A stretch of DNA of 64,000 nucleotides from Intestinimonas butyriciproducens (GTDB taxonomy: Bacteria > Bacillota > Clostridia > Oscillospirales > Oscillospiraceae), in contig NZ_CP011524.1 of assembly GCF_004154955.1 (NCBI RefSeq), positions 2,728,001 to 2,792,000 of the forward strand, read 5' to 3'. Within the stretch, counting starts at the first letter, position 1, and every line of letters starts with the position of its first letter. Under the pieces are notes generated by a model, which had not been told where the DNA came from, ran no database searches, and saw only the letters and a program-made list of their open reading frames with translations. The position numbers and the translations under genes were made by a program. Of this stretch, positions 1 through 64,000 are shown in pieces.

Positions 1-2
1 AC

Positions 3-386
3 GGAAAGATCCTCAAATCCAGCACCATCTATATCCGAGATGATGACGGCAGAGCCATCGGCGTCTTTGCCATCAACTACGACATCACCCTCATGCTGGC
101 CATGGAGGACGCCCTCAAGGGCTTTACTGCCACCCAGGTGCCGGAACGGGAGCCGGAGCACATCTCCCGGAATGTGGCCGACCTTCTGGATGAGCTCATC
201 GAGCAGAGTGTCAAGCTGGTGGGGAAACCGGTACCTCTCATGAACAAAGAGGACAAGGTGAAGGCCATCCAATTTCTCAACGATACCGGCGCTTTCCTCA
301 TCACCAAATCCGGCGACAAGGTGTGCAAGTTCTTCGGTATTTCCAAGTACACCCTTTATAGCTATATCGACGAGGCCAAGAACTAG
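3..386 (+). CDS. YheO-like PAS/HTH transcriptional regulator (3' part)
   Basis: The reading frame is open at the left window edge, so the start is missing. The visible 127 residues begin in the end of a PAS-like sensor domain (IYIRDDDGRAIGVFAINYDIT). A linker follows, then a C-terminal helix-turn-helix of the YheO family, ending KVCKFFGISKYTLYSYIDEAKN. YheO-type proteins are cytoplasmic DNA-binding regulators of about 220 residues, so roughly 90 residues should lie upstream. The gene is closed by an intrinsic terminator. Its regulon cannot be told from this fragment. Family assignment is fairly safe; the role is not known. Confidence 0.8.
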   Translation, partial: GKILKSSTIYIRDDDGRAIGVFAINYDITLMLAMEDALKGFTATQVPEREPEHISRNVADLLDELIEQSVKLVGKPVPLMNKEDKVKAIQFLNDTGAFLITKSGDKVCKFFGISKYTLYSYIDEAKN

Positions 387-402
387 GCGCTGTTGGAAAA
401 AG

Positions 403-427
403 GGGAATCGCTCCTGCGGCGATTCCC
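403..427 (-). terminator. Minus-strand terminator below the permease remnant
   Basis: Arms GGGAATCGC (403-411) and GCGATTCCC (419-427) pair perfectly around an 8-nt loop. Read on the minus strand, the stem is followed by CTTTTTCC. It would end transcripts coming from the LysR side. Confidence 0.6.
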
Positions 428-459
428 GGCCCGGCGGATAAAATCCGCCGGGCCTTTTT
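428..459 (+). terminator. Intrinsic terminator of the YheO-like gene
   Basis: A 12-bp perfect GC-rich stem (428-439 with 443-454), three-base loop AAA, then TTTTTC. It directly abuts the minus-strand hairpin, giving a back-to-back convergent pair. Confidence 0.85.
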
Positions 460-699
460 CTACTTTTCTTCGGCCTTGCGCTCCGTCCGGTCCTTGGGCA
501 GGATCAGGTTGAGGAGGATCGCCATCAGCGTGGCGACCACCACAGAAGAGGAGCCGAACACCGTGGTCACCCAGTCCGGAAAGCCGCTGCCGGCCAGACA
601 GCCCGGCACCTGGGTGATTCCCACGCCCAGCGCCACAGAGAGGCCCACCACCTTTCCCAGCCGCCACGTTCCACACATCCATGCAACTCCTGATCTCAC
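460..699 (-). pseudogene. Remnant of a nucleobase:cation symporter (xanthine/uracil permease)
   Basis: The 79-residue frame matches only the extreme C-terminus of NCS2-type xanthine/uracil permeases: a GLSVALGVGITQVPG segment, then FGSSSVVVATLMAILLNLILP and a charged tail. The family is normally about 430-460 residues with 12 or more membrane segments. Here everything upstream is missing and the frame begins 6 bp past the LysR stop codon with unrelated residues. This is best read as a deletion remnant left when the neighbouring region was rearranged. Translation as a mini-protein is possible but there is no support for it. Confidence 0.6.
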
Positions 700-705
700 C
701 CCTGC

Positions 706-1632
706 TCAAAATACCTCGCTCCTCTGCCGTACAAAACTGTGGATTGTTTTATCAAAATATGCCTCAGAAAACTTCAGCAGCTCCTGTACCACACGGGGCA
801 TATATCGGTTCCGATCATAGATAATGGCGAGCTGGCGGGAAATGGGCGGCTGGAAAGGCTTCGACACCAACTCCGGCACCAGGTATTCCTCTATATAAGG
901 CTGGGGCAGGATGCTGATCCCACGCCGGTTGCTCACCATACGCATCAGCAGGTAGGCTCTCGGCGCAGTGCCGACAACCTTTGGCCTGAATCCATGCCGG
1001 ATACACATATCCATCAGCATTTGGTGGGGCTGATAGTCATCGTTAAACAGAAGAAGTGGCTCGTCGCGCAGATCCTCAATGGTAAGGTGCTTTTGCTTTG
1101 CCAGAGGGTGTTCTTTGTGCATGACGCCGACCATCGCATCTGAACTGATCACTTTTATCTCCAATGCGGCATTTGGCTTCTCCGCCACCGGGAGCACGGC
1201 AAACCCGATGTCACACCTGTGTGCCAACACGGCATTCTTGATCTCGCGAGAAGTCATTTCCAGAATATTCAGATAGGCATCCGGAAAGCGGGAGGAAAAG
1301 CTGGCCTCCAACTCCCGAAAAAATACGCTGGCTATGGTGACTGTGCCGATGTTGACCCTCCCGGATACATTTGCCGACGTGTCCCGCATCACGCTGTACA
1401 GGTCGTCGATACGGCTACAGATATCCTGGGCCCGCTCATAAAAGACCTGTCCCTCCTCCGTCAGCTTAAATACTCTTTTGTTCCTGTCGATGAGGCAGAC
1501 CCCCAATTCATCTTCCAGCTGTTTGATGGATTTGGTGAGTCCCGGCTGAGTCGTATACAGCGCAGCGGCGGCGGCTGTGAAGCCCTTTCTCCGGACGATC
1601 TCGATGAAATACTGAAGCTGTCTGATTTCCAT
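706..1632 (-). CDS. LysR-family transcriptional regulator
   Basis: A 308-residue LysR-type regulator. The N-terminal winged HTH (about residues 1-60: MEIRQLQYFIEIVRRKGFT, then AAALYTTQPGLTKSIKQLEDELG) is followed by the two-lobed periplasmic-binding-protein-like effector domain (about 90-300). I chose the inner ATG because GGGGGA lies 7 nt upstream; an ATG five codons earlier (1647) lacks a clear RBS. The gene is transcribed away from the acyl-CoA locus at 1.9-7.9 kb and a T-N11-A palindrome lies between them. The usual arrangement for this family suggests it activates that locus in response to a pathway acid or CoA ester, which is inference. Confidence 0.9.
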   Translation of the reverse strand: MEIRQLQYFIEIVRRKGFTAAAAALYTTQPGLTKSIKQLEDELGVCLIDRNKRVFKLTEEGQVFYERAQDICSRIDDLYSVMRDTSANVSGRVNIGTVTIASVFFRELEASFSSRFPDAYLNILEMTSREIKNAVLAHRCDIGFAVLPVAEKPNAALEIKVISSDAMVGVMHKEHPLAKQKHLTIEDLRDEPLLLFNDDYQPHQMLMDMCIRHGFRPKVVGTAPRAYLLMRMVSNRRGISILPQPYIEEYLVPELVSKPFQPPISRQLAIIYDRNRYMPRVVQELLKFSEAYFDKTIHSFVRQRSEVF

Positions 1633-1673
1633 ATCCAGTCCCCCCATGTGATGCGGCCCGGCCTGTTTTAGGA

Positions 1674-1703
1674 ATTATACCAAAACATCCTGTATATTTT
1701 CAA
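1674..1703 (-). promoter_or_regulatory. Probable lysR promoter
   Basis: On the minus strand TTGAAA (1698-1703) is followed by an 18-bp spacer and a perfect TATAAT (1674-1679), about 42 bp upstream of the chosen lysR start. Confidence 0.65.
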
Positions 1704-1718
1704 CTATTTTTGTTCAAT

Positions 1719-1735
1719 CATAACCATTCGTTATG
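1719..1735. promoter_or_regulatory. LysR-type T-N11-A box
   Basis: CATAAC and GTTATG form a perfect 6-bp inverted repeat around CATTC. It contains the T-N11-A signature of LysR binding sites. It sits just upstream of the lysR -35 element and about 140 bp before the first crotonase gene, where autorepression plus divergent activation would be expected. Confidence 0.6.
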
Positions 1736-1874
1736 AGGCAGATAAGAGGTATGTATTTCCCTTTTTACCTTCTGTCCCATATACTTGCAATAAACACCGG
1801 TGTCTTTCGTTTTGGAACTTTCTTACCTGAGCCGCAGCCGGACGCGGCCCGATAAGAAGAGCTAGGGAGGTATC

Positions 1875-2642
1875 ATGGAAATAGATTTTATCGTACAGGA
1901 TCATACCGCCTGCCTGACCATAGACCGGAGCCATGGCCTCAATCTCCTCACGCCGGATCTCATGCGCGAGCTGGAAGCACACCGCGGCAGAATCAACGAC
2001 GATCCCTCCATCCGTGCAGGCATCCTCACCGGGCACGGGACCAAAGCTTTCTGCGCGGGCACAGACATCCAGCAGTGACTCCCCTTTGTTGCGCAGGCAA
2101 AAGCGCATCCGGAAGAGATGCCGCGGACGCCGATGCGGGGACTTCAAATGAAAAAGCCTCTCATTGCGGCCGTCAACGGTTATGCGCTAGGCGGCGGCGA
2201 ATTGGCTCTGTCCTGTGACATTCGGGAGGCCTCCCGCAACGCTGTTTTCGGATGGCCGGAGGCCTCCCTGGGTATTCTGCCCCGTTTGGGCGGGACACAG
2301 CGCCTTCCCCGTATCATCGGTCCGGCCAGGGCCCGCGAGATTCTCTTGACTGGTAGGCGGGTAGCGGCCCAGGAGGCCCTTTCCATCGGACTCGTCTCCG
2401 AGGTCGTGGAGGCAGAGCACCTGATGGATACGGCTTGGGCCTATGCACGGCGCATCTGTGCTCTCGCCCCTCTTTCTGTAGAGTCTATCAAGCGTTGTCT
2501 GGACGAGGGCTGTGAGTCCAGCCTTGACGATGGTCTGGAGTTGGAAAATACCCTTGGGCTCCGTCTCTGCGATACAGAAGACTACCAGGAGGGCAGACGT
2601 GCATTTTCAGAAAAACGTGCGCCCTGCTTCCACGGCCACTGA
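1875..2642 (+). pseudogene. Enoyl-CoA hydratase/isomerase with an in-frame TGA
   Basis: The ATG follows GGGAGG by 5 nt. The crotonase fold is complete in one frame (about 255 codons) except for a TGA at 2076-2078, immediately after the oxyanion-hole segment FCAGTDIQQ. After the stop the same frame continues through MRGLQMKKPLIAAVNG, GGGELALSCD and WPEASLGILPRLGGTQRLP, so both catalytic glutamates of classical hydratases are kept. The C-terminus reads RRAFSEKRAPCFHGH. No bases are missing around the stop, which points to a point nonsense change, a recoding event, or a sequence error. Residues near the stop resemble CaiD-like crotonobetainyl-CoA hydratases. I list it as a pseudogene because a decayed crotonase lies 3 kb away, but a functional product has not been excluded. 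Confidence 0.7.
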
Positions 2643-2724
2643 GACCGGCACTTTCCGCCTGATGGCCGTTGCCGGCCAATGTTTCTCCGATCTCTACCAT
2701 TTCACAAGAAAGGAAGATAGTTTT

Positions 2725-3504
2725 ATGGAACACCTGGATTTTATCAAGGTCGATATCGTCGAAGAGGGGATCGCCGTCGTTACCCTGAACCGCCCCCCTG
2801 TCAACGCTTTCAATTTACAGATGTATCGTGAACTCCACAAGGCCTTCCAGTTCACCGACGACCCCGCCAACAACGTGCGCTGTGTCGTTGTCTGTGCAGA
2901 GGGTAAAATGTTCTCCCCCGGAAATGACGTCAACGACTTCGCCGACGACAGCACCTATCAGGTGGCCAACTATTCCGACGTGGTGGCCGAAGGGCTGGAT
3001 TCCGTTATGCTCTCCAAGGTCCCCGTGGTCGTTGCCGTAAACGGCGCCTGTGCGGGTGCCGGCTTCTGCATTCCCGCCGTAGCGGATGTCGTGGTCGCCA
3101 CCGAGAAGGCCAAGTTTGGTATCACTGAGCTTAATGTGGGTATCATCGGAGGCGCCGCGGAAGCAAGCTACTGCCTCCCGCCAAAGGTCGTGAGCTATAT
3201 GTCTCTCACCGGCCGCATGATGTCCGCCAGGGATATGGAAAAATACTCCTTTGTCCATAAGATCGTCCCCGAGGAACAGCTTATGGACGAGGCCATGGAC
3301 ATTGCCCGCGCCATCGCGGCCCATCCGCCCATCGGCCTGCGCTACTCCAAGGAGGTCCTGCTCAAAATTTTCGAGCCCGATGTCCTGGCTGAAAAGGTGG
3401 AGTTTGCCGCCGAAAAAAACCGCGCCCACAAGAAAACGGCCGACTTTAAGGAGGCTGTAAGCGCCTTTTTGGAAAAAAGAAAGCCCCGCTTCCAGGGGAA
3501 ATAA
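2725..3504 (+). CDS. Divergent enoyl-CoA hydratase/isomerase family protein
   Basis: A 259-residue crotonase-superfamily protein; AGGAAG lies about 9 nt before the ATG. The oxyanion-hole segment FSPGNDVNDF and the second glutamate (KFGITELNVG) are present. At the position of the first catalytic glutamate (GGGxE in rat hydratase) it reads GAGFCIP, so the residue is Cys, and GGTQRLP is replaced by GGAAEASYCLPP. It may therefore act as an isomerase, a decarboxylase or a hydratase on a non-standard acyl-CoA. It lies 82 bp downstream of the interrupted crotonase and ahead of the transporter, so it is probably part of the same operon. Superfamily membership is certain; the reaction is unknown. Confidence 0.85.
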   Translation: MEHLDFIKVDIVEEGIAVVTLNRPPVNAFNLQMYRELHKAFQFTDDPANNVRCVVVCAEGKMFSPGNDVNDFADDSTYQVANYSDVVAEGLDSVMLSKVPVVVAVNGACAGAGFCIPAVADVVVATEKAKFGITELNVGIIGGAAEASYCLPPKVVSYMSLTGRMMSARDMEKYSFVHKIVPEEQLMDEAMDIARAIAAHPPIGLRYSKEVLLKIFEPDVLAEKVEFAAEKNRAHKKTADFKEAVSAFLEKRKPRFQGK

Positions 3505-3635
3505 CCTCTGGGTCCAGCCCCTGCGACAGTTATCCCCGCACTCTTTATAGAACTTGCTAATTATAAAAGGTGGTCTTAAAAACAATAACACAGTATGGAC
3601 AATATAAAGAATACACAAAAAAGGGAGTGTTGGAA

Positions 3636-5060
3636 ATGGAACAAATGCCCAATGCCTCCACGGAGGTTAAAAAGCCAAAGAAATTCAAAATTGCATTTCC
3701 CCACACCTATTTGATTTTGGTTGCGCTTTGCGCTTTAGCTGTAATCTTGACCAATGTTTTACCCTCCGGTGTATTTGACCGTGAACGAAATGCGGATGGT
3801 CGGACGGTAGTTATCGCCGGAACCTATCACGAGGTTGAGGCAAATCCGATTCCTTTTATCAAGTTGCCGGTTAAAATTCATGAGGGCATGCAGGCCGGCG
3901 CTGACCTATTGATGTTCATGCTCATTATGGGTGGTTCCTTTGGCATTCTAAATGAGGCCGGTGCGGTAAACTTTTTTATTTGTAATTCCTTAGCACGTGC
4001 AATGCGAGGAAAGGAAAAGCTTTTTATCCCCATCCTTCTTTTCGTCATGTCCATGGGCGGTATTACCTTCGGTATGGCTGTAGAGGCCGTCGCTTTTATC
4101 CCGGCTGTCATTGCGCTGTCTATAGCTCTTGGCTACGACAGTATCCTAGGATTGGCAATTGTCTTTTTGGGCAGCAATGCCGGATATACTGCTGGCATTT
4201 ATAATCCCTTCAATGTGGGCGTAGCACATTCTCTAGCAGAAATTCCGCTTTACGAGGGTGCTTGGTATCGTTGGATCTTCCTTTTCGTGTTACTGATGAT
4301 TGCAAGCATAGGATTGATGCGTTATGCAGACAGGATAAAAAAAGATCCCACCAAGAGTTTGGTGTACAAAGACCCAGATTCCGAGAGTTGGCGTTCTGTG
4401 CAGAGCAGCGGACGTAAGGCCACTATTCAAGAATATCTTGGATTGTTTATTTTCTTGGGCGGCTTTGCTTTGATTATTTGGGGCTGCGTCTCTCAAGGAT
4501 GGTGGTTCGGCGAAATTTCCGCCGCTTTCTTCTGGATGGCGGTCCTTACAGGAATTATTTTTCGATTTACGCCTAACAAGATGTGTCGCCTATTCTGCTC
4601 TGGAATGTCGGACATTGCAGTTGGAGCTGGTTCCGTCGGCTTTGCTAGAGCAATCGCAGTCATTCTGGCAGACGGCGTAATTATGGATACAATCGTCTAC
4701 TATCTGGCAATGCCGCTCCAATACCTGCCCGGTATCGTACAGGCCGCTGGTATGCAAGTCGCTCAGACCATCATTAACTTGGGCCTCCCATCCGGCTCAG
4801 CCCAAGCTACGGCTACTATGCCGATCATTATTCCTCTGGCGGACCTTCTGGGCGTTTCGCGTCAAACAGCAGTATTTGCGTTCCAATGCGGAGATGGTAT
4901 CTCCAATGGTATTATTCCGACCTATACTACCCTAATTGCAATGATGGCCGCAGCCAAAATCCCATTCCAGAAGTGGCTCAAGCTAGCTTTTAAAATTGTA
5001 GCAGTTCAATGGCTTGCGGGTATGGCAATGACTATCATTGCGACCTTAATTCATTATTGA
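3636..5060 (+). CDS. YfcC/DcuC-family anaerobic transporter
   Basis: A 474-residue integral membrane protein with about 11-13 hydrophobic segments, starting [20 protein letters not shown]. It contains the YfcC-family blocks [14 protein letters not shown] and [22 protein letters not shown], and near the end [13 protein letters not shown]. Members of this family move C4-dicarboxylates, amino acids such as arginine/ornithine, or short-chain acids; the substrate cannot be told here. The ATG at 3636 has AAGGGAG 8 nt upstream; an ATG 22 codons earlier lacks one. The gene is visibly AT-richer, with more A/T third positions, than the rest of the window, which suggests recent transfer. Context suggests it imports the acid activated by the CoA-transferase downstream. 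Confidence 0.85.
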
Positions 5061-5140
5061 TGCAGGTGAAGCTTTAAGCCGAAACACTTCTCAATTTTAT
5101 TTCAGCACATCTGTAGCTTTAATAAGGGAACGCAGTCAAC

Positions 5141-5647
5141 ATGACACATTCTTACGAAGCCCTCCGTGTGGATATTTCTGCACAAATCGCAGTCATCACT
5201 ATGAATTGGTTCTGGCCTGTGATCTGCGTATTGCCTGTGATAAACCCCGTCTTGGACTTTCTGAGCCGAGTCTAGGTATCATTCCCGGGATCGGCGGGAC
5301 ACGGTGGTTGGCCCGCTGCGGGGGTATGAGCAATTGCCAGATAGATCATTCCGGCCGGAAAGATCTTGAATGGAGAGCAGGTTTTGGCCCTTGGCCTTGC
5401 TCCAGACTGCGTTCCGCAGACGCTTCTGCTCCAGAGGGCCAAAGCCGTCGCAGAGGAACTGCACGACAGAAGGCCGCTGGCCCTGATGCTTGCCAAGAAA
5501 TTGCTCTACGCCGTTCTCTCCACCAGTCAGGAGTGCGTAATTCTGATGAAGAAACTCTCCTTGTGCGTCCTGCTGGACAGCGCAGATAAAGACGAGGGCA
5601 TCCGTTCCTTTTTAGAGAAACGCTGGCCCGTTTTTACCGGCTACTAA
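5141..5647 (+). pseudogene. Decayed enoyl-CoA hydratase
   Basis: The N-terminus starts normally ([22 protein letters not shown]) but runs straight into [35 protein letters not shown] in another frame. About 80-90 codons, including the oxyanion-hole loop, are deleted. After about 5330 the frame shifts again. The authentic C-terminus reappears from about 5366 ([12 protein letters not shown] ... GIRSFLEKRWPVFTGY, ending 5647). One large deletion and at least two frame changes rule out a working enzyme. It was probably a third crotonase of this locus. Confidence 0.85.
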
Positions 5648-5668
5648 TCAAATTTTAGGAGGAATATA

Positions 5669-6967
5669 ATGAACCGATTCGCGGAGGAGTACGCTTCCAA
5701 AAAGGTGACCATACAGGATGTCCTGCATATGATCCAATCCAATGATCTCATCTGGACCTCCTATAACGGTCTGGAGCCTCAGTCGTTCTTCCGGGAACTC
5801 CACACCATAAAAGACAGGGTGGAACATGTCACCGTGCGCCACGCCGGACTTTGGAAAAACTATGAATTTGTCTCCAGCCCAGAAATGAAGGGCCATTTTG
5901 ATGTTATCAGCAGCTTTTATGATGAATTTGCCCGCGCCTGCCATGATTACCAGATTTCCAGTTATATGCCGATCCACTTGCATAACGGCGTAGCTCGCTG
6001 CCTGGAAGACCGCCACATCAATATGTTCGTCGGTATGGTCTGTCCGATGGACGAGCACGGCTACGTCCATTTTTCCCTTAACGCGTACAACGAAATGGAC
6101 ACCGTCTTTCGTTCTGACGTGGTGGTCATGCTGGTCAATAAAAATCTTCCCGTGGTCGGGGGCGACAACCTCGTCCACATCAGTGATATCGACTACATAG
6201 TGGAAGTGGAGGATCCGCTTATCACAATCGAAGGCAGTCAGCCCGGGGAAACGGAAATGAAGATTGGGGCCAACGTCGCCTCGCTGGTGGAGGATGGTTC
6301 CACCATTCAACTCGGCATCGGGAATATCCCCAACGCAGTGGGGACCTATCTCGCCGAAAAAAATGATTTGGGCGTACACACGGAAATGATCACCAGTATT
6401 ATTGCGGACCTTTCTGAATCCCGTGTGATCACAGGGAAAAAGAAAACCATCAACCGCGGGAAAATCGTGGGAAGCTTCGCCTTAGGCAATCAGCGGCTTT
6501 ATGAATATCTTGACCACAATCCTGAAATCGCGCTGATGTCCGGCAGCTATGTCAACGACCCCCGCGTGATTTGCCAAAACGACCGGATGGTCTCCATTAA
6601 CTCCTGCCTCCAAGTCGATTTGACCGGTCAGATCTGCTCGGAGTCCATGGGGCATGTCCAATATTCCGGTACCGGGGGCGCCGCTGATTTTGCCGTCGGC
6701 GCCTCCCACTCCAAAGGCGGGAAATCCATTGTGGCGGTCAAATCTACCGCAAAGAAAGGAACCGTCTCCACCATACAGCCCCTCCTCACCCCCGGTGCCG
6801 TAGTGTCCATCAGCCGGAATGACATCGACTACATCATTACGGAATATGGAATCGCAAAGATCAAGGGAAAGAGCATTGCTGAACGCGTAGAAAACCTGAT
6901 CCATATTGCCCACCCCAAATTCCGGGACGAGCTGCGCCAGAAGGCCAAGGATTATAAGATTTGGTAA
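5669..6967 (+). CDS. Acetyl-CoA hydrolase/transferase family CoA-transferase
   Basis: A 432-residue family I CoA-transferase of the 4-hydroxybutyrate / butyryl-CoA:acetate type. These enzymes move CoA between short-chain acids through a covalent glutamyl-CoA intermediate. The candidate catalytic Glu is E239 in GVHTEM, which matches the position of Glu238 in Clostridium aminobutyricum AbfT; that equivalence is from recalled family knowledge. The CoA-binding region LGIGNIPNAV and the YSGTGGAADF block are intact. A strong AGGAGG lies 7 nt before the ATG. It probably activates the imported acid using acetyl-CoA or butyryl-CoA. The substrate (4-hydroxybutyrate, crotonate, 3-hydroxybutyrate or another short-chain acid) is not resolved by sequence. 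Confidence 0.88.
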   Translation: MNRFAEEYASKKVTIQDVLHMIQSNDLIWTSYNGLEPQSFFRELHTIKDRVEHVTVRHAGLWKNYEFVSSPEMKGHFDVISSFYDEFARACHDYQISSYMPIHLHNGVARCLEDRHINMFVGMVCPMDEHGYVHFSLNAYNEMDTVFRSDVVVMLVNKNLPVVGGDNLVHISDIDYIVEVEDPLITIEGSQPGETEMKIGANVASLVEDGSTIQLGIGNIPNAVGTYLAEKNDLGVHTEMITSIIADLSESRVITGKKKTINRGKIVGSFALGNQRLYEYLDHNPEIALMSGSYVNDPRVICQNDRMVSINSCLQVDLTGQICSESMGHVQYSGTGGAADFAVGASHSKGGKSIVAVKSTAKKGTVSTIQPLLTPGAVVSISRNDIDYIITEYGIAKIKGKSIAERVENLIHIAHPKFRDELRQKAKDYKIW

Positions 6968-7006
6968 TTCTATACCATATTTGACACATAAGGGAGTATC
7001 TGTACT

Positions 7007-7876
7007 ATGAAGATTGATGCGCTCAAAAAAGTGTGCGTTGCGGGCGCCGGCCAGATGGGGCGGCAAATTGCGCTCACCATTGCCCTTCACGGGTACGACG
7101 TCTATCTGACCGACTCCGTCCCTGCCGCGCTTGCGCAGACGGACACTTGGTCACGGGACTATTTGGACGGTCGGGTATCCAAGGGAAAGATGACATCCGA
7201 GCAGGCAGATGCGGCACGCGCCCGCTTTCATCTGGTCCCCACGCTGCAACAGGCCGCCGCTGGATCTCAAATTGTGATAGAAGCCATCTTAGAAGACCGC
7301 GAGATCAAGCGCTCGTTCTATTTCGAACTCGGCGGCATCGTCGGGGAAGATACCATTTTGGCGTCCAATTCCAGCTATATGGTCTCCTCCCTCTTTCAAG
7401 ACTGTGTTAAAACCCCTTCCAGACTGGCCAACATGCATTTTTTCAATCCCGCTTTAGTCCTGAAGCTGGTAGAGGTGGTCAAAGGAGAACACACCGCGCC
7501 GGACACCGTGGAGCTCATTGTGGAATTTGCAAAGAAAATCGGTAAAACACCGATCCGTGTCAATCGGGAAATCGATGGTTTTGTGGTCAACCGTGTTCTG
7601 CGTGCCATCCGGGATGAGGCTTACTTTCTGGTGGAAGAGGGTGTCTGCACACCCGAAGACCTAGACATCGGTGTGGAACTAGGGCTCAATCACCCCATGG
7701 GTCCCTTCCGCCTTTTGGATCTGACCGGGATCGATCTCAATTATATGTCCATGGAACAGCGCTGGAAGGACACAGGCATCAAGCCCCACGGTTATGATAT
7801 TGCTAAACAGATGTACGAATCCCACCTGTGGGGTCGAAAAACTGGAAAGGGATTCTATACGTATGGTGAGACATAG
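7007..7876 (+). CDS. 3-hydroxyacyl-CoA dehydrogenase (3-hydroxybutyryl-CoA type)
   Basis: 289 residues, the usual single-unit length. The N-terminal Rossmann fold carries GAGQMG (residues 13-18). The catalytic His is in NMHFFNPA (H144) with a following LVEVV. The C-terminal helical domain includes GFVVNRVLRAIRDEAYFL and GLNHPMGPFRLLDLTG, ending WGRKTGKGFYTY. It interconverts 3-hydroxyacyl-CoA and 3-oxoacyl-CoA with NAD(P). It is the last gene of the acyl-CoA locus, 39 bp behind the CoA-transferase. Beside crotonases and an acid-activating transferase it would join 3-hydroxyacyl-CoA to acetoacetyl-CoA or feed crotonyl-CoA toward the EtfAB/acyl-CoA dehydrogenase encoded at 17-20 kb. The direction is inference. 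Confidence 0.9.
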   Translation: MKIDALKKVCVAGAGQMGRQIALTIALHGYDVYLTDSVPAALAQTDTWSRDYLDGRVSKGKMTSEQADAARARFHLVPTLQQAAAGSQIVIEAILEDREIKRSFYFELGGIVGEDTILASNSSYMVSSLFQDCVKTPSRLANMHFFNPALVLKLVEVVKGEHTAPDTVELIVEFAKKIGKTPIRVNREIDGFVVNRVLRAIRDEAYFLVEEGVCTPEDLDIGVELGLNHPMGPFRLLDLTGIDLNYMSMEQRWKDTGIKPHGYDIAKQMYESHLWGRKTGKGFYTYGET

Positions 7877-8181
7877 AAGGCGCAGTTGATTATACATATG
7901 CAGCGATAGGTCGTTGCGGCCGCTTATGGCCGCTCCGCCATTGTGAAAGCCAAAAGCAGCATGCGAACAGTCGCTTCCTTCTCTTGTCTATAAAAACAGA
8001 GCGCATCGCCATCTGAATCACAATCACGTCAGGCATCGCAACGTATTAAGAGCTTTGATCGACCGCAGTGAAGCTGGGAGCCTGGACGGCAAAAAATGGC
8101 GCACATAGAAATACCGCGTGAGGCAATGCTATGTCTGGATTCCCAATCCAACAAACAAACGAAGCAAGGAGATGCGAAATT
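7877..8181 (+). other. Intergenic stretch without a recognised gene
   Basis: No coding frame with an RBS and no convincing terminator were seen. A short GCGGCC/GGCCGC stem near 7916-7935 lacks a T-run. A forespore (sigma-G) promoter for the SASP gene would be expected close to 8182 but I could not place one with confidence. Confidence 0.4.
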
Positions 8182-8385
8182 ATGTCTAGCTCTAATAATT
8201 CTAATCAGCCTGTCGTGCCCAGCGCCCGCGAGGCCCTGAACAAGTTTAAGATGGAGGCTGCTCAGGAAGTCGGCGTGAACCTGAAGCAGGGCTATAACGG
8301 CGACCTGACCAGCCGCGAGGCCGGCTCTGTTGGGGGCCAGATGGTCAAGAAGATGATCGAGGCCTACGAGAACGGCATGAAGTAA
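8182..8385 (+). CDS. Small acid-soluble spore protein, alpha/beta type
   Basis: A 67-residue protein that coats and protects DNA in dormant spores. The body ALNKFKMEAAQEVGVNLKQG is followed by YNGDLTSREAGSVGGQMVKKMIEAYE. It has both SASP signature blocks and the KFKMEAAQE site cut by the germination protease Gpr. The ATG at 8182 is preceded by AAGGAG about 10 nt away; an ATG 17 codons upstream (8131) has no RBS and would add a non-homologous leader. It is monocistronic, closed by a very strong terminator, and expected to be expressed in the forespore. It is good evidence that the organism can sporulate. Confidence 0.93.
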   Translation: MSSSNNSNQPVVPSAREALNKFKMEAAQEVGVNLKQGYNGDLTSREAGSVGGQMVKKMIEAYENGMK

Positions 8386-8411
8386 GTATCCCCAAAGGGA
8401 TTAAATGTATT

Positions 8412-8453
8412 GGCCGGGGGCCGGAGGAAATTCCTCCGGCCCCCGGCCTTTTT
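8412..8453 (+). terminator. Strong terminator of the SASP gene
   Basis: Stem 8412-8429 with 8431-8448 (18 bp, almost no loop), followed by TTTTT at 8449-8453. Confidence 0.9.
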
Positions 8454-8480
8454 GCAGAAATCCGCCGTCTTCATGGCGTG

Positions 8481-8524
8481 CAAGGGGGCGGCGGACCCCT
8501 TTTGGGTATGCCGCCGCCCCCTTG
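8481..8524. repeat. 14-bp perfect GC-rich inverted repeat
   Basis: Arms 8481-8494 and 8511-8524 (CAAGGGGGCGGCGG and its complement) enclose a 16-nt loop. Neither side carries a T-run. It lies between the SASP terminator and the convergent small membrane-protein gene and may act as a factor-dependent or structure-only terminator for that gene. Confidence 0.6.
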
Positions 8525-8550
8525 TGTTACCCCTATGCATCTGCTCCGTC

Positions 8551-8820
8551 TTAGAAAAACAGAGCCAGACTCCAGGCCGCCGTGGCCACCAGCGCGCCGG
8601 CTGCCGCCCAGGCCGGCGCAGGCAAAAATCTGATCCACCGCCCCACCCGCGTATTTCCCCGCACATAGCTTTTCGCCGCCTTCTGGGCCTCCTCCAGCAC
8701 CTGTTCCGCCGAGACACCCTCGGCAAAGGCATCCTCCCGCATGATAAAAATCGCTTGCTCAAAAAGGCGCGGGTCCGGCGCCTTTACCACGATGACCCGT
8801 TTGTTGATTCCCTTGACCAT
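8551..8820 (-). CDS. Small C-terminally membrane-anchored protein of unknown function
   Basis: 89 residues behind AGGAGG. The soluble part (about 1-64) is basic and helical: MVKGINKRVIVVKAPDPRLFEQAIFIMRED, then SAEQVLEEAQKAAKSYV. It ends in one hydrophobic helix (about 68-88, PAWAAAGALVATAAWSLALFF), so the protein is tail-anchored with its N-terminus in the cytoplasm. Similar short proteins occur in related clostridia, but I know of no function. Good RBS, coherent codon use and the membrane anchor support it as real. It is transcribed convergently to the SASP gene. Confidence 0.7.
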   Translation of the reverse strand: MVKGINKRVIVVKAPDPRLFEQAIFIMREDAFAEGVSAEQVLEEAQKAAKSYVRGNTRVGRWIRFLPAPAWAAAGALVATAAWSLALFF

Positions 8821-8947
8821 TCTGGATCCCCTCCTGCTTTTTTCTCGTCCTTCCAGTATGACCCGGTTATGCTTCCATTATTCGCCTCGCATAAGAAGAA
8901 GCGGCCTGTCGTAGACTAGGGACAGAAACTTTTTTGGAGGCGGGAAC

Positions 8948-9622
8948 GTGGGGAAACACAGAAAGCGGCTTCTCTGGTCGCTGGCCCTCATCTTCGGGCT
9001 CAACATTCTGATCATTACCTTGGTCCAGACCGCCCAGGCGGCTACCTACCGGCAGGGCTCCTCCGGCCAGGCGGTACGCACCATTCAGGAAAAGCTGGTG
9101 CGCTGGGGCTATTTTGATGGGCCAGTGGATGGCATCTATGGCTCCAAAACAGAGGCAGCCGTAAAGAAATTTCAGCAGAAAAACGGCCTTACCGCCGACG
9201 GTGTGACGGGGACCGCCACGTTGAAAGCGCTGGGCATGACGACCACGGAGAACGGTGCCTCCTCCAGTCAGAGCAACAGCGTGGATCTGCTGGCCCGTGT
9301 CATCTCGGCGGAGGCCAGGGGCGAGCCCTACAGCGGCCAGGTGGCGGTGGGCGCCGTGATCCTCAACCGGGTGAGCCACCCCTCCTTCCCCAACACCATC
9401 GCGGGAGTGGTCTATCAGCCGGGCGCCTTCTCCTGCATGGACGATGGGCAGATCGACCAGCCGGTGGCCGAATCCTCCATCCGGGCCGCCCGGGAGGCGC
9501 TCAACGGCGCCGACCCCAGCGGCGGAGCCATCTATTATTTTAATCCCAGCACCGCAACCAGCGGCTGGATCTGGTCCCGTCCCCTCATCAAGGTCATTGG
9601 AAACCACCGTTTCTGCTCATAA
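8948..9622 (+). CDS. sleB: Spore cortex-lytic enzyme SleB
   Basis: A 224-residue secreted lytic transglycosylase that hydrolyses spore cortex during germination. A signal/anchor segment covers about residues 8-32 (LLWSLALIFGLNILIITLV ... AQA). A PG-binding-1 domain covers about 33-98 (GSSGQAVRTIQEKLVRWGYFDG, then AAVKKFQQKNGLTADGVTG). The hydrolase_2/SleB catalytic domain covers about 108-224 (LLARVISAEARGEPYSGQVAVG, then AIYYFNPSTATS); the Glu in SAEARGE is the family's catalytic residue. Translation starts at GTG, with GGAGG 7 nt upstream. In Bacillus sleB is followed by ypeB; here no ypeB follows and transcription ends at a palindromic terminator. Confidence 0.92.
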   Translation: MGKHRKRLLWSLALIFGLNILIITLVQTAQAATYRQGSSGQAVRTIQEKLVRWGYFDGPVDGIYGSKTEAAVKKFQQKNGLTADGVTGTATLKALGMTTTENGASSSQSNSVDLLARVISAEARGEPYSGQVAVGAVILNRVSHPSFPNTIAGVVYQPGAFSCMDDGQIDQPVAESSIRAAREALNGADPSGGAIYYFNPSTATSGWIWSRPLIKVIGNHRFCS

Positions 9623-9624
9623 GA

Positions 9625-9656
9625 AAAGCGGACATGCCATATGGCATGTCCGCTTT
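9625..9656. terminator. Bidirectional terminator between sleB and rpsR
   Basis: A 32-bp perfect palindrome centred at 9640/9641 with A/T runs on both sides (TTTCTC on plus, TTTTCTT on minus). It closes both sleB and the convergent rpsF-ssb-rpsR operon. Confidence 0.85.
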
Positions 9657-9670
9657 CTCATATCCGGAAT

Positions 9671-9910
9671 TTAGTCGGTGACGAAGGGCAGCAGGGCGAT
9701 CTGACGGGCCTGCTTGATGGCCTGGGTCAACTGGCGCTGATGCATGGCGCAGGTACCGGTGGTCCGGCGGGGCAGGATCTTGGACCGCTCGGAGACAAAC
9801 CGGCGCAGCTTGGCCGCGTCCTTATAGTCGATGTGCTCGACCTTATCCACACAGAAGCTGCAAACCTTGCGGCGCTTGCGGCCGCGGGGACGCTCTCTAT
9901 CCATAGGCAT
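9671..9910 (-). CDS. rpsR: 30S ribosomal protein S18
   Basis: 79 residues with the S18 core [22 protein letters not shown] and [24 protein letters not shown]. The N-terminus carries the CSFC pair seen in cysteine-containing S18 variants. In the small subunit S18 binds as a dimer with S6, encoded at the head of the same operon. RBS AAGGAGG lies 8 nt before ATG. It is the last gene of rpsF-ssb-rpsR. Confidence 0.97.
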
Positions 9911-9993
9911 GGTATATACCCTCCTTATGTTTATTTTGAAAAGAAAGTCGGACCTGTCGGCCCATTTTCAAGGCCCTGTTTTGATGGGGTGCA

Positions 9994-10467
9994 TCAAAAC
10001 GGGAGTTCGCCGTCGTCGTCGTCCAGCTCGGCGAATTGATCCCCGCCCGCGGGGGCGGCGTAGGCCGGAGGGGGGACGGGCGCGCTGGGCGCTGGGGCGG
10101 AGTAGCCGCCGCCGTAACCGCCGTAGCCGCCGCCCTCGGCGTCCCGCTTGGAGTCGCCAAAATAGACGTTGTCGGCCACTACCTCTGCGGCGGTGCGCTT
10201 ATTGCCGTCCCGGTCCGTGTAATCCCGGATCTGGAGACGGCCTTCCACGACGGCCATACGGCCCTTGGTGAAATACCGGGAGACAAACTCGGCGGTGGAG
10301 CGCCAGGCAACCACATTGATGAAGTCCGCCTTCTTCTCCCCGGTCTCCTTGTCCTTGAAGTCCCGGTCCACGGCCAGCCGCAGGGATGCCACGGCTACCC
10401 CCGAGGGGGTGTGCCGCATTTCAGGGTCCGCCACCAGGCGGCCCTGAAGAAAAATTTTGTTGAGCAT
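9994..10467 (-). CDS. ssb: Single-stranded DNA-binding protein
   Basis: 157 residues: OB fold at about 1-105 (MLNKIFLQGRLVADPEMRHT, then FINVVAWRSTAEFVSRYF and GRLQIRDYTDRDGNKR), a Gly/Tyr/Pro/Ala-rich disordered linker (about 110-145), and an acidic protein-interaction tip ending DDDDGELPF. It coats ssDNA at forks and recruits repair and replication partners through the tip. It lies between rpsF and rpsR, the conserved Firmicute order, with a 9-bp gap to rpsF. Confidence 0.97.
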   Translation of the reverse strand: MLNKIFLQGRLVADPEMRHTPSGVAVASLRLAVDRDFKDKETGEKKADFINVVAWRSTAEFVSRYFTKGRMAVVEGRLQIRDYTDRDGNKRTAAEVVADNVYFGDSKRDAEGGGYGGYGGGYSAPAPSAPVPPPAYAAPAGGDQFAELDDDDGELPF

Positions 10468-10476
10468 GGCCTCTCC

Positions 10477-10773
10477 TTATTCGTCCTTGCAGACGATCAT
10501 GGAGCGCATCACGCCGTCGGTGATCCGCATCACGCGGTCCAGCTCGGCGGGGAACGCGGCATCAGCCGTAAAGGTCATGAACACGTAGTAGCCCTCGTTC
10601 AGGTCGTCGATGGGATAGGCCAGCCGGCGCTTGCCCCACTCGTCCACCTCGGCCACGGTTCCCCGGGCCTCGGCCATCGCCTTGAACTTGGCCACCAGCG
10701 CGGCGGTGGCCTCCTCGCCCAGCTCGGGCTTGAGGATATATGCCACCTCGTAGTTGCCGTTGATCTTTGCCAT
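10477..10773 (-). CDS. rpsF: 30S ribosomal protein S6
   Basis: 98 residues with the S6 fold: NYEVAYILKPELGEE, then VDEWGKRRLAYPIDDLNEGYYV and a FPAELDRVMRITDGVMRSMIV terminus. Partner of S18. AAGGAGG lies 9 nt upstream of the ATG. It is first gene of its operon, behind a strong promoter and an about 75-nt leader containing a small CTCAC/GTGAG hairpin (10805-10820). In other Firmicutes the S6:S18 complex represses translation from this leader; whether this leader has that motif is not clear by eye. Confidence 0.97.
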   Translation of the reverse strand: MAKINGNYEVAYILKPELGEEATAALVAKFKAMAEARGTVAEVDEWGKRRLAYPIDDLNEGYYVFMTFTADAAFPAELDRVMRITDGVMRSMIVCKDE

Positions 10774-10859
10774 TTTACTTGCACCTCCTTATGGTCTTGT
10801 GGCCCTCACTCTTTGGTGAGAGCAAGGATGACGCCCATCTCATTTCGACAGGCTATATT

Positions 10860-10887
10860 ATTATATAGAAAATCCTAGAAATGTCAA
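10860..10887 (-). promoter_or_regulatory. Promoter of rpsF-ssb-rpsR
   Basis: Consensus TTGACA (10882-10887) and TATAAT (10860-10865) with a 16-bp spacer on the minus strand, about 85 bp upstream of rpsF. Confidence 0.85.
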
Positions 10888-10929
10888 GGAAAATTTCAAA
10901 TTATCCGCCTCTCGGCGCCCTTTCCGCCG

Positions 10930-10983
10930 GGACGGTCCAGAGGCCCTCTCCCCCGGTGCGGGGAGCGGGCCTCTGGACCGTCC
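10930..10983 (-). terminator. Long hairpin closing the sigma/anti-sigma operon
   Basis: A 17-bp perfect stem (10930-10946 with 10967-10983) lies 2 bp past the anti-sigma stop codon. There is no T-run on the minus side, so it may act mainly by RNA structure. It also insulates the rpsF promoter region. Confidence 0.6.
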
Positions 10984-10985
10984 GC

Positions 10986-12368
10986 TTAAAAAAGCGGGAC
11001 CTCCAGCGGGGTCTCCAGCTCGATCCGGCGATTGGTGGAAAGCGCCAGCTTCACGCTGTCCCATCCATAGTCCCTCAGGACGCGGTATTCCGTGTTCTCC
11101 TCGCACCAGCCGTCTTCGTCCCGGTCTACGGCGCTCATGGAGTAGCCGCCCCACTCATGCTCTCCGCCTTCCGGATCGTAATAGTACCACTGGAAGGAGG
11201 TCCCCTGGCCGTCGTTGCGCAGGGACAGATACACGTCCTCCCCCCGGCGCTCGATACTCTCCACGAAAAGTCCCTCCGGGAGCCAATCGGCCTCCCCGGT
11301 CTCCAGGTCCAGGGTGACCTGGGTCCGGTCCTTGTCCAGCCAGGAGCAGCCGGTGATCACCAGAGTGAATGCCTCCCCGCCGGTGAAATAGGGGCTCTCC
11401 AGGGTGTAGTTGGGCCAGAAGTGCTCCCCCTCCGCGCTCCCGAAGGAGACGCCTCCCTTCTCATAGCGGTTCCCCTTCTCATCTGCCACATAGCAGTCCA
11501 GGCCGGTCAGCCACGCGGTGTTGTTGGGGTCGTCGGAGAGGGTCAGGACCATCTGCGTGGGGTCGATGGACAGTCCGTCCACCCGGAGGCGCTGACCGTC
11601 CAGCTCGATCCACTGCTCCGCCCGCACCGTCCGCCCGGGTCCGATGAGTCCGGTATCGATGGTCAGGGGAAAGTCAAAGGAGGCCATCGCAGCCGGGCGG
11701 TCCTGCGGGGTCTCCTCCGGCCAGGGCCCGTCCGCCGGAGCGGCCCGGCTCTCCGCCGCGCCCTGTCCCGCCTTGGGATAGCCGGCGTCCCGCACGTCAA
11801 AGCGCAGCGTCAGCCTGTCAGGAAGGCTGCCCTCCACAAAATAGAAGGTGGCAACGCGGTAATCCTTCTCCTGCAGCTCCTCCCCCGGACTGCCCCAGGT
11901 GGCGGCATAGCCCTCCAAATGCTCCCCATCCTGCGCCAGCAGCGCCGGCTGCGCCTCCAGGGCGTTCTCCCCGTCCCAGCCCAGCGTATAGAACACATTG
12001 AGCTGCCTCTCATCCACGATGAGATACTCCACCGACAGGGTGACGCCATCGGCGGTCCGGGTCTGGCCCACGGGCTGGATGTAGTCGTTTTCAAAGGCTG
12101 CCTTCAGGCTGGGGTCCACGGCCACGGCCTCCGCCAGCGCCCTGACAAAAGGCACACGGCGACATGCCATGGCGAAGGGCATCGAGCAGTTCACCAGTAA
12201 AATGAAGGCGGAGGCCGCCCCGGCCAGGGAGGCCGCGGGGATTCCCAGCCAGCGGCCCGCCCTTGCCTTACGGGCCCGGACACGGGCCCGCTCTACGGTG
12301 CCGTCCAGCGCAGGCGGCGTCTCCCCCAGTTCTGCGACCAGGGCCCAGTATTCCTCGTTTCGGTTCAT
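10986..12368 (-). CDS. Anti-sigma factor-like membrane protein with DUF4179 domain
   Basis: 460 residues. A short cytoplasmic N-terminus (about 1-40, very basic, RARVRARKARAGR) precedes one membrane helix (about 42-62, IPAASLAGAASAFILLVN). An extracytoplasmic region of about 390 residues follows, with the DUF4179 pattern near the start (AFENDYIQPVGQTRTADGVTLSVEYLIVDERQLNVFYTL). This topology is typical of anti-sigma factors encoded beside ECF sigma factors. The start codon overlaps the sigma stop (ATGA), so translation is coupled. It probably binds the sigma factor inside the cell and senses an envelope signal outside; the signal is unknown. Confidence 0.82.
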   Translation of the reverse strand: MNRNEEYWALVAELGETPPALDGTVERARVRARKARAGRWLGIPAASLAGAASAFILLVNCSMPFAMACRRVPFVRALAEAVAVDPSLKAAFENDYIQPVGQTRTADGVTLSVEYLIVDERQLNVFYTLGWDGENALEAQPALLAQDGEHLEGYAATWGSPGEELQEKDYRVATFYFVEGSLPDRLTLRFDVRDAGYPKAGQGAAESRAAPADGPWPEETPQDRPAAMASFDFPLTIDTGLIGPGRTVRAEQWIELDGQRLRVDGLSIDPTQMVLTLSDDPNNTAWLTGLDCYVADEKGNRYEKGGVSFGSAEGEHFWPNYTLESPYFTGGEAFTLVITGCSWLDKDRTQVTLDLETGEADWLPEGLFVESIERRGEDVYLSLRNDGQGTSFQWYYYDPEGGEHEWGGYSMSAVDRDEDGWCEENTEYRVLRDYGWDSVKLALSTNRRIELETPLEVPLF

Positions 12369-12847
12369 GCGCCCACCTCCTCTCCATCCACAAGCTCCAG
12401 GCGCAGGAGCCTGAGCGCCTTTCTCTGCCGGGTGGCCGCCGTCCCCTGGGGGATGTCCAGGGCGCGGGCGGTCTCCGCAAGGGTGAGTCCGGAAAAATAC
12501 CGCAGGATGATGACCTCCTTGAGCTCTCTGGGGAGCCGGCCCACCGCATCCCGCAGGGGGAGGGCGTCGAAGTCCTCCTGTGCCGTCTCCGGGAGCTCCG
12601 CCACGGATACCTCGCGTCTGTGCCGCCGCAGCTCCGCGTTACAGACATTGATGAGGATACGGGTGAGCCATGTGCCGAAAAACTGCTCCTCCCGCAGTTT
12701 TTCGCAGGCGCGCAGGCCCTTGTAGACCGCCTCGTCCACCGCGTCCACCGCCAGGGAGGCGCTGCCCAGGTAGAGGAGGGCCATGCCGTAGAGCTTCCCC
12801 TTCATGGCGTCGGCCCGGACGGCGTATTCCTGTTCCGTCACGCCCAT
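12365..12847 (-). CDS. ECF-type RNA polymerase sigma factor
   Basis: 160 residues: region 2 at about 10-75 (LYGMALLYLGSASLAVDAVDEAV, then GTWLTRILINVC) and region 4 at about 100-150 (RLPRELKEVIILRYFSGLTLAETARALDIPQGTAATRQRKALRLL). It directs RNA polymerase to a stress regulon and is presumably held by the DUF4179 protein, with which it overlaps by 4 bp. AAGGAGGG sits almost directly against the ATG at 12847; a GTG two codons in (12841) has ideal spacing and may be the real start. The target promoters are unknown. Confidence 0.88.
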   Translation of the reverse strand: MGVTEQEYAVRADAMKGKLYGMALLYLGSASLAVDAVDEAVYKGLRACEKLREEQFFGTWLTRILINVCNAELRRHRREVSVAELPETAQEDFDALPLRDAVGRLPRELKEVIILRYFSGLTLAETARALDIPQGTAATRQRKALRLLRLELVDGEEVGA

Positions 12848-12898
12848 CCCTCCTTTCTGACCATTAGATGTTCCGTAGCGGCGTTTTGATTGCGTCCG

Positions 12899-12927
12899 TT
12901 GAAATTTTCTCCCGCACCATATATAAT
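12899..12927 (+). promoter_or_regulatory. mutY promoter
   Basis: TTGAAA (12899-12904), 17-bp spacer, TATAAT (12922-12927), about 30 bp before the mutY start. Divergent from the sigma-factor gene. Confidence 0.8.
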
Positions 12928-12957
12928 ACAGGGAGTATGCTGAGGAGGTAGCCGCCC

Positions 12958-14019
12958 TTGAAGGAGCTTGACCGTCTGCCCATTCCGCTTTTGGCGTGGT
13001 ATCGCGAAAACGCCCGTGTTCTGCCCTGGCGCCCCGCCCCCGGCGGAGGCGCGCTGGGGGACCCCTATCGCGTGTGGGTGTCGGAGATCATGCTCCAGCA
13101 GACCAGGGTGGCGGCGGTTCTGGACTATTACCGCCGCTTTATGGCCGCACTGCCCGCCGTGGCCGATCTGGCCGCGGTGGAGGAGGACCGGCTGATGAAG
13201 CTGTGGCAGGGGCTGGGCTACTACAACCGGGCCCGCAACCTCCAAAAGGCCGCCCGCCAGATCATGGCGGACCACGGGGGCGTCTTCCCCGGCACCTACG
13301 AGGGCCTGCTGTCCCTGGCCGGCGTGGGGGAATATACCGCCGGTGCGGTGGCCTCCATCGCCTTCGGCCTGCCGATTCCCGCAGTGGACGGGAACGTGCT
13401 GCGGGTGGTCGCCCGCCTCACCGGAGACGCGGGCGACATCACAAAGCCCGAGACCAAACGCCGGATGCGCGGGGCCCTGGAGGCCGTGATCCCGGCGGGC
13501 GCGCCCGGGGACTTCAACCAGGCCATGATGGACCTGGGAGCCATGGTCTGCCTCCCCAACGGGGCGCCGCTGTGCGCCCGGTGTCCGGCACGCGGGTTCT
13601 GCCGGGCGCTGCTGGAGAACCAGACGGGCGAGCTGCCGGTGAAAGCGCCCAAGCGTGCGCGCCGGGTGGAGGCGCGCACGGTCTACCTCATCTTCCGCCG
13701 GGGCCGGGTGGCCCTGCGGCGCAGGCCGGAAAAGGGCCTTCTCTCCGGGCTGTGGGAGTACCCCAACGAGCCCGGAGGCGGCCCCGCCCTCCTGGAGGAA
13801 TGGGGTGTCACGCCGCTGCGGCTGGAGCGGGGCGGAACGGCCAGGCATGTCTTTACCCATATCGAGTGGCAGATGGAGGCCCTCATCGCACAGGCCGCGG
13901 AGGACGCCCTCCCGGAGGGCTGGGTCTGGGCCGGGCGGGAGGCCCTCCGGACTCTGTACGCCGTCCCCAGCGCCTTTCAGGGATTTGCCCATCTTGTGGA
14001 GGAACAGGTCTGTGAATGA
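12958..14019 (+). CDS. mutY: A/G-specific adenine DNA glycosylase
   Basis: 353 residues; removes adenine mispaired with 8-oxoguanine. It has the HhH-GPD core (EIMLQQTRVAAVLDYYRRF, LPGVGxYTA-like LAGVGEYTAGAVASIAFG, and the catalytic Asp block VDGNVLRVVARL). A [4Fe-4S] loop follows with Cys spacing C-X7-C-X2-C-X5-C (CLPNGAPLCARCPARGFC), one residue longer in its first gap than E. coli MutY. The C-terminal NUDIX-like domain (about 235-345) recognises 8-oxoG. The start is a TTG, with AGGAGG 9 nt upstream. The stop overlaps the aldehyde dehydrogenase start by 8 bp, indicating a mutY-aldH-tdk operon. Confidence 0.94.
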   Translation: MKELDRLPIPLLAWYRENARVLPWRPAPGGGALGDPYRVWVSEIMLQQTRVAAVLDYYRRFMAALPAVADLAAVEEDRLMKLWQGLGYYNRARNLQKAARQIMADHGGVFPGTYEGLLSLAGVGEYTAGAVASIAFGLPIPAVDGNVLRVVARLTGDAGDITKPETKRRMRGALEAVIPAGAPGDFNQAMMDLGAMVCLPNGAPLCARCPARGFCRALLENQTGELPVKAPKRARRVEARTVYLIFRRGRVALRRRPEKGLLSGLWEYPNEPGGGPALLEEWGVTPLRLERGGTARHVFTHIEWQMEALIAQAAEDALPEGWVWAGREALRTLYAVPSAFQGFAHLVEEQVCE

Positions 14020-15373
14020 CATCATTGCCGCCCAGCGGCGCTATTTCAACAGCGGGGCCACCCGGAGCACGGATTTCCGCAGGCGTATGCTCGCCCGGCT
14101 GGAGGAGGCGGTACGCAGACACGAGGCCGAACTGCTCGCCGCGCTGAAGGCCGACCTCAACAAGACCGCGTTCGAGGGCTACGAGACCGAGCTGGCCCTG
14201 GTCCTCTCCGAGCTGCGGGAGGCCCGGCGGGAGCTGGACCGCTGGGCCCGTCCCCGGAGGGTGCCCACGCCTCTGTCCCAATTCCCCTCCAGGGGATTCG
14301 TCTACCCCGAGCCCTACGGCACGACCCTTATTATGTCCCCCTGGAACTATCCGCTCCAGCTCACGCTGTGTCCGCTGGCGGCCGCCATGGCGGCGGGCTG
14401 CACCGCGGTGGTGAAGCCCTCGGCCTACGCCCCCGCCGCCTCCGCCGCCCTGGCCCGACTGCTGGGCGAGACCTTCTCCCGGCACTATATCGCCGTGGTG
14501 GAGGGCGGCCGGGAGGAGAACGCCGCCCTGCTGGACCAGAAATTCGACTATATCTTCTTCACCGGGAGTCCCCAGGTGGGGCGGACCGTCATGACCGCGG
14601 CGGCCAGACATCTCACCCCGGTGACGCTGGAGCTGGGGGGCAAGTCCCCGGTCATCGTGGCCCCGGACGCCGACTTGGACCTGACCGCCAAGCGCCTGGT
14701 GTGGGGAAAATTCCTCAACGCGGGACAGACCTGTGTGGCCCCCGACCACGTATGGGTGCGCCCGGAGCAGCGGGATGCGCTGGTGGAGCGGATGGGCCGC
14801 TATATCGGCAGATTTTACGGTCCCGCCCCCCTGGAGGGGGAGGACCTGCCCCGCATCGTGAACCGGAAGCACTACGACCGGCTCTGCGCCCTGCTGGGCA
14901 GCGGGCGCACCGCCCTGGGCGGACAGACCGACCCGGACCGGCTGCGCATCGCCCCCACGGTGCTGGTGGATGTGTCCGAGGACGAGCCGGTGATGGGCGA
15001 GGAGATCTTCGGTCCCATCCTGCCCGTGCTCACCTACGACGATCTGGACGGGCTCCTCTCCCACCTTCAGGGGAGGCCCTCCCCCCTGGCCCTCTATCTC
15101 TTCACCCGCAGCCGCGAGACGGAACGGCGGGTCCTGGGCGCCCTGCGTTTCGGCGGCGGCTGCGTCAACGACGCGGTGGTCCACCTGGCGGTGAGCGGCC
15201 TCCCCTTCGGCGGCGTGGGGGAGAGCGGCATGGGCGCCTACCATGGAAAAGCGGGCTTCGACACCTTTACCCACCGCAAGAGCGTGCTCCGCCGGGGGCG
15301 GCTGGATTTTCCGCTGCGGTATCCGCCCTGCGGCGACAGAAAGATCGGACTTTTAAAAAAGCTGATGAGATAG
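14012..15373 (+). CDS. Aldehyde dehydrogenase (class 3-like, NAD(P)-dependent)
   Basis: 453 residues, the short form typical of class 3/fatty-aldehyde dehydrogenases. It has the cofactor fold (IMSPWNYPLQLTLCPLAAAM, GCTAVVKPS, FFTGSPQVGR), general base E207 in LELGGKSP and nucleophile C241 in AGQTCVAPDH. The C-terminal domain has EEIFGPILPV and GGVGESGMGAYHGKAGFDTFTH. The start is GTG at 14012 with GGAGG 9 nt upstream, inside the mutY 3' end. It oxidises aldehydes to acids in the cytoplasm; the physiological substrate is not evident. No C-terminal membrane anchor is visible. Confidence 0.93.
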   Translation: MNDIIAAQRRYFNSGATRSTDFRRRMLARLEEAVRRHEAELLAALKADLNKTAFEGYETELALVLSELREARRELDRWARPRRVPTPLSQFPSRGFVYPEPYGTTLIMSPWNYPLQLTLCPLAAAMAAGCTAVVKPSAYAPAASAALARLLGETFSRHYIAVVEGGREENAALLDQKFDYIFFTGSPQVGRTVMTAAARHLTPVTLELGGKSPVIVAPDADLDLTAKRLVWGKFLNAGQTCVAPDHVWVRPEQRDALVERMGRYIGRFYGPAPLEGEDLPRIVNRKHYDRLCALLGSGRTALGGQTDPDRLRIAPTVLVDVSEDEPVMGEEIFGPILPVLTYDDLDGLLSHLQGRPSPLALYLFTRSRETERRVLGALRFGGGCVNDAVVHLAVSGLPFGGVGESGMGAYHGKAGFDTFTHRKSVLRRGRLDFPLRYPPCGDRKIGLLKKLMR

Positions 15374-15387
15374 GGAGAGAAGAAGGA

Positions 15388-15969
15388 ATGGCAAAGCTAT
15401 ACTTCCGTTACGGGGTCATGGGCTCCAGCAAGACGGCCAATGCCCTGATGGTGCGCTACAACTACGAGGAGCGCGGTCAGGAGGCCCTGCTGGTGAAGCC
15501 GGAGCTGGACCAGCGGGACGGCGCCAAATTCGTGGCCTCCCGCATGGGCCTGTCCCATACGTGCATCTACTTTTCCGAGCTCCAGGCCATGCCGGAGGAG
15601 AAGGTGCGGGGTTACGCCTGCGTCATCGTGGACGAGGCCCAATTTCTGAGCCGGGACGAGGTACAGTATCTGGTGGGCGTGGTGGACGACTGGAACGTGC
15701 CCGTTATCTGCTACGGCCTGCGGGCCGACTTCGCCGGACAGCTCTTCCCCGGCTCCCAGGAGCTGCTGGCGGTGGCCGACATCATCGAGGAGGTCAAGAC
15801 CATCTGCTGGTGCGGCAAAAAGGCCACCTACAACGCCCGTTTCGACCAGCACGGCAAGGTGCTCCGGGAGGGCGAGCAGGTGGTGCTGGGCGCCAATGAC
15901 CAGTATATCGGCCTGTGCCGCAAGCACTGGCGGGAGGGAAACCTGGGCCCCGGCTTCCCCAGGAAATGA
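15388..15969 (+). CDS. tdk: Thymidine kinase
   Basis: 193 residues, type II (bacterial/human TK1-like). P-loop GVMGSSKT at residues 9-16, DEAQF block (VIVDEAQFLSRDEV), and a lasso/zinc region with CWCGKKATYNARFD and a later CRKHW supplying zinc ligands. Phosphorylates thymidine for salvage. It follows the aldehyde dehydrogenase by 14 bp, with AGAAGGA before the ATG, and is probably cotranscribed with mutY. Confidence 0.95.
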   Translation: MAKLYFRYGVMGSSKTANALMVRYNYEERGQEALLVKPELDQRDGAKFVASRMGLSHTCIYFSELQAMPEEKVRGYACVIVDEAQFLSRDEVQYLVGVVDDWNVPVICYGLRADFAGQLFPGSQELLAVADIIEEVKTICWCGKKATYNARFDQHGKVLREGEQVVLGANDQYIGLCRKHWREGNLGPGFPRK

Positions 15970-15971
15970 CG

Positions 15972-16157
15972 CTATTCCCCTGTGTTCCCGTCCCGGAAAA
16001 AGGCCTCCGCCCCCAGTTGGAGCCCCAGCAGGAACCCGGCCTGAAAGGCGTATTGGCCGTGTCCCTCAACGGGATTTTGCTTCAGGTGCTCCGGCCAGCG
16101 CCTGGGCTCCGGTCCTCCCACCCAGTAATGGTATAAGAGCTCTATGATGTACGACAT
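15972..16157 (-). CDS. Small protein of unknown function under a palindromic operator
   Basis: 61 residues starting MSYIIELLYHYWVGG, ending AFFRDGNTGE; no signal or membrane helix is evident. Three things support it: GAGGTG 6 nt before the ATG, a consensus promoter (TTGACA-17-TATAAT) directly upstream, and divergence from an XRE regulator with a shared palindrome over the -10 region. It ends 2 bp from the tdk stop on the opposite strand. I recognise no family. A target or partner of the divergent repressor is the most likely role, by context only. Confidence 0.55.
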   Translation of the reverse strand: MSYIIELLYHYWVGGPEPRRWPEHLKQNPVEGHGQYAFQAGFLLGLQLGAEAFFRDGNTGE

Positions 16158-16177
16158 AAGACCACCTCAAAACTTAC

Positions 16178-16207
16178 TTTCTGTCGTGTATTATAACACG
16201 ACAGAAA
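16178..16207. promoter_or_regulatory. Perfect inverted-repeat operator in the XRE divergon
   Basis: Arms TTTCTGTCGTG (16178-16188) and CACGACAGAAA (16197-16207) are exact complements, 8 bp apart. The repeat covers the -10 element of the minus-strand promoter and lies 24 bp before the XRE start. It is the likely binding site of the XRE protein. Confidence 0.75.
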
Positions 16208-16218
16208 ATTCGTGTCAA
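16190..16218 (-). promoter_or_regulatory. Consensus promoter of the 61-residue gene
   Basis: TTGACA (16213-16218), 17-bp spacer, TATAAT (16190-16195) on the minus strand, about 33 bp before the ATG. The -10 box lies inside the palindrome, so operator binding should block it. Confidence 0.8.
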
Positions 16219-16231
16219 GCGGAGGTATTCC

Positions 16232-16447
16232 ATGGTTTTTAATGAGAGGATCAAGCAGCTTCGGATAGAAAAAAAGTTAACACAGGCCCAAGTGGCGGCA
16301 GCGTGTGGTATGACGGTTCGCTCTTATCAGCGGCTGGAGGCCGATGCGAAACCGCACTATACCGGCCTTCTGCATCTCGCCACCTTCTTCGAGGTCTCCG
16401 TGGACTGGCTGATGGGCCGCACGGAGAACCGGAAGGTACAGCCGTAA
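16232..16447 (+). CDS. XRE (Cro/CI-type) repressor
   Basis: 71 residues made almost entirely of one HTH_3 domain: RIKQLRIEKKLTQAQVAAACGMTVRSYQRLEADAKPHYTGLLHLATFFEVSVDWLMGR. GGAGG lies 6 nt upstream of the ATG. There is no effector or protease domain, so it probably works as a small dimeric autoregulator at the palindrome in front of it. Its stop overlaps the next start (TAATG), coupling it to the radical SAM gene. Confidence 0.87.
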   Translation: MVFNERIKQLRIEKKLTQAQVAAACGMTVRSYQRLEADAKPHYTGLLHLATFFEVSVDWLMGRTENRKVQP

Positions 16448-17328
16448 TGGTCTGCAATCTCTGTCCCCGCCGCTGCGGCGCCGTGCGCACCGAGACCCAC
16501 GGCGCGGGCCGGTGCCGGATGCCCGCAGCGCCGGTGCTGGCCCGGGCCGCCCTCCACCGGTGGGAAGAGCCCCCCATCTCAGGGACCCGGGGCTCCGGCA
16601 CGGTGTTCTTCTCCGGCTGCCCGCTGGACTGCGTGTTTTGCCAGAACGACTCCATCAGCCACCAGGACTTCGGCCGGGCCGTCACGCTGGAGCGGCTGCG
16701 GGAGATCTGCCTGGACCTGGCCGCCCAGGGGGCGCACAACATCAATTTCGTCAACCCCACCCACTTCGCCCATGTGGTGGCCCGGCTCCTGGACGATCCC
16801 CTGCCCGTTCCGGTGGTATGGAACTCCGGCGGCTACGAACGGGTGGAGACCCTGCGGAGCCTGGAGGGGAAGGTGGACGTCTACCTCCCCGACCTCAAGT
16901 ACCTCACCCCGGCCCTGGCCGGACGGTACTCCGGCGCGGAGGACTATCCGCGGTACGCCGCTGCCGCCATCCTGGAGATGGTCCGGCAGACCGGGCCCTG
17001 CGTCCTGGAGGACGGGCTGCTCAAGCGCGGGACGGTGATCCGGCACCTGATCCTCCCCGGCCGGCTCCATGAGGCCAAGGCCGTCATGGACTGGGTGGCC
17101 CGACACTTCCCTCCGGACACGGTGCTCTTCTCCCTCATGAGCCAGTATGTGCCCCTGGGGCGGGCGGCGGCGTTCCCGGAGATCGACCGGCGGCTGCGCC
17201 CCTCCGAGGCCAGAAGCGCCCTGGCGTATCTGGAAAACCTGGGACTGACGGGCTTCTGCCAGGAGACGGCCTCCGCCGACGCCGAATTCATCCCCCCTTT
17301 CGACCTGACGGGCGTGGACCCCATTTGA
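16447..17328 (+). CDS. PflX-like radical SAM protein
   Basis: 293 residues, COG1313/PflX type, related to pyruvate formate-lyase activating enzymes. The radical SAM triad CPLDCVFC is at C58/C62/C65. An N-terminal cysteine cluster (C3, C6, C10, C23) may hold a further metal site. It continues with NINFVNPTHFAHVVARLL, YLPDLKYLTPALAGRYSG and a C-terminal LMSQYVP block. The substrate of this family is unknown. Translation is coupled to the XRE repressor, which would link its expression to that operator; the biological reason is not clear. Confidence 0.88.
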   Translation: MVCNLCPRRCGAVRTETHGAGRCRMPAAPVLARAALHRWEEPPISGTRGSGTVFFSGCPLDCVFCQNDSISHQDFGRAVTLERLREICLDLAAQGAHNINFVNPTHFAHVVARLLDDPLPVPVVWNSGGYERVETLRSLEGKVDVYLPDLKYLTPALAGRYSGAEDYPRYAAAAILEMVRQTGPCVLEDGLLKRGTVIRHLILPGRLHEAKAVMDWVARHFPPDTVLFSLMSQYVPLGRAAAFPEIDRRLRPSEARSALAYLENLGLTGFCQETASADAEFIPPFDLTGVDPI

Positions 17329-17337
17329 ATATGCAGC

Positions 17338-17371
17338 AAAAAAGGTCCCGCGCCCAGAGGCGCGGGACCTT
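17338..17371. terminator. Bidirectional terminator
   Basis: Stem GGTCCCGCGCC (17344-17354) with GGCGCGGGACC (17359-17369), loop CAGA, T-rich on the plus side and six A's (17338-17343) before the stem, giving TTTTTT on the minus side. It ends both the PflX-like gene and the convergent acyl-CoA dehydrogenase operon. Confidence 0.85.
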
Positions 17372-17396
17372 CTCTTGTTTGTGAAAAGGGGATTTC

Positions 17397-18539
<1,143 letters not shown>

Positions 18540-18589
18540 ACAAAATCCCTTCCTTTTTTCATGATTATCCCAAACAGGGGCAATGACTC

Positions 18590-19594
18590 TTAGGCGCGGG
18601 CCTTCTTGATCTCCTCAGTGAGGACGGGGAGGACCTCAAAGAGGTTGCCCACCACACCGTAGTCGGCCACGTCGAAGATGGGGGCCTCGGGGTCCTTGTT
18701 GATGGCGACCACCACGTCGGAGCCGCTCATACCGGCCAGATGCTGAATGGCGCCGGAGATGCCGCAGGCGATGTACAGCTTGGGGCCGACGGTCTTGCCG
18801 GTCTGGCCCACCTGATGGCTGTGGGGGATCCAGCCCGCGTCAACCGCCGCGCGGGAAGCGCCCACAGTGGCGCCCAGCACGCCGGCCAGAGCCTTGATGG
18901 GCTCGAAGCCCTCGGGGCCGCCCACGCCGCGGCCGCCGGACACGATGATCTCCGCGCCCTCCAGGTCCACGCTCTCGCTGTCCATATCCTTGATCAGCTC
19001 CAGCACCTGGGTGCGGATATCTTTGGCATCCACATGGATGTCTTCCTTGATGATCTCGGCCTTCGCCTCGCCGGCCTCGCCCTTCTTGAATACGCCGGGA
19101 CGGACGGTGCCGATCTGGGGACGGTGATCGGGGCACAGGATGGTGGCCATCAGGTTGCCGCCGAAAGCGGGACGGGTCCAGGCCACGTTGCCGCTCTCGG
19201 GGTCGATGTCCAGCGCGGTGCAGTCGGCGGTCAGGCCGGTCTTCAGACGGCAGGACACGCGGGGGCCCAGGTCACGACCGTTGTTGGTCGCACCGATGAG
19301 CATGCTGGTGGGGCCGTACTTCTCCACCAGGCTCACCAGAGCAATGGCGTAGGCGTCGGTGCTGAAGTGGGCGTACTCGGGGCCCTCCACCACGATCACC
19401 TTGTCGGCGCCCTGGGCGCTGGCCGCGTTCACAGCGGCCTCCACATTGTTGCCGATGACCACGGCCACCAGCTCGCCGCCCTGCTTGCCGGCCATCATCC
19501 GGCCGGGGGTCAGCAGCTCCAGGCCCACGTTCTTCGCGGTGCCGTCCTCATTGGTCTCTACAAATACCCAAAGATCCTTGGTCTTAGCTTCCAT
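18590..19594 (-). CDS. etfA: Electron transfer flavoprotein alpha subunit
   Basis: 334 residues. The N-terminal domain (about 1-190) carries GADKVIVVEGPEYAHFSTDAY. The C-terminal FAD domain has SGGRGVGGPEGFEPIKALA, VGASRAAVDAGWIPHSHQVGQTGKTVGPKLYIACGISGAIQHLAGM. It binds the FAD that exchanges electrons with the dehydrogenase. It lies between etfB (17 bp upstream) and the acyl-CoA dehydrogenase (50 bp downstream). Confidence 0.97.
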   Translation of the reverse strand: MEAKTKDLWVFVETNEDGTAKNVGLELLTPGRMMAGKQGGELVAVVIGNNVEAAVNAASAQGADKVIVVEGPEYAHFSTDAYAIALVSLVEKYGPTSMLIGATNNGRDLGPRVSCRLKTGLTADCTALDIDPESGNVAWTRPAFGGNLMATILCPDHRPQIGTVRPGVFKKGEAGEAKAEIIKEDIHVDAKDIRTQVLELIKDMDSESVDLEGAEIIVSGGRGVGGPEGFEPIKALAGVLGATVGASRAAVDAGWIPHSHQVGQTGKTVGPKLYIACGISGAIQHLAGMSGSDVVVAINKDPEAPIFDVADYGVVGNLFEVLPVLTEEIKKARA

Positions 19595-19611
19595 TGTTAT
19601 CTCCCCCTCCC

Positions 19612-20415
19612 TCAGATAATGCTGGCGTCGCTCAGCAGCTGGAACAGCTTCTTCGCGGAGTCTTCAGCGGTCTCTTCCTTGATCTTCACGCCGCCGCTCT
19701 TCTTCTGCGGCACGAAGGTCTTCTTCACCTTGGTGGGAGAGCCCTTCAGACCGGCCTGCGTCAGGTCGATGGTGGGCAGGTCCGCTGCGGTGAGAGTGGG
19801 GATCTCGGCGCGGTTGGCAGCCATCTTGCGCTTGATGGTGGGATAGCGGGGATCCCAGGCGGGCTTGGTGAAGGTCAGCAGGCAGGGCATCTTCACGCCG
19901 ATGACCTCGACGCCCTCTTCCACTTCCTTCTTCACCTTCACGGTGTCGCCGTCCACCTCGGCCTCCAGGCCGTAGGTCACCTGGGGCAGGCCCAGATGCT
20001 CCGCGATCTCGGGGCCGACCTGGGCGGTGTCGCCGTCGATGGCCTGCTTGCCGCAGAAGATAATGTCAAACTTGCCTTCCAGCTCCTCCACCTTCTTGAT
20101 GGTCTCGCTGATGATGTAGCTGGTGGCCAGGGTGTCGGAACCACCAAAGGCCCGGTCGCTGACCAGATACGCCTTGTCGGCCGCGATAGCCAGGGACTCC
20201 TTCAGCACGGCCTTCGCCTGCTCGGGACCCATGGAGAGCACCACGATCTTGGCGGAGGGGTCGGCATCCTTGATCCGGGCCGCGGCTTCCAGGGCATAGC
20301 CGTCAAACGGATTCAGGATGGAGGGGACGCCTGCGCGGATCAGGGTATTGGTGACCGGGTCGATCTTGATTTCCGTCGTATCCGGCACCTGCTTGACGCA
20401 TACAAGCATGTTCAT
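19612..20415 (-). CDS. etfB: Electron transfer flavoprotein beta subunit
   Basis: 267 residues starting MNMLVCVKQVPDTTEIKID, with the conserved NPFDGYALEAAARIKD and KQAIDGDTAQVGPEIAEHLGLPQVTYG blocks. The start at 20415 follows AGGAGG by 10 nt; the frame extends 15 codons further without an RBS. In bifurcating ETFs this subunit holds the second flavin that splits NADH electrons. First gene of etfB-etfA-acyl-CoA dehydrogenase. Confidence 0.97.
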   Translation of the reverse strand: MNMLVCVKQVPDTTEIKIDPVTNTLIRAGVPSILNPFDGYALEAAARIKDADPSAKIVVLSMGPEQAKAVLKESLAIAADKAYLVSDRAFGGSDTLATSYIISETIKKVEELEGKFDIIFCGKQAIDGDTAQVGPEIAEHLGLPQVTYGLEAEVDGDTVKVKKEVEEGVEVIGVKMPCLLTFTKPAWDPRYPTIKRKMAANRAEIPTLTAADLPTIDLTQAGLKGSPTKVKKTFVPQKKSGGVKIKEETAEDSAKKLFQLLSDASII

Positions 20416-20534
20416 TGGTTCTTTTCCTCCTATTACGTTTTTTGGGACTGCGGCATACACCGGGTCCCATGGCGTTTTTCAAGTTCTTCCCAACAAATGG
20501 GCGCACTTGTCCAAAGCCATTTTTCCCATGGAAC

Positions 20535-20563
20535 ATCATATACCGGGACGGGCCCATTGTCAA
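20535..20563 (-). promoter_or_regulatory. Promoter of etfB-etfA-acyl-CoA dehydrogenase
   Basis: TTGACA (20558-20563), 17-bp spacer, TATGAT (20535-20540) on the minus strand. Confidence 0.8.
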
Positions 20564-20696
20564 TTGGAAAACCATTGGTGCTACCAGATTTTTAGAAATT
20601 TTCCTGACCTCAAATCCCACTCTTTGGCATTTTATACAAACTTTTCGTTCCAAATCTGGGCAATTCAACTGTGTCTCTCCCATTCTACTTTTTCTC

Positions 20697-20725
20697 TTTA
20701 CATTGGTAGTTTATCGTGGTACTAT
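20697..20725 (+). promoter_or_regulatory. Promoter of the amino-acid ABC transporter operon
   Basis: TTTACA (20697-20702), 17-bp spacer, TACTAT (20720-20725), 54 bp before the start codon. Confidence 0.75.
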
Positions 20726-20779
20726 GTTAAAGTCCTCGGGCGCGTCCCGACACAACCTGACAAAATGGAGGATACTTGT

Positions 20780-21661
20780 ATGCTGAAGAAAAATCGTCTC
20801 GCTGCGCTGCTCCTGGCGCCGTGTCTGTGCCTGTCCCTGGCCGCCTGCTCCGGCGGCAATTCGGCGGCCACCCCCGCGCCCGCCGACACCGAGCCGGTGG
20901 AGACCATCGGCGGCGCTGACGGCCCCACGGACATCCTGCTCACCGAGGAAGAAAGCGATGTGGCCTACATCCAGGACAAGGGCACGCTGGTGGTGGGCAT
21001 CACCAACTTTGAGCCCATGGATTACCGCGATGCGTCCGGCGAATGGATCGGCTTCGACGCCGATATGGCCAAGGCCTTTGCCGAGTCCCTGGGCGTGGAG
21101 GCGGAGTTCGTTGAGATCAATTGGGACAATAAGGTCCTGGAGCTCGACGGCAAAAACATCGACTGCGTATGGAACGGCATGACCCTCACCGACGAGGTGA
21201 AGAGCGCCATGTCCACCGGCAACGCATACTGCCTCAACGCGCAGGTGGTGGTGGTCCCCGCCGGCAAGGCCGCTGATTACCAGACGGAGGAGAGCCTCAA
21301 GGACCTCTCCTTTGCCGTGGAGTCCGGGTCCGCCGGCGAGGACGAGGTGGAGCGGCTGGGCTGCAGCTTCACGCCCGTCCAGACCCAGGCCAACGCGCTC
21401 CTGGAGGTCAAGGCCGGCACCTCCGACGCCGCCATCATCGACCTGCTGATGGCGGGCGCCATGATCGGCGAGGGCACCAGCTACCCCGACCTCACCTACA
21501 CCGTCAAGCTCAACAGTGAGGAATACGGCGTGGGCTTCCGCAAGGGTTCCGATCTGGCTGAGGCCTTCAACACGTTCTGGGAGGCCGCCTATGCCGACGG
21601 CACCGTGATGACCGCCGCCGAGACCTACGGCGTGCAGGAGTCCCTGATCGAACCCGACTGA
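20780..21661 (+). CDS. Amino-acid ABC transporter substrate-binding lipoprotein
   Basis: 293 residues. A lipoprotein signal peptide ends at LAAC (lipidated C23). A disordered Ala/Pro/Glu stretch (about 24-60) precedes a family 3 solute-binding domain (GTLVVGITNFEPMDYRDASGEWIGFDADMAKAFAESLGVEAEFVEINWDNKVLELDGKNIDCVWNGMTLT). This family delivers polar or charged amino acids to the membrane permease. The ATG at 20780 follows GGAGG by 8 nt. First gene of a three-gene operon with permease and ATPase. Substrate specificity is not readable by eye. Confidence 0.93.
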   Translation: MLKKNRLAALLLAPCLCLSLAACSGGNSAATPAPADTEPVETIGGADGPTDILLTEEESDVAYIQDKGTLVVGITNFEPMDYRDASGEWIGFDADMAKAFAESLGVEAEFVEINWDNKVLELDGKNIDCVWNGMTLTDEVKSAMSTGNAYCLNAQVVVVPAGKAADYQTEESLKDLSFAVESGSAGEDEVERLGCSFTPVQTQANALLEVKAGTSDAAIIDLLMAGAMIGEGTSYPDLTYTVKLNSEEYGVGFRKGSDLAEAFNTFWEAAYADGTVMTAAETYGVQESLIEPD

Positions 21662-21707
21662 GCTCCGCCCGGCATCTCCCCCAACTTCATAAGGTGAGGT
21701 CGATTCC

Positions 21708-22394
21708 ATGTTTTTCGACGACCCTGCGCTGCGCATCGTCGTACAGGCGCTGAACAGCGGCTTTCTCAAAACATTGCAGCTTTTTGCCACCACTCTGGTC
21801 GGCGCCATCCCGCTGGGGCTCATCATCGCCTTCGGCTCCATGAGCCGTTTCCCGCCTCTGCGCTGCCTGACCAAGACGATGGTGTGGGTCATTCGTGGCA
21901 CACCCCTGATGCTTCAGCTCATGATCATCTACTATGTCCCGGGCCTGAAGGGGTTCCCCATCTGGGGCGGCGGAGAGCACGGCCGCTTCCTGGCGTCCAG
22001 CGTGGCCTTTATCTTCAATTACGCCTGCTACTTCTCCGAGATCTACCGGGGCGGCATCGCGGGCGTGCCCCAGGGGCAGTATGAGGCCGGGCAGGTGCTG
22101 GGCATGACCCGGGGGCAGATCTTTTTCCGGGTCACGCTGCTGCAGATGATCAAGCGCATTGTCCCCCCCATGTCCAATGAAGTCATCACCCTGGTCAAGG
22201 ACACCTCCCTCTCCCGCATCATCGCCCTGCAGGAGATCATCTGGATGGGCGAGTCCTTCCTCAAGGGAAATCAGGGCTACTCCGGCCTGGTGTGGCCCCT
22301 GTTCTTCACTGGATTCTACTACCTGATCTTCAACGGCGTGGTGACCGTGCTGCTGGGCCGGCTGGAAAAGAAGCTGGACTACTTCCGGGCATAA
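21708..22394 (+). CDS. Amino-acid ABC transporter permease (HisM/GlnP family)
   Basis: 228 residues with about five membrane helices. The cytoplasmic coupling loop YEAGQVLGMTRGQIFFRVTLLQ is the EAA motif that contacts the ATPase. Near the N-terminus it has the family's TLQLFATTLVGAIPLGLIIA and RGTPLMLQLMIIYY. It forms the channel of the importer, probably as a homodimer because only one permease gene is present. It lies 46 bp after the binding-protein gene. Confidence 0.93.
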   Translation: MFFDDPALRIVVQALNSGFLKTLQLFATTLVGAIPLGLIIAFGSMSRFPPLRCLTKTMVWVIRGTPLMLQLMIIYYVPGLKGFPIWGGGEHGRFLASSVAFIFNYACYFSEIYRGGIAGVPQGQYEAGQVLGMTRGQIFFRVTLLQMIKRIVPPMSNEVITLVKDTSLSRIIALQEIIWMGESFLKGNQGYSGLVWPLFFTGFYYLIFNGVVTVLLGRLEKKLDYFRA

Positions 22395-22406
22395 GGAGGG
22401 GACGAT

Positions 22407-23192
22407 ATGGCGATTTTAGACGTTTCACATATCAGCAAGGCCTTTGGGAATACCGAAGTGCTCCGGGACATCAGCTTCTCTCTGGATCCCGGCCAGGCCC
22501 TGGCCATCATCGGCTCCTCCGGCTCCGGCAAGACCACGCTTCTGCGATGCCTTAATTTCCTGGAGACGCCGGACCAGGGGCGCATCGCCGTCCGGGACGA
22601 GGTCCTCTTCGACGCCGGAGATCCGGCCACCCGGCGGGAGAGCGAGATCCGGAAGAAACGGCTCCATTTCGGTCTGGTCTTTCAGTCCTTCCACCTCTTT
22701 CCCCAGTACACGGCCCTCCAGAATGTGATGCTGGCCAGCCAGCTTCTGGCCCAGGAGCGTCCGGATTTCAGGGCCCGCAAAAAAGACATCCTCGCGGACA
22801 TCGAGGCCGCTGCCAGGGAGCTGCTGCATCAGATGGGCCTCAGCGACAGGGCCGACCACTACCCGCATCAGCTCTCAGGAGGCCAGCAGCAGCGGGTGGC
22901 CATCGCCCGGGCGCTGGCCTTGGCGCCGGATATCCTCTGCTTTGACGAGCCCACCTCGGCCCTGGACCCAGAGCTCACCGGAGAAGTGCTCAGGGTCATC
23001 CGCGGGCTGGCGGAAAAGCACACCACCATGGTCATCGTCACCCACGAGATGGCCTTCGCCCGCGATGTCGCCGACCAGGTCATCTTTATGGACGGCGGCG
23101 TCATTGTGGAGCAGGGTCCCCCGGAGGCGGTCATCGGGCATCCCCGTGAGGAGCGCACCCGGCAGTTTTTGTCCAGGTACGCACAGAATTGA
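22407..23192 (+). CDS. Amino-acid ABC transporter ATP-binding protein (GlnQ type)
   Basis: 261 residues. Walker [10 protein letters not shown] (about 37-45), Q-loop [16 protein letters not shown], signature [15 protein letters not shown], Walker [20 protein letters not shown] and H-loop VTHEMAFA. It powers the importer. A 45-residue stretch between Q-loop and signature ([40 protein letters not shown]) is longer than in many GlnQ proteins. Translation starts 12 bp behind the permease, with AAGGAGG upstream. Confidence 0.95.
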
Positions 23193-23203
23193 ATCAAATG
23201 GCT

Positions 23204-23234
23204 GGCCCCGGCATACAATGCCGGGGCCCTTTTT
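23204..23234 (+). terminator. Terminator of the amino-acid ABC operon
   Basis: Stem GGCCCCGGCAT (23204-23214) with ATGCCGGGGCC (23218-23228), loop ACA, followed by CTTTTT. Confidence 0.9.
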
Positions 23235-23298
23235 ATTCTTTCGGCTCACTGGTGTATAGAATCCTGATGGATCTGGAAAAATTTATTTTGAAATTCCC

Positions 23299-23327
23299 TT
23301 GACAAGCGCGCGCACATCCGATATAGT
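23299..23327 (+). promoter_or_regulatory. Promoter of the encapsulin operon
   Basis: TTGACA (23299-23304), 17-bp spacer, TATAGT (23322-23327), 47 bp before the EncFtn start codon. Confidence 0.8.
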
Positions 23328-23336
23328 ATTCACATA

Positions 23337-23358
23337 AATAAGAGTAATTACTATTATT
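23337..23358. promoter_or_regulatory. Candidate metal/redox operator of the encapsulin operon
   Basis: A 22-bp AT-rich inverted repeat, centred at 23347/23348, with one mismatched pair (23342/23353). It starts 9 bp downstream of the -10 box, so it covers the expected transcription start. Length, AT content and position suit a Fur-, PerR- or DtxR-type repressor; which one is inference. Confidence 0.6.
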
Positions 23359-23374
23359 AGAAGGAGAGACGACC

Positions 23375-23737
23375 ATGCCTAGTTTTGCCAATCCCTTTCA
23401 GGGTAATGTAGACCGCAAGCTGACCAACGCCGAGCTCATGCAGGCCCTCCGCCTGGATATTGCGGGGGAGCTGGAGGCCATTTTCCTGTACGACGCCCAC
23501 TATCTCGCCACCGACGATCCGGTGGCCAAAGCCGTCCTAGCGGATATCCGGGACGAAGAAAAGGTCCATATGGGGGAGCTCATCACTCTGATGCGCCACC
23601 TGGACCCCAGAGAGGCCGAGCTTTTCCTGGACGGCGAGTCCGAGGTCAGGGAGCAGCTGGAGGAGCTGGGGATCACCGGAGAGAGCATTCCCGCATCCGC
23701 CGCCGGGCCCACGGTCGGCAGCCTGGTGGAAGAATAA
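23375..23737 (+). CDS. Encapsulated ferritin-like protein (EncFtn cargo)
   Basis: 120 residues. A two-helix ferritin-like core (about 15-95) carries the metal-site residues expected from Rhodospirillum rubrum EncFtn: E32 (GELEA), E62 and H65 (RDEEKVHMGE). As a decamer such proteins oxidise Fe(II) and hand it to an encapsulin shell. The C-terminal PTVGSLVEE matches the cargo-loading peptide that docks inside family 1 encapsulins. The ATG follows AGGAGA by 7 nt. It is 19 bp upstream of the shell gene, so shell and cargo are made together. Confidence 0.93.
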   Translation: MPSFANPFQGNVDRKLTNAELMQALRLDIAGELEAIFLYDAHYLATDDPVAKAVLADIRDEEKVHMGELITLMRHLDPREAELFLDGESEVREQLEELGITGESIPASAAGPTVGSLVEE

Positions 23738-23756
23738 TTGGAAAGGAGTATGAATC

Positions 23757-24569
23757 ATGGACTATTTAGCCAGAGAGAGCGCACCCTTCTCCCCTGAGAC
23801 GTGGGAGAAAATCGACAGTACCGTGATCGACAATGCCAAGAAGCATATGGTCTGCCGCCGCTTTCTGAACATTTACGGCCCCCTGGGGCCCGGCGCCTCC
23901 ACCGTGCCTGTGGACGGCCCCAACAAGGCGGAATCCCTGCAAAACGGCCTGGGCCGCATCACCGGCCGGAAGCTGGTGGAGCTGCCGCAGCTCTATGAGG
24001 ACTTTACCCTGCTATGGCGGGATATTGAGGAGTCCGAAAAGCTGGACCGCCCGCTGGACCTCTCCGCCGCCGCCTCTGCCGCCCAGCGCAGCGCCAAGCG
24101 CGAGGATGAGCTGATCCTCTTCGGAAACAAGGCGCTGGGGGCCGAGGGTCTTATGACTGCCGCCGGCTCTTACAAGATCAAGCGCGGCACCTGGAATGAG
24201 GGCGAGGACGCCTACAAGGATGTGGCTCATGCCATCTCCTATCTCTCCAGCAACAGCAAGCTGGGCCGCTACGCCCTGGTCCTCAGCCCCGAGCTCTATT
24301 TGGACCTCCAGCGCCTCCAGCCCAATGTGGGGCTTTTGGAGCTGGACCGCATCTCTAAGCTGGTGGGAGGCCGTGTGTATCCCGCCGGCCCCTTTGGCGC
24401 CGGGAAGGCCGCACTCGTGTGCGCCGAGCCCCAGTATATGGACTTGGCCGTGGGTGTGGATCTCTCCGTGGGTTATCTGGAGCTCAAGGACTTTAACCAC
24501 AGCTTCCGTATCCTGGAGACCGCGGCGCTGCGCATCAAGGACCCCAGCGCCATCGTGGCATTCGAATGA
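23757..24569 (+). CDS. Family 1 encapsulin shell protein
   Basis: 270 residues with the HK97-fold encapsulin pattern: MDYLARESAPFSPETWEKID, then RRFLNIYGPLGPG, E-loop region (RKLVELPQLYEDFTLLWRDIEESEKLDRPLDLSAAASAAQ), EDELILFG and a C-terminal FLETxxLRI-like RILETAALRIKDPSAIVAF. It self-assembles into an icosahedral nanocompartment that mineralises iron oxidised by the EncFtn cargo. That would protect this anaerobe against iron and oxygen stress. AAAGGAG precedes the ATG. Confidence 0.95.
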   Translation: MDYLARESAPFSPETWEKIDSTVIDNAKKHMVCRRFLNIYGPLGPGASTVPVDGPNKAESLQNGLGRITGRKLVELPQLYEDFTLLWRDIEESEKLDRPLDLSAAASAAQRSAKREDELILFGNKALGAEGLMTAAGSYKIKRGTWNEGEDAYKDVAHAISYLSSNSKLGRYALVLSPELYLDLQRLQPNVGLLELDRISKLVGGRVYPAGPFGAGKAALVCAEPQYMDLAVGVDLSVGYLELKDFNHSFRILETAALRIKDPSAIVAFE

Positions 24570-24586
24570 TCCTTCCGTAAAAACAA

Positions 24587-24624
24587 GAGCGCCCGCGTAC
24601 CATGGAACTGGTACGCGGGCGCTC
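24587..24624. terminator. Terminator between encapsulin and RNase J genes
   Basis: A 15-bp perfect stem (24587-24601 with 24610-24624). The minus-strand side continues TTGTTTTTACGG, a good T-run; the plus-strand side has only TGATTT. Confidence 0.75.
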
Positions 24625-24754
24625 TGATTTCGCTCGCTTTTCTTCCAAACGACATGCAGGAACTTCGGAGCGTGTCCGGCCCCTGTTTCTTGGCAGGGGA
24701 AAGCAATTCCCTGCGGCGCGCTCCATCCGGGGATGGGCGCAAAAGGCAAGCGCC

Positions 24755-26413
24755 TCAGACCTCCATGATGACAGGCAGGATCATCGGATTGCGCTTGGTT
24801 TTTTTGTAAAGGAACCCGGACAGGTCGTTTTTGATCTCGCCCTTGATGGCGGCCCAGTCGGTGGTATGGGTTTTCTCGCACCGCTCCAGCGCCTCCATGG
24901 CCACACGCCTGAGCTCCTCCATCAGCCCCTCGGACTCTTTCACGTACACAAAGCCACGGGTGATGATGTCCGGGCCGGAGACCACGGCTCCGTTTTCGCC
25001 GGACATAGAGGTGACCACCACGATCATGCCGTCCTCGGCCAGATGCTTCCGATCCCGGAGCACCACACTGCCCACATCGCCCACGCCGTATCCGTCCACA
25101 AAGACCTTTCCGGCGGGGACCGTGCCGTTGAGCTTGATGGAGTTGGAGGTCAGCTCAATGACCTTTCCGATATCGCTGATGACGATGTGGCGGGGGTCCA
25201 TGCCCATCTCCTGGGCCAGCTTGGCGTGGACTTTCAGGTGCCGCTGCTCACCGTGGAGTGGGATAAAGAACTTGGGTTTGATCAGCGCATGGATGATCCT
25301 CAGCTCATCCTGGCAGGCGTGGCCGGAGACATGGAGCTCCCCCACCCGCTCGTTGACCACTTCGGCCCCCTTGCGGTAGAGCTCGTTGACCACGTTGCCG
25401 ATGGAATTTTCATTTCCAGGGATGGCGGAGGCGGAGATGATGACCCGGTCTCCCGCCTGGATGTCCACCTGCCTGTGGGTGGAGAAGGCGATCCGGGTGA
25501 GGGCAGACATGGTCTCGCCCTGGCTGCCGGTGGTGATGATGCAGATTTTGTTCTTTGGAAGTCCTTTGATATGGTTAAGGTCCACCAGCGTCCCCTCCGG
25601 GACGTTCATATAGCCCAACTCGGTGGAGACCCGCAGGGCATTCTCCATACTGCGGCCTGTAACGGCCACCTTGCGGCCGTACTTCGCCGCGACGGATATG
25701 ACCTGCTGAATGCGGTCCACATTGGAGGCGAAGGTGGTAACGATGATGCGGGACTCGCAGTTGCGGAACAGCGCGTCGAAAGAGGCGCCTACGCACCGCT
25801 CGCTTTTGGTATAGCCGGGCCGCTCCACGTTGGTGGAGTCGCACAGGAGGGCCAGTACGCCCTTCTTCCCCAGCTCGCCCAGACGGGCCAGATCGATCAT
25901 GCCGCCCTGGATGGGGGTGGAATCGATCTTAAAGTCGCCGGTATGGATACAGGTGCCCACCGGTGTTTTGATGGCGAAGGCCACCGCGTCGGCGATGGAA
26001 TGGTTCACATGGATAAACTCCACACTGAACTTTCCAGCCTTTACCACCTCACCGGCCTCACAGGTGATGAGCTTGGTCTTGTCCAGCAGGCGGTGCTCCT
26101 CCAGCTTCAGCTTCACCAGCCCCGCCGTCATGCGGGTGGCGTAGATGGGGGCGTTGACACTCCGCAGGAGATAGGGGATGGAGCCGATGTGGTCCTCGTG
26201 ACCATGGGTGAGGAAGATGCCTCGGATCTTGTCCTGGTTTTTGATGAGATAGGTAAAGTCGGGGATGACCACGTCGATGCCGTACATGTCGTCGTCCGGG
26301 AAGCCCATGCCCACGTCCACCACGATGATGTCCCCGCCGTACTCGTACACGGTGAGGTTCTTGCCGATCTCGTTGAGACCGCCAAGAGAAATGATCTTCA
26401 GTTTTTCTGCCAT
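24755..26413 (-). CDS. rnj: Ribonuclease J
   Basis: 552 residues: metallo-beta-lactamase domain with HGHEDH (residues 70-75), interrupted by the beta-CASP domain (about 210-370: LALLCDSTNVERPGYTKSE, SRIIVTTFASNVDRIQQV), a second metal block (HVSGHACQDELR) and a C-terminal dimer domain. It degrades and matures RNA by 5'-3' exo- and endonuclease activity. AAGGAG lies 14-15 nt before the ATG, farther than usual, with no better in-frame start. Transcribed alone and convergent with the encapsulin operon. Confidence 0.95.
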   Translation of the reverse strand: MAEKLKIISLGGLNEIGKNLTVYEYGGDIIVVDVGMGFPDDDMYGIDVVIPDFTYLIKNQDKIRGIFLTHGHEDHIGSIPYLLRSVNAPIYATRMTAGLVKLKLEEHRLLDKTKLITCEAGEVVKAGKFSVEFIHVNHSIADAVAFAIKTPVGTCIHTGDFKIDSTPIQGGMIDLARLGELGKKGVLALLCDSTNVERPGYTKSERCVGASFDALFRNCESRIIVTTFASNVDRIQQVISVAAKYGRKVAVTGRSMENALRVSTELGYMNVPEGTLVDLNHIKGLPKNKICIITTGSQGETMSALTRIAFSTHRQVDIQAGDRVIISASAIPGNENSIGNVVNELYRKGAEVVNERVGELHVSGHACQDELRIIHALIKPKFFIPLHGEQRHLKVHAKLAQEMGMDPRHIVISDIGKVIELTSNSIKLNGTVPAGKVFVDGYGVGDVGSVVLRDRKHLAEDGMIVVVTSMSGENGAVVSGPDIITRGFVYVKESEGLMEELRRVAMEALERCEKTHTTDWAAIKGEIKNDLSGFLYKKTKRNPMILPVIMEV

Positions 26414-26707
26414 AAAAGTAATCTTACACTCCTTATTTTACTGTACCAAAATGGATGGTATGTAGACATCGGAGCGCAGCAAAGCACAGACGTTTCCCCT
26501 CCGCGCTTTCCGGCCCTGCCTCGCCGGAAAGCGGGATGGCGGTCCGCCATGCTCCGCTCCATGTCCAATTTTGCCTTATATATCAGTGCCTAAGCACATA
26601 AAGCCATATGAGATGACACTTTAGTATACCACAATGAGATATAAAAGTATACAAGAATTTTCCTCTCCGGCCCTTTGTGAGGGCGGAGTGGGGGCATTCC
26701 TTCCCGC

Positions 26708-29032
26708 CTATCCCTGTCGGTCCAGCTCGCGCACCCGGTCGGCATACTCTCTGCACAGCGCCTCGGCATCCTCCAGTGTGGCGGCCTCCACCGCTACCCG
26801 GAGCGCAGCCCGGCGGCTGAGGGGCGCCAGCCACACCACGCCTCCCCGGTCCTGGATGCGCACCCCCTCCCCGTTCTGCGCCCCCGCAGCCTCAGCCAGG
26901 TCCTGCATGACCTCTCCCCGGCTCCGCCGGAGGGGCACCTCCCGGCGGAGAACCACAAATTTGGGGACCCGCCCCGCCAGCGTGGAGAGCCGTTCCCCCG
27001 TCTGGCCCAGACGGGCACACAGCCGGACTGCGGCGAAGATCCCGTCCCGCAGCCAGGGAAGGGCGGCATAGACCTCCTCCGCTTCCAAACCGTCCCGGTC
27101 CAGGGCCAGGACCTCCCCGCCGCGTACGGCGGCCAGCGCCCGCACCGCCTCCGGCGCCCCCGCCGGGAGCGCCACGCGGCCTCCGCCGTTCTCCAGCTCG
27201 ATGAGGCTGACCAGGGCCAGGACCCGCTCCGGCGGGAGGACCGTTCCCTCCTCATCCCATGCCGCCAGCCGGAGGCCGCCATACTCCGCGGCAAAGCCGG
27301 GCACCCCCACGGCCTTCCGGGGCAGCACCACGCAGCCCAGCTCCTCCAGCGCCGAGCGGAGGAGCCGGTCGGCCGGCGTCTCCCCAGGCACGGAGACCGC
27401 CACCGGCGTCATGGAGGCCCCGGCATACCGGGCTCTGCGAGCCGCGTCGGCGGCGCAGGCGGAGGCCGTCCCCGTCACATGTTCCCAGGCTCCCACTCCG
27501 TCGGCGGACGCACGGCGGACCTCGCCCCGGAGAAGGGCGCCCTCCAGCTTGCGCTGCCGGGCCCGGGAGAGAGGCAGCCCCCGCCGGTCGAAAAAGTGGA
27601 GAAAGATTCTCTCCCCCTCCTGTTCCACAAAGAGGGAGGCGGGAAGAGCGTACCGCTCCGCCACCCAGGCCCCCACCGAGGGACATCCGCCGTCGTGGAG
27701 GAGTACCGCCGCGCCCGCCGCCGCCGCGCCGCATCCGGCGCAGCGGGCCAGCATCCGGGCACACTCGCCCCCTCCGTATCCCAGTCCCAGCCTGCCCTCG
27801 GCTCCCAAGGCCCCGCCCAGGGTCATCAGCAGCTCCGGACTCAGTTCCTCCTCCAGCGTGCCCCGTATCACGCCGCCGTCTCCAAAACAGGCGCGCCCCG
27901 TCCCGCCGCCGCTGACCAGAGAGGCCGTGAGCCGTGCCCCCTTCGGGACCTTTCTCCCCGGCCAGACCTTGACCCGTTCCATGAGGACGCTGTTCTCCCC
28001 CGCCATGCCCTCGGCTCCCAGCACCGCGCCCTCGTTGAGGACGGCTCCGGCCTGTGCCGCGGCACCGCGGCACAGGATGGTGCCGTACAGCGTGCAGCGT
28101 TCCGCGACTTTGGCATTTTCCATCAGGACACTGCGCTGGACCAGACTCCTCCGGCCGACGAAGGCTCCCGGCCCTACCACGGCATGGGGGCCCAGGAGGC
28201 TCCCCTCTTCAATAGAGGCCCCCGGCCCGATCCAGCAGGGCGGCACCACCGTGATCCCACCGGGCAGCTCCTCCGCCGCCCAGATGCCGGGGCCCCGCTG
28301 GGGAAGTCCCATATCCATCGTCACCTTGCCCCCCAGCGCGTCGGCGGTACAGGCCAGATAGGCGCCGCAGTCCCCCATATCGCACCAATAGCCATCCGCT
28401 ATGTGCCCATATAGGGGAGCGCCCTCCTCCAGAAGCGCCGGAAAAAGATCCTTGCCGAAGTCGCAGGCCCGCCCTTCCGGCACACGGTCCATGGCCCGCC
28501 GGGTAAGCAGGTATATCCCCGTGTTCACTGTGTTGGTAAAGACTTGGCCCCAGCCGGGCTTTTCAATGAACCGCTCCACCCGTCCGGTATCGTCAGTAAG
28601 GACCAGGCCGTATTCCAGCGGCTCCGGGTGGCGGTAGAGGACCAGTGTGGCGTCGGCACGGCTGGCCCGGTGAAAGCCCATGGCTGCCGACAGGTCCAGA
28701 TCGCACACGGCATCCCCGCTGATCACCAGGAAGTCGTCTTCCCCCAGGTGGGACATGCAGTTTTTTACACTGCCCGCCGTGCCCAAGGGTTCCCGCTCCA
28801 CAAAATAGGTCAGGCGCACCCCCAGCTCCGCGCCGTCTCCAAACCAGCTCTGCACCACCTCGGGCATGTATTGGAGGGTGACGCAGATATCCGTGATCCC
28901 ATGGCGCTTGAGCAGGCCGATGATATGCTCCATGACCGGCCTGCCCAGAAGGGGCACCATGGGCTTGGGGAGCCCCAGGGTAATGGGGCGCAGACGGGTG
29001 CCCTCGCCTCCCGCCATAATGACTGCTTTCAC
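26708..29032 (-). CDS. NDP-sugar nucleotidyltransferase fused to left-handed beta-helix and degenerate phosphohexomutase domain
   Basis: 774 residues, GTG start. Residues 1-235 are a nucleotidyltransferase (MKAVIMAGGEGTRLRPIT, TAGSVKNCMSHLGEDDFLVISGD, GYWCDMGD). Residues about 255-375 are hexapeptide repeats (PCWIGPGASIEEGSLLGPHAVVG). Residues about 390-774 align with alpha-D-phosphohexomutases, but the family's phosphoserine loop (TASHNP) is replaced by ASLFVEQEGERIFLHFFD and no DGDxDR metal loop is visible. This suggests a working GDP-mannose/ADP-glucose-type pyrophosphorylase carrying a pseudo-mutase domain, perhaps a regulatory or scaffold module. The exact sugar is unknown. The gene is not near other sugar genes. 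Confidence 0.85.
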   Translation of the reverse strand: MKAVIMAGGEGTRLRPITLGLPKPMVPLLGRPVMEHIIGLLKRHGITDICVTLQYMPEVVQSWFGDGAELGVRLTYFVEREPLGTAGSVKNCMSHLGEDDFLVISGDAVCDLDLSAAMGFHRASRADATLVLYRHPEPLEYGLVLTDDTGRVERFIEKPGWGQVFTNTVNTGIYLLTRRAMDRVPEGRACDFGKDLFPALLEEGAPLYGHIADGYWCDMGDCGAYLACTADALGGKVTMDMGLPQRGPGIWAAEELPGGITVVPPCWIGPGASIEEGSLLGPHAVVGPGAFVGRRSLVQRSVLMENAKVAERCTLYGTILCRGAAAQAGAVLNEGAVLGAEGMAGENSVLMERVKVWPGRKVPKGARLTASLVSGGGTGRACFGDGGVIRGTLEEELSPELLMTLGGALGAEGRLGLGYGGGECARMLARCAGCGAAAAGAAVLLHDGGCPSVGAWVAERYALPASLFVEQEGERIFLHFFDRRGLPLSRARQRKLEGALLRGEVRRASADGVGAWEHVTGTASACAADAARRARYAGASMTPVAVSVPGETPADRLLRSALEELGCVVLPRKAVGVPGFAAEYGGLRLAAWDEEGTVLPPERVLALVSLIELENGGGRVALPAGAPEAVRALAAVRGGEVLALDRDGLEAEEVYAALPWLRDGIFAAVRLCARLGQTGERLSTLAGRVPKFVVLRREVPLRRSRGEVMQDLAEAAGAQNGEGVRIQDRGGVVWLAPLSRRAALRVAVEAATLEDAEALCREYADRVRELDRQG

Positions 29033-29201
29033 AGGAAAACCATCCTCTCTCTTAAAAGGCGATTTTCCCTAGTATTGCCCTCCGGGACAAAATTAACACA
29101 CGAAAGCCCTCTGTGCTGTGCTTCCTGACCTGCGCCCCTTTGGAGCAGATCCCACGGGGCCGCATTTCTGCGTCATGGCGGAAGGCGCCGCAAATCTTTA
29201 G

Positions 29202-29236
29202 TCCTAATACGACTTTTTTGAATAGTCGTATTAGGA
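29202..29236. promoter_or_regulatory. 13-bp inverted repeat before the XRE-DUF1653 gene
   Basis: TCCTAATACGACT (29202-29214) and its exact complement (29224-29236), separated by 9 bp, lie 32 bp before the start codon. It is the likely autoregulatory operator of the downstream XRE protein. Confidence 0.75.
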
Positions 29237-29268
29237 GTATTGTATGGTATAAAGGGAGGGGATATCTC

Positions 29269-29688
29269 ATGTTCACACGTCTGCGAGATTTGCGGGAGGA
29301 CCATGATCTCAAGCAGGAGACCCTGGCGGCGGAACTCGGGATCCGGCAAACGACCTATTCCAAATATGAGCTCGGCAAGATTGCCGTCCCCGCTTCCGCG
29401 CTGATCCGAATTGCGGACTTTTACCACGTCAGCCTGGACTATCTGGTGGGCCGTGATGCCGGGCCTGCCAAGGCCGAGCCCGTCAGGCCCGGCCTGTACC
29501 GCCATTTCAAGGGCAAGGAATACCGGGTGCTCTACAACGCCGCCCATTCCGAGACGCTGGAGCCGCTGGTGGTCTATCAGGCCCTGTACGGGGAGCGAGG
29601 CGTCTGGGTACGCCCCGCCTCCATGTGGAGCGAACACGTGGAACGGGACGGCTATTCCGGACCCAGATTTACCTATTTAGGAGAATGA
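29269..29688 (+). CDS. XRE HTH regulator fused to a DUF1653 domain
   Basis: 139 residues. Residues 1-64 are an XRE helix-turn-helix (RLRDLREDHDLKQETLAAELGIRQTTYSKYELGKIAVPASALIRIADFYHVSLDYLVGR). Residues 73-139 are a DUF1653 domain (RPGLYRHFKGKEYRVLYNAAHSE ... VWVRPASMWSEHV), which usually stands alone. GGGAGGGG precedes the ATG by about 6 nt. DUF1653 may sense a small ligand here; that is inference. The next gene begins 4 bp later, so the two form an operon under the palindrome at 29202-29236. Confidence 0.85.
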   Translation: MFTRLRDLREDHDLKQETLAAELGIRQTTYSKYELGKIAVPASALIRIADFYHVSLDYLVGRDAGPAKAEPVRPGLYRHFKGKEYRVLYNAAHSETLEPLVVYQALYGERGVWVRPASMWSEHVERDGYSGPRFTYLGE

Positions 29689-29692
29689 GCCA

Positions 29693-30025
29693 ATGAATAT
29701 TCAGATTTTTGGCAAATCCAAGTGTTTTGATACCAAGAAGGCGGAGCGATACTTCAAGGAGCGGCGGATCAGCTTTCAGTCCGTGGACCTTCTCAAATAC
29801 GGCATCAGCCCCGGCGAACTCAAAAGTGTGAAAAATGCGGTGGGTCTGGATGCCCTCATCGATGCCAGGCACCCTGACGCCGCGCTGCTCACCTACCTGG
29901 CCTATGAGGAGGACAAGCTGGAAAAGCTGCTGGAGGTCCCCCGCCTGCTGAAGACCCCCATCGTCCGCAACGGGCGGCAGGCAACGGTGGGCTATTGCCC
30001 GGAAATCTGGAAGGACTGGTCGTAA
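29693..30025 (+). CDS. Spx/ArsC-family (thioredoxin-fold) protein
   Basis: 110 residues with the ArsC/Spx pattern: MNIQIFGKSKCFDTKKAERYFKERRISFQSVDLLKYGISPGELKSV ... LLKTPIVRNGRQATVGYCPEIW. A single N-terminal cysteine (C11) replaces the Spx CXXC pair, so it resembles the YffB/YusI type of orphan reductase more than the transcription factor Spx. Possible roles are thiol reduction or RNA polymerase binding; neither is shown. It is translationally adjacent to the XRE-DUF1653 gene, pointing to a shared redox or stress role. Confidence 0.82.
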   Translation: MNIQIFGKSKCFDTKKAERYFKERRISFQSVDLLKYGISPGELKSVKNAVGLDALIDARHPDAALLTYLAYEEDKLEKLLEVPRLLKTPIVRNGRQATVGYCPEIWKDWS

Positions 30026-30045
30026 GCCGTGCCGGCTGTAAAAAT

Positions 30046-30083
30046 GCGGAGCCCTGCCGTCGTGCAGGTCTCCGCGTTTTTTT
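30046..30083. terminator. Bidirectional terminator
   Basis: GCGGAG (30046-30051) and CTGC pair with GCAG and CTCCGC (30070-30075), followed by seven T's on the plus side. The minus side continues ATTTTTAC, so it can also end the wal operon. Confidence 0.8.
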
Positions 30084-30123
30084 GCGCGTATGTCCCCCCG
30101 GACCGGGATGCCCGGCGGAGGCT

Positions 30124-30957
30124 TTATCCCTCCGGGGTGATCTCGCCTGTAATGGCATTCCAAAAGTAGCTGCCCTGGTCGGTGGTCACATACCAGGCGG
30201 GGATCAGCAGGGCCGGGTCGGACTGGGCGTTGCTGTCCAGGAGATAGCCCGCAGTAAAGCCGGTGATCTCATTGCAGACCCGGCTGTTCCGGTTCACGTA
30301 ATCCACAAACCGCATGAGGAGCGTTACCAGATTCATGGGCTGCTCCATGCCCTCCTGCTTGGGAATGCCCGTCAGCCGGTAGCTGACGTTTCTCTGAATG
30401 CTTTTCAGTTCCTCGTCCCGGAATACCAAGACGGCGGTGCGGTCGAATACCGGTGTTCCCTCCCAGCACTGCCGCAGCGTCACCACCGTCTCTCCGCCGC
30501 TCTCCTCCGTCGACATGACCTGTGCCTCAAAGCCTATGGTTGCGAGCAGATCCACGGCGAACTCCTCGGGCTCCGCCCCCGCCAGAGGGTAGGCCCCTGT
30601 CCGGAACTCCGCCGAGAACTCTCCGTCCACATAAAACTGCGCGGCCCCCTTCGCCCCCACATAGCGCAGGGCCTCCGGCGGAGATGCGGTAAGCTCCCCC
30701 AGCAGCGCGGCGGCCTGGGTCTCCTCCAGCTCCGGGTCACGGGTCACGCTCATGGGCGTGAGGTCCAGCTCCTCGGGCAGGATCTCACGCTCCAGACGAA
30801 TGCGGCTGGTCTCCCACAGCACGGCCAGGGCGTCCTCCCTGGCGCTCTCATAGGAGCTACGGCTCTCCCACTGGCGATGGACCACCAGTACCAACAGGAA
30901 GAGGTTCACGGCGGCCAGCATGATGATGATGATATTTTTCAGTTTGGACCACTCCAC
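30124..30957 (-). CDS. walI: WalI/YycI-like two-component accessory protein
   Basis: 277 residues: one N-terminal membrane helix (about 8-27, NIIIIMLAAVNLFLLVLVVH) followed by an extracytoplasmic region with YycI-type repeats (GTPVFDRTAVLVFRDEELKSIQ, ITGFTAGYLLD). In B. subtilis YycI and YycH contact the membrane part of WalK and tune its kinase activity. Sequence identity in this family is low; order after walR-walK-walH supports the call. Last gene of the wal operon here. Confidence 0.8.
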   Translation of the reverse strand: MEWSKLKNIIIIMLAAVNLFLLVLVVHRQWESRSSYESAREDALAVLWETSRIRLEREILPEELDLTPMSVTRDPELEETQAAALLGELTASPPEALRYVGAKGAAQFYVDGEFSAEFRTGAYPLAGAEPEEFAVDLLATIGFEAQVMSTEESGGETVVTLRQCWEGTPVFDRTAVLVFRDEELKSIQRNVSYRLTGIPKQEGMEQPMNLVTLLMRFVDYVNRNSRVCNEITGFTAGYLLDSNAQSDPALLIPAWYVTTDQGSYFWNAITGEITPEG

Positions 30958-30981
30958 GCGGCGCCGCCTCCTTTCCCTCCG

Positions 30982-32352
30982 TCAAAATGCGCCCCAGGCG
31001 GCGGTGACGGTGTCGCCTCTGGTGTCCGGATAGTAGAGCATCAGCTCAGAGCCGCCCCCCTCCAGGGCGGAGAGCGCCGCCGTGGCCTGCAGCTCAGGCA
31101 GTACCATGGGTCCCTCCTCCAGATAGGTGTAGGTCCGGAGCTGGAGGCGGAAGGCGGTGATGGCGCCGCCGGAGATCTCCACCCGGGCCGCATAGCCGTC
31201 CCGGCCCACCAGGACGGGGGCGCCGTCCAGTTGGTAGCCGATCAGCACCGCCGTGCCGCCTGCCTCGCCCTCCTCGGTGCCGATGAGATAGAGCCGGGCC
31301 TCTCCGCACAGGGGCGAGAGCGTGCGTTCCACGAAAGCCCAAGCGCTGCCTACGATCTCCCAATGGGTAAGGTTCTCGCCCTCCCCCTGGACCGGGAAGC
31401 GGGGATCCTCCAAGTCGGCGGCCTCATAAGTGACCAGGCCGTTTTTAAAGATATGCAGCCGCTCGGCTCCCTCCTGGACGGCCACGGCGTTCCGGTAGGG
31501 ATAGGACATGGATTGGGCGTGGAAGGACAGGCTCTGGACCAAGGCGTCAAAAGCCGCGCCGTAGCTGCCACCGGTGTCCGCCGGGAGCGGAACCGGATTG
31601 GAGGAGGCATATCTGCCGGGCTGGGGTGTGGCCCCTCCCTCCAGCAGCGTATATGGGTCCAAGATCGCATAGGGCCCTCCACTCTCAAAGGCAAAGGCCG
31701 CCCCGTTGGGGGAGATGCCCTCCACGAGCTGGGACAGCCGTTCCGCCAGATCCCGGGTAGTTTCACAGGCATAGTACAGGCCGGTATCCTCATTGATATA
31801 GTACAGCACCACGTCTCCCTCGTCGGTCACGGTGAGGAGCAGCCGCCGGGCGGTGTCTGTCAGCGCCTGGTTGGGCGCGCGCCCACCGCTGAGCCAGGCG
31901 GAGAGGTCGGCCAGAGGCACCCCGCCCAGGAAGTCCAGATAGACGCCGGGATTTTTGGACCCCAGCGCGGCCTGAAATTTTGCGGCCGTGGTCTGTTCCG
32001 GCGCGGAGCATCCGGCCAGCGCATCGGAGAGAGGGTTTGCAAAGCTGCTGAACAGCCGCTCCACGCTCTCCTGATCGTACTGAATGCCGGAGCGCCCGTG
32101 AGGACTGGTGACCACAGCGCGGACCGGACGCACCGCCGTCCCTTCGCTCCAGACCGCCACGGACTGGGCGGGCTGCGTCTCCTCCCCGCCCGGCAGGATG
32201 GAGAGGACCGACGAGAGCCAGCTCTGGCCGATGGCGGAGCCGTCCATGTAAAACTGCGTGCGCCCCACCAGGTAAAGGGCCGAAACGGACAGCAGGACGA
32301 TGAGCAGACTTTTCCCCCACTCTGTCAGACGGCGCTTTCTTTTCTCAGACAT
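30982..32352 (-). CDS. walH: WalH/YycH-like two-component accessory protein
   Basis: 456 residues: a basic cytoplasmic N-terminus (MSEKRKRRLTEWGK), one membrane helix (about 15-32) and a long extracytoplasmic domain of the YycH type (GEGENLTHWEIVGSAWAFVERTL, then YQLDGAPVL). The start at 32352 overlaps the walK stop by 8 bp, so translation is coupled. With WalI it is expected to restrain or stimulate WalK, depending on species. Confidence 0.82.
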   Translation of the reverse strand: MSEKRKRRLTEWGKSLLIVLLSVSALYLVGRTQFYMDGSAIGQSWLSSVLSILPGGEETQPAQSVAVWSEGTAVRPVRAVVTSPHGRSGIQYDQESVERLFSSFANPLSDALAGCSAPEQTTAAKFQAALGSKNPGVYLDFLGGVPLADLSAWLSGGRAPNQALTDTARRLLLTVTDEGDVVLYYINEDTGLYYACETTRDLAERLSQLVEGISPNGAAFAFESGGPYAILDPYTLLEGGATPQPGRYASSNPVPLPADTGGSYGAAFDALVQSLSFHAQSMSYPYRNAVAVQEGAERLHIFKNGLVTYEAADLEDPRFPVQGEGENLTHWEIVGSAWAFVERTLSPLCGEARLYLIGTEEGEAGGTAVLIGYQLDGAPVLVGRDGYAARVEISGGAITAFRLQLRTYTYLEEGPMVLPELQATAALSALEGGGSELMLYYPDTRGDTVTAAWGAF

Positions 32353-34126
32353 GGGAGGGCCCCCCCACAGGCAGCTCCATGCGGACGGTGAGTCCGGGTC
32401 CGGACCGGTCCACCAGTCTGATGGTCCCCTCATGCCGGTCCACGATTTCCTTTGCGATGGAGAGCCCCAGGCCCGTGCCGCCGGATTCGCGGGAGCGTGC
32501 CTTGTCTACCCGGTAGAAGCGCTCAAAAATACGGGGGCGGTCCTCCTCCGGGATCCCGATGCCGTTGTCGGTGACCTGCATCCACACCTTGCCGCCGGAC
32601 CGCCCGGCGGTGATCTCGATCCGCCCGCCGTCAGGGGTATATTTGATGGAGTTGGAGACTACGTTCATCATAACCTGGAGGATGCGGTCCCGGTCCCCCA
32701 CCACATCGGGGAGACTCTCCTCCAAGTCCAGGATCAGGGTGTGACCGTGGCGCTGGGCCTCCATGAGCACGGCGTTATAGATGTCCCGGACGGCCCGTTC
32801 GAAGGCGAAGGGGGCCAGCCTGATCTCGCTCTTCCCGGAGTCAAAGCGGGAGAGTGTCAGCAGATCCTGGACGATATGGGTCATCCGGTCCGACTCGTTC
32901 AGGATGACCCCGAGGAAGTTTTTCTCCATTTCCGGCGGGATATCCCCCGCCCCGTCCGTCAACGTCTCGGCATAGCTGCGGATATTGGTAAGAGGGGTGC
33001 GCAGCTCATGGGATACATTGGCCACGAATTCCCGGCGCAGCTCTTCCGTCCGCCGCTGCTCCGTAACGTCGTGGATCACCACCATGACGCCGCCCTCGTC
33101 GCTCTCCTGGTCGAAGGGCGCCATCAGCAGCTCCAGGCTCCGCTCTCCCACAGACCGCTCCTGTCCCAGGTAGCCGGGCTGTTCCAGCGAGAGTACCTGC
33201 TCCAGCGGCGCCGCGTCCGCAAAAAGCACGCTGTAAGTAGTCTCCTCCCCGATGGGCCGGGCCAGCATGTCCTCGGCGGCGGGATTTTTCTGGATCACCT
33301 TTCCGCTCTTGTTGAAGGCCACCACGCCGTCCGTCATGTGGAGGAAGAGGGTATCAAGCTTGTTGCGCTCGTTCTCCGCCTCCCGGATTGTGGACTGAAG
33401 CTGCCGGGCCATGATGTTAAAATTGGCGGTGAGAATGCCGATCTCATCCTTGGACCCCACCTCGATTTTATGGGAGAAGTCACCCGAAGCCACGCGCTTG
33501 GCGCCGTCGGTCAGGCGCTCGATGGGCGTGATCATGGTCTTGGCCAGCAGGAAAGAGAGCAGCACTGAACTCACCAAGCCGAAAATCAGGGCCTGGATGA
33601 TGAGCATGAAGAGGGAGCTGTTGAGCTCCTGTACCGTCTGGCGGTTGTCATAGATATAGATGATATAGCGGACCTCCCCCCGGGTAATGGGTATGGCGGC
33701 GTCCATATAGGAGGCGGTCACGTCGCTGCTGGAGGCCGGCTCGCCCGTCCGCAGGCTCTTGAGCACGTTGGGACTGCTCTCCAGGCTTTCCCCCATCTTC
33801 TCATCCGAGCCAGCCAGACAGATGCCGGTGGTGCCGTCTAGGATGAAGTAATTCCGGGTACGCCCGTCTACCCCCAACTCGCCCATATTGGCCTTGAGCA
33901 CGCGCTGAAGGCCCTCCACACCGTCCTGTTCCCCGTCATAGGGCTCGGTCAGGGCCTCGTAAAAATCCATGTTCTCCGCAGAAAACATGGTGGTCATACG
34001 CTCATTGAAATCGTTCAGATAAAAGCGCACCACAGAGTTCATCAGAAAGGCGCCCACCACGGTCATCAGGGACACGATGAGCAGCACCATGATGAGCACC
34101 AATTTCATATGCAGGCTTCGGAACAT
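32345..34126 (-). CDS. walK: WalK-type sensor histidine kinase
   Basis: 593 residues: membrane helix 1 (about 8-30), an extracytoplasmic sensing domain of about 140 residues, helix 2 (about 172-194), HAMP (TPIERLTDGAKRVASGDFSHKI), PAS (about 255-345, TLFLHMTDGVVAFNKSGKVIQKNPAAEDML), HisKA with SHELRTP, and HATPase_c (NVVSNSIKYTPDGG, VTDNGIGIPEED, GTGLGLSI). It monitors cell-wall status and phosphorylates WalR. The arrangement and the WalH/WalI partners identify it as WalK rather than PhoR/ResE. Confidence 0.92.
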   Translation of the reverse strand: MFRSLHMKLVLIMVLLIVSLMTVVGAFLMNSVVRFYLNDFNERMTTMFSAENMDFYEALTEPYDGEQDGVEGLQRVLKANMGELGVDGRTRNYFILDGTTGICLAGSDEKMGESLESSPNVLKSLRTGEPASSSDVTASYMDAAIPITRGEVRYIIYIYDNRQTVQELNSSLFMLIIQALIFGLVSSVLLSFLLAKTMITPIERLTDGAKRVASGDFSHKIEVGSKDEIGILTANFNIMARQLQSTIREAENERNKLDTLFLHMTDGVVAFNKSGKVIQKNPAAEDMLARPIGEETTYSVLFADAAPLEQVLSLEQPGYLGQERSVGERSLELLMAPFDQESDEGGVMVVIHDVTEQRRTEELRREFVANVSHELRTPLTNIRSYAETLTDGAGDIPPEMEKNFLGVILNESDRMTHIVQDLLTLSRFDSGKSEIRLAPFAFERAVRDIYNAVLMEAQRHGHTLILDLEESLPDVVGDRDRILQVMMNVVSNSIKYTPDGGRIEITAGRSGGKVWMQVTDNGIGIPEEDRPRIFERFYRVDKARSRESGGTGLGLSIAKEIVDRHEGTIRLVDRSGPGLTVRMELPVGGPSHV

Positions 34127-34193
34127 ATGGGGCGGGCGCCCCCTTTCGTAAATCTGATCGGGATATCCCTGTGCACCTTGCGCCCGGCGGGTG

Positions 34194-34261
34194 CTCAGGC
34201 GTTAAAGAGATAGCCCAGGCCCCGGCGGGTCACCACGAACTGCGGGGACGCCGGGTCGTCC
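34194..34261. repeat. 68-bp direct repeat, downstream copy of the walR 3' end
   Basis: Identical to 34426-34493, which encodes the last residues and stop of WalR (DDPASPQFVVTRRGLGYLFNA). This copy is a detached fragment between walK and the structured insert and has no start of its own. Confidence 0.95.
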
Positions 34262-34425
34262 GCGCCCCATGCGGCTCCGCCGCACGGGGACCCTGCATCT
34301 CTGCTGAGATGCTCGGCGGAAATCAATTCCGCCTGCGCCAAGGTTTTGCCCTTCGGCCAAAACGCTTGTCCGGCGCTGACCGCGCCGCCCCATCCAAGAT
34401 GGGGCCCCGGTGGAGGACGCCCCTC
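34262..34425. repeat. 164-bp hairpin-rich insert between the walR-end repeats
   Basis: Contains at least four consecutive stems: CCCC-A-TGCGGC/GCCGCA-C-GGGG, GCATCTC/GAGATGC, GGCGGAAT-type (GGCGGAAAT/ATTCCGCC) and CCCCATC/GATGGGG, plus a GTTTTG/CAAAAC stem nested in a GCGCC/GGCGC pair. It has no reading frame of note. It resembles a REP/MITE-like or structured-RNA element, but no terminal inverted repeats or transposase were seen. Confidence 0.7.
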
Positions 34426-34493
34426 CTCAGGCGTTAAAGAGATAGCCCAGGCCCCGGCGGGTCACCACGAACTGCGGGGACGCCGGGTCGTCC
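34426..34493. repeat. 68-bp direct repeat, copy inside walR
   Basis: The functional copy that ends the walR gene, 232 bp from the other copy. An 11-bp inverted repeat (GGTGGAGGACG at 34409-34419 and its complement at 34489-34499) brackets it. Confidence 0.95.
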
Positions 34494-35134
34494 TCCACCT
34501 TCTCACGCAGGCGGCGGACGGCCACATCCACGGCCCGCACATCTCCCACATAGCCCTCATAGTTCCACACGTTCTCCATCAGCGCCTCCCGCGAAAACAC
34601 CTTGCCGGGGTTGGACGCCAGGAATTTCAAGAGTTCGTACTCTCGCTGGGTGAGGTCCAGCGGCGTATTGTCCTTATAGGCCATCAGGAGCTCGGCGTCG
34701 ATGGAGATACGCCCCAGCTCCAGCCGTCCGCCGACGGACGGCTGGGCGGAGGTCCCCACGGCCGCCATACCGCTGCGGCGGATATTGGCCTTTACCCGCG
34801 CCAGCAGCTCCCGCATGGAGAAGGGCTTGGTGATATAGTCGTCAGCCCCCAGCTCCAGCCCCAGCACCTTGTCGGTCTCCTCCTCCCGGGCGGTGAGCAT
34901 AATGATCGGCGTGGTCCTGCCCGCGTCCCGAATCGCCCGGCACACGTCAAACCCGTTCTTTCTGGGCAGCATCAGGTCCAAAAGGATCAGATCCGGGTCC
35001 TGCTCCAGGGCCAGCTGCAGCCCCGCCTCTCCGTCATAAGCCTCCAACGCGGTGTACCCCTCCCGGGTCAGGTTAAAGCTGAGAATGTCCACAATGTTCT
35101 TCTCGTCTTCAACGATCAGAATCTTCTTTGCCAT
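34427..35134 (-). CDS. walR: WalR-type response regulator
   Basis: 235 residues, OmpR/PhoB family. The receiver domain (about 1-120) has the phospho-acceptor Asp in DLILLDLMLPRKNGFDVC and the T/K residues in IIMLTA and YITKPF. The winged-helix domain (about 137-232) has LTQREYELLKFLASNPGKVFSREALMENVW and VDVAVRRLREKVE. It controls cell-wall hydrolase and envelope genes when phosphorylated by WalK. I used the ATG at 35134 (MAKKILIVEDE), with GAGG 6 nt upstream. Its 3' end is duplicated downstream, so about 300 bp separates walR from walK. Confidence 0.95.
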   Translation of the reverse strand: MAKKILIVEDEKNIVDILSFNLTREGYTALEAYDGEAGLQLALEQDPDLILLDLMLPRKNGFDVCRAIRDAGRTTPIIMLTAREEETDKVLGLELGADDYITKPFSMRELLARVKANIRRSGMAAVGTSAQPSVGGRLELGRISIDAELLMAYKDNTPLDLTQREYELLKFLASNPGKVFSREALMENVWNYEGYVGDVRAVDVAVRRLREKVEDDPASPQFVVTRRGLGYLFNA

Positions 35135-35185
35135 ATCGCGCCTCACTTTCGTCTTGATTGTCACAGCGGGCCCAATCGCTCTTGC

Positions 35186-35722
35186 TCACAGTCCCAGCAG
35201 AAGCTTGGTCTTCATCAAAGCCGCCACGGTCTTGGCGTCCTGGAGCTCGCCCCGCATCACCTGCTCCATCAGCGTCTCGAACGGCACCCGTTCCCGCTCC
35301 AGAAATTCATCCTGATCCGGGTGGAATTCCCCCGTTTTCAGGGCCCGGGCCAGATACATGTGGAGCACCTCGTCGGAATATCCGGGTGAGGCCAGCAGGC
35401 AGCCCAGGTAGGTAAGTGTTCCGGCCGTCAGGCCGGTCTCCTCCTCCAGCTCCCGCCGGGCGCAGACCCTGTGATCCTCTCCCCGCTCCAGCTTTCCGGC
35501 GGGAAGTTCGGTCACCACCCGCCCAAAGGGATACCGAAACTGCCGCACCACGGTAACGGTACCATCGTCGTGATAGGGCAGAATCGCCACGCCGCCCGGA
35601 TGAGCGATCACCTCCCGCCGCGCCGGCCTCCCGTCGGGCAGTTCGATCCTGTCCACCCGAAGCTCCACGATATTCCCCTTGAAAACAGTCTCGCTGGATA
35701 TGGTCTTTTCATACAGTTCCAC
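35186..35722 (-). CDS. NUDIX hydrolase, ADP-ribose pyrophosphatase type
   Basis: 178 residues from a GTG start with GGAG 8 nt upstream; the frame is open for 23 more codons, but the promoter's expected transcription start falls inside that extension. The NUDIX box is GKLERGEDHRVCARRELEEETGL. An upstream PGGVAILPYHDDG and a later SPGYSDEVLHMYLA fit ADP-ribose pyrophosphatases that clear free ADP-ribose. It lies just upstream of walR on the same strand. Confidence 0.88.
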   Translation of the reverse strand: MELYEKTISSETVFKGNIVELRVDRIELPDGRPARREVIAHPGGVAILPYHDDGTVTVVRQFRYPFGRVVTELPAGKLERGEDHRVCARRELEEETGLTAGTLTYLGCLLASPGYSDEVLHMYLARALKTGEFHPDQDEFLERERVPFETLMEQVMRGELQDAKTVAALMKTKLLLGL

Positions 35723-35762
35723 ACGTACCGCTCCTGTCCGCATCTCTGCATAAGTAAGAATT

Positions 35763-35791
35763 AGTATACCACAGACCGGGGCGAACTGCAA
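35763..35791 (-). promoter_or_regulatory. Promoter of the NUDIX gene (possibly also of the wal operon)
   Basis: TTGCAG (35786-35791), 17-bp spacer, TATACT (35763-35768) on the minus strand. No separate walR promoter was recognised in the 51-bp gap after the NUDIX gene, so readthrough into wal is likely. Confidence 0.7.
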
Positions 35792-35891
35792 TCATTCCCG
35801 CTTTCTCCAATCATTACAGCTACCCGGCGTGCCTCCGGCGCTTTATAATCATACTCTGCCCCAACGCCGCTTTTTTAGGAGGAGGACCCCT

Positions 35892-36395
35892 ATGACCATC
35901 CAACCCATCGGCGCCGCCAGTGTGGCGCTCTACCTCACCCCCGACGACCTGCGGGAGCACGGCCTCACCCCCGAGGATCTCACCGAGGAGCTGGCCCTCC
36001 GTCTCACCAGAGAGGCCTTTTCCCAGGCTGGTATCTCTGTGGAGGGCACGCTTGAGATCGAAGCATACCCCGAGCTGTGCGGCGTCCTGGTCTTCGCCCG
36101 TTTTCAGCCGCCCCGGCGGCTCTGGTTCACCTTCCGCTCCCTGGAAGAAGTCCTGGCCGCCGCCCGCGCCCTGGGCAATCCGGCGCCGGAGGGCGATCTG
36201 GTGTGGTGCGACGGGGTCTATTGGCTCTCCCTGCCCGCCGACGCGGAGCGGGCCGCCTGCCTCCTCTCCGAGTTTACCGGTCCCGCCGACTCCTCCCCCT
36301 TCCTGTCCACCCGCCTGGGAGAGCACGGCAGCACGCTCCTCACCGGCGAAGCGCTTGCCGTCCTGCTACATTATTTTCCCGAGAAAATGGAATAA
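35892..36395 (+). CDS. MecA-like adaptor protein
   Basis: 167 residues. The N-terminus (MTIQPIGAASVALYLTPDDLREHGLTPEDL) and the C-terminal block (DGVYWLSLP ... FLSTRLGEHGSTLLTGEALAVLLHYF) follow the pattern of MecA adaptors, whose C-terminal domain loads substrates onto ClpC. It is shorter than B. subtilis MecA (about 218), mainly in the linker. Divergent from the NUDIX gene, with AGGAGG 7 nt before the ATG. The assignment is by pattern; which proteins it might target is unknown. Confidence 0.6.
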   Translation: MTIQPIGAASVALYLTPDDLREHGLTPEDLTEELALRLTREAFSQAGISVEGTLEIEAYPELCGVLVFARFQPPRRLWFTFRSLEEVLAAARALGNPAPEGDLVWCDGVYWLSLPADAERAACLLSEFTGPADSSPFLSTRLGEHGSTLLTGEALAVLLHYFPEKME

Positions 36396-36471
36396 AACCG
36401 GAAAAATTGGGCAAATTTCCTCCGGAAATATTTCCAGCAGAGAATGCTGTAACATTCGTGTAAAATTTCTT

Positions 36472-36500
36472 TTGATTTTGCATACTAGGGATGTTATAAT
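36472..36500 (+). promoter_or_regulatory. murA promoter
   Basis: TTGATT (36472-36477), 17-bp spacer, TATAAT (36495-36500). It gives a leader of about 130 nt that includes a CGGCCGGA/TCCGGCCG stem (36563-36588). Confidence 0.8.
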
Positions 36501-36637
36501 ACCATTGCATTGGAGTGGGCTGCCGTCGCGCAGACCGCAAGAGAATGAGAAAATCGGCCGGATTTCGGATGGTCCGGCCGTTGATACGCGGACCCGGCGG
36601 CAAGCGGGTCCGGCGAATGAGGATAGAAGGTGCGGTT

Positions 36638-37939
36638 TTGACGAAGTATGTGATTCACGGGGGCAAACCGCTGTATGGAGATATCGAGATCAGCGGCGCC
36701 AAGAACGCCGCGGTGGCCATCATTCCTGCCGCCCTGCTGGTGGACGGCGTGTGCCGGATCGAGAACATTCCCCAGATCAGCGACGTCACCCTTATTTTGA
36801 AAATTCTCCAGGAACTGGGTGCAGATGTCCGCACCGTGGACCGTACCACGGTGGACATCGACTGCACCCGCGTCCGCAATGCCAGGGTACCCGACGTGAT
36901 GGCCCGCAAGATCAGGGCTTCCTATTATTTTATCGGCGCGCTGCTGGGCCGGTTCGGGGCCGCCCAGGTGCCGCCTCCGGGCGGCTGTCACCTGGGCGCC
37001 CGTCCCATTGATCAGCATATCAAGGGCTTTGTGGCCATGGGCGCCGACGTGGACGTCCGAGGCGGCTATATCAACGCAAGCGCGAAGGACGGTCGCCTGC
37101 AGGGCGCCCAGGTCTATCTGGACATCGTCTCCGTAGGGGCCACCATGAATATCATGTTGGCCGCCGCCCTGGCCGACGGCATGACCATCATTGAAAACGC
37201 GGCCAAGGAGCCCCATATCGTGGATCTGGCCAATTTCCTCAACTCCATGGGGGCCGATATCATGGGCGCGGGCACGGACGTCATCAAGATCCGTGGGGTG
37301 GACCGTCTGGGCGGAGGTGTCTACTCCATCATACCCGATCAGATCGAGGCGGGCACTTATATGGCCGCTGTGGCCGCTGCCGGCGGCGAAGTGCGCATCC
37401 GCAATGTCATCCCCAAGCATCTGGACTGTATCACCGCCAAGCTGGAGGAAATGGGGGTGGAGATCACGGAGGGGGACGACTCGGTGCTGGTGCGCCGCGA
37501 TCCCGCCCGCCGTCTCTCCCGCACCAATATCAAAACACTGCCTTATCCCGGCTTCCCCACTGATATGCAGCCCCAGATTGCCGTTGCCCTGTGTCTGGCC
37601 GAGGGGACCAGCGTGATCACCGAGGGCGTGTGGGACAGCCGCTACCGCTATGTGGACGAGATCCACCGCTTGGGGGCTCAGATCCAGGTGGATGGAAAGG
37701 TCGCCGTCATCGAAGGGGTGGACAGGCTCACCGGCGCGCCTGTGCAGGCCTGCGACCTGAGGGCCGGCGCCGCCATGGTGATCGCCGGCCTCGCCGCCCA
37801 CGGCACCACAGAGGTGGATCAGATCCAGTATATTGAGCGCGGCTACGAGGATATCGTCCGCAAGCTCTCCGGCCTGGGGGCCGACATCCGCGTGGTGGTC
37901 ACCCCCGAGGAGGAAAAAGCCCAGGCTTCCGTTGGATGA
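36638..37939 (+). CDS. murA: UDP-N-acetylglucosamine 1-carboxyvinyltransferase
   Basis: 433 residues; transfers enolpyruvate from PEP to UDP-GlcNAc, the first committed step of peptidoglycan synthesis. It has KNAAVAIIPAALL, the PEP/fosfomycin-target cysteine C117 in PPGGCHLGARP, and the late block PGFPTDMQPQIAVALCLAEGTS. I chose the TTG at 36638 because GAAGGTG lies about 8 nt upstream; an in-frame ATG at 36617 has no RBS. It lies upstream of walJ and rlmH on the plus strand and opposite the wal operon, a meaningful neighbour because WalRK governs wall metabolism. Confidence 0.95.
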   Translation: MTKYVIHGGKPLYGDIEISGAKNAAVAIIPAALLVDGVCRIENIPQISDVTLILKILQELGADVRTVDRTTVDIDCTRVRNARVPDVMARKIRASYYFIGALLGRFGAAQVPPPGGCHLGARPIDQHIKGFVAMGADVDVRGGYINASAKDGRLQGAQVYLDIVSVGATMNIMLAAALADGMTIIENAAKEPHIVDLANFLNSMGADIMGAGTDVIKIRGVDRLGGGVYSIIPDQIEAGTYMAAVAAAGGEVRIRNVIPKHLDCITAKLEEMGVEITEGDDSVLVRRDPARRLSRTNIKTLPYPGFPTDMQPQIAVALCLAEGTSVITEGVWDSRYRYVDEIHRLGAQIQVDGKVAVIEGVDRLTGAPVQACDLRAGAAMVIAGLAAHGTTEVDQIQYIERGYEDIVRKLSGLGADIRVVVTPEEEKAQASVG

Positions 37940-37950
37940 ACCGTGGCGCG

Positions 37951-37970
37951 GGCGGCGGCTTTCTGCCGCC
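37951..37970 (+). terminator. Possible weak terminator after murA
   Basis: GGCGGC (37951-37956) pairs with GCCGCC (37965-37970), followed after several bases by TTTGTCTTGTT. The T-run is broken, so some readthrough into walJ is likely. Confidence 0.45.
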
Positions 37971-38114
37971 GTCCGCTTTGTCTTGTTGGGGGGCCGTCTT
38001 TCATTGATCTCCCCCTGTTCTGTTTTTTCACCGGATGCGTGGGTGCACCTCGGCTGCGGCTGGCTGACCGTCGATCTTTCGCCGGATAAATTCTGATACA
38101 TAGGAGCGATTCCC

Positions 38115-38900
38115 TTGCTGACACTCACCACTCTGGCCAGCGGTTCCTCCGGGAACTGCATCCTGCTCTCGGGAGGGGGCGAGCACATCCTCATTGATGC
38201 GGGCATCTCCTGCCGCCGCATCTGTCGGTCTCTCCGCGCCCTGGGGGTGGAGCCGGAATCCCTCTCCGGCGTGCTCATCACCCATGAACACACGGACCAC
38301 ATCTCGGGGCTCGCCACCTTGACCAAGCAGTTCCGGCTTCCGGTCTATGCCAGTCCCGGCACCGCCCGCCAGCTCTGTTACCGCATCGCTGCCCTGGAGG
38401 ACGTGCTCCATGCCTGTGCCCCGGGGGGCTCCTTTACCCTGGGCAGTCTGGATGTGGAGACCTTTCCCACCCTGCATGATGCGGCCGAGCCCATGGGCTA
38501 TGCCGTCTCCTGTGGAGAACAGAAGGCCGCCGTGGTCACGGACCTGGGCTTTGTCACCGATCAGGTCCGCGCCGGGATGGCGGGGGCCGGGCTGGTGGTG
38601 GTGGAGTGCAACCACGATCCAGACTGGGTGGCGTCCAGCTCCTACCCATATGCGCTGAAACGCCGCATTCTGGGCGACCATGGTCACCTCTCCAACGAAG
38701 CGGGCGGCGCTCTGGCCCGGGATGCTGTGGCCCACGGCGCCCGCGCAGTGGTGCTCGCACATCTGAGCAGTGAAAATAACACACCTGAGCACGCCAGGGC
38801 GGCCGTGGAGCGTATACTCTTCGCCTGCGGCGCCTTGGCGGACGGGGTGACCCTGGCCGTGGCCCCCCGGTCCGAGCCGGGTCCCACGTATGCGCTCTGA
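38115..38900 (+). CDS. walJ: WalJ/YycJ-type metallo-beta-lactamase-fold hydrolase
   Basis: 261 residues. The metal motif HEHTDH is at 57-62, with GSSGNCILL at the N-terminus and ECNHDPDW and LSNEAGG further on, as in YycJ/WalJ proteins. WalJ is a nuclease-like MBL protein of the WalRK locus, proposed to coordinate replication and cell division. TTG start with GGAG about 8 nt upstream. In Bacillus walJ ends the walRKHI operon; here it lies on the opposite strand behind murA. Confidence 0.88.
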   Translation: MLTLTTLASGSSGNCILLSGGGEHILIDAGISCRRICRSLRALGVEPESLSGVLITHEHTDHISGLATLTKQFRLPVYASPGTARQLCYRIAALEDVLHACAPGGSFTLGSLDVETFPTLHDAAEPMGYAVSCGEQKAAVVTDLGFVTDQVRAGMAGAGLVVVECNHDPDWVASSSYPYALKRRILGDHGHLSNEAGGALARDAVAHGARAVVLAHLSSENNTPEHARAAVERILFACGALADGVTLAVAPRSEPGPTYAL

Positions 38901-38915
38901 ATCGGAGAGACTGCC

Positions 38916-39398
38916 ATGCTCAATATTTCCATCCTCTGTGTGGGCAAACTGAAAGAGCGCTTCTATACCGAAGCTGCCGCCGAATACGTCAAGCGCCTGG
39001 GCGGATACTGCCGTCTGAATCTGGCGGAGTTGCCGGAAGAGCGCCTGCCGGAGCGCCCTTCCCGTGCTCAGATCGATGCAGCCCTCGTCCGGGAGGGAGA
39101 GGCCCTTCTACAGCGCATCCCCAAGGGCGCTCTGGCGGTGGCCCTGTGTGTGGAGGGTCGGCTTCTCTCCAGCGAAGATCTGGCCCGGCGCATGTCCGAC
39201 TGGATGTTGGAGGGCCGTTCCAGCGTGGTCTTTCTCATCGGTGGCTCCTATGGTCTGGCCCCGCGCGTAAAGGACGCCGCCGTCCTGCGCCTGTCCATGT
39301 CCCCCATGACCTTTCCCCATCACCTGGCCCGTATCATGCTGCTGGAGCAGCTCTATCGGGTCTTTAAGATCAACCAGGGGTCCGGCTATCACAAATAG
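38916..39398 (+). CDS. rlmH: 23S rRNA pseudouridine-1915 N3-methyltransferase
   Basis: 160 residues of the SPOUT family: MLNISILCVGKLKERFYTEAAAEYVKRL, then FLIGGSYGLAPRV and the C-terminal knot LSMSPMTFPHHLARIMLLEQLYRVFKINQGSGYHK. It methylates pseudouridine 1915 in helix 69. It lies 15 bp after walJ, reproducing the common walJ...rlmH neighbourhood of Firmicutes. Confidence 0.96.
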   Translation: MLNISILCVGKLKERFYTEAAAEYVKRLGGYCRLNLAELPEERLPERPSRAQIDAALVREGEALLQRIPKGALAVALCVEGRLLSSEDLARRMSDWMLEGRSSVVFLIGGSYGLAPRVKDAAVLRLSMSPMTFPHHLARIMLLEQLYRVFKINQGSGYHK

Positions 39399-39411
39399 AG
39401 GAGGGTGTCTT

Positions 39412-39687
39412 GTGAGCACGGAGAATTGGCCCCTGTCCCCATCGGGAGTGCCAGAGCGCGCCGCGCTTCTGGACTGGGATGCGGATCTTCCTGCTTTCAG
39501 CGGCATCGCCCTGTCCAAGCTGGAGGCTTTCGGCATCCCTTTTTACACCGCCCGACCCGGACTGGGCGAGATGTCGTTTTTCTATACTGGAGCCTCTCTC
39601 ACCGGGGTGCAGGTTTTTGTCCCTGAAAGCCTCCTGGAGGCGGCGAGGGCGATTCTGTCCCCCGAGGAGAATCCTGCGGAAGAATGA
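39412..39687 (+). CDS. Small DUF2007-like (putative signal-transducing) protein
   Basis: 91 residues, GTG start with AGAGGAGG upstream. The C-terminal half (LSKLEAFGIPFYTARPGLGEMSFFYTGASLTGVQVFVPESLLEAARAIL) matches the short ferredoxin-like fold of DUF2007/PF09413 proteins. The N-terminal 30 residues are unassigned. No catalytic motif. It sits between rlmH and the phosphosugar mutase (13 bp gap to each), so it is probably cotranscribed. Confidence 0.65.
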   Translation: MSTENWPLSPSGVPERAALLDWDADLPAFSGIALSKLEAFGIPFYTARPGLGEMSFFYTGASLTGVQVFVPESLLEAARAILSPEENPAEE

Positions 39688-39700
39688 AGGAGGAATCACT

Positions 39701-41428
39701 ATGTCCTATCAGGAAACCTACCGGAAATGGCTGGAGAGCCCTGCCCTCAGCGCCGACGAGAAGGAGGAGCTTCGGGCCATCTCCGGCGATGACAAGGAGA
39801 TGGAAGCCCGCTTTTTCGCCCCGCTGGAGTTCGGTACTGCGGGCCTCCGCGGCACCATGTGCGTGGGACTCCACAACATGAACGTCCATGTGATCCGCCA
39901 CGCCACCCAGGCCTTTGCCGAGGTCATCCTGGCGGAAGGTCCGGAGGCTGCGCAAAAGGGCGTGGCGGTGTGCTTCGACTGCCGCAACCACTCCCAGGAG
40001 TTTGCCCGGGAGGCGGCCTGTGTCATGGCCGGCAACGGCATCCCCGTGCGCCTCTTCGATGCCCTGCGCCCTACCCCTGAGCTATCCTTCGCCATCCGGG
40101 AATACGGCTGCATCGCCGGCATCAACGTCACCGCCAGCCACAACCCCAAGGAATACAACGGCTATAAGGTGTACTGGGCCGACGGCGCTCAGCTCCCCCC
40201 CCACCATGCCGATGCCATCGCCAGGAAAATGGCCGAGCTGGACCTCTTTACCTCCATTCAGAGGTTGGATTACGATGCCGCCGTCTCCCAGGGCCTTATC
40301 ACCCTGATGGGCGCCGAGACTGACGAGGCGTTCCTCTCCCGGGTCATGGGGCAGGTCAACGACCGCGCCGCCGTGGAGCGTGTGGCCGACGATTTCAGGA
40401 TCGTCTATACCCCCTTCCACGGCACCGGTTACAAACTCATCCCCGAGGCCCTGAGGCGCCTGGGCATGAAGCACGTGCTCTGTGTTCCCGAACAGATGGT
40501 CCTGGACGGGAATTTTCCCACCGTGGCCTCCCCCAATCCGGAGAACCCGGAGGGCTTTTATCTGGCGGTGGACTTGGCAGACCGCGAGGGGGCGGACCTC
40601 ATCGTAGGCTCCGACCCCGACGCGGACCGGATGGGCTTGATGGTCCGCAACGACGAGGGGGCTTTCGTCCCCCTCTCCGGCAACCAGACCGGCGTACTGC
40701 TGCTGGACTATCTCATCGGCGCCAAAAAGCGCTCCGGCACCCTGCCGGAGAACGCAGTGGCCCTCAAGACCATCGTGACCACCGAAATGGCCCGGACGGT
40801 GGCCGAGAAAAACGGCGTCAGGCTGTTCGACACCTTTACCGGCTTCAAATTCATGGCGGAAAAGAAAAACACCCTGGAAGAGAGCGGCGAGGGCAAGGTC
40901 ATTTTCTCCTACGAGGAGTCCTACGGCTACATGATGGGCGACTATGTCCGGGACAAGGACGCGGTTACCGCCGCCCTGGTGGCCACCGAGATGGCGGCCT
41001 GGTATCACGGGCAGGGCCTGACCCTCTACGCCGCGATGGAAAAGCTCTATGAAAAATACGGCTTCTACGGGGAGAAGACCCTGAACCTGGTCATGCCGGG
41101 CCTGGACGGCCTCAAGAAGATGGCCGCGCTTATGAGGGAGCTCCGGGACCATCCCCTGTGCGAGATCGCCGGAGTGGCCGTTCTCCAGCGAAAGGACTAC
41201 TCCTCCGGGATCCTGGAGGACGTCTCCACCGGTGCGCGGGAGGAGATGGAACTCAAGGGCTCCAACGTGCTCAAGTACAAGCTGGCCGACGGCACCGACC
41301 TGGTGGTTCGCCCCTCCGGTACCGAGCCCAAGGTCAAGGTCTATATTCTGTCCCAGGGCGAAAGCCACGCACAATGCGGAGAAAAGATCTCCAAGTATTC
41401 CGCCTGGGCGGAGACACTGCAGCGCTGA
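39701..41428 (+). CDS. Phosphoglucomutase/phosphomannomutase family protein
   Basis: 575 residues, the long PGM form of Firmicutes. Phosphoserine loop TASHNP (S146), metal loop DPDADR, sugar-selectivity loop SYEESYGYMMGDYVRDKDAV and phosphate-binding RPSGTEPKVKVYI are all intact. It interconverts hexose 1- and 6-phosphates. In this genome it could supply glucose-1-phosphate to GlgC at 57-59 kb and remove that made by GlgP. It contrasts with the degenerate mutase domain at 26.7-29.0 kb. AGGAGG lies upstream of the ATG. Confidence 0.94.
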   Translation: MSYQETYRKWLESPALSADEKEELRAISGDDKEMEARFFAPLEFGTAGLRGTMCVGLHNMNVHVIRHATQAFAEVILAEGPEAAQKGVAVCFDCRNHSQEFAREAACVMAGNGIPVRLFDALRPTPELSFAIREYGCIAGINVTASHNPKEYNGYKVYWADGAQLPPHHADAIARKMAELDLFTSIQRLDYDAAVSQGLITLMGAETDEAFLSRVMGQVNDRAAVERVADDFRIVYTPFHGTGYKLIPEALRRLGMKHVLCVPEQMVLDGNFPTVASPNPENPEGFYLAVDLADREGADLIVGSDPDADRMGLMVRNDEGAFVPLSGNQTGVLLLDYLIGAKKRSGTLPENAVALKTIVTTEMARTVAEKNGVRLFDTFTGFKFMAEKKNTLEESGEGKVIFSYEESYGYMMGDYVRDKDAVTAALVATEMAAWYHGQGLTLYAAMEKLYEKYGFYGEKTLNLVMPGLDGLKKMAALMRELRDHPLCEIAGVAVLQRKDYSSGILEDVSTGAREEMELKGSNVLKYKLADGTDLVVRPSGTEPKVKVYILSQGESHAQCGEKISKYSAWAETLQR

Positions 41429-41437
41429 TCCCATCTA

Positions 41438-41479
41438 AAAACGGAGCGCCCGGACCATATGGTCCGGGCGCTCCGTTTT
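41438..41479. terminator. Bidirectional terminator (phosphosugar mutase / degV)
   Basis: A 42-bp perfect palindrome centred at 41458/41459, with AAAA and TTTT at its ends, between convergent genes. Confidence 0.92.
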
Positions 41480-41484
41480 ATTTC

Positions 41485-42360
41485 TCACCGCTTGCTGCCC
41501 CAGTACAACAGGGCCACCGTACCGGGGCCGGTGTGGGCTCCGATGATGGGCCCCATATAGACGATGTCGATTTCAATGCCCGGATGCCTCTCCCGGAGCT
41601 GACCGGCCACGAACTCCGCGTCCTCCAGGCACGCGCCATGTCCCAGCATCACCGTGCCGTCCAGTTCCGGCGCCCAGGTCTCGTCAAACCGCTCCACCAG
41701 AGCGGAAAGTGCCCGTCGGCGCCCCCGCACCTTATCCACATTCTCCAGATGTCCGGTCTCATCTACCCTCAGGATGGGCTTTACTTGGAGCGCCGTGCCC
41801 ACAATGGCCGTGGCGGCGGAGATCCGTCCGCCACGGCGCAGATGCTGCAGATCGTCCACGGTGAACCAGTGGCAGACATGGAGGCGGTTTTCCTCTAGCC
41901 AGGCCGCCGTCTCCTCCAGGCTGTGTCCCTCCCGCTGCATCTTGGCCGCCCGGCGGGCCAGGAGTCCCTCGCCGGCGGAGGCGCACAGAGAGTCCACACA
42001 GATCAGCTTCCGCTCCGGGTATCGTTCCCGCAGCTCCTCCATACAGGTCTGGGCCGCCATGATGGTCCCGGACAATCCGGAGGTAAAACAGACATACAGG
42101 ACATCCATCCCCGCCTTCAAAAACCGCTCAAAGCAGCTCTCATAGACGAGAGGATTGATCTGGGAGGTGCTGGCCCGCTTTCCCGCCTGGAGCGCACGAT
42201 AGAATTCGGCCTCTCCCAGATCGCCGCCCACCGGAGCATAGGAGTACCGCTTTCCTTCGATCTCCACATCCATGGGCAGCATCTCCAGCCCGCTCTCCTT
42301 CATCAGCTCCGCATTCAGGTCCGCAGTGGCGTCGGTTATGATCTGGTAGGTCTTTTCCAT
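41485..42360 (-). CDS. DegV family (fatty-acid-binding) protein
   Basis: 291 residues with the DegV pattern: IITDATADLNAELMKESGLEMLPMDVEI, TSQINPLVYESCFERFL, YVCFTSGLSGTIMAAQ, DSLCASAGEGLL and DDLQHLRRGGRIS. DegV/FakB proteins bind fatty acids and can present them to FakA for phosphorylation. The start at 42360 (MEKTYQIITD) follows AAGGGG by 8 nt; an ATG 13 codons earlier lies inside the upstream gene. It is 5 bp behind the radical SAM gene, so the two are co-translated. Confidence 0.92.
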   Translation of the reverse strand: MEKTYQIITDATADLNAELMKESGLEMLPMDVEIEGKRYSYAPVGGDLGEAEFYRALQAGKRASTSQINPLVYESCFERFLKAGMDVLYVCFTSGLSGTIMAAQTCMEELRERYPERKLICVDSLCASAGEGLLARRAAKMQREGHSLEETAAWLEENRLHVCHWFTVDDLQHLRRGGRISAATAIVGTALQVKPILRVDETGHLENVDKVRGRRRALSALVERFDETWAPELDGTVMLGHGACLEDAEFVAGQLRERHPGIEIDIVYMGPIIGAHTGPGTVALLYWGSKR

Positions 42361-42365
42361 CGCTT

Positions 42366-43724
42366 TTACCCCTTTCCTGTCCCGTGGGATTCCGCCCACA
42401 GCGCATCGGCCGTCCCCTTCCAGGCGGCGGCGTACGGTTCACATTTTTCACACAGGTGCGCGGCGCTCTCCGGAGACTGTAGGTCCGTGGACTTCGCCCC
42501 CGTCTCCTGCACCAGCGACCGCAGCCGCTCCGGGTTCTCCAGCATGGGGCAGGGGCGCAGGTGGTTCTGGTTGAAGGGCTGATTGTCATGATAGGCCATG
42601 AAGAGAGGGCTTTGAAGCGCCTCCAACAGCGTACATTCGTGGATGTTGCAGTTGGAATAGTGGATGAAGACACAGGGCTCCACATCTCCGTTGGCGTTGA
42701 TGTGCAGATAGTGCCGCCCGCCGGCGATACACCCACCAATGTACTCTCCGTCGTTCTGAAAGTCAATGGCAAAGATGGATTTGGTCTGACGGAAGGCCCG
42801 GATGCGGCGGTACATCTGGGTGCGCTGCTCCGGGGTGAGGAGCAGCTCGGTGGAGGCGTCGTTGCCCACCGGCATATAGTGGAAGAACCAGACGAACATG
42901 GCGCCGCAGTCGATGATCTTGTCGTAATAGGCCTCGCTGCTCACATCCTGGTAGTTTTTGCTGGTATAACAGGTGGATATCCCAAAGGGCAGCTTGTGGG
43001 ACTTGAGGAGAGTCATGGCGTCCATGACCTTCTGATAGACGCCCGCTCCCCGGCGTCCGTCGTTGGCGGCTTCGAACCCCTCCAGGCTGATGGAGGGGAT
43101 GAAGTTCTTTACGCGCAGCATTTCCTGACAGAACGCCTCATCGATGAGCGTCCCGTTGGTGAAGGAGAGGAACTCACAGTCCGGGTGCAACTCACACAGG
43201 CGGATCAGGTCATCCTTGCGGACCATAGGTTCCCCGCCGGTGTAGATATACATATAGGTGCCCAACTTCTTCCCTTGGCGGATGATGGAATCCAGGGTAT
43301 CCAGGTCCAGGCTCAGATTGTGGCCATACTCGGCAGCCCAACAGCCGGTACAGCGGAGGTTGCAGGCAGAAGTGGGGTCCAGCAGGATAGCCCAGGGCAC
43401 ATTGCAGTTATACTTGGCCATGTTCTCCTCCTGCGTGGCGCTCCCCTTCAGGCTGGCGTTGATAATGAAATTTTGGAAAAACGCCTTGCGGACGCCAGGA
43501 TCCAGTTCATAAAAGCGCAGGATGAGCTGATACCAGTTGTTTTTTGCCGCGATGGCCTCCCGAAAGGCCCTGCGCTGAGGGACATACCAGTCCTCCGGGC
43601 AGAGCCTGTCCACCAGGTCCATGACCTTGGGGATGTTTCCCTCCGGGTCCTTCTCCAAATAATTGAGGGCCGTACTCACAGCGGCGGTAATGGCGGCACT
43701 CTTTGCCTTCTCCGTGACAGTCAT
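42366..43724 (-). CDS. Radical SAM protein with C-terminal auxiliary cysteines
   Basis: 452 residues. An N-terminal helical extension (1-105) precedes the radical SAM barrel with C121/C125/C128 (SACNLRCTGCW) and the GGEP motif (YIYTGGEPMVRKDDL). The C-terminal region carries further cysteines (PCPMLEN, LCEKCEPY) resembling SPASM-type cluster ligands. The substrate is unknown; the family is common in clostridia. It is operonic with degV and divergent from a paralogue that has lost the cluster cysteines. The chosen ATG is 19 codons inside the longest frame; its RBS is weak. Confidence 0.87.
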   Translation of the reverse strand: MTVTEKAKSAAITAAVSTALNYLEKDPEGNIPKVMDLVDRLCPEDWYVPQRRAFREAIAAKNNWYQLILRFYELDPGVRKAFFQNFIINASLKGSATQEENMAKYNCNVPWAILLDPTSACNLRCTGCWAAEYGHNLSLDLDTLDSIIRQGKKLGTYMYIYTGGEPMVRKDDLIRLCELHPDCEFLSFTNGTLIDEAFCQEMLRVKNFIPSISLEGFEAANDGRRGAGVYQKVMDAMTLLKSHKLPFGISTCYTSKNYQDVSSEAYYDKIIDCGAMFVWFFHYMPVGNDASTELLLTPEQRTQMYRRIRAFRQTKSIFAIDFQNDGEYIGGCIAGGRHYLHINANGDVEPCVFIHYSNCNIHECTLLEALQSPLFMAYHDNQPFNQNHLRPCPMLENPERLRSLVQETGAKSTDLQSPESAAHLCEKCEPYAAAWKGTADALWAESHGTGKG

Positions 43725-43858
43725 GGCTGCATTTCCATCCTTTCTGCGCCTGTGTTCCCGCTGCGCGGGCCATCTCACAGGTCTTTCAGCTTACCTCTAT
43801 CCTATCGGAGACCTCCCCTCCTGTCGCCGGACAATCACACCGGTCTGTGGGATTTTTC

Positions 43859-43908
43859 GACACTTTTCGAGAGTGTCACCTTTTGGGACATTCAGGACGT
43901 TTTGTCCC
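43859..43908. promoter_or_regulatory. Two adjacent inverted repeats in the radical-SAM divergent region
   Basis: GACACT/AGTGTC (43859-43864, 43872-43877) and GGGACA/TGTCCC (43885-43890, 43903-43908) lie between the divergent start codons at 43724 and 43970. TTTT tracts surround them. They are candidate operators or attenuator stems; no clear promoter was placed. Confidence 0.45.
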
Positions 43909-43969
43909 TTTTGGTCCGCCGGGGGTTGGAATAGGATAGACGTGTAAGTCTGGAAAGGGGGACGCCGAT

Positions 43970-45007
43970 ATGGAGTCAAGGGCGCTGTCCAGGGCCATGG
44001 TGGAGTCCGTCGTGGACCGGAGCCTGCGTGAAATCGTCTCGGACCCGGACCGTAGTCTCCGCAAGCTGGTGGATCTGGGCAATCTGCTGGCCCGCGGGCG
44101 CTCTCAAAAGGAGTCCTTTTCTCTCCTGAGCAGGGTATTGGAAAACGAGGGGAGCCCCTATTATGATATGGTCCGCCGCATCGTTCAGGAAGTGGACCGG
44201 GAAAAACTGAAATGCTTCGGGATCAATCTGGGCTGGGAGAGTTGGACCGTGGGAGCCGGCCGCATCCGGGCCCTGGAGGGGGAGCGACACTACAACATTC
44301 CGTGGTGCCTCACCTTCCGACTGGGCGGACAGCCTTGGGCACTGGGCGCGGAAGACTACCGGGCGCTTCTCCTCCAGGGACAGGAGCTGGGAATCTGCTC
44401 CTATTTCTTTTTCGCGGAAGAGCCCGGCGCCGACCCTGGGTTTCTCCCGGAGCTGGCCCTCCAGTTCAGCCGCTGCGCGTTTTTCCTGTTCCTTCCCCCG
44501 GCGGCCCTCAAGGAGCCTCTCCTCACGGCGGCCTCCCGGTGCGGCAATCTGATGCTCTTGCTCCGGACGGACGCGGACATATGGCGCGCCCCCGACAGCC
44601 GTCTCCGAAGCGATGGATGCCTGCACGGGCTCTATCGCACCTATACGTGTGAGGAGGACGCCGCGGACATCACATCCGGCGGCTGGCTTAACGGGCTGGG
44701 CGGGGACGCGGGACCGGCCATCTTCTATGTCCCCGCCCGGAGCTGCCCTCCCTCCGTCCAGGAGGCGGTCCGGCGCTATGCTCTGGACGCCAGGACTGCC
44801 CAGAACTGCTCCTTTTTCCCTGTGGAGTACACCTCCGACCTGCTGCTGGTGGACCACATCATCTCCGATGAGCCCTGCTTCCTCTCCGTCGCGCCGGACG
44901 GCACCGTCTGCGGGAGCCGGACCGGGCGCGAGACGGTCCTGGACGCCTCTCTGCGCTCCTCCACCCTCGCAGAGGTCTTGGAACGTTTCTTTCCATGGGC
45001 CTCGTAA
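43970..45007 (+). CDS. Radical SAM-like protein lacking the cluster cysteines
   Basis: 345 residues. It is collinear with the divergent radical SAM protein: a helical N-terminus, then YNIPWCLTFRL where the neighbour has YNCNVPWAILLDP, GQELGICSYFFFAEEP for GKKLGTYMYIYTGGEP, and SVAPDGTVCGSRTGRETVLDASLRSSTLAEVLE for its late block. The CxxxCxxC triad is replaced by GGQPWALGAE and GGEP by AEEP, so it cannot bind the SAM cluster in the usual way. It may be a partner or regulator of the true enzyme. AAAGGGGG precedes the ATG. Codon use is like its neighbours, with no frame damage over 345 codons, so it is maintained. Confidence 0.75.
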   Translation: MESRALSRAMVESVVDRSLREIVSDPDRSLRKLVDLGNLLARGRSQKESFSLLSRVLENEGSPYYDMVRRIVQEVDREKLKCFGINLGWESWTVGAGRIRALEGERHYNIPWCLTFRLGGQPWALGAEDYRALLLQGQELGICSYFFFAEEPGADPGFLPELALQFSRCAFFLFLPPAALKEPLLTAASRCGNLMLLLRTDADIWRAPDSRLRSDGCLHGLYRTYTCEEDAADITSGGWLNGLGGDAGPAIFYVPARSCPPSVQEAVRRYALDARTAQNCSFFPVEYTSDLLLVDHIISDEPCFLSVAPDGTVCGSRTGRETVLDASLRSSTLAEVLERFFPWAS

Positions 45008-45050
45008 GGCGGCGGGCATTTTCTCCGCCGCCCTCCCCCAGGATCGACAG

Positions 45051-45088
45051 CGCCCGTCCGTGCAGACCACACGGACGGGCGTTTCTTT
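45051..45088 (+). terminator. Terminator of the pseudo-radical SAM gene
   Basis: CGCCCGTCCGTG (45051-45062) pairs with CACGGACGGGCG (45070-45081), followed by TTTCTTT. A second GC hairpin (GGCGGCGG/CCGCCGCC, about 45008-45032) lies just before it. Confidence 0.8.
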
Positions 45089-45095
45089 CGTCTCT

Positions 45096-45644
45096 CTATT
45101 GTCCACCAAGCTTCTCCAGGGTAAGACGCGCAAGGCGCACAGCGATCTCCCGGAGCTGTTCCAGATACTCCTTCGGATGGATCTGCACACCCTCGGTGAG
45201 CCAGCGGATCAGCGACATCAGGATGGCATCGCTGAAAAAGGTGATATAAAAGTCGGCATTCTCCACCCCGTCAAAGACGTCCTTCGAAAAGAAGGAAATC
45301 AGCGGCGTAATGGCTTCACAAAAATATTCCCGAAAGGAATTCTGTCCCTCGATCTGCATCGCACAGCGGTAAAATTCCTTCTCCTCGTAGAAATAAGTAC
45401 ACATATCTGCCAGAAGCTTCCATCCAGCAGTATAGTTTTCGGGACGGATGGACTGGAGGAATTCCGTATCGAAGATCCAGTTGACCAGATCGTATTTGTC
45501 CCGAAAATGATAATAAAAGCTCTTTCGGCTCATCCCGCAGGCGTCGCAGATATCCCCCACGCTGATTTTGGAGAAGGGCTGCTTTGCCATGAGTTCCTTC
45601 ATGGTCTGTGCCAGCGCCTTTTTTGTGATATTGGAGTCGGGCAT
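45096..45644 (-). CDS. TetR-family transcriptional regulator (DhaS-like)
   Basis: 182 residues. The N-terminal HTH (about 8-52: TKKALAQTMKELMAKQPFSKISVGDICDACGMSRKSFYYHFRDKYDLVNWIF) is followed by a helical TetR_C-type ligand domain. It lies 113 bp downstream of the MATE gene on the same strand and is the last gene before convergent transcription. It may control the MATE pump or its own gene, by analogy with other TetR-efflux pairs. Confidence 0.9.
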   Translation of the reverse strand: MPDSNITKKALAQTMKELMAKQPFSKISVGDICDACGMSRKSFYYHFRDKYDLVNWIFDTEFLQSIRPENYTAGWKLLADMCTYFYEEKEFYRCAMQIEGQNSFREYFCEAITPLISFFSKDVFDGVENADFYITFFSDAILMSLIRWLTEGVQIHPKEYLEQLREIAVRLARLTLEKLGGQ

Positions 45645-45757
45645 ACCGTCACCTCCTCAGCCAACGGAAACGCTTAACCTCTTTTCTTGGAAATTATATC
45701 ATTTTGGACTTTTTTTTGCAAGCTTCGACCTCTGTGCAATTGACAGGCCGCGCGCAC

Positions 45758-47158
45758 TCAATTTCTTTTTTCATTTCGCCCCGCCATTGTGACGTCGACG
45801 ATCCATCCCCGGGAACGGAAGCGGCGGACCCCCGCGCCCAGCTTGGCCGCCTGCTCCATAAAGACCCCCACATAGACCCAGAAGATGCCCCACCGGAGCC
45901 CCAGCCCGAAGAGCGCCGCCAGGGGGAGCGCCACGCACCACAGCGGCAGGATATCGATCAGCATGGCGGCCCGCACATCTCCTCCGCCCCGGAGCACCCC
46001 CACGGTATTGGTGGTGTTGAAGGCCCGCAGGGGCATGGCGGCAGCGGTGAACGTCAGCATCATCGTGGCAATCCCGGCCGCATTCTCAGAAAGCCGGAAA
46101 AGTGGATAGACCACAGGCGCCAGGAACAGCCGGGTGGCAGCCAGCAGCACCAGCCCAATGCCAAGCCCGCAGAAAAGGGCCAGCGTATCCATGGCGGCTC
46201 CCACTTGATAGACCGTCCCGGAATCCCTGCCGGAGCCGATCTCCCGGCCTACCGTGATGCCGGTGGTCCCGGCCATGGCAAAGATGGCCACCAGACAGAT
46301 GTCCTCGATGTTTCCGGCCAGGGCCCGAGCCGCCAAGATCTCGGTGCTCCCCTCCATATGGCCCATGATCACCTTGTAAAGGGACGTCCCCAGCCCCCAC
46401 ATCCCCTCGTTGAATACCACAGGGCCGGAATAGTGGATGAATTTCCGGACGATCTCCCTCCCCGGACGGATCAGGCAGGAGAGCCGGAGACGAAACCGCC
46501 TGTTGCCGCCGGCGTACACCGCCATGGCTGCGAACTCCACCACCCGCGAGATGAGGGTCGCCAGGGCGGCACCCTCCACCTCCAGGCGCGGCACGCCCAG
46601 GTTCCCAAAAATAAGCACCCAGTTGAGCGCCGTATTGGTACACATGGATATGGTAAATACGACCAGCCCCAGACGGGGATTCCCCATGCTGCGGTGGGCC
46701 CCCACGTAGATGCCGGTGAGGCTGTTGAAAAGGTAGGAGGGACCCACGATGCGGGCATATCCCGCGGCGATCTCCACCAGCGCGGGGTTATCCGTCAGCA
46801 TCCCCATGAGCTGTCGGGGAAAGAGTCCCATGGCCAGGGCAAAAAGGACGGAGATGGCCCCCGCCACATAACAGCCAATCCCCATGACCCGGTTGATACT
46901 CTCCACATCGCCCTTGCCCCAATATTGGCTGATCAGCACCGAGGACCCGCTCTGCAGGCCGAAGATGACCAACTGGATCACAAAGACCGGCACGTTGGCC
47001 AGTGTCACTGCGGCCAGAGGCGCCTCACCCAGCGCTCCCACCATGAAGGTGTCGATCAGCCCCAGCGAGGTGGTGATCAGGTTCTGGAGAATGATTGGAA
47101 CGGCCAGCGTCACCACTCCCCGGTAAAACGCCGGGCCCCGCTTCAGATAGTCGAACAA
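45758..47158 (-). CDS. MATE family efflux transporter
   Basis: 466 residues with 12 predicted membrane helices in two repeats (TLAVPIILQNLITTSLGLIDTFMVGALGEAPLAAVTLANVP; later NEGMWGLGTSLYKVIMGHMEGSTEILAARALAGNIEDI). MATE proteins export cationic drugs or metabolites with Na+ or H+. It follows the cysteine desulfurase gene by 9 bp, so the pair is cotranscribed; the functional reason is not clear. Substrate unknown. Confidence 0.93.
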   Translation of the reverse strand: MFDYLKRGPAFYRGVVTLAVPIILQNLITTSLGLIDTFMVGALGEAPLAAVTLANVPVFVIQLVIFGLQSGSSVLISQYWGKGDVESINRVMGIGCYVAGAISVLFALAMGLFPRQLMGMLTDNPALVEIAAGYARIVGPSYLFNSLTGIYVGAHRSMGNPRLGLVVFTISMCTNTALNWVLIFGNLGVPRLEVEGAALATLISRVVEFAAMAVYAGGNRRFRLRLSCLIRPGREIVRKFIHYSGPVVFNEGMWGLGTSLYKVIMGHMEGSTEILAARALAGNIEDICLVAIFAMAGTTGITVGREIGSGRDSGTVYQVGAAMDTLALFCGLGIGLVLLAATRLFLAPVVYPLFRLSENAAGIATMMLTFTAAAMPLRAFNTTNTVGVLRGGGDVRAAMLIDILPLWCVALPLAALFGLGLRWGIFWVYVGVFMEQAAKLGAGVRRFRSRGWIVDVTMAGRNEKRN

Positions 47159-47167
47159 TTCCTCACC

Positions 47168-48304
47168 TCACCCTGCGGCGATGCGCGTGTTTTTGATCTC
47201 GGTCAGGGCTTCCGTCAGCACCTTTGCCTCCTCCCGGGTGCTGTCCGGACAGAAGGAGACCCGCAGCGTCCCCATAAGCTCCCGCTTGGGCCGTCCGGTG
47301 GCGGCAAAGACATGGCTGGGCTTGCCCCTGTGGCAGGCTGACCCGGAGGACACACAGATCCCCCTGTCACTCAACTCCCGCACCAGCATCTCGCTGGGAT
47401 AGCCGGGCAGAGAGACGGCACAGATGTGAGGCGCGTCTCCCCGGCTCACCACCGCCGCATCTGGGATCGTCGCTTCAAGTAATTCCAAAAAGTAATTTTT
47501 TGTATCTGACATACGATTTGTATAGTCTTCCCGGTGCTCTGCCCACGCTCTGCACGCCGCGGCCAGGGCGGCAATCTGCGCCGTGGGCTCGGTGCCGGGC
47601 CGGAGCCCGCCCTCCTGTCCGCCGCCGCGCAGCAAGGGCTTTAACTTTACGCCCTTTCGGATATAGAGCGCGCCGATCCCCTTCGGGGCGCGGACTTTGT
47701 GTCCGCTGATGGTGAGCAGATCCGCCCCCAGCTCCTCCGGCGTGAAGGGCACCTTGAGAAAGCCCTGGACCGCGTCGGTGTGCAGGAGGGCCGGGCTGCC
47801 CGCGCGGCGGATGGCCTGCGCCGCCTCCCTAACGGGCAGGATGGTGCCCAGCTCGTTGTTCACCAGCATCATGGAGACCAGTACGGTGTCGGGCCGGAGC
47901 GCAGCCTCCAGCCCAGCGATATCGATGTGTCCGGACCGGTCCGGCCGCAGATAGGTCACGTCGTACCCCTGCCCCTCCAGTTCCCGCAGGGGCTCCAGCA
48001 CGGCGGAATGCTCGATGGCGGTGGTGATGATATGCTTTCCCTTCCGCCGTCCGTACTCCACGGCCCCCCGGATCGCCCAATTGTCCCCCTCGGTGCCGCA
48101 GGAGGTGAACACCAGCTCCTCCGGCAGGCAGCCCAAGGCGTCCGCCACCGCGGCCCGGTCCGCGCTGAGCCGCTCCGCGGCCTGTGCGCCGAATGCATAC
48201 CCCGAGGACGGATTCCCAAATGCCTCCGTCATGACCTCCAGCGCCGCCTGAGCCGCCTCAGGACACACCCGCGTGGTGGCTGCATTGTCTAAATAGATGC
48301 CCAT
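47168..48304 (-). CDS. Cysteine desulfurase (NifS/IscS-like)
   Basis: 378 residues, PLP-dependent. MGIYLDNAATTRVCPEAA at the N-terminus, PLP lysine in TISGHKVRAPKG, active cysteine in SSGSACHRGKPSHV, and the nearby LRPGTEP. It takes sulfur from cysteine for Fe-S cluster or thiolation pathways. No iscU or thiI is beside it. Divergent from the flavodiiron gene, so both may serve Fe-S or oxygen-stress physiology. Confidence 0.93.
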   Translation of the reverse strand: MGIYLDNAATTRVCPEAAQAALEVMTEAFGNPSSGYAFGAQAAERLSADRAAVADALGCLPEELVFTSCGTEGDNWAIRGAVEYGRRKGKHIITTAIEHSAVLEPLRELEGQGYDVTYLRPDRSGHIDIAGLEAALRPDTVLVSMMLVNNELGTILPVREAAQAIRRAGSPALLHTDAVQGFLKVPFTPEELGADLLTISGHKVRAPKGIGALYIRKGVKLKPLLRGGGQEGGLRPGTEPTAQIAALAAACRAWAEHREDYTNRMSDTKNYFLELLEATIPDAAVVSRGDAPHICAVSLPGYPSEMLVRELSDRGICVSSGSACHRGKPSHVFAATGRPKRELMGTLRVSFCPDSTREEAKVLTEALTEIKNTRIAAG

Positions 48305-48438
48305 GCTTTTCTTTCTCTCCCCTGTTCCCGTCTTTCTGCCGTACCATTCTACCGCCCAAACGAAGCCCCGTCAAGCCGACAGATGTTTGTGCCCAACCGC
48401 CCCAACCGCTTTCGGCCCACTTTCTTACATTTTGAAGG

Positions 48439-48467
48439 TTGACATACCCGCCCCTGGAAGATATACT
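48439..48467 (+). promoter_or_regulatory. Promoter of the flavodiiron-rubredoxin gene
   Basis: TTGACA (48439-48444), 17-bp spacer, TATACT (48462-48467), 64 bp before the start codon. Confidence 0.82.
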
Positions 48468-48530
48468 TAATTCCGACAGAAATAGAAGGGTTTCCAACTC
48501 TCCCAAATGACGATAGAAAGGAACAACGCT

Positions 48531-49913
48531 ATGAGTGCCATTCAATTGCGTGAGGGCGTCTGGTCCGTGGGCGTTCTGAATCCCGCGCTCCGGGTGTTCG
48601 ATATTGTGATGGAGTCCAGGTATGGGACTTCTTATAATGCTTATCTGGTGACCGGCGGAGAAAAGACCGCCCTCATCGAGGCCGTTCACAAGGACTACTT
48701 TGAGGATCTGGTCTCCAACATCGAGGAGATTCTCCCTGTGGAAAAGCTGGATTATCTGATCATGAACCACACCGAGCCCGACCACTCCGGCGGCGTCCGT
48801 GCCCTGCTGGATCGTTGCCCCAACCTCACCGTGCTCTGCTCCAGCTCCGCAAAAAAATTCCTCACCTCCATTGCCAATGAGGAATTTCCCTGCCGCGTGG
48901 TGAAGGACGGCGATACCCTGGACTTGGGCGGCAAGACGCTGCGGTTCATCAGCGCGCCTCTCCTCCACTGGCCCGACTCCATCTTCACCTGGGACGAGGC
49001 GGACAAGACCCTCTTTACCTGCGACTTCCTGGGCTGTCACTTCTGTGAACCCTCCATGCGGGATACCGGCATCCATCCGGAGTACCGCCGCTACTATGAG
49101 GCGGAGCTCCTCAACTACTTTAACTGCATTTTTGGCCCATTCAAGCCCGCCGTGCTGGACGGCCTGGACAAGATGCCCGCCAGGGTGGAGCTGGTGTGTA
49201 CCAGCCACGGCCCCACCCTCTCCCAGTCCATCGGCTATGTGAAGGACTGCTACCGCCAGTGGGCCGCGCCCGCAGTCCGTCCCGATGGGAAAAAGACGGT
49301 GGGCATCATCTACTGCTCCGCCTACGGCTGTACCCGCGCTCTTGCCGACGCCGCAGCCAAGGCGCTGACCGCCGATGGGTTGCAGGTGACCACCCTTGAC
49401 GTGGTCTTTGCCGCCCCGGAGACTGTGTCCGCTCTGGTAAACGCCTGTGACGTGGTCCTCTTCGGCACACCAACCATCAACCGGAACGCCCCCGAGGCCA
49501 TCTGGAATGCCGTCCACGGTGTGGACGCCATCAATACCCGCGGGCGGGCCGCCGGCGCTTTCGGCTCCTTCGGCTGGACCGGCGAGGCCGCCGGCATGGT
49601 CCAGGAGCAGCTCAAGCAACTCAAGTTCAAGACTGTGGAGGCCCCTTTCAAGGTCTGCTTCACGCCCACCGAGGCCGACCTCACCGCCATGGCGGAGTGG
49701 GCCCGCGGGGTGGCAGACCTGGTCAAAGCTCCGGAGTCGGTCAAGCCCAAGGCGCAGAAGTACATCTGCAAGCTCTGCGGCTATATTTACGATCCCGAGA
49801 CGGGCGACCCGGACCGGGGCGTGGCCCCCGGCACCGCCTTTGAAGATATGCCGAAGCTGTGGACCTGCCCCCTGTGCGGCATGGACAAGGCCATGTTCAA
49901 GCCCCTGGACTGA
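48531..49913 (+). CDS. Flavodiiron protein fused to rubredoxin
   Basis: 460 residues. Metallo-beta-lactamase-like diiron domain (about 1-245) with HTEPDH (80-85). Flavodoxin domain (about 253-390; [43 protein letters not shown]). C-terminal rubredoxin (about 410-460) with [21 protein letters not shown] and LWTCPLCGM holding iron through two CxxC pairs. Such proteins reduce O2 (or NO) to water in anaerobes. The built-in rubredoxin shortens the electron path from NAD(P)H:rubredoxin reductase. The ATG at 48531 has AAAGGA 9 nt upstream; the frame extends 8 codons further without an RBS. Confidence 0.94.
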
Positions 49914-49960
49914 GGGCACGCCCCTGCCGGGAATGGGGCGGCTCTCCTGACCGAGATAAA

Positions 49961-50005
49961 AAAACAGACGTACCGCGCCCCAACGGGGCGCGGTACGTCT
50001 GTTTT
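49961..50005. terminator. Bidirectional terminator (flavodiiron / DMT transporter)
   Basis: A 21-bp perfect stem (49961-49981 with 49985-50005), AAAA before and TTTT after, between convergent genes. Confidence 0.92.
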
Positions 50006-50012
50006 TATGGAC

Positions 50013-50906
50013 TCACTCCATGCCCAAAATAGCGATGCCCACGGCGGCCACGGCGATGACCGCGTATTGGCCCCGGGTGAGCTTTTCCTTCAGGATGATC
50101 CGGCTCCACAGCAGAGAGGCAATGCAGTAGGAAGAGATCATGGGGGCGGCCACCACGGCGTTGGCCCCGATGGCAAACACATAGGCAAACTGTCCCGCGG
50201 TCTCGCACAGCGCGCCCACGATCTTGGGCCGCTCTGCGGAGAGGCGGATGCGCTGCTTTTTGATTACCACCACATAGACGAAGGCGAACACCGCCATCAG
50301 CAGGAAGGTGAACTCATAGGCGATATTGGCCTGCTCCTCGGCGATGACGGTGTCCAGCAGCAGCGCGTCCACAAAGGTCCCCAGGCCGTCGATGGCACAG
50401 TAGAGGAGGGGGAACACGATGGCGATGACGCTGCGGGTGTGCTTTTTGTCGGGGGTGAAGCCCTCCGCCTCCCGGAGCGCGTCGTCCTTTTTCTTCTCAA
50501 TGTACGACAGGGCAAAGACCCCGGCGCATACCAGCACCACGCCGAAGAGCTGGAGGCCGGTCATGGTCTCGCCCAGGACGAGGAAGCACAGCAGGGCGGC
50601 CACCGCTCCGGAGGAATTGCACACGGGGGAGGAGATGGACAGCTCGATGTACCGCAGCCCGGCATAGCCGATGACCATGGAGGTGATGTAGCAGAAGGAC
50701 GCGGGCAGATAGGTTACGATGTCCCCCAGGGAGAAGGGGGTGCCGGTGGCGATCATGAAGACGGCATGGAGCCCCATGACCACGCCCACCGCCATGACCA
50801 TTTTCCAGTGGCTGTACGTGTCCTCCGGCTTGGCCCCCATCTTGGAAAAGAGGTCGGAGCCGCTCCAAAAGAGGATCGCGATCAGGGAGAGAAGAAACCA
50901 ATTCAT
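50013..50906 (-). CDS. EamA/DMT superfamily transporter
   Basis: 297 residues with ten predicted membrane helices in two EamA repeats (NWFLLSLIAILFWSGSDLFSKMG; then SVIAIVFPLLYCAIDGLGTFVDALLL). The end of each repeat is typical (LGETMTGLQLFGVVLVCAGVFAL; LKEKLTRGQYAVIAVAAVGIAILG). It probably exports or imports a small metabolite; substrate unknown. Monocistronic. Confidence 0.9.
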   Translation of the reverse strand: MNWFLLSLIAILFWSGSDLFSKMGAKPEDTYSHWKMVMAVGVVMGLHAVFMIATGTPFSLGDIVTYLPASFCYITSMVIGYAGLRYIELSISSPVCNSSGAVAALLCFLVLGETMTGLQLFGVVLVCAGVFALSYIEKKKDDALREAEGFTPDKKHTRSVIAIVFPLLYCAIDGLGTFVDALLLDTVIAEEQANIAYEFTFLLMAVFAFVYVVVIKKQRIRLSAERPKIVGALCETAGQFAYVFAIGANAVVAAPMISSYCIASLLWSRIILKEKLTRGQYAVIAVAAVGIAILGME

Positions 50907-51157
50907 ATTTTGTTGTCATCCTTTCCTTTTCAATCCATTGGGAAGGATGCCCTCCGGAGGCGGCCTGCGGGGAAATCGGGTATTGTGCCAGCACTGGATA
51001 CGTTTGATGGGACGCCGGTTCAAAGCAAAGGCCACTTCCTTTCTCGGGGCTGGAGCTTTTCGCTCCAAAACCGCCGGCGGATATTATATCTGATTTCCGG
51101 CACGGACGCAATCATAAAATACCGCTATTGGATAGAAAAGGCCGGTGGATGTGCCCG

Positions 51158-51499
51158 TCATCCACCGGTCCTCTCCTTTTTTCTCTCATTGTAGACCTGG
51201 ATCACATGGTCTACTGCCTCCCGTTCGCTCCCTGTAAGGCGGCGGTACTCGCCAATCAGCCTCCGCTCCTTCTCCGTCATATCCAGGGTCGTCACCGGAA
51301 GGGCCTCGCCGTTGAGCAGTACCCACAGGGATACGTCCAGCGCATCGGCGATCTTCTGCGCCGCCTCAATAGATGGAATTCGTATATTCCTAATATAATC
51401 GCTGATTGCGCTCTGGGAGACGCCTGACAGCTCTGCGAGTTCTTTTTGATTTTTGCCGCCCCAGTCCAGGAGTTCTTGAATCTTTTCTCCCACGGTCAT
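51158..51499 (-). CDS. XRE-family transcriptional regulator
   Basis: 113 residues. The HTH_3 domain (about 5-62: KIQELLDWGGKNQKELAELSGVSQSAISDYIRNIRIPSIEAAQKIADALDVSLWVLLNG) is followed by a helical tail (EKERRLIGEYRRLTGSEREAVDHVIQVYNERKKE) that probably dimerises. It is divergent from the AbrB-type gene across about 170 bp. No target is evident. Upstream of it 50907-51157 (251 bp) holds no recognised gene. Confidence 0.88.
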   Translation of the reverse strand: MTVGEKIQELLDWGGKNQKELAELSGVSQSAISDYIRNIRIPSIEAAQKIADALDVSLWVLLNGEALPVTTLDMTEKERRLIGEYRRLTGSEREAVDHVIQVYNERKKERTGG

Positions 51500-51592
51500 G
51501 CAATCAACTCCCTATTGATTGCATTATATCCATGGACCAGTTCTATTTCTCATCAAACCCGAATTTAACGTTTAAAAACATTATTTCTAGGA

Positions 51593-51621
51593 TTGACACA
51601 AGTAAGACAATGTTGTAAAAT
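51593..51621 (+). promoter_or_regulatory. Promoter of the AbrB-type gene
   Basis: TTGACA (51593-51598), 17-bp spacer, TAAAAT (51616-51621), 51 bp before the ATG. Confidence 0.82.
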
Positions 51622-51672
51622 GTAAATATAAACCAGGGAATAAAAGGATTTTTAAGGAGTGTGTGTCAAATT

Positions 51673-51915
51673 ATGAAATCAACTGGTATTGTACGCAGAG
51701 TAGACGAGCTGGGACGTATTGTGCTTCCCATGGAGCTGCGCAAATCCATGGAGATTGGTGAAAAGGCTCCCTTGGAAATCTACGTGGAGGGGAACTCCAT
51801 CATTCTGAAAAAGCATCAGTGCACCTGTATTTTCTGCGGAGAGACGGAGGACCTGCGCTCCTTTCAGGACAAGTACATCTGTCCCGCCTGCCTGGAGAAG
51901 CTCCACGCCCTGTAA
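51673..51915 (+). CDS. AbrB-family regulator with C-terminal zinc ribbon
   Basis: 80 residues. Residues 1-48 are the AbrB/SpoVT swapped-hairpin DNA-binding fold (MKSTGIVRRVDELGRIVLPMELRKSMEIGEKAPLEIYVEGNSIILKK). The tail (50-80) holds a CxxC...CxxC pair (CIFCGETEDLRSFQDKYICPACLEKL), a probable zinc ribbon. AbrB-type proteins govern transition-state and sporulation genes. I used the canonical MKSTG start; AAGGAG lies 13 nt upstream, while a closer GTG at 51661 would add four residues with too short a spacing. Confidence 0.92.
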   Translation: MKSTGIVRRVDELGRIVLPMELRKSMEIGEKAPLEIYVEGNSIILKKHQCTCIFCGETEDLRSFQDKYICPACLEKLHAL

Positions 51916-51947
51916 AAAATCGCCGCCCCGGACGGGGCGGCGATTTT
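51916..51947. terminator. Bidirectional terminator (AbrB-type gene / glycogen operon)
   Basis: AAAATCGCCGCCCC (51916-51929) pairs with its complement (51934-51947), loop GGAC; T-run on both strands. Confidence 0.9.
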
Positions 51948-51957
51948 CTGTTCCGCG

Positions 51958-54396
51958 TTACAGCTTTTTGGCGGGTACGTCCCAGATGTTCCGGGCGTAC
52001 TCCCGGATGCTGCGGTCCGCGGCAAAGATGCCGGACCGGGCGATGTTCACCAGCGCCATCCGGTTCCACCGGCCGGGGTCCCGGTAGGTGCGGCCCGCCC
52101 GCTCCTGGGCCTCCCGGTAGCTCTCGAAGTCCGCCAGGAGCATATACTCGTCGGCGGGCCCCCCCTTTCCGAAGAGGAGGCGGTTGGTGACGTCGGCATA
52201 GCCCACCCCGTCGTCAAAGCCGCGGGTAATCTGGTCGATGACCGCCTTGAGAAACTCATCGTGCATGTAGTACTCATAGGAGCGGTAGCCCTTGGCCTTT
52301 TTCTCCGCCACCTCGTTGGCCTTGAGCCCGAAGAGGAAGATATTCTCGTCCCCCACCTGCTGGTGCATCTCCACATTGGCGCCGTCCAGCGTGCCGATGG
52401 TCAGGGCGCCGTTCATCATGAACTTCATGTTGCCGGTGCCGGATGCCTCCTTGCCGGCGGTGGAGATCTGCTCGGAGAGCTCGCTGGCGGGCATGAGCTT
52501 TTCCGCCAGGGAAACCCGGTAGTTCTCCAAAAACACCACCTGGAGCCGGTCCTTGCAGGCCGGGTCGGCGTTCACGGTGGCGGCAAGGGAGTTGATGAGG
52601 TGGATGATCTCCTTGGCCACGGAGTAGCCCGGCGCCGCCTTGGCCCCGAAGAGATAGACCCTGGGGGTAAACTCGAAGTGGGGATCGGCCTTGAGCCGCT
52701 GATAGAGATAGGTGATGTGCATGACATTGAGGAGCTGGCGCTTGTACTCATGCAGGCGCTTCACCTGCACGTCGAATATGGCGTCGGTATTCAGCAGGAC
52801 CCCCGACTCCCGGGCCACATAGCCGGCAAAGCTGCGCTTGTTCTCCGCCTTGATCTCAGCCAGGCGATTGAGCACGCTGGCATCCTCTTTATATCTCTCC
52901 AGTTGGACAAGCTTTTCCGGCTGGAGCAGATAGGAGTCCCCGCCGGCGCACTCCCGGATCAGCGCGTCCAGCTTGGGATTGATCTCGCTGAGCCAGCGGC
53001 GGTGGTCGATGCCGTTCGTCACGTTCTTGAACTTTTCAGGCGTCTGGACATAGACATCATGGAAGGTCTCCCGCTTGAGGATATCCGAGTGGAGCGCGGA
53101 TACGCCGTTCACCGCGAAGCAGGCGCACACACAGAGGTTGGCCATGCGCACCTCTCCGCCCCAGATGACGGCCAGATCCCGCACCTTGGACTGGTCGCCG
53201 TGGAAGTACTCGTTGAGATGCGCCTGATAGCGGTTGCTGATCTCCACCAGGATCTGCCACACCCGGGGCAGCAGGGTCTCTATGAGCTGCTGCGGCCAGC
53301 GCTCCAGGGCCTCCACCATGATGGTATGGTTGGTATAGGCAACAGTATGGGTGACGATGTGCCACGCCTCATCCCAGCCATACCCCTCCTCGTCCAGAAG
53401 GATGCGCATGAGCTCGGGGATGACCAGCGTGGGATGGGTGTCGTTGATCTGGATGACGTGCTTCTGATGGAAATTCCGCAGGGTGCCGTACTCCGCCTTG
53501 TGCTGGCGGCAGATGCACTGGACCGTGGCGGAGACGAAGAAATACTGCTGCTTCAGGCGCAGGGACTTGCCCTCATAGTGGTTGTCCTCGGGATAGAGGA
53601 TCTTGGCAATGGACTCCGCCATGGCCTGCTGCTCCACCGCCTTGAGGTATTCTCCCCGGGAGAAGAGGGACATGTCCAGCGGCGTGGGGCTCTTGGCGTC
53701 CCACAGCCGGAGGACGTTGACATGCTCGGTGCCGTAGCCCGCGATCTCCATATCCTTGGGCACGGCCAGCACATCGCTGCCCCCCACATAGGCGACCCGG
53801 TGGCTGCCGTCCTCGCCCCAGATGTCCCTGACCTCGCCGCCGAAGTGGACCCGCTCGGTCTCATCCACCTTGGGGATCAGCCAGCAGTCGGCCACGTCCA
53901 GCCAGTTGTCCGGAAGCTCCACCTGTTGGCCGTCCACGATCTTCTGTTTGAAGAGGCCCAGCTCATAGCAGATGGAGTAGCCGGTAGCGGGGATCTCCAG
54001 GGTGGTCATGGACTCCAGATAGCAGGCGGCCAGGCGGCCCAGGCCGCCGTTGCCCAGACCCGCGTCGGGCTCCACCTCAAAGAGGTCGGGGGCGGAGAAG
54101 CCCAGGCCCTCGACGGCCTCCTTCAACTGGGGGAGGACCCCCAGGTTATAGGCGTTCTTCTCCAGGGAGCGGCCCATGAGAAACTCCAGGGAGAGGTAGT
54201 GGACCTGGCGGGCGTGGCTGTCCCGGATGCGGCTCTCGGTCTCCAGCTCCCGGGCGGACATAATATCCCGGAGCACCAGGGCGCATGCCCGGAACATGTG
54301 GACAGGGGTGGCCTCTTCCACTTCCCGGCCGAAATTCCGGCGCAGCTTGCCGATAATCTGCTGCTCCAGCTCTTTTTTGGTGTATTTCTTCGCCAT
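51958..54396 (-). CDS. glgP: Glycogen/starch phosphorylase
   Basis: 812 residues of the GT35 family; releases glucose-1-phosphate from alpha-1,4 chains. The N-terminal half shows SLEFLMGRSLEKNAYNLG and EPDAGLGNGGLGRLAACYLES, and the catalytic half DVQVKRLHEYKRQLLNV. The PLP lysine is in ASGTGNMKFMMNGALTIGTLDGANVEM. A GGAG lies 9 nt before the ATG. Last gene of the glycogen cluster, but with its own promoter and a structured leader, so breakdown can be set separately from synthesis. Confidence 0.96.
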   Translation of the reverse strand: MAKKYTKKELEQQIIGKLRRNFGREVEEATPVHMFRACALVLRDIMSARELETESRIRDSHARQVHYLSLEFLMGRSLEKNAYNLGVLPQLKEAVEGLGFSAPDLFEVEPDAGLGNGGLGRLAACYLESMTTLEIPATGYSICYELGLFKQKIVDGQQVELPDNWLDVADCWLIPKVDETERVHFGGEVRDIWGEDGSHRVAYVGGSDVLAVPKDMEIAGYGTEHVNVLRLWDAKSPTPLDMSLFSRGEYLKAVEQQAMAESIAKILYPEDNHYEGKSLRLKQQYFFVSATVQCICRQHKAEYGTLRNFHQKHVIQINDTHPTLVIPELMRILLDEEGYGWDEAWHIVTHTVAYTNHTIMVEALERWPQQLIETLLPRVWQILVEISNRYQAHLNEYFHGDQSKVRDLAVIWGGEVRMANLCVCACFAVNGVSALHSDILKRETFHDVYVQTPEKFKNVTNGIDHRRWLSEINPKLDALIRECAGGDSYLLQPEKLVQLERYKEDASVLNRLAEIKAENKRSFAGYVARESGVLLNTDAIFDVQVKRLHEYKRQLLNVMHITYLYQRLKADPHFEFTPRVYLFGAKAAPGYSVAKEIIHLINSLAATVNADPACKDRLQVVFLENYRVSLAEKLMPASELSEQISTAGKEASGTGNMKFMMNGALTIGTLDGANVEMHQQVGDENIFLFGLKANEVAEKKAKGYRSYEYYMHDEFLKAVIDQITRGFDDGVGYADVTNRLLFGKGGPADEYMLLADFESYREAQERAGRTYRDPGRWNRMALVNIARSGIFAADRSIREYARNIWDVPAKKL

Positions 54397-54431
54397 GTGT
54401 ATGTCTCCATTTCAAAAGGATCGGAGCAGGG

Positions 54432-54470
54432 ACGCAAACGGCGGGGGTCCTCCCCCCGCCTCGTCTGCGT
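54432..54470 (-). promoter_or_regulatory. Structured GC-rich leader of glgP
   Basis: GGCGGGGG (54440-54447) pairs with CCCCCGCC (54453-54460), extended by ACGCA/TGCGT (54432-54436, 54466-54470) across small internal loops. It is located in the transcript between the glgP promoter and its RBS; there is no T-run. Confidence 0.5.
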
Positions 54471-54504
54471 GTGTCTCCGTGTAAGGGTACAATTTTGCGG
54501 CAAA

Positions 54505-54534
54505 AGTCTATCACAGGGGGCCCCGCCCTGTCAA
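54505..54534 (-). promoter_or_regulatory. glgP promoter
   Basis: TTGACA (54529-54534), 18-bp spacer, TAGACT (54505-54510) on the minus strand, about 110 bp upstream of the glgP start and downstream of glgA. Confidence 0.7.
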
Positions 54535-54675
54535 CTAAACATGTGCTTATGGCCCGTTTGAAGATTGAAACCATACCCGGAGCTTGGGGCCCCATCCGTC
54601 GCCGTGGGGCTTTCCCGCCCTCATGCCGTTTTTTCACAGGCCTTCGGGGGAGCCCAGGACCGAGACGTCCGGCGC

Positions 54676-56412
54676 TCAGTCCGCCGGCGTCTCCTTCTTT
54701 TTCCGCGCCGCCGGCTTTTTTGTTCCGGCCGTACCGGCGCCGGAGGACGCTTTTTTCGCGCCGCCGGAGGAGGCAGACTTCCTGGTCGCCGCCTTCCTGA
54801 CCGCGGGCCTCTTCACAGGCGCGGCGGGGGGCTCCTCCGCGGGCGCAGCGGGCACCTCCGGCACAGGCTCTTCCGCGAGCGCGGGCGCGGGATGCTCCTC
54901 CGCCACAGGCGCCTCGTCGGGAATGGGGACCTCCGTCGGTGCAGGCGCCCCGGCGGGGGCGTGGAACTCTGCCTCCGGGCGCGGAATCCCGGTGATCTGG
55001 TAGTACACGCCCTCGTACTCCCGGGCGGGCTCGTTCCAGCTAAAGTCCCGGGTCATGCCGTTATGCTGGAGGCCCCGCCAAGCGCTCTTATCGTTGTAAT
55101 AGAGGTCCACCGCCTCCCCCAGCACCCACACCATGTCGTGGGCGTTGATGTCGGCAAAGGTAAAGCCGTTGTCCCCAAATACCCCGTGGGGGACCACCGT
55201 ATCCTTGAGTCCTCCGGTCTCCCGGACCACCGGTACGGTGCCGTACCGCATGGCGATCATCTGGGAGAGGCCGCAGGGCTCGGAGACGGAGGGCATGAGG
55301 AACAGATCCGCGCCGCCGTAAATGGCGGTGCTGAGAGCGGCGGAATACTGGATGCGGGCAGAGAAGCGGCTGGGATACTGGGCCTCCGCATGGCGGAACG
55401 CCTCCTCAAAATTCCATTCGCCGGTACCCAGCACCACCATCTGCACATCCATATTCATGATCTCTGGGATGGCGGAGGCCACCAGTTCGAAGCCCTTGTG
55501 CCGGACCAGGCGGGAGACGCAGGCGATGATGGGCACATTGGGGTCCTCACGCAGCCCCACCGCCCGCTGCAGCGCGGCCTTGCAGGCGGCCTTCCCACCC
55601 AGATCGTCGGGCGTGAAGGCCGCGGCCAGCCCGGCACCGTTGGAGGGGTCGTAGAGGTCCGCGTCCAGGCCGTTGAGGATGCCCTGCAGCTTCCAGCGGT
55701 TGTCGGCCACCACGCCCTCCAGGCCGTGGGCATAGAAGGGATACTGGAGCTCCTCGGCATAGGTGGGGGAGACCGTGGTCACATAGTCGGCGGCATAAAT
55801 GGCCCCTTTCATCAGATTCACGTCCCCGTGATAGGCCAGCATATGCTCATTCATATACCCGCGGTTCAAACCCAGCAGGTCCTCCAGCACCTGGTCGCCG
55901 TAACGCCCCTGGTACTCGATATTGTGGATGGTGAACACGCTCTTGCTTCCCCGCAACTGCCAGACCCGTTCCCGCTCCTCCAGGAGGTAGATGGGCACCA
56001 GAGCGGTCTGCCAGTCGTTGCAGTGGATGACGTCCGGGTGCCAGTCCAGGTGGGCCGGCGTCTCGACGACGGCACGGGAGAAAAAGGTGAACCGCTCGCC
56101 GTCGTCATAGTGGCCGTAGACCTCGGCGCGTTTGAAATAATATTCGTTGTCCACGAAGAGGTAGGAGATGTTGTCCTCCCGCAGCTCCAGGATGCCGCAG
56201 TAGGGCGTCCGCCAGGCCACCCGGCAGTTCCAGTGGCACAGGAGCTTCATTTTCTCCCGGTACTGCTGCGCCACGCCCTCATAGAGCGGGAGGATCACCT
56301 TTACGTCGTGTCCCATTTCGGCCAGCTTTTTGGGCAGGGAGCCGGCCACATCGGCCAGGCCGCCGGTCTTGATAAAAGGGGCTACCTCGGAAGAGGCGAA
56401 CAGAATATTCAT
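54676..56412 (-). CDS. glgA: Glycogen synthase with a disordered Pro/Ala/Glu-Lys tail
   Basis: 578 residues. The GT5 synthase occupies about 1-482: KTGGLADVAGSLPKKLAEMGHDV (ADP-glucose site), WQTALVPIYLL, VSRLVRHKGFELV and PSVSEPCGLSQMIAMRYGTVPVVRETGGLKDTV. It adds glucose from ADP-glucose to glycogen. About 95 extra residues follow: an acidic Pro/Ala/Glu part (PAGAPAPTEVPIPDEAPVAEE ...) and then a basic histone-H1-like part (PVKRPAVRKAATRKSASSGG ... KKPAARKKKETPAD). GlgA proteins usually end near 477-480, so the tail is an addition. AAGGAG precedes the ATG. Confidence 0.95.
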   Translation of the reverse strand: MNILFASSEVAPFIKTGGLADVAGSLPKKLAEMGHDVKVILPLYEGVAQQYREKMKLLCHWNCRVAWRTPYCGILELREDNISYLFVDNEYYFKRAEVYGHYDDGERFTFFSRAVVETPAHLDWHPDVIHCNDWQTALVPIYLLEERERVWQLRGSKSVFTIHNIEYQGRYGDQVLEDLLGLNRGYMNEHMLAYHGDVNLMKGAIYAADYVTTVSPTYAEELQYPFYAHGLEGVVADNRWKLQGILNGLDADLYDPSNGAGLAAAFTPDDLGGKAACKAALQRAVGLREDPNVPIIACVSRLVRHKGFELVASAIPEIMNMDVQMVVLGTGEWNFEEAFRHAEAQYPSRFSARIQYSAALSTAIYGGADLFLMPSVSEPCGLSQMIAMRYGTVPVVRETGGLKDTVVPHGVFGDNGFTFADINAHDMVWVLGEAVDLYYNDKSAWRGLQHNGMTRDFSWNEPAREYEGVYYQITGIPRPEAEFHAPAGAPAPTEVPIPDEAPVAEEHPAPALAEEPVPEVPAAPAEEPPAAPVKRPAVRKAATRKSASSGGAKKASSGAGTAGTKKPAARKKKETPAD

Positions 56413-56450
56413 ACTTGTCTCCTTTTCATATTCTCAGGGGTGATACACCG

Positions 56451-56494
56451 CGCGGCCGCCATATACGGGCCCTCCGCCCCATATGGCGGCCGCG
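56451..56494 (-). repeat. 14-bp perfect hairpin between glgD and glgA
   Basis: Arms 56451-56464 and 56481-56494 (CGCGGCCGCCATAT and complement) around a 16-nt loop, in the 141-bp gap. No T-run follows on the minus strand. It may stabilise the upstream mRNA or attenuate transcription into glgA. Confidence 0.65.
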
Positions 56495-56553
56495 TCCTTG
56501 TGCCGCTCCGGGACCCGCGCGGCCCCACGGCGGCGCCCGGTCCCTTTGTTATA

Positions 56554-57672
56554 CTATACCACGGCGTTTTTTGCAATCGCCAGCGGGTAGGTCTCGTGAC
56601 CCATCAGCATCCGCCCGGCGTTCACCTGCACGTTCTTGTCGGTGATGGCGTATTTGAGGGTGGCGCCCTGCTGGATGACCGTGCCCTGCATCAGGATGCA
56701 GTTTTGTACCTTGGCACCCTTCTCCACACGGACGCCGCGGAAGAGGATCGAGTTTTCCACCTCGCCCTCGATGATGCAGCCGTCGGCCACCAGGGAGCTT
56801 TTGGACTTGGAGAGAGGGCCGTAATAGGTGGAGGGATTGGACATGTCCTTGGTCTTGACCGGACGCATAGGATTGAAGAGATCGGCCCGCACCGCCGGGT
56901 CCAGCAGTTCCATACTCCGGGCGTAATAGCCCGCCACGGACTGGAGCCGGGCGGCATAGCCCTCAAAGCAATAGGACATGATCTTGAGCCGGCCGCCCAT
57001 ATTGAGGAGCACGCCCTGGCTGAAGGAGGGGATATTATGGGCGATGCAGTACTCCACCAGGGAGATGAGCAGATCCTTCGACATGATGTACACCTCCATG
57101 GATTCGCAGCCCATGGGGTTGATGGGGTGGACGGAGACGTCGGTGATGACGCTGTTCTCATCCACGGTGAAGTAATCGGAGCTTCTGGGATCGCCCCTGG
57201 GGACGGGGGTGCAGACGGCGGTAATGTCCGCCCCGGTGCGCAGGTGCTGCTCAAAGACATCGTCCAGATCCAGGTTCACCGCCACATCGCCGCCGGAGAG
57301 GACCACATAGTCCTGACGGATACGCTCCAGGTAGGAATAGACACCGGCCAGGGCGTCCATACGCCCCCGGTATTCGCCCTCCCGCCGCTTGTCGGCATAG
57401 CCGAAGGGGGGCAGTATCCGCAGACCGCCGTGCTTCCGGGAGAGGTCCCAGTCCTTGCCGGAGCCCACGTGGTCCAGCAGAGACTGATAATTGGCGTGGA
57501 CGATGAGTCCCACATCGGAGATGCCGGCATTTACCATATTGGAGAGCATGAAATCCACGATGCGGTAGCGCCCGCCATAGGGGATGGAGCAGGTATTCCG
57601 GTGCTGGGAGAGCTCCCGGAGCTGCGGATTGGAGCGGTAGGCAAAGATGATCCCGTGCAGCTTGTTGGTCAT
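56554..57672 (-). CDS. glgD: GlgD subunit of glucose-1-phosphate adenylyltransferase
   Basis: 372 residues. Nucleotidyltransferase-like domain ([42 protein letters not shown]) lacking the GGxGxRL nucleotide loop of GlgC, then hexapeptide repeats ([29 protein letters not shown]). In Firmicutes GlgD is the non- or weakly catalytic partner that raises GlgC activity. It overlaps glgC by 4 bp, so the subunits are made together. Confidence 0.95.
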
Positions 57673-58886
57673 TTCACCGCACCCCCTTTCACATTCCGGG
57701 TGATCATGGCCTTGGGGGGTACCACGGCCTTGTCCCCCACCTTGATCCCCTCGGCTACCACGGCGATGCCCCAGTCGTCAGGGGCGCCTTCCCCCTCCGG
57801 CGGCGCGCCCACCTTGGCCTCGGCGCCGATGACGGCGTTTTCCGCCACAATGGCGTACTCCACCGCGGCGCCTTCCCGCACCACCGCGCCGGGCATCAGG
57901 ATGGAGTAGCGGACACTGGCCCCCTTCTCCACCTTGACCGAGTGGAAGAGCACCGAATTCTCCACCGTGCCGTCCACCTCACAGCCGCCGGTGACCAGAG
58001 AGTGGCTGACCACCGCGTCGGGGCCGGTAAAGTGAGGCGGGCGCGTGGGCGTGCGGGCATAGATGGGCCACTCCGTATCATAGAGATTGAAGCCGCTGTG
58101 GACGGAGAGCATATCCATATTGGCGTCCCACAGGGAGTCGATGGTGCCCACGTCCTTCCAGTAGCCCTCAAAGCGGTAGGCAGCCATCCGCTCCCCCTTC
58201 TCCAGCATGGCGGGGATGATGTTCTTTCCAAAGTCGTTGCTGGACTTCTCATCCGCCTCGTCCGCCACCAGATACTCCCGGAGCTGTTTCCAATTGAAGA
58301 TGTAAATGCCCATAGAGGCGAGGTTGCTCTTGGGCCGCTTAGGCTTCTCCTCGAATTCATAGATCATGTCGTGCTCGTCCACATTCATGATGCCGAACCG
58401 GGAGGCCTCCTCCATGGGGACTTCCATGACGGAGATGGTACAGGCGGCGTCCATGGCCTTGTGATGCTCAAGCATCTTCTCATAATCCATCTTATAGATG
58501 TGGTCGCCGGAGAGAATGAGCACATAGTCCGGGTCATAGAGCTGGATAAAGCCGATATTCTGATAGATGGCGTTGGCGGTGCCCTTGTACCAGGTGCCCT
58601 TGTCCCCCTCCTTCACATAGGGGGGCAGGATATGGACGCCCCCGTCCGACCGGTCCAGGTCCCAGGGCTGTCCGTTTCCAATGTAGCCGTTGAGCTCCAG
58701 CGGCTGATACTGGGTAAGCACTCCCACCGTGTCGATGCCGGAGTTAACGCAGTTGCTCAGGGGGAAATCGATGATGCGGAATTTTCCCCCGAAGGGGACG
58801 GCTGGCTTTGCCACCCTGGACGTCAAGGCCCGCAGGCGGCTTCCCTGGCCGCCTGCCAGCAGCATGGCGACGCATTCTTTCTTCAT
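57669..58886 (-). CDS. glgC: Glucose-1-phosphate adenylyltransferase
   Basis: 405 residues; makes ADP-glucose from ATP and glucose-1-phosphate, the controlled step of glycogen synthesis. [15 protein letters not shown] nucleotide loop, [35 protein letters not shown] and the C-terminal left-handed helix. I chose the ATG at 58886 (MKKECVAML) because AGAGGTG lies 9 nt upstream; a GTG four codons earlier sits on that RBS. The enzyme probably works as a complex with GlgD. Confidence 0.95.
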
Positions 58887-58947
58887 CTTATCGAACACCT
58901 CTCTCGCTTTGAAGTGAAACTTGGACGATGGGATGGTCCGCGCCGCA

Positions 58948-61047
58948 CTACGGCTGTTCCTTCTTGACGGCCGGCTTGGGGGATTTCGGCTTCACCATCG
59001 GATACCTGGCCTTTTCCTTGACCGCGGGATGGGAGGCTCCGGCCTTGACGGCCGGCTTGGCCGCCTTCTTCTTCACGGCTGGCTTGGCTGCGGACTTGAC
59101 CGCCAGCGCAGAGGTTCCCTTCCTTCTCCTGGGCGGGAACTTCCGGGTGCACTTGTAAATGACCGCGCTCATGGGGGGCAGGGTGATCACGATGGACTGT
59201 TCTCTGCCGTGGCAGGGGATATACTGGCTCTTTACGGCCTCGCGATCCCCCCGGCCCTCGCCTCCAAACGCCGGATCGTCGGTGTTGAACAGGCAGGTAT
59301 ACGCGCCCGCCGCCGGCACGCCCACACAGTAGCCCGTCCGATCTACAGGCGAGAAGTTGCACACCACCACCAGCGCGTTCCCCTTCTTATCCCTGCGGAG
59401 GAAGGAAATGGTGTTGGCCTGGCTGTCATCGGCATAAATCCACTCAAAGCCCTCCCAGGAGAAATCCTCCTCCCACAGCGGGGCCTGCGCCAAATAAAAG
59501 TGGTTGGCCGCCTGGAAGAAGGCCTGGGTCTTGCGGTTAATCTCATTGTCCAGCAGGTGCCAGTCCAGTGAATATTCAAAGTGCCACTCGTTCCACTGTC
59601 CAAACTCGCTGCCCATCATCAGCAGCTTTTTGCCCGGATGGGTGAGCATGTAGGCATAAAAGGCCCGCACACCGGCGAACTTCTCCTCATAGCTCCCCGG
59701 CATCTTGTTGAGGAGCGAGCCCTTCATGTGCACCACCTCGTCGTGGGAAAGGGGCAGGATAAAGTTTTCGGAAAAGGCGTACAGGAACGAAAAGGTGATA
59801 TCCTTATGGTTGAACTGGCGGAAGTAGGGGTCCATCTTCATATAGTGGAGGACATCGTTCATCCATCCCATGTTCCACTTCAGGTTGAAGCCCAGGCCGC
59901 CTTCAGAGACCGGATGAGATACCTTGGGCCAGGCGGTGGACTCCTCCGCGACCATCAGCACATCGTCATGGGCGGCGAAGACCCGCTCATTGAGCTTCTG
60001 CAGGAAATCCACGGCCTCCAGGTTCTCATTGCCGCCGTGGATATTGCGGACCCACGCTCCGTCCTTGCGGCCATAGTCAAGATACAGCATGGAGGCTACG
60101 GCGTCTACCCTCAATCCGTCGATGTGAAACATTTCCAGCCAGAAGAGGGCCGAAGAGTAGAGAAAGGAGCGGACTTCGTTCCTCCCATAGTCAAAGACAC
60201 GGGTACCCCAGTCGGCGTGTTCTCCCTTGCGCAGATCGGCATATTCATAGCAGGGCTGTCCGTCAAACTCATAGAGTCCGAAGGCGTCCTTCGGGAAGTG
60301 GGCGGGTACCCAGTCCAGAATCACGCCCACACCGGCCTGGTGGAGCTGGTCGATGAGATACATCAGGTCGTCGGGTGTGCCAAAGCGGCTGGTGGCCGCA
60401 AAATACCCGGTACACTGATAGCCCCAGGAGTCGTCCAGCGGATGCTCGGTGATGGGCAACAGCTCCACATGGGTAAAACCCATCTCCTTTACATATGGGA
60501 CCAGGTATTGAGCAATGTCCCGATAGGAGAGGAACTCCCCCTCCCCTGTTCTGCGCCAAGACCCCAAATGGATCTCATAGATATTCAGCGGTCTGTGGTA
60601 GACCGGGTTGTTCTTCCGGTACTCCAGCCAGGCCCTGTCCCCCCACCGGTATTCCCCCAGCTCATAGAGCTTGGAGGCCGTGCCGGGCCGGGTCTCGGCG
60701 TGGAAGGCGTAGGGATCGGCCTTGAGAAGGACGCGCCCGTCCGCAGCTTCCACCGCATACTTATAGATGTCATACCGCTGGAGCCCAGGCACAAAGGCCT
60801 CCCAGATTCCCCCGCCCAGCAGGTGCATGGGGCCCCGCTCCGCCTCCCAGCCGTTGAAGTCCCCCACTACCGACACCTTTGCCGCATGGGGCGCCCAGAC
60901 CCGGAACACATAGCCCGGGATGCCTTCACGCTCCTCCTGATGGGAACCCATGTACTCCCACGCCCGAAGGGCCTCTCCGGCGGCATACTCCTTTATCATT
61001 TGCTCCGTCCGGCTGTCCGCCGGAGGGTACTTTTTTGGGCTTTCCAT
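58948..61047 (-). CDS. glgB: 1,4-alpha-glucan branching enzyme with a repetitive Lys/Ala/Pro tail
   Basis: 699 residues. CBM48 at about 45-130 ([29 protein letters not shown]). GH13 barrel with [16 protein letters not shown] (nucleophile Asp), [10 protein letters not shown] (acid Glu) and [10 protein letters not shown]. Beta-sandwich end near 637 ([13 protein letters not shown]). A basic tail of about 60 residues follows, with five tandem 9-residue repeats ([45 protein letters not shown]). It makes alpha-1,6 branches. First gene of glgB-C-D-A-P, behind a consensus promoter. The tail is not part of the usual enzyme. Confidence 0.96.
58957..59091 (-). repeat. Five 27-bp tandem coding repeats in the glgB 3' end
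   Basis: Encodes five copies of a 9-residue unit (x-x-[KHY]-P-[AM]-V-K-x-x). The pattern is stronger in protein than in DNA, so it is under protein-level selection or old. Confidence 0.85.
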
Positions 61048-61158
61048 GGCACACTCCTCATTTCATTGGTATATTTATCCAAATTTTAAAAAAATTTTGT
61101 CTCATATGTTGTCATTACGGCTAATTGCTTAATTTTTTTGTTCCATATATTTGTATGA

Positions 61159-61187
61159 ATTATACAACACAAACCTTTATCCGTCAA
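61159..61187 (-). promoter_or_regulatory. Promoter of the glgBCDA(P) operon
   Basis: TTGACG (61182-61187), 17-bp spacer, TATAAT (61159-61164) on the minus strand. The AT-rich leader of about 105 nt leads into glgB, with GAGGAG before the ATG. Confidence 0.82.
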
Positions 61188-61275
61188 GGCGCAGGTCGCC
61201 GCGAATCGTAAATTCTGCACATAAAGTTTCTCAGCTTTTTGTAAGATCGGCATACAGCGCCCACCAAGAGAAAGG

Positions 61276-61306
61276 CGCCCGCCGGGATTTTATGTCCCGG
61301 CGGGCG
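61276..61306 (-). terminator. Terminator of the dacF-type gene
   Basis: CGCCCGCCGGGA (61276-61287) with TCCCGGCGGGCG (61295-61306). On the minus strand the stem is followed by CCTTTCTCTT. Confidence 0.75.
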
Positions 61307-61318
61307 TCTTTATACCGC

Positions 61319-62449
61319 TTATCCTGCCATAAATAACTGTTTCACGAACTTTGCAAAGATTCCGGGCAGGGTCAGACGTTCCACAGCCTGGTCGGCCACC
61401 AGGGGAATCACCTGCCGCTCCTGTCCCCCCACGGAAACCACCATCTCTCCCAGTTTCTGTCCCTGTTCCACCGGGGCCTCCACATTGTCCGTCAGTCGAA
61501 GCTCCGTGGTCACCTCATTGAGTTCATTCCGGTCCACCAGAATCCGGCTGCCCTGTCCCAGAATGGGCTGCACCTGATCCAGGGTACCCAGGGATACCTC
61601 CACCGGCGGGATGGCCGCGTCCGGCTGGATATCCAACAGGGTATAGTTGGCAAAGCCGAAGTTCAGAAGGGATTTGGCGCTTTCAAACCGCTGGGCGGAG
61701 GTGGGGGACTTCATCACCACGGCGATCAGCTCCATTCCGTCCCGCTCGGCAGTGGCGGACAGGCAGTAGAGAGCGGAGTCGGTGGAGCCGGTCTTCAGCC
61801 CCGTACAGCCCTCATAGAATCGCACCAGCTTGTTGGTGTTGGCCAGTTGGAACTGTCCGTCCCGGATGGTGTCCATCCAGATGGTGGTGTACTCCCGGAT
61901 CTTGGCGTGGCCGATCAGCGCCCGACTCATCAATGCGATATCATAGGCGGAGGTGAGATGTCCCGCCGCCGGAAGGCCCGTACAGTTGAGGAAATTGGTA
62001 TCCTCCATCCCCAACTCGCGGGCCCGCTGATTCATCCTCTCCACAAAGGCGGACTCACTGCCGGCCAGGTGTTCGGCCAGAGCCACGGCGGCATCGTTGC
62101 CCGACACCACGGCGACTGCCTTGAGCATGTCGTCCACCGTCATTTGCTCCCCCTCTTTGAGGTAGACCTGTGACCCTCCCATGGAGGCGGCGCGGGCAGA
62201 GACGGTAACCATATCGTCCAGCTTGAGCCGCCCCGAGTCGATGGCCTCCATCACCAGCAGCAGTGTCATCACCTTAGTCACGCTGGCGGGCTCCAGCTTG
62301 TCGTGGGCGTGGTCCTCATAGAGGACGGTGCCCGTCTCCTTCTCCATCAGGACGGCGGACCCTGCCTCGGTCTCCGGAGCGCCGGTAACGGCGGCGGCGG
62401 GCAGGACCAGCAGACAGGCGCATAGAAATGCCGCGAGAATTCGTTTCAT
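61319..62449 (-). CDS. dacF: D-alanyl-D-alanine carboxypeptidase (DacF type)
   Basis: 376 residues. A signal peptide covers about 1-24 (MKRILAAFLCACLLVLPAAAVTGA). The peptidase S11 domain has SVTK (S56-K59), SGN (VSGNDAAVALAEHLAGSE) and KTG (GLKTGSTDSALY). A C-terminal beta domain (about 275-360) and an amphipathic terminal helix (LPGIFAKFVKQLF) that holds it at the membrane follow. It trims D-Ala from peptidoglycan. DacF in Bacillus is forespore-specific, which would fit a spore former, but the subtype is not certain by eye. Confidence 0.92.
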   Translation of the reverse strand: MKRILAAFLCACLLVLPAAAVTGAPETEAGSAVLMEKETGTVLYEDHAHDKLEPASVTKVMTLLLVMEAIDSGRLKLDDMVTVSARAASMGGSQVYLKEGEQMTVDDMLKAVAVVSGNDAAVALAEHLAGSESAFVERMNQRARELGMEDTNFLNCTGLPAAGHLTSAYDIALMSRALIGHAKIREYTTIWMDTIRDGQFQLANTNKLVRFYEGCTGLKTGSTDSALYCLSATAERDGMELIAVVMKSPTSAQRFESAKSLLNFGFANYTLLDIQPDAAIPPVEVSLGTLDQVQPILGQGSRILVDRNELNEVTTELRLTDNVEAPVEQGQKLGEMVVSVGGQERQVIPLVADQAVERLTLPGIFAKFVKQLFMAG

Positions 62450-62668
62450 AGTTGGTCTTCTCCTCCATCATCGAAGTTACTACGAAAAGGATGTGGAGGA
62501 AGCGAGCCTTCTATACTGGAAGAAATTTTATTTCAGACACCGCCCCGCAATTGCGACGCCGTCCCAGGGCAGAGCAGGCGGGGGCGCATCGGAGAGGCGG
62601 TCCAGGGGCCCGGCCGATCGCAAGGGAGCCCCGCGCCGGTCGGGCGCTCTCCCCTTTTCCGATACGCC

Positions 62669-63130
62669 CTAGAGCTCCATCTTCATCATGATATCGGAGA
62701 GCGCAAAGGCCACGTTGTCATGGGCCTCGTAGCGGAAACCGAAGCTTTCATATACATGGAGGGCCGCTTTCAGACTGTGGTGGGAGGTGAGGACCAGGGT
62801 ATGTACCCCCAGTTCCCGGGCCGCGTCGATGGTTGCACGCATCAGAGCTTTGCCGATCCCACGGTTGCGCCAGGGAGCCTTCACCCCAAATTTGAAGGGC
62901 TCCGCCACGCCGTCCCGGAAGAGCTCCAGCATCATCATTCCCACGATCTCTTCCCCCGCCCGGGCCAGAAAGATGCGCCCGCCGCCTGCCAGCACCCGTT
63001 CCGGATGCTCCAACTGTTCCAGGTCTGCCGGCTCCAGAATGTCGTTTTCCTCCAGCCAGGGCAGAGAGATCGCCAACAGCTCCGGCTTATATTGGTCCTC
63101 GTAGTCGATAATGACAAATTCCTCTGACAT
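62669..63130 (-). CDS. GNAT family N-acetyltransferase
   Basis: 153 residues with the GNAT core: ILEPADLEQLEHPERVLAGGGRIFLARAGEEIVGMMML, the acetyl-CoA loop KAPWRNRGIGKALMRATIDAARELG and a C-terminal ALHVYESFGFRYE. The substrate is unknown. I used the ATG at 63130 (MSEEFVIID) with GGGGAG just upstream; two earlier in-frame ATGs lack better sites. The 219 bp between it and dacF holds no recognised gene. Confidence 0.88.
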   Translation of the reverse strand: MSEEFVIIDYEDQYKPELLAISLPWLEENDILEPADLEQLEHPERVLAGGGRIFLARAGEEIVGMMMLELFRDGVAEPFKFGVKAPWRNRGIGKALMRATIDAARELGVHTLVLTSHHSLKAALHVYESFGFRYEAHDNVAFALSDIMMKMEL

Positions 63131-63266
63131 ATGCTCCCCCACTTTCGCCGTTTTACCCATCTTACCACACTCCCCCCCTTTTGGCAATTCCGCTGGCAAT
63201 CAAATCCCGCTTTTGCAAGCATAAATCCGGGATTTTTCGTTCACATTTAATTTACATCCTTTGCTA

Positions 63267-63295
63267 TTGACTTTTTTTCCGGGTAGTGGTAGATT
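63267..63295 (+). promoter_or_regulatory. hrcA promoter
   Basis: TTGACT (63267-63272), 17-bp spacer, TAGATT (63290-63295), immediately followed by the CIRCE element. Confidence 0.8.
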
Positions 63296-63299
63296 TACA

Positions 63300-63326
63300 T
63301 TAGCACTCAGAGATGTCGAGTGCTAA
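63300..63326. promoter_or_regulatory. CIRCE heat-shock operator
   Basis: Perfect consensus TTAGCACTC-N9-GAGTGCTAA. It covers the expected transcription start of hrcA, where HrcA binding represses the chaperone operon until heat shock. Confidence 0.98.
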
Positions 63327-63368
63327 GATTTTAAACATACTGAGATTGGAAAAGAAGGTGAGCGCGGT

Positions 63369-64000
63369 ATGGACCTGAGCGACCGGAAGAAAAAAATCCT
63401 CCGCGCCATCATCGAAAACTATATCGAGACGGCGGAGCCTGTGGGCTCCAAGGCTGTGGCCTCCACGCCCGGCCTGAACGTCTCCTCGGCCACTGTCCGC
63501 AACGAGATGGCGGACCTGGAGGAGCTGGGCCTGCTGGAGCAGCCCCATACCTCCGCGGGGCGGATTCCCTCCCCCAAGGGCTACCGCATCTATGTCAACG
63601 AGCTGATGGACGACTACCGCCTGTCGGTCCAGGAGACCAAGCGGCTCAACCAGGCGCTTCACCTGAAGATGCGGGAGCTGGACCAGGTCATCGACCAGGC
63701 CGGGCGGGTGGTCTCCCAGCTCACCCGGTATCCCGCCTTTGCCCTGGCCGACCGGGCCAGCAAGGTCACCATCCAGCGCTTTGACCTTCTGATGGTCGCC
63801 AGCGACTCCTTCATCATCGTGGTGATGACCGATACCAATGTGGTGCGCAACCGGCTGGTCAGGCTGCCCGCCGATCTCTCGGAGGCACAGCTTCAGCTTT
63901 TGAACACCCTTTTGAACACTACCTTTACCGGTCTCACGCTGGATGAGATCACCCCTGAGCTGATGCGGGTAGCCTCCCACGCGGCCGGTGAGGCCTATGG
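63369..64000 (+). CDS. hrcA: Heat-inducible transcription repressor HrcA (5' part)
   Basis: The gene runs off the right edge; 210 codons are visible of a usual 340-350. The N-terminal winged helix (MDLSDRKKKILRAIIENYIETAEPVGSKAV, SSATVRNEMADLEELGLLEQPHTSAGRIPS) is complete, followed by part of the GAF-like core. HrcA binds CIRCE elements with help from GroEL and represses chaperone genes. It lies 43 bp behind a CIRCE site, so it is autoregulated. grpE, dnaK and dnaJ are expected beyond the window. AAGGTG precedes the ATG. Confidence 0.97.
   Translation, partial: MDLSDRKKKILRAIIENYIETAEPVGSKAVASTPGLNVSSATVRNEMADLEELGLLEQPHTSAGRIPSPKGYRIYVNELMDDYRLSVQETKRLNQALHLKMRELDQVIDQAGRVVSQLTRYPAFALADRASKVTIQRFDLLMVASDSFIIVVMTDTNVVRNRLVRLPADLSEAQLQLLNTLLNTTFTGLTLDEITPELMRVASHAAGEAY

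Follow-up and report, generated by a model that had tools for sequence, protein, structure and literature searches.

Why should a glycogen branching enzyme end in a basic, histone H1-like tail? This question is raised by the glg operon found in the stretch of DNA that we analyzed (64,000 nucleotides in full length, hereafter the window). On the minus strand the gene order is glgB, glgC, glgD, glgA and glgP. We used family models to check the identities of GlgB and GlgA, while glgC, glgD and glgP are presumably what their names say, judging from the usual glg order and the sequence.

58948..61047, minus strand: glgB, GH13 1,4-alpha-glucan branching enzyme of 699 amino acids (CBM48, alpha-amylase and Alpha-amylase_C domains, then the tail)
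57669..58898, minus strand: glgC, operon neighbour without a basic tail, used as control (named by gene order and sequence)
56554..57672, minus strand: glgD, operon neighbour without a basic tail, used as control (named by gene order and sequence)
54676..56412, minus strand: glgA, glycogen synthase (family model)
51958..54396, minus strand: glgP, operon neighbour without a basic tail (named by gene order and sequence)

An open frame of 1114 amino acids lies antisense to the glg genes (54565-57909, plus strand) and is probably a by-product of high G+C.

GlgB of the window is an equivalog-scoring GH13 branching enzyme. The equivalog family model NF008967 matched residues 13-635 (924.6 bits, cut-off 577), and the CBM48, alpha-amylase and C-terminal beta domains were all present, the last being Pfam Alpha-amylase_C at residues 536-633. 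In the AlphaFold2 model, built on 26 aligned sequences, the last strand stopped at residue 636 and pLDDT was below 50 across residues 645-699. This agrees with the preliminary description of the locus, which had put the normal end of the enzyme near residue 637. What follows is the tail:

58951..59136, minus strand: C-terminal GlgB tail, residues 638-699 (62 residues), net charge +17, delimited by the strand end at 636 and by pLDDT <50 for 645-699
58957..59091, minus strand: array of five 9-residue units, residues 653-697, consensus (A)(A/P)KPAV[KR]xx
59065..59091, minus strand: unit 1, AAKPAVKKK
59038..59064, minus strand: unit 2, AAKPAVKAG
59011..59037, minus strand: unit 3, ASHPAVKEK
58984..59010, minus strand: unit 4, ARYPMVKPK
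58957..58983, minus strand: unit 5, SPKPAVKKE

Residues 635-699 (635-637 are RKF) contained 16 K, 5 R, 13 A and 10 P, and a total of 2 acidic residues (D plus E). We tested lags 2-30 on the 65 residues from 635 onwards. Lag 9 scored best: 22 positions matched, whereas shuffled sequences averaged 7.5 (family-wise p = 0.0005, the lowest value that 2000 shuffles can give). Thus an H1-like polycationic tail of about 60 residues, predicted to be disordered, with five in-register 9-residue repeats whose units are as first described, is confirmed as a real observation. A degenerate unit, LAVK, stood 8 rather than 9 residues ahead of the first PAVK, and such a unit preceded the array in 9 of 11 proteins of the genus.

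The repeat is not a tandem array at the DNA level. Tandem Repeats Finder (minimum score 30) reported none over the tail repeats, the units shared 13-20 of 27 nucleotides in pairwise comparison, and the same residue was often encoded by different codons. It is thus at the protein level that the repeat is kept. Three other origins were considered and rejected. A genome-wide repeat family was rejected as the tail query matched itself only; the KPAV pattern searched in DNA gave 12 sites, 3 of them inside glgB, and its reversed control gave 10, which means no enrichment of the motif by itself. A phage source was rejected as the tail of L027, a GlgB from another genus (g23), had no match (BLAST with the low-complexity filter on). 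Finally, none of the four tails searched alone against Pfam-A belonged to a known family at the cut-off: up to E = 1 the GlgB and GlgA tails of the window and the L080 tail (Faecalibacterium) had no match, and L027 had one weak match below the cut-off (DUF4106, E 0.7).

We then compared close relatives, in which the tail could be expected to persist together with its 9-residue period if it matters. The basic tail (length of at least 15 residues, net charge of at least +5; the criterion of our genus and tail survey) was found in every one of the 11 genomes that we searched from the genus of the window. The PAV[KR] array was present in 10 of the 11, L009 being the one without it, and also in three GlgBs of genus g23 (L027, L028 and L030) at a core identity of 73%. 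Across these 13 proteins, with 5 to 9 PAV units each, 69 of 69 successive PAV spacings equalled 9, so that both the tail and its period are kept. Among 83 units, position 4 was P in 83, position 5 was A in 78, position 6 was V in 75 and position 7 was K or R in 82, a conservation which is partly by construction since the motif itself served to locate the units at the ends of the arrays. Codons varied at the conserved positions.

The type of selection was assessed in ten pairs formed by five genus GlgBs with tails of equal length; the tail of the window has another length and was not among the five. Tail dN/dS was 0.08-0.22, while for the preceding 220 residues it was 0.05-0.22. The low values suggest purifying selection in these relatives. 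In each of the ten pairs dN was higher for the tail than for the core, therefore the tail evolves faster than the enzyme; judged by these substitution rates, it is constrained and yet faster-changing. One might read the tail as low-complexity sequence that expanded neutrally because the C-terminus tolerates it. The variable copy number, the kinds of repeat that differ between lineages and the raised dN would fit such a reading. We consider it highly improbable, because dN/dS is low, unit positions stay conserved while codons vary, the register is kept in all 13 proteins, and the tail is confined to GlgB when compared with GlgC and GlgD (see below).

The preliminary description knew of no such tail on GlgB, and in this it was too narrow: basic low-complexity tails of other sequence occur widely. 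Of 275 distinct GlgB cores, 133 carried such a tail and 142 did not by the same criterion (net charge of at least +5 in a window of 15-20 amino acids, applied also to the operon partners and to the tree). By sample, tails were present in 9/9 GlgBs of the genus, 51/105 of the family, 52/77 of the named relatives and 21/84 of the phylum. The named relatives were the best 80 of 596 loci, and this sample therefore leans to close relatives. The family sample took 80 matches beyond the returned loci and left out the remainder, which was mostly lower-scoring. For the phylum, 60 regions were chosen from the matches and others were passed over; 5 of the 60 were second copies. Incomplete GlgBs (L010, L011, L064 and L087) were excluded, the five second copies were tallied separately, and identical cores and cores shorter than 400 amino acids were left out of the 275 tree rows. 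To our knowledge, GlgB of E. coli has no such tail.

Tail sequences differed by lineage while the basic character recurred. Flavonifractor sp. An10 (L055) had another 9-mer repeat, two Faecalibacterium GlgBs (L080 and L082) had AT-hook-like KKRGRKPKAE, and the tails of Anaerovibrio (L126 and L127) were approximately 200 residues long. GlgB of an uncultured Ruminococcus (L123) ended in a 265-residue tail whose 12-residue repeat units have mixed charge (KEEVKAAPKAEV). One of the five second GH13 copies (L309) had a basic tail by the criterion of length of at least 15 and net charge of at least +5; this copy, at 38% identity, bears a charged extension of 123 amino acids which is K-rich at its end. 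On the GlgB tree (FastTree) the basic-tail trait required at least 38 changes, whereas 100 shuffles of the labels averaged 91.6 and never fell below 78. On this tree the tail is thus inherited in clades but often changed, that is, labile. PAV arrays of period 9 (11 rows) needed two changes. AT-hooks, counted over all 275 tails, basic or otherwise, were found in 16 tails and needed at least 9 changes with gains and losses pooled.

Turnover of the sequence with return of the basic character would fit a charged entropic bristle, which would need no specific partner and would keep GlgB soluble in dense glucan or tune how it reaches the chains. Such a bristle should not require PAV[KR] at each ninth residue or AT-hook-like cores, and in these loci GlgC and GlgD do without a tail. 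For these reasons we regard this explanation as improbable.

The comparison with operon partners drew on the 79 loci in which GlgB was complete. Counts of basic tails were GlgB 53/79, GlgC 0/71, GlgD 0/68, GlgA 4/66 and GlgP 1/27. The contrast between GlgB and GlgC/GlgD was strong (Fisher p = 2.5e-31, with loci treated as independent despite their kinship). Where a locus had GlgC as well as GlgB (71 loci), the tail was on GlgB alone in 46 and on GlgC alone in 0. We also applied a stricter criterion to open reading frames in general (net charge of at least +6 in a window of 25 amino acids). In the named loci (best 80 of 596) it selected 12 of 878 other frames versus 40 of 75 GlgBs; the 12 included two GlgAs (L054 and L117) and one GlgP (L100). 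In L100 a short K-rich tail is on GlgP rather than on GlgB. In the window 3 of 52 mechanical frames qualified, GlgB among the three, and in a 400 kb sample of the genome 10 of 336, most of which look like spurious frames. These control frames were called mechanically, without overlap and longest first, so that antisense frames enter and displace glgA, glgC and glgD of the window. With such low counts we rejected the tail as a general habit of proteins of this genome. A trade-off, with GlgA carrying the tail where GlgB does not, was rejected as well (0/23).

It had been suggested at first that the tail may dock to an acidic stretch of GlgA. The last approximately 100 residues of GlgA in the window do form an acidic Pro-rich block (net -12), followed by a basic block (net +12) with one KRPAVRKAA. 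Complete charged tails of 101-170 amino acids were present in 10 of 11 GlgAs of the genus, the eleventh being cut by the end of the locus. They were rich in Pro, Ala and Lys, and some had repeats of the KKPAAKKAA type (L312-L320 included). Both the split charge and the long tails would suit an electrostatic scaffold, in which mutual attraction between the acidic GlgA block and the cationic tail of GlgB would give an assembly of synthase and branching enzyme, or a coacervate. Three observations argue against it. Genus g23 has the PAV array on GlgB, yet GlgA of the two g23 genomes examined (L328 and L329) is tail-less; a basic tail was found in just 4 of 43 GlgAs adjoining a tailed GlgB; and 5 of 10 complete GlgA tails of the genus start (first 50 residues) with a net charge of zero or above. 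Other GlgAs of the family (L323-L350) ended no more than 4 residues past the core in 24 of 28. As the two g23 GlgAs are tail-less and few GlgAs (4/43, or 4/66 over all loci) have a basic tail, docking to GlgA is not the general reason for the tail, and we judge the scaffold quite improbable. Since GlgAs of the genus also bear long charged tails, contact between GlgA and GlgB is possible within the genus of the window, as far as sequences can tell.

Two side observations concern GlgA. Its tails in L054, L065 and L117 have a basic stretch, and the AT-hook-like core KKRGRKPG occurs in two of them (L065 and L117). In G083, G050, G025, G115, G103 and G076 the GlgA matches lie inside open frames of 1109-1336 amino acids, in which GlgA may be fused to a second enzyme.

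What might the tail bind, then? AT-hook-like cores are DNA minor-groove motifs. The core [PKR]GR[PK][PKR] was found in 13 of 131 basic tails (length of at least 15, net charge of at least +5), whereas 1000 shuffles gave a mean of 1.09 and a maximum of 5. Of five AT-hook patterns tried, four beat every shuffle, with the limit that related tails are not independent; GRP[RK], with 5 tails and a shuffle mean of 0.63, was not above its shuffle maximum of 6. The GlgB tail of the window itself had no AT-hook-like core. The 131 tails consisted of 25.9% K, 20.1% A, 9.1% T and 8.1% P, with a K:R ratio of 3.5, a composition which is H1-like by its resemblance to H1 as described for AlgP (PMC9239181). The H1-like composition, the AT-hook-like cores and the published granule proteins with such tails all point to nucleic acid. 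Of the partners named in the preliminary description, nucleic acid is thus favoured by the cores in the tails of relatives and by analogy with published tethers, while GlgA as a general partner is not.

Sequence cannot separate DNA from RNA, ribosomes or polyphosphate as the partner. The tail could bind these other polyanions and act like a surfactant where glycogen condensates face the cytoplasm, away from the chromosome. Charge and composition alone would permit this, and 118 of the 131 basic tails have no AT-hook-like core. In E. coli, glycogen condensates keep out proteins, ribosomes and the nucleoid, and glycogen flanks ribosome-rich bands (PMC12706056); because the nucleoid is excluded, glycogen does not touch DNA by default. 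Against this explanation, AT-hook-like cores are enriched in the tails of relatives, and no observation favours RNA in particular. We consider it unlikely.

The reading we prefer is that a single GlgB chain serves both as branching enzyme and as granule tether, with the tail on a polyanion, most likely nucleoid DNA. We give it a probability of roughly 0.4. It is drawn from the pointers to nucleic acid and from the position of the tail on the enzyme acting at the particle itself, not on GlgC and GlgD, whose product is the soluble precursor of glycogen. The folded core (CBM48 and GH13) would sit on the growing glycogen particle, as is implied by the enzyme class and the domains found. The disordered tail of net charge +17 would bind the polyanion, most likely nucleoid DNA, without sequence specificity. 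Enzyme and particle would thereby be held at the boundary between glycogen and nucleoid, and tethered particles could be spread and shared out instead of coalescing. Both DNA binding and the effect on granule placement are what we infer for this tail.

Extended to many Oscillospiraceae and other Clostridia, the tether would mean that the branching enzyme itself attaches glycogen to the chromosome, via unrelated H1-like or AT-hook-like tails that arose repeatedly. We put this forward tentatively. If true, glycogen would join PHA and polyphosphate as the third storage polymer positioned with the help of a histone-like tail. Scaffolds for carboxysomes, magnetosomes, PHB and polyphosphate granules are tabulated in a 2025 review of how bacteria position their organelles, whose main text does not contain the word glycogen (PMC13052382); the GlgB tail is a candidate tether for this polymer. 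Among the literature matches listed (titles and abstract openings, with few subscription papers) no basic C-terminal tail of GlgB was described. Nor was a GlgB tail described in the available text of work on GlgB N-termini (the word tail occurring 0 times) or of a review of alpha-glucan enzymes, and binding by any GlgB tail was not found in the sources consulted. GlgB expressed without its tail may miss a property kept by many lineages.

The comparison with known systems begins with the GH13-family GlgBs themselves (NF008967), which have the whole folded core in common with GlgB of the window, while its tail lies outside the matched stretch. The nearest counterparts of the tail are on other granules. 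PhaF, the PHA phasin of Pseudomonas putida, has like GlgB a disordered basic C-terminal domain with repeats; N-terminal to this domain is its granule-binding part, a role that the folded core would have in GlgB. It differs in that its repeats are of 4 and 5 residues, it is a phasin and not an enzyme, and its polymer is PHA and not glycogen; its DNA binding has been reported, whereas that of GlgB is a proposal (PMC3574117). AlgP of Pseudomonas aeruginosa shares with GlgB an H1-like K/P/A repeat tail, with KPAV among its unit variants, and its DNA-binding C-terminal domain is required for normal number and spacing of polyphosphate granules. Unlike GlgB, it has KPAA repeats of period 4 and a predicted helical N-terminal domain which is not an enzyme, and it belongs to polyphosphate granules (PMC9239181). 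GlgB of the window has the disordered (as predicted), K/A/P-rich basic tail typical of PhaF and AlgP; its lag of 9 and its PAV[KR] units depart from their KPAA-type repeats of period 4-5, and because of this difference in period we do not class it with them. By analogy, the GlgB tail may still work as their tails do.

PhaM of the PHB granules of Cupriavidus necator has a histone-like C-terminal DNA-binding domain, and it forms complexes with the polymer synthase and activates it. The histone-like C-terminal domains of PhaF and PhaM bind DNA and fix PHA and PHB granules to the nucleoid (PMC3574117, PMC13052382). PhaM thus couples enzyme and tether, but as a protein separate from the synthase, while in GlgB the tail is part of the enzyme.
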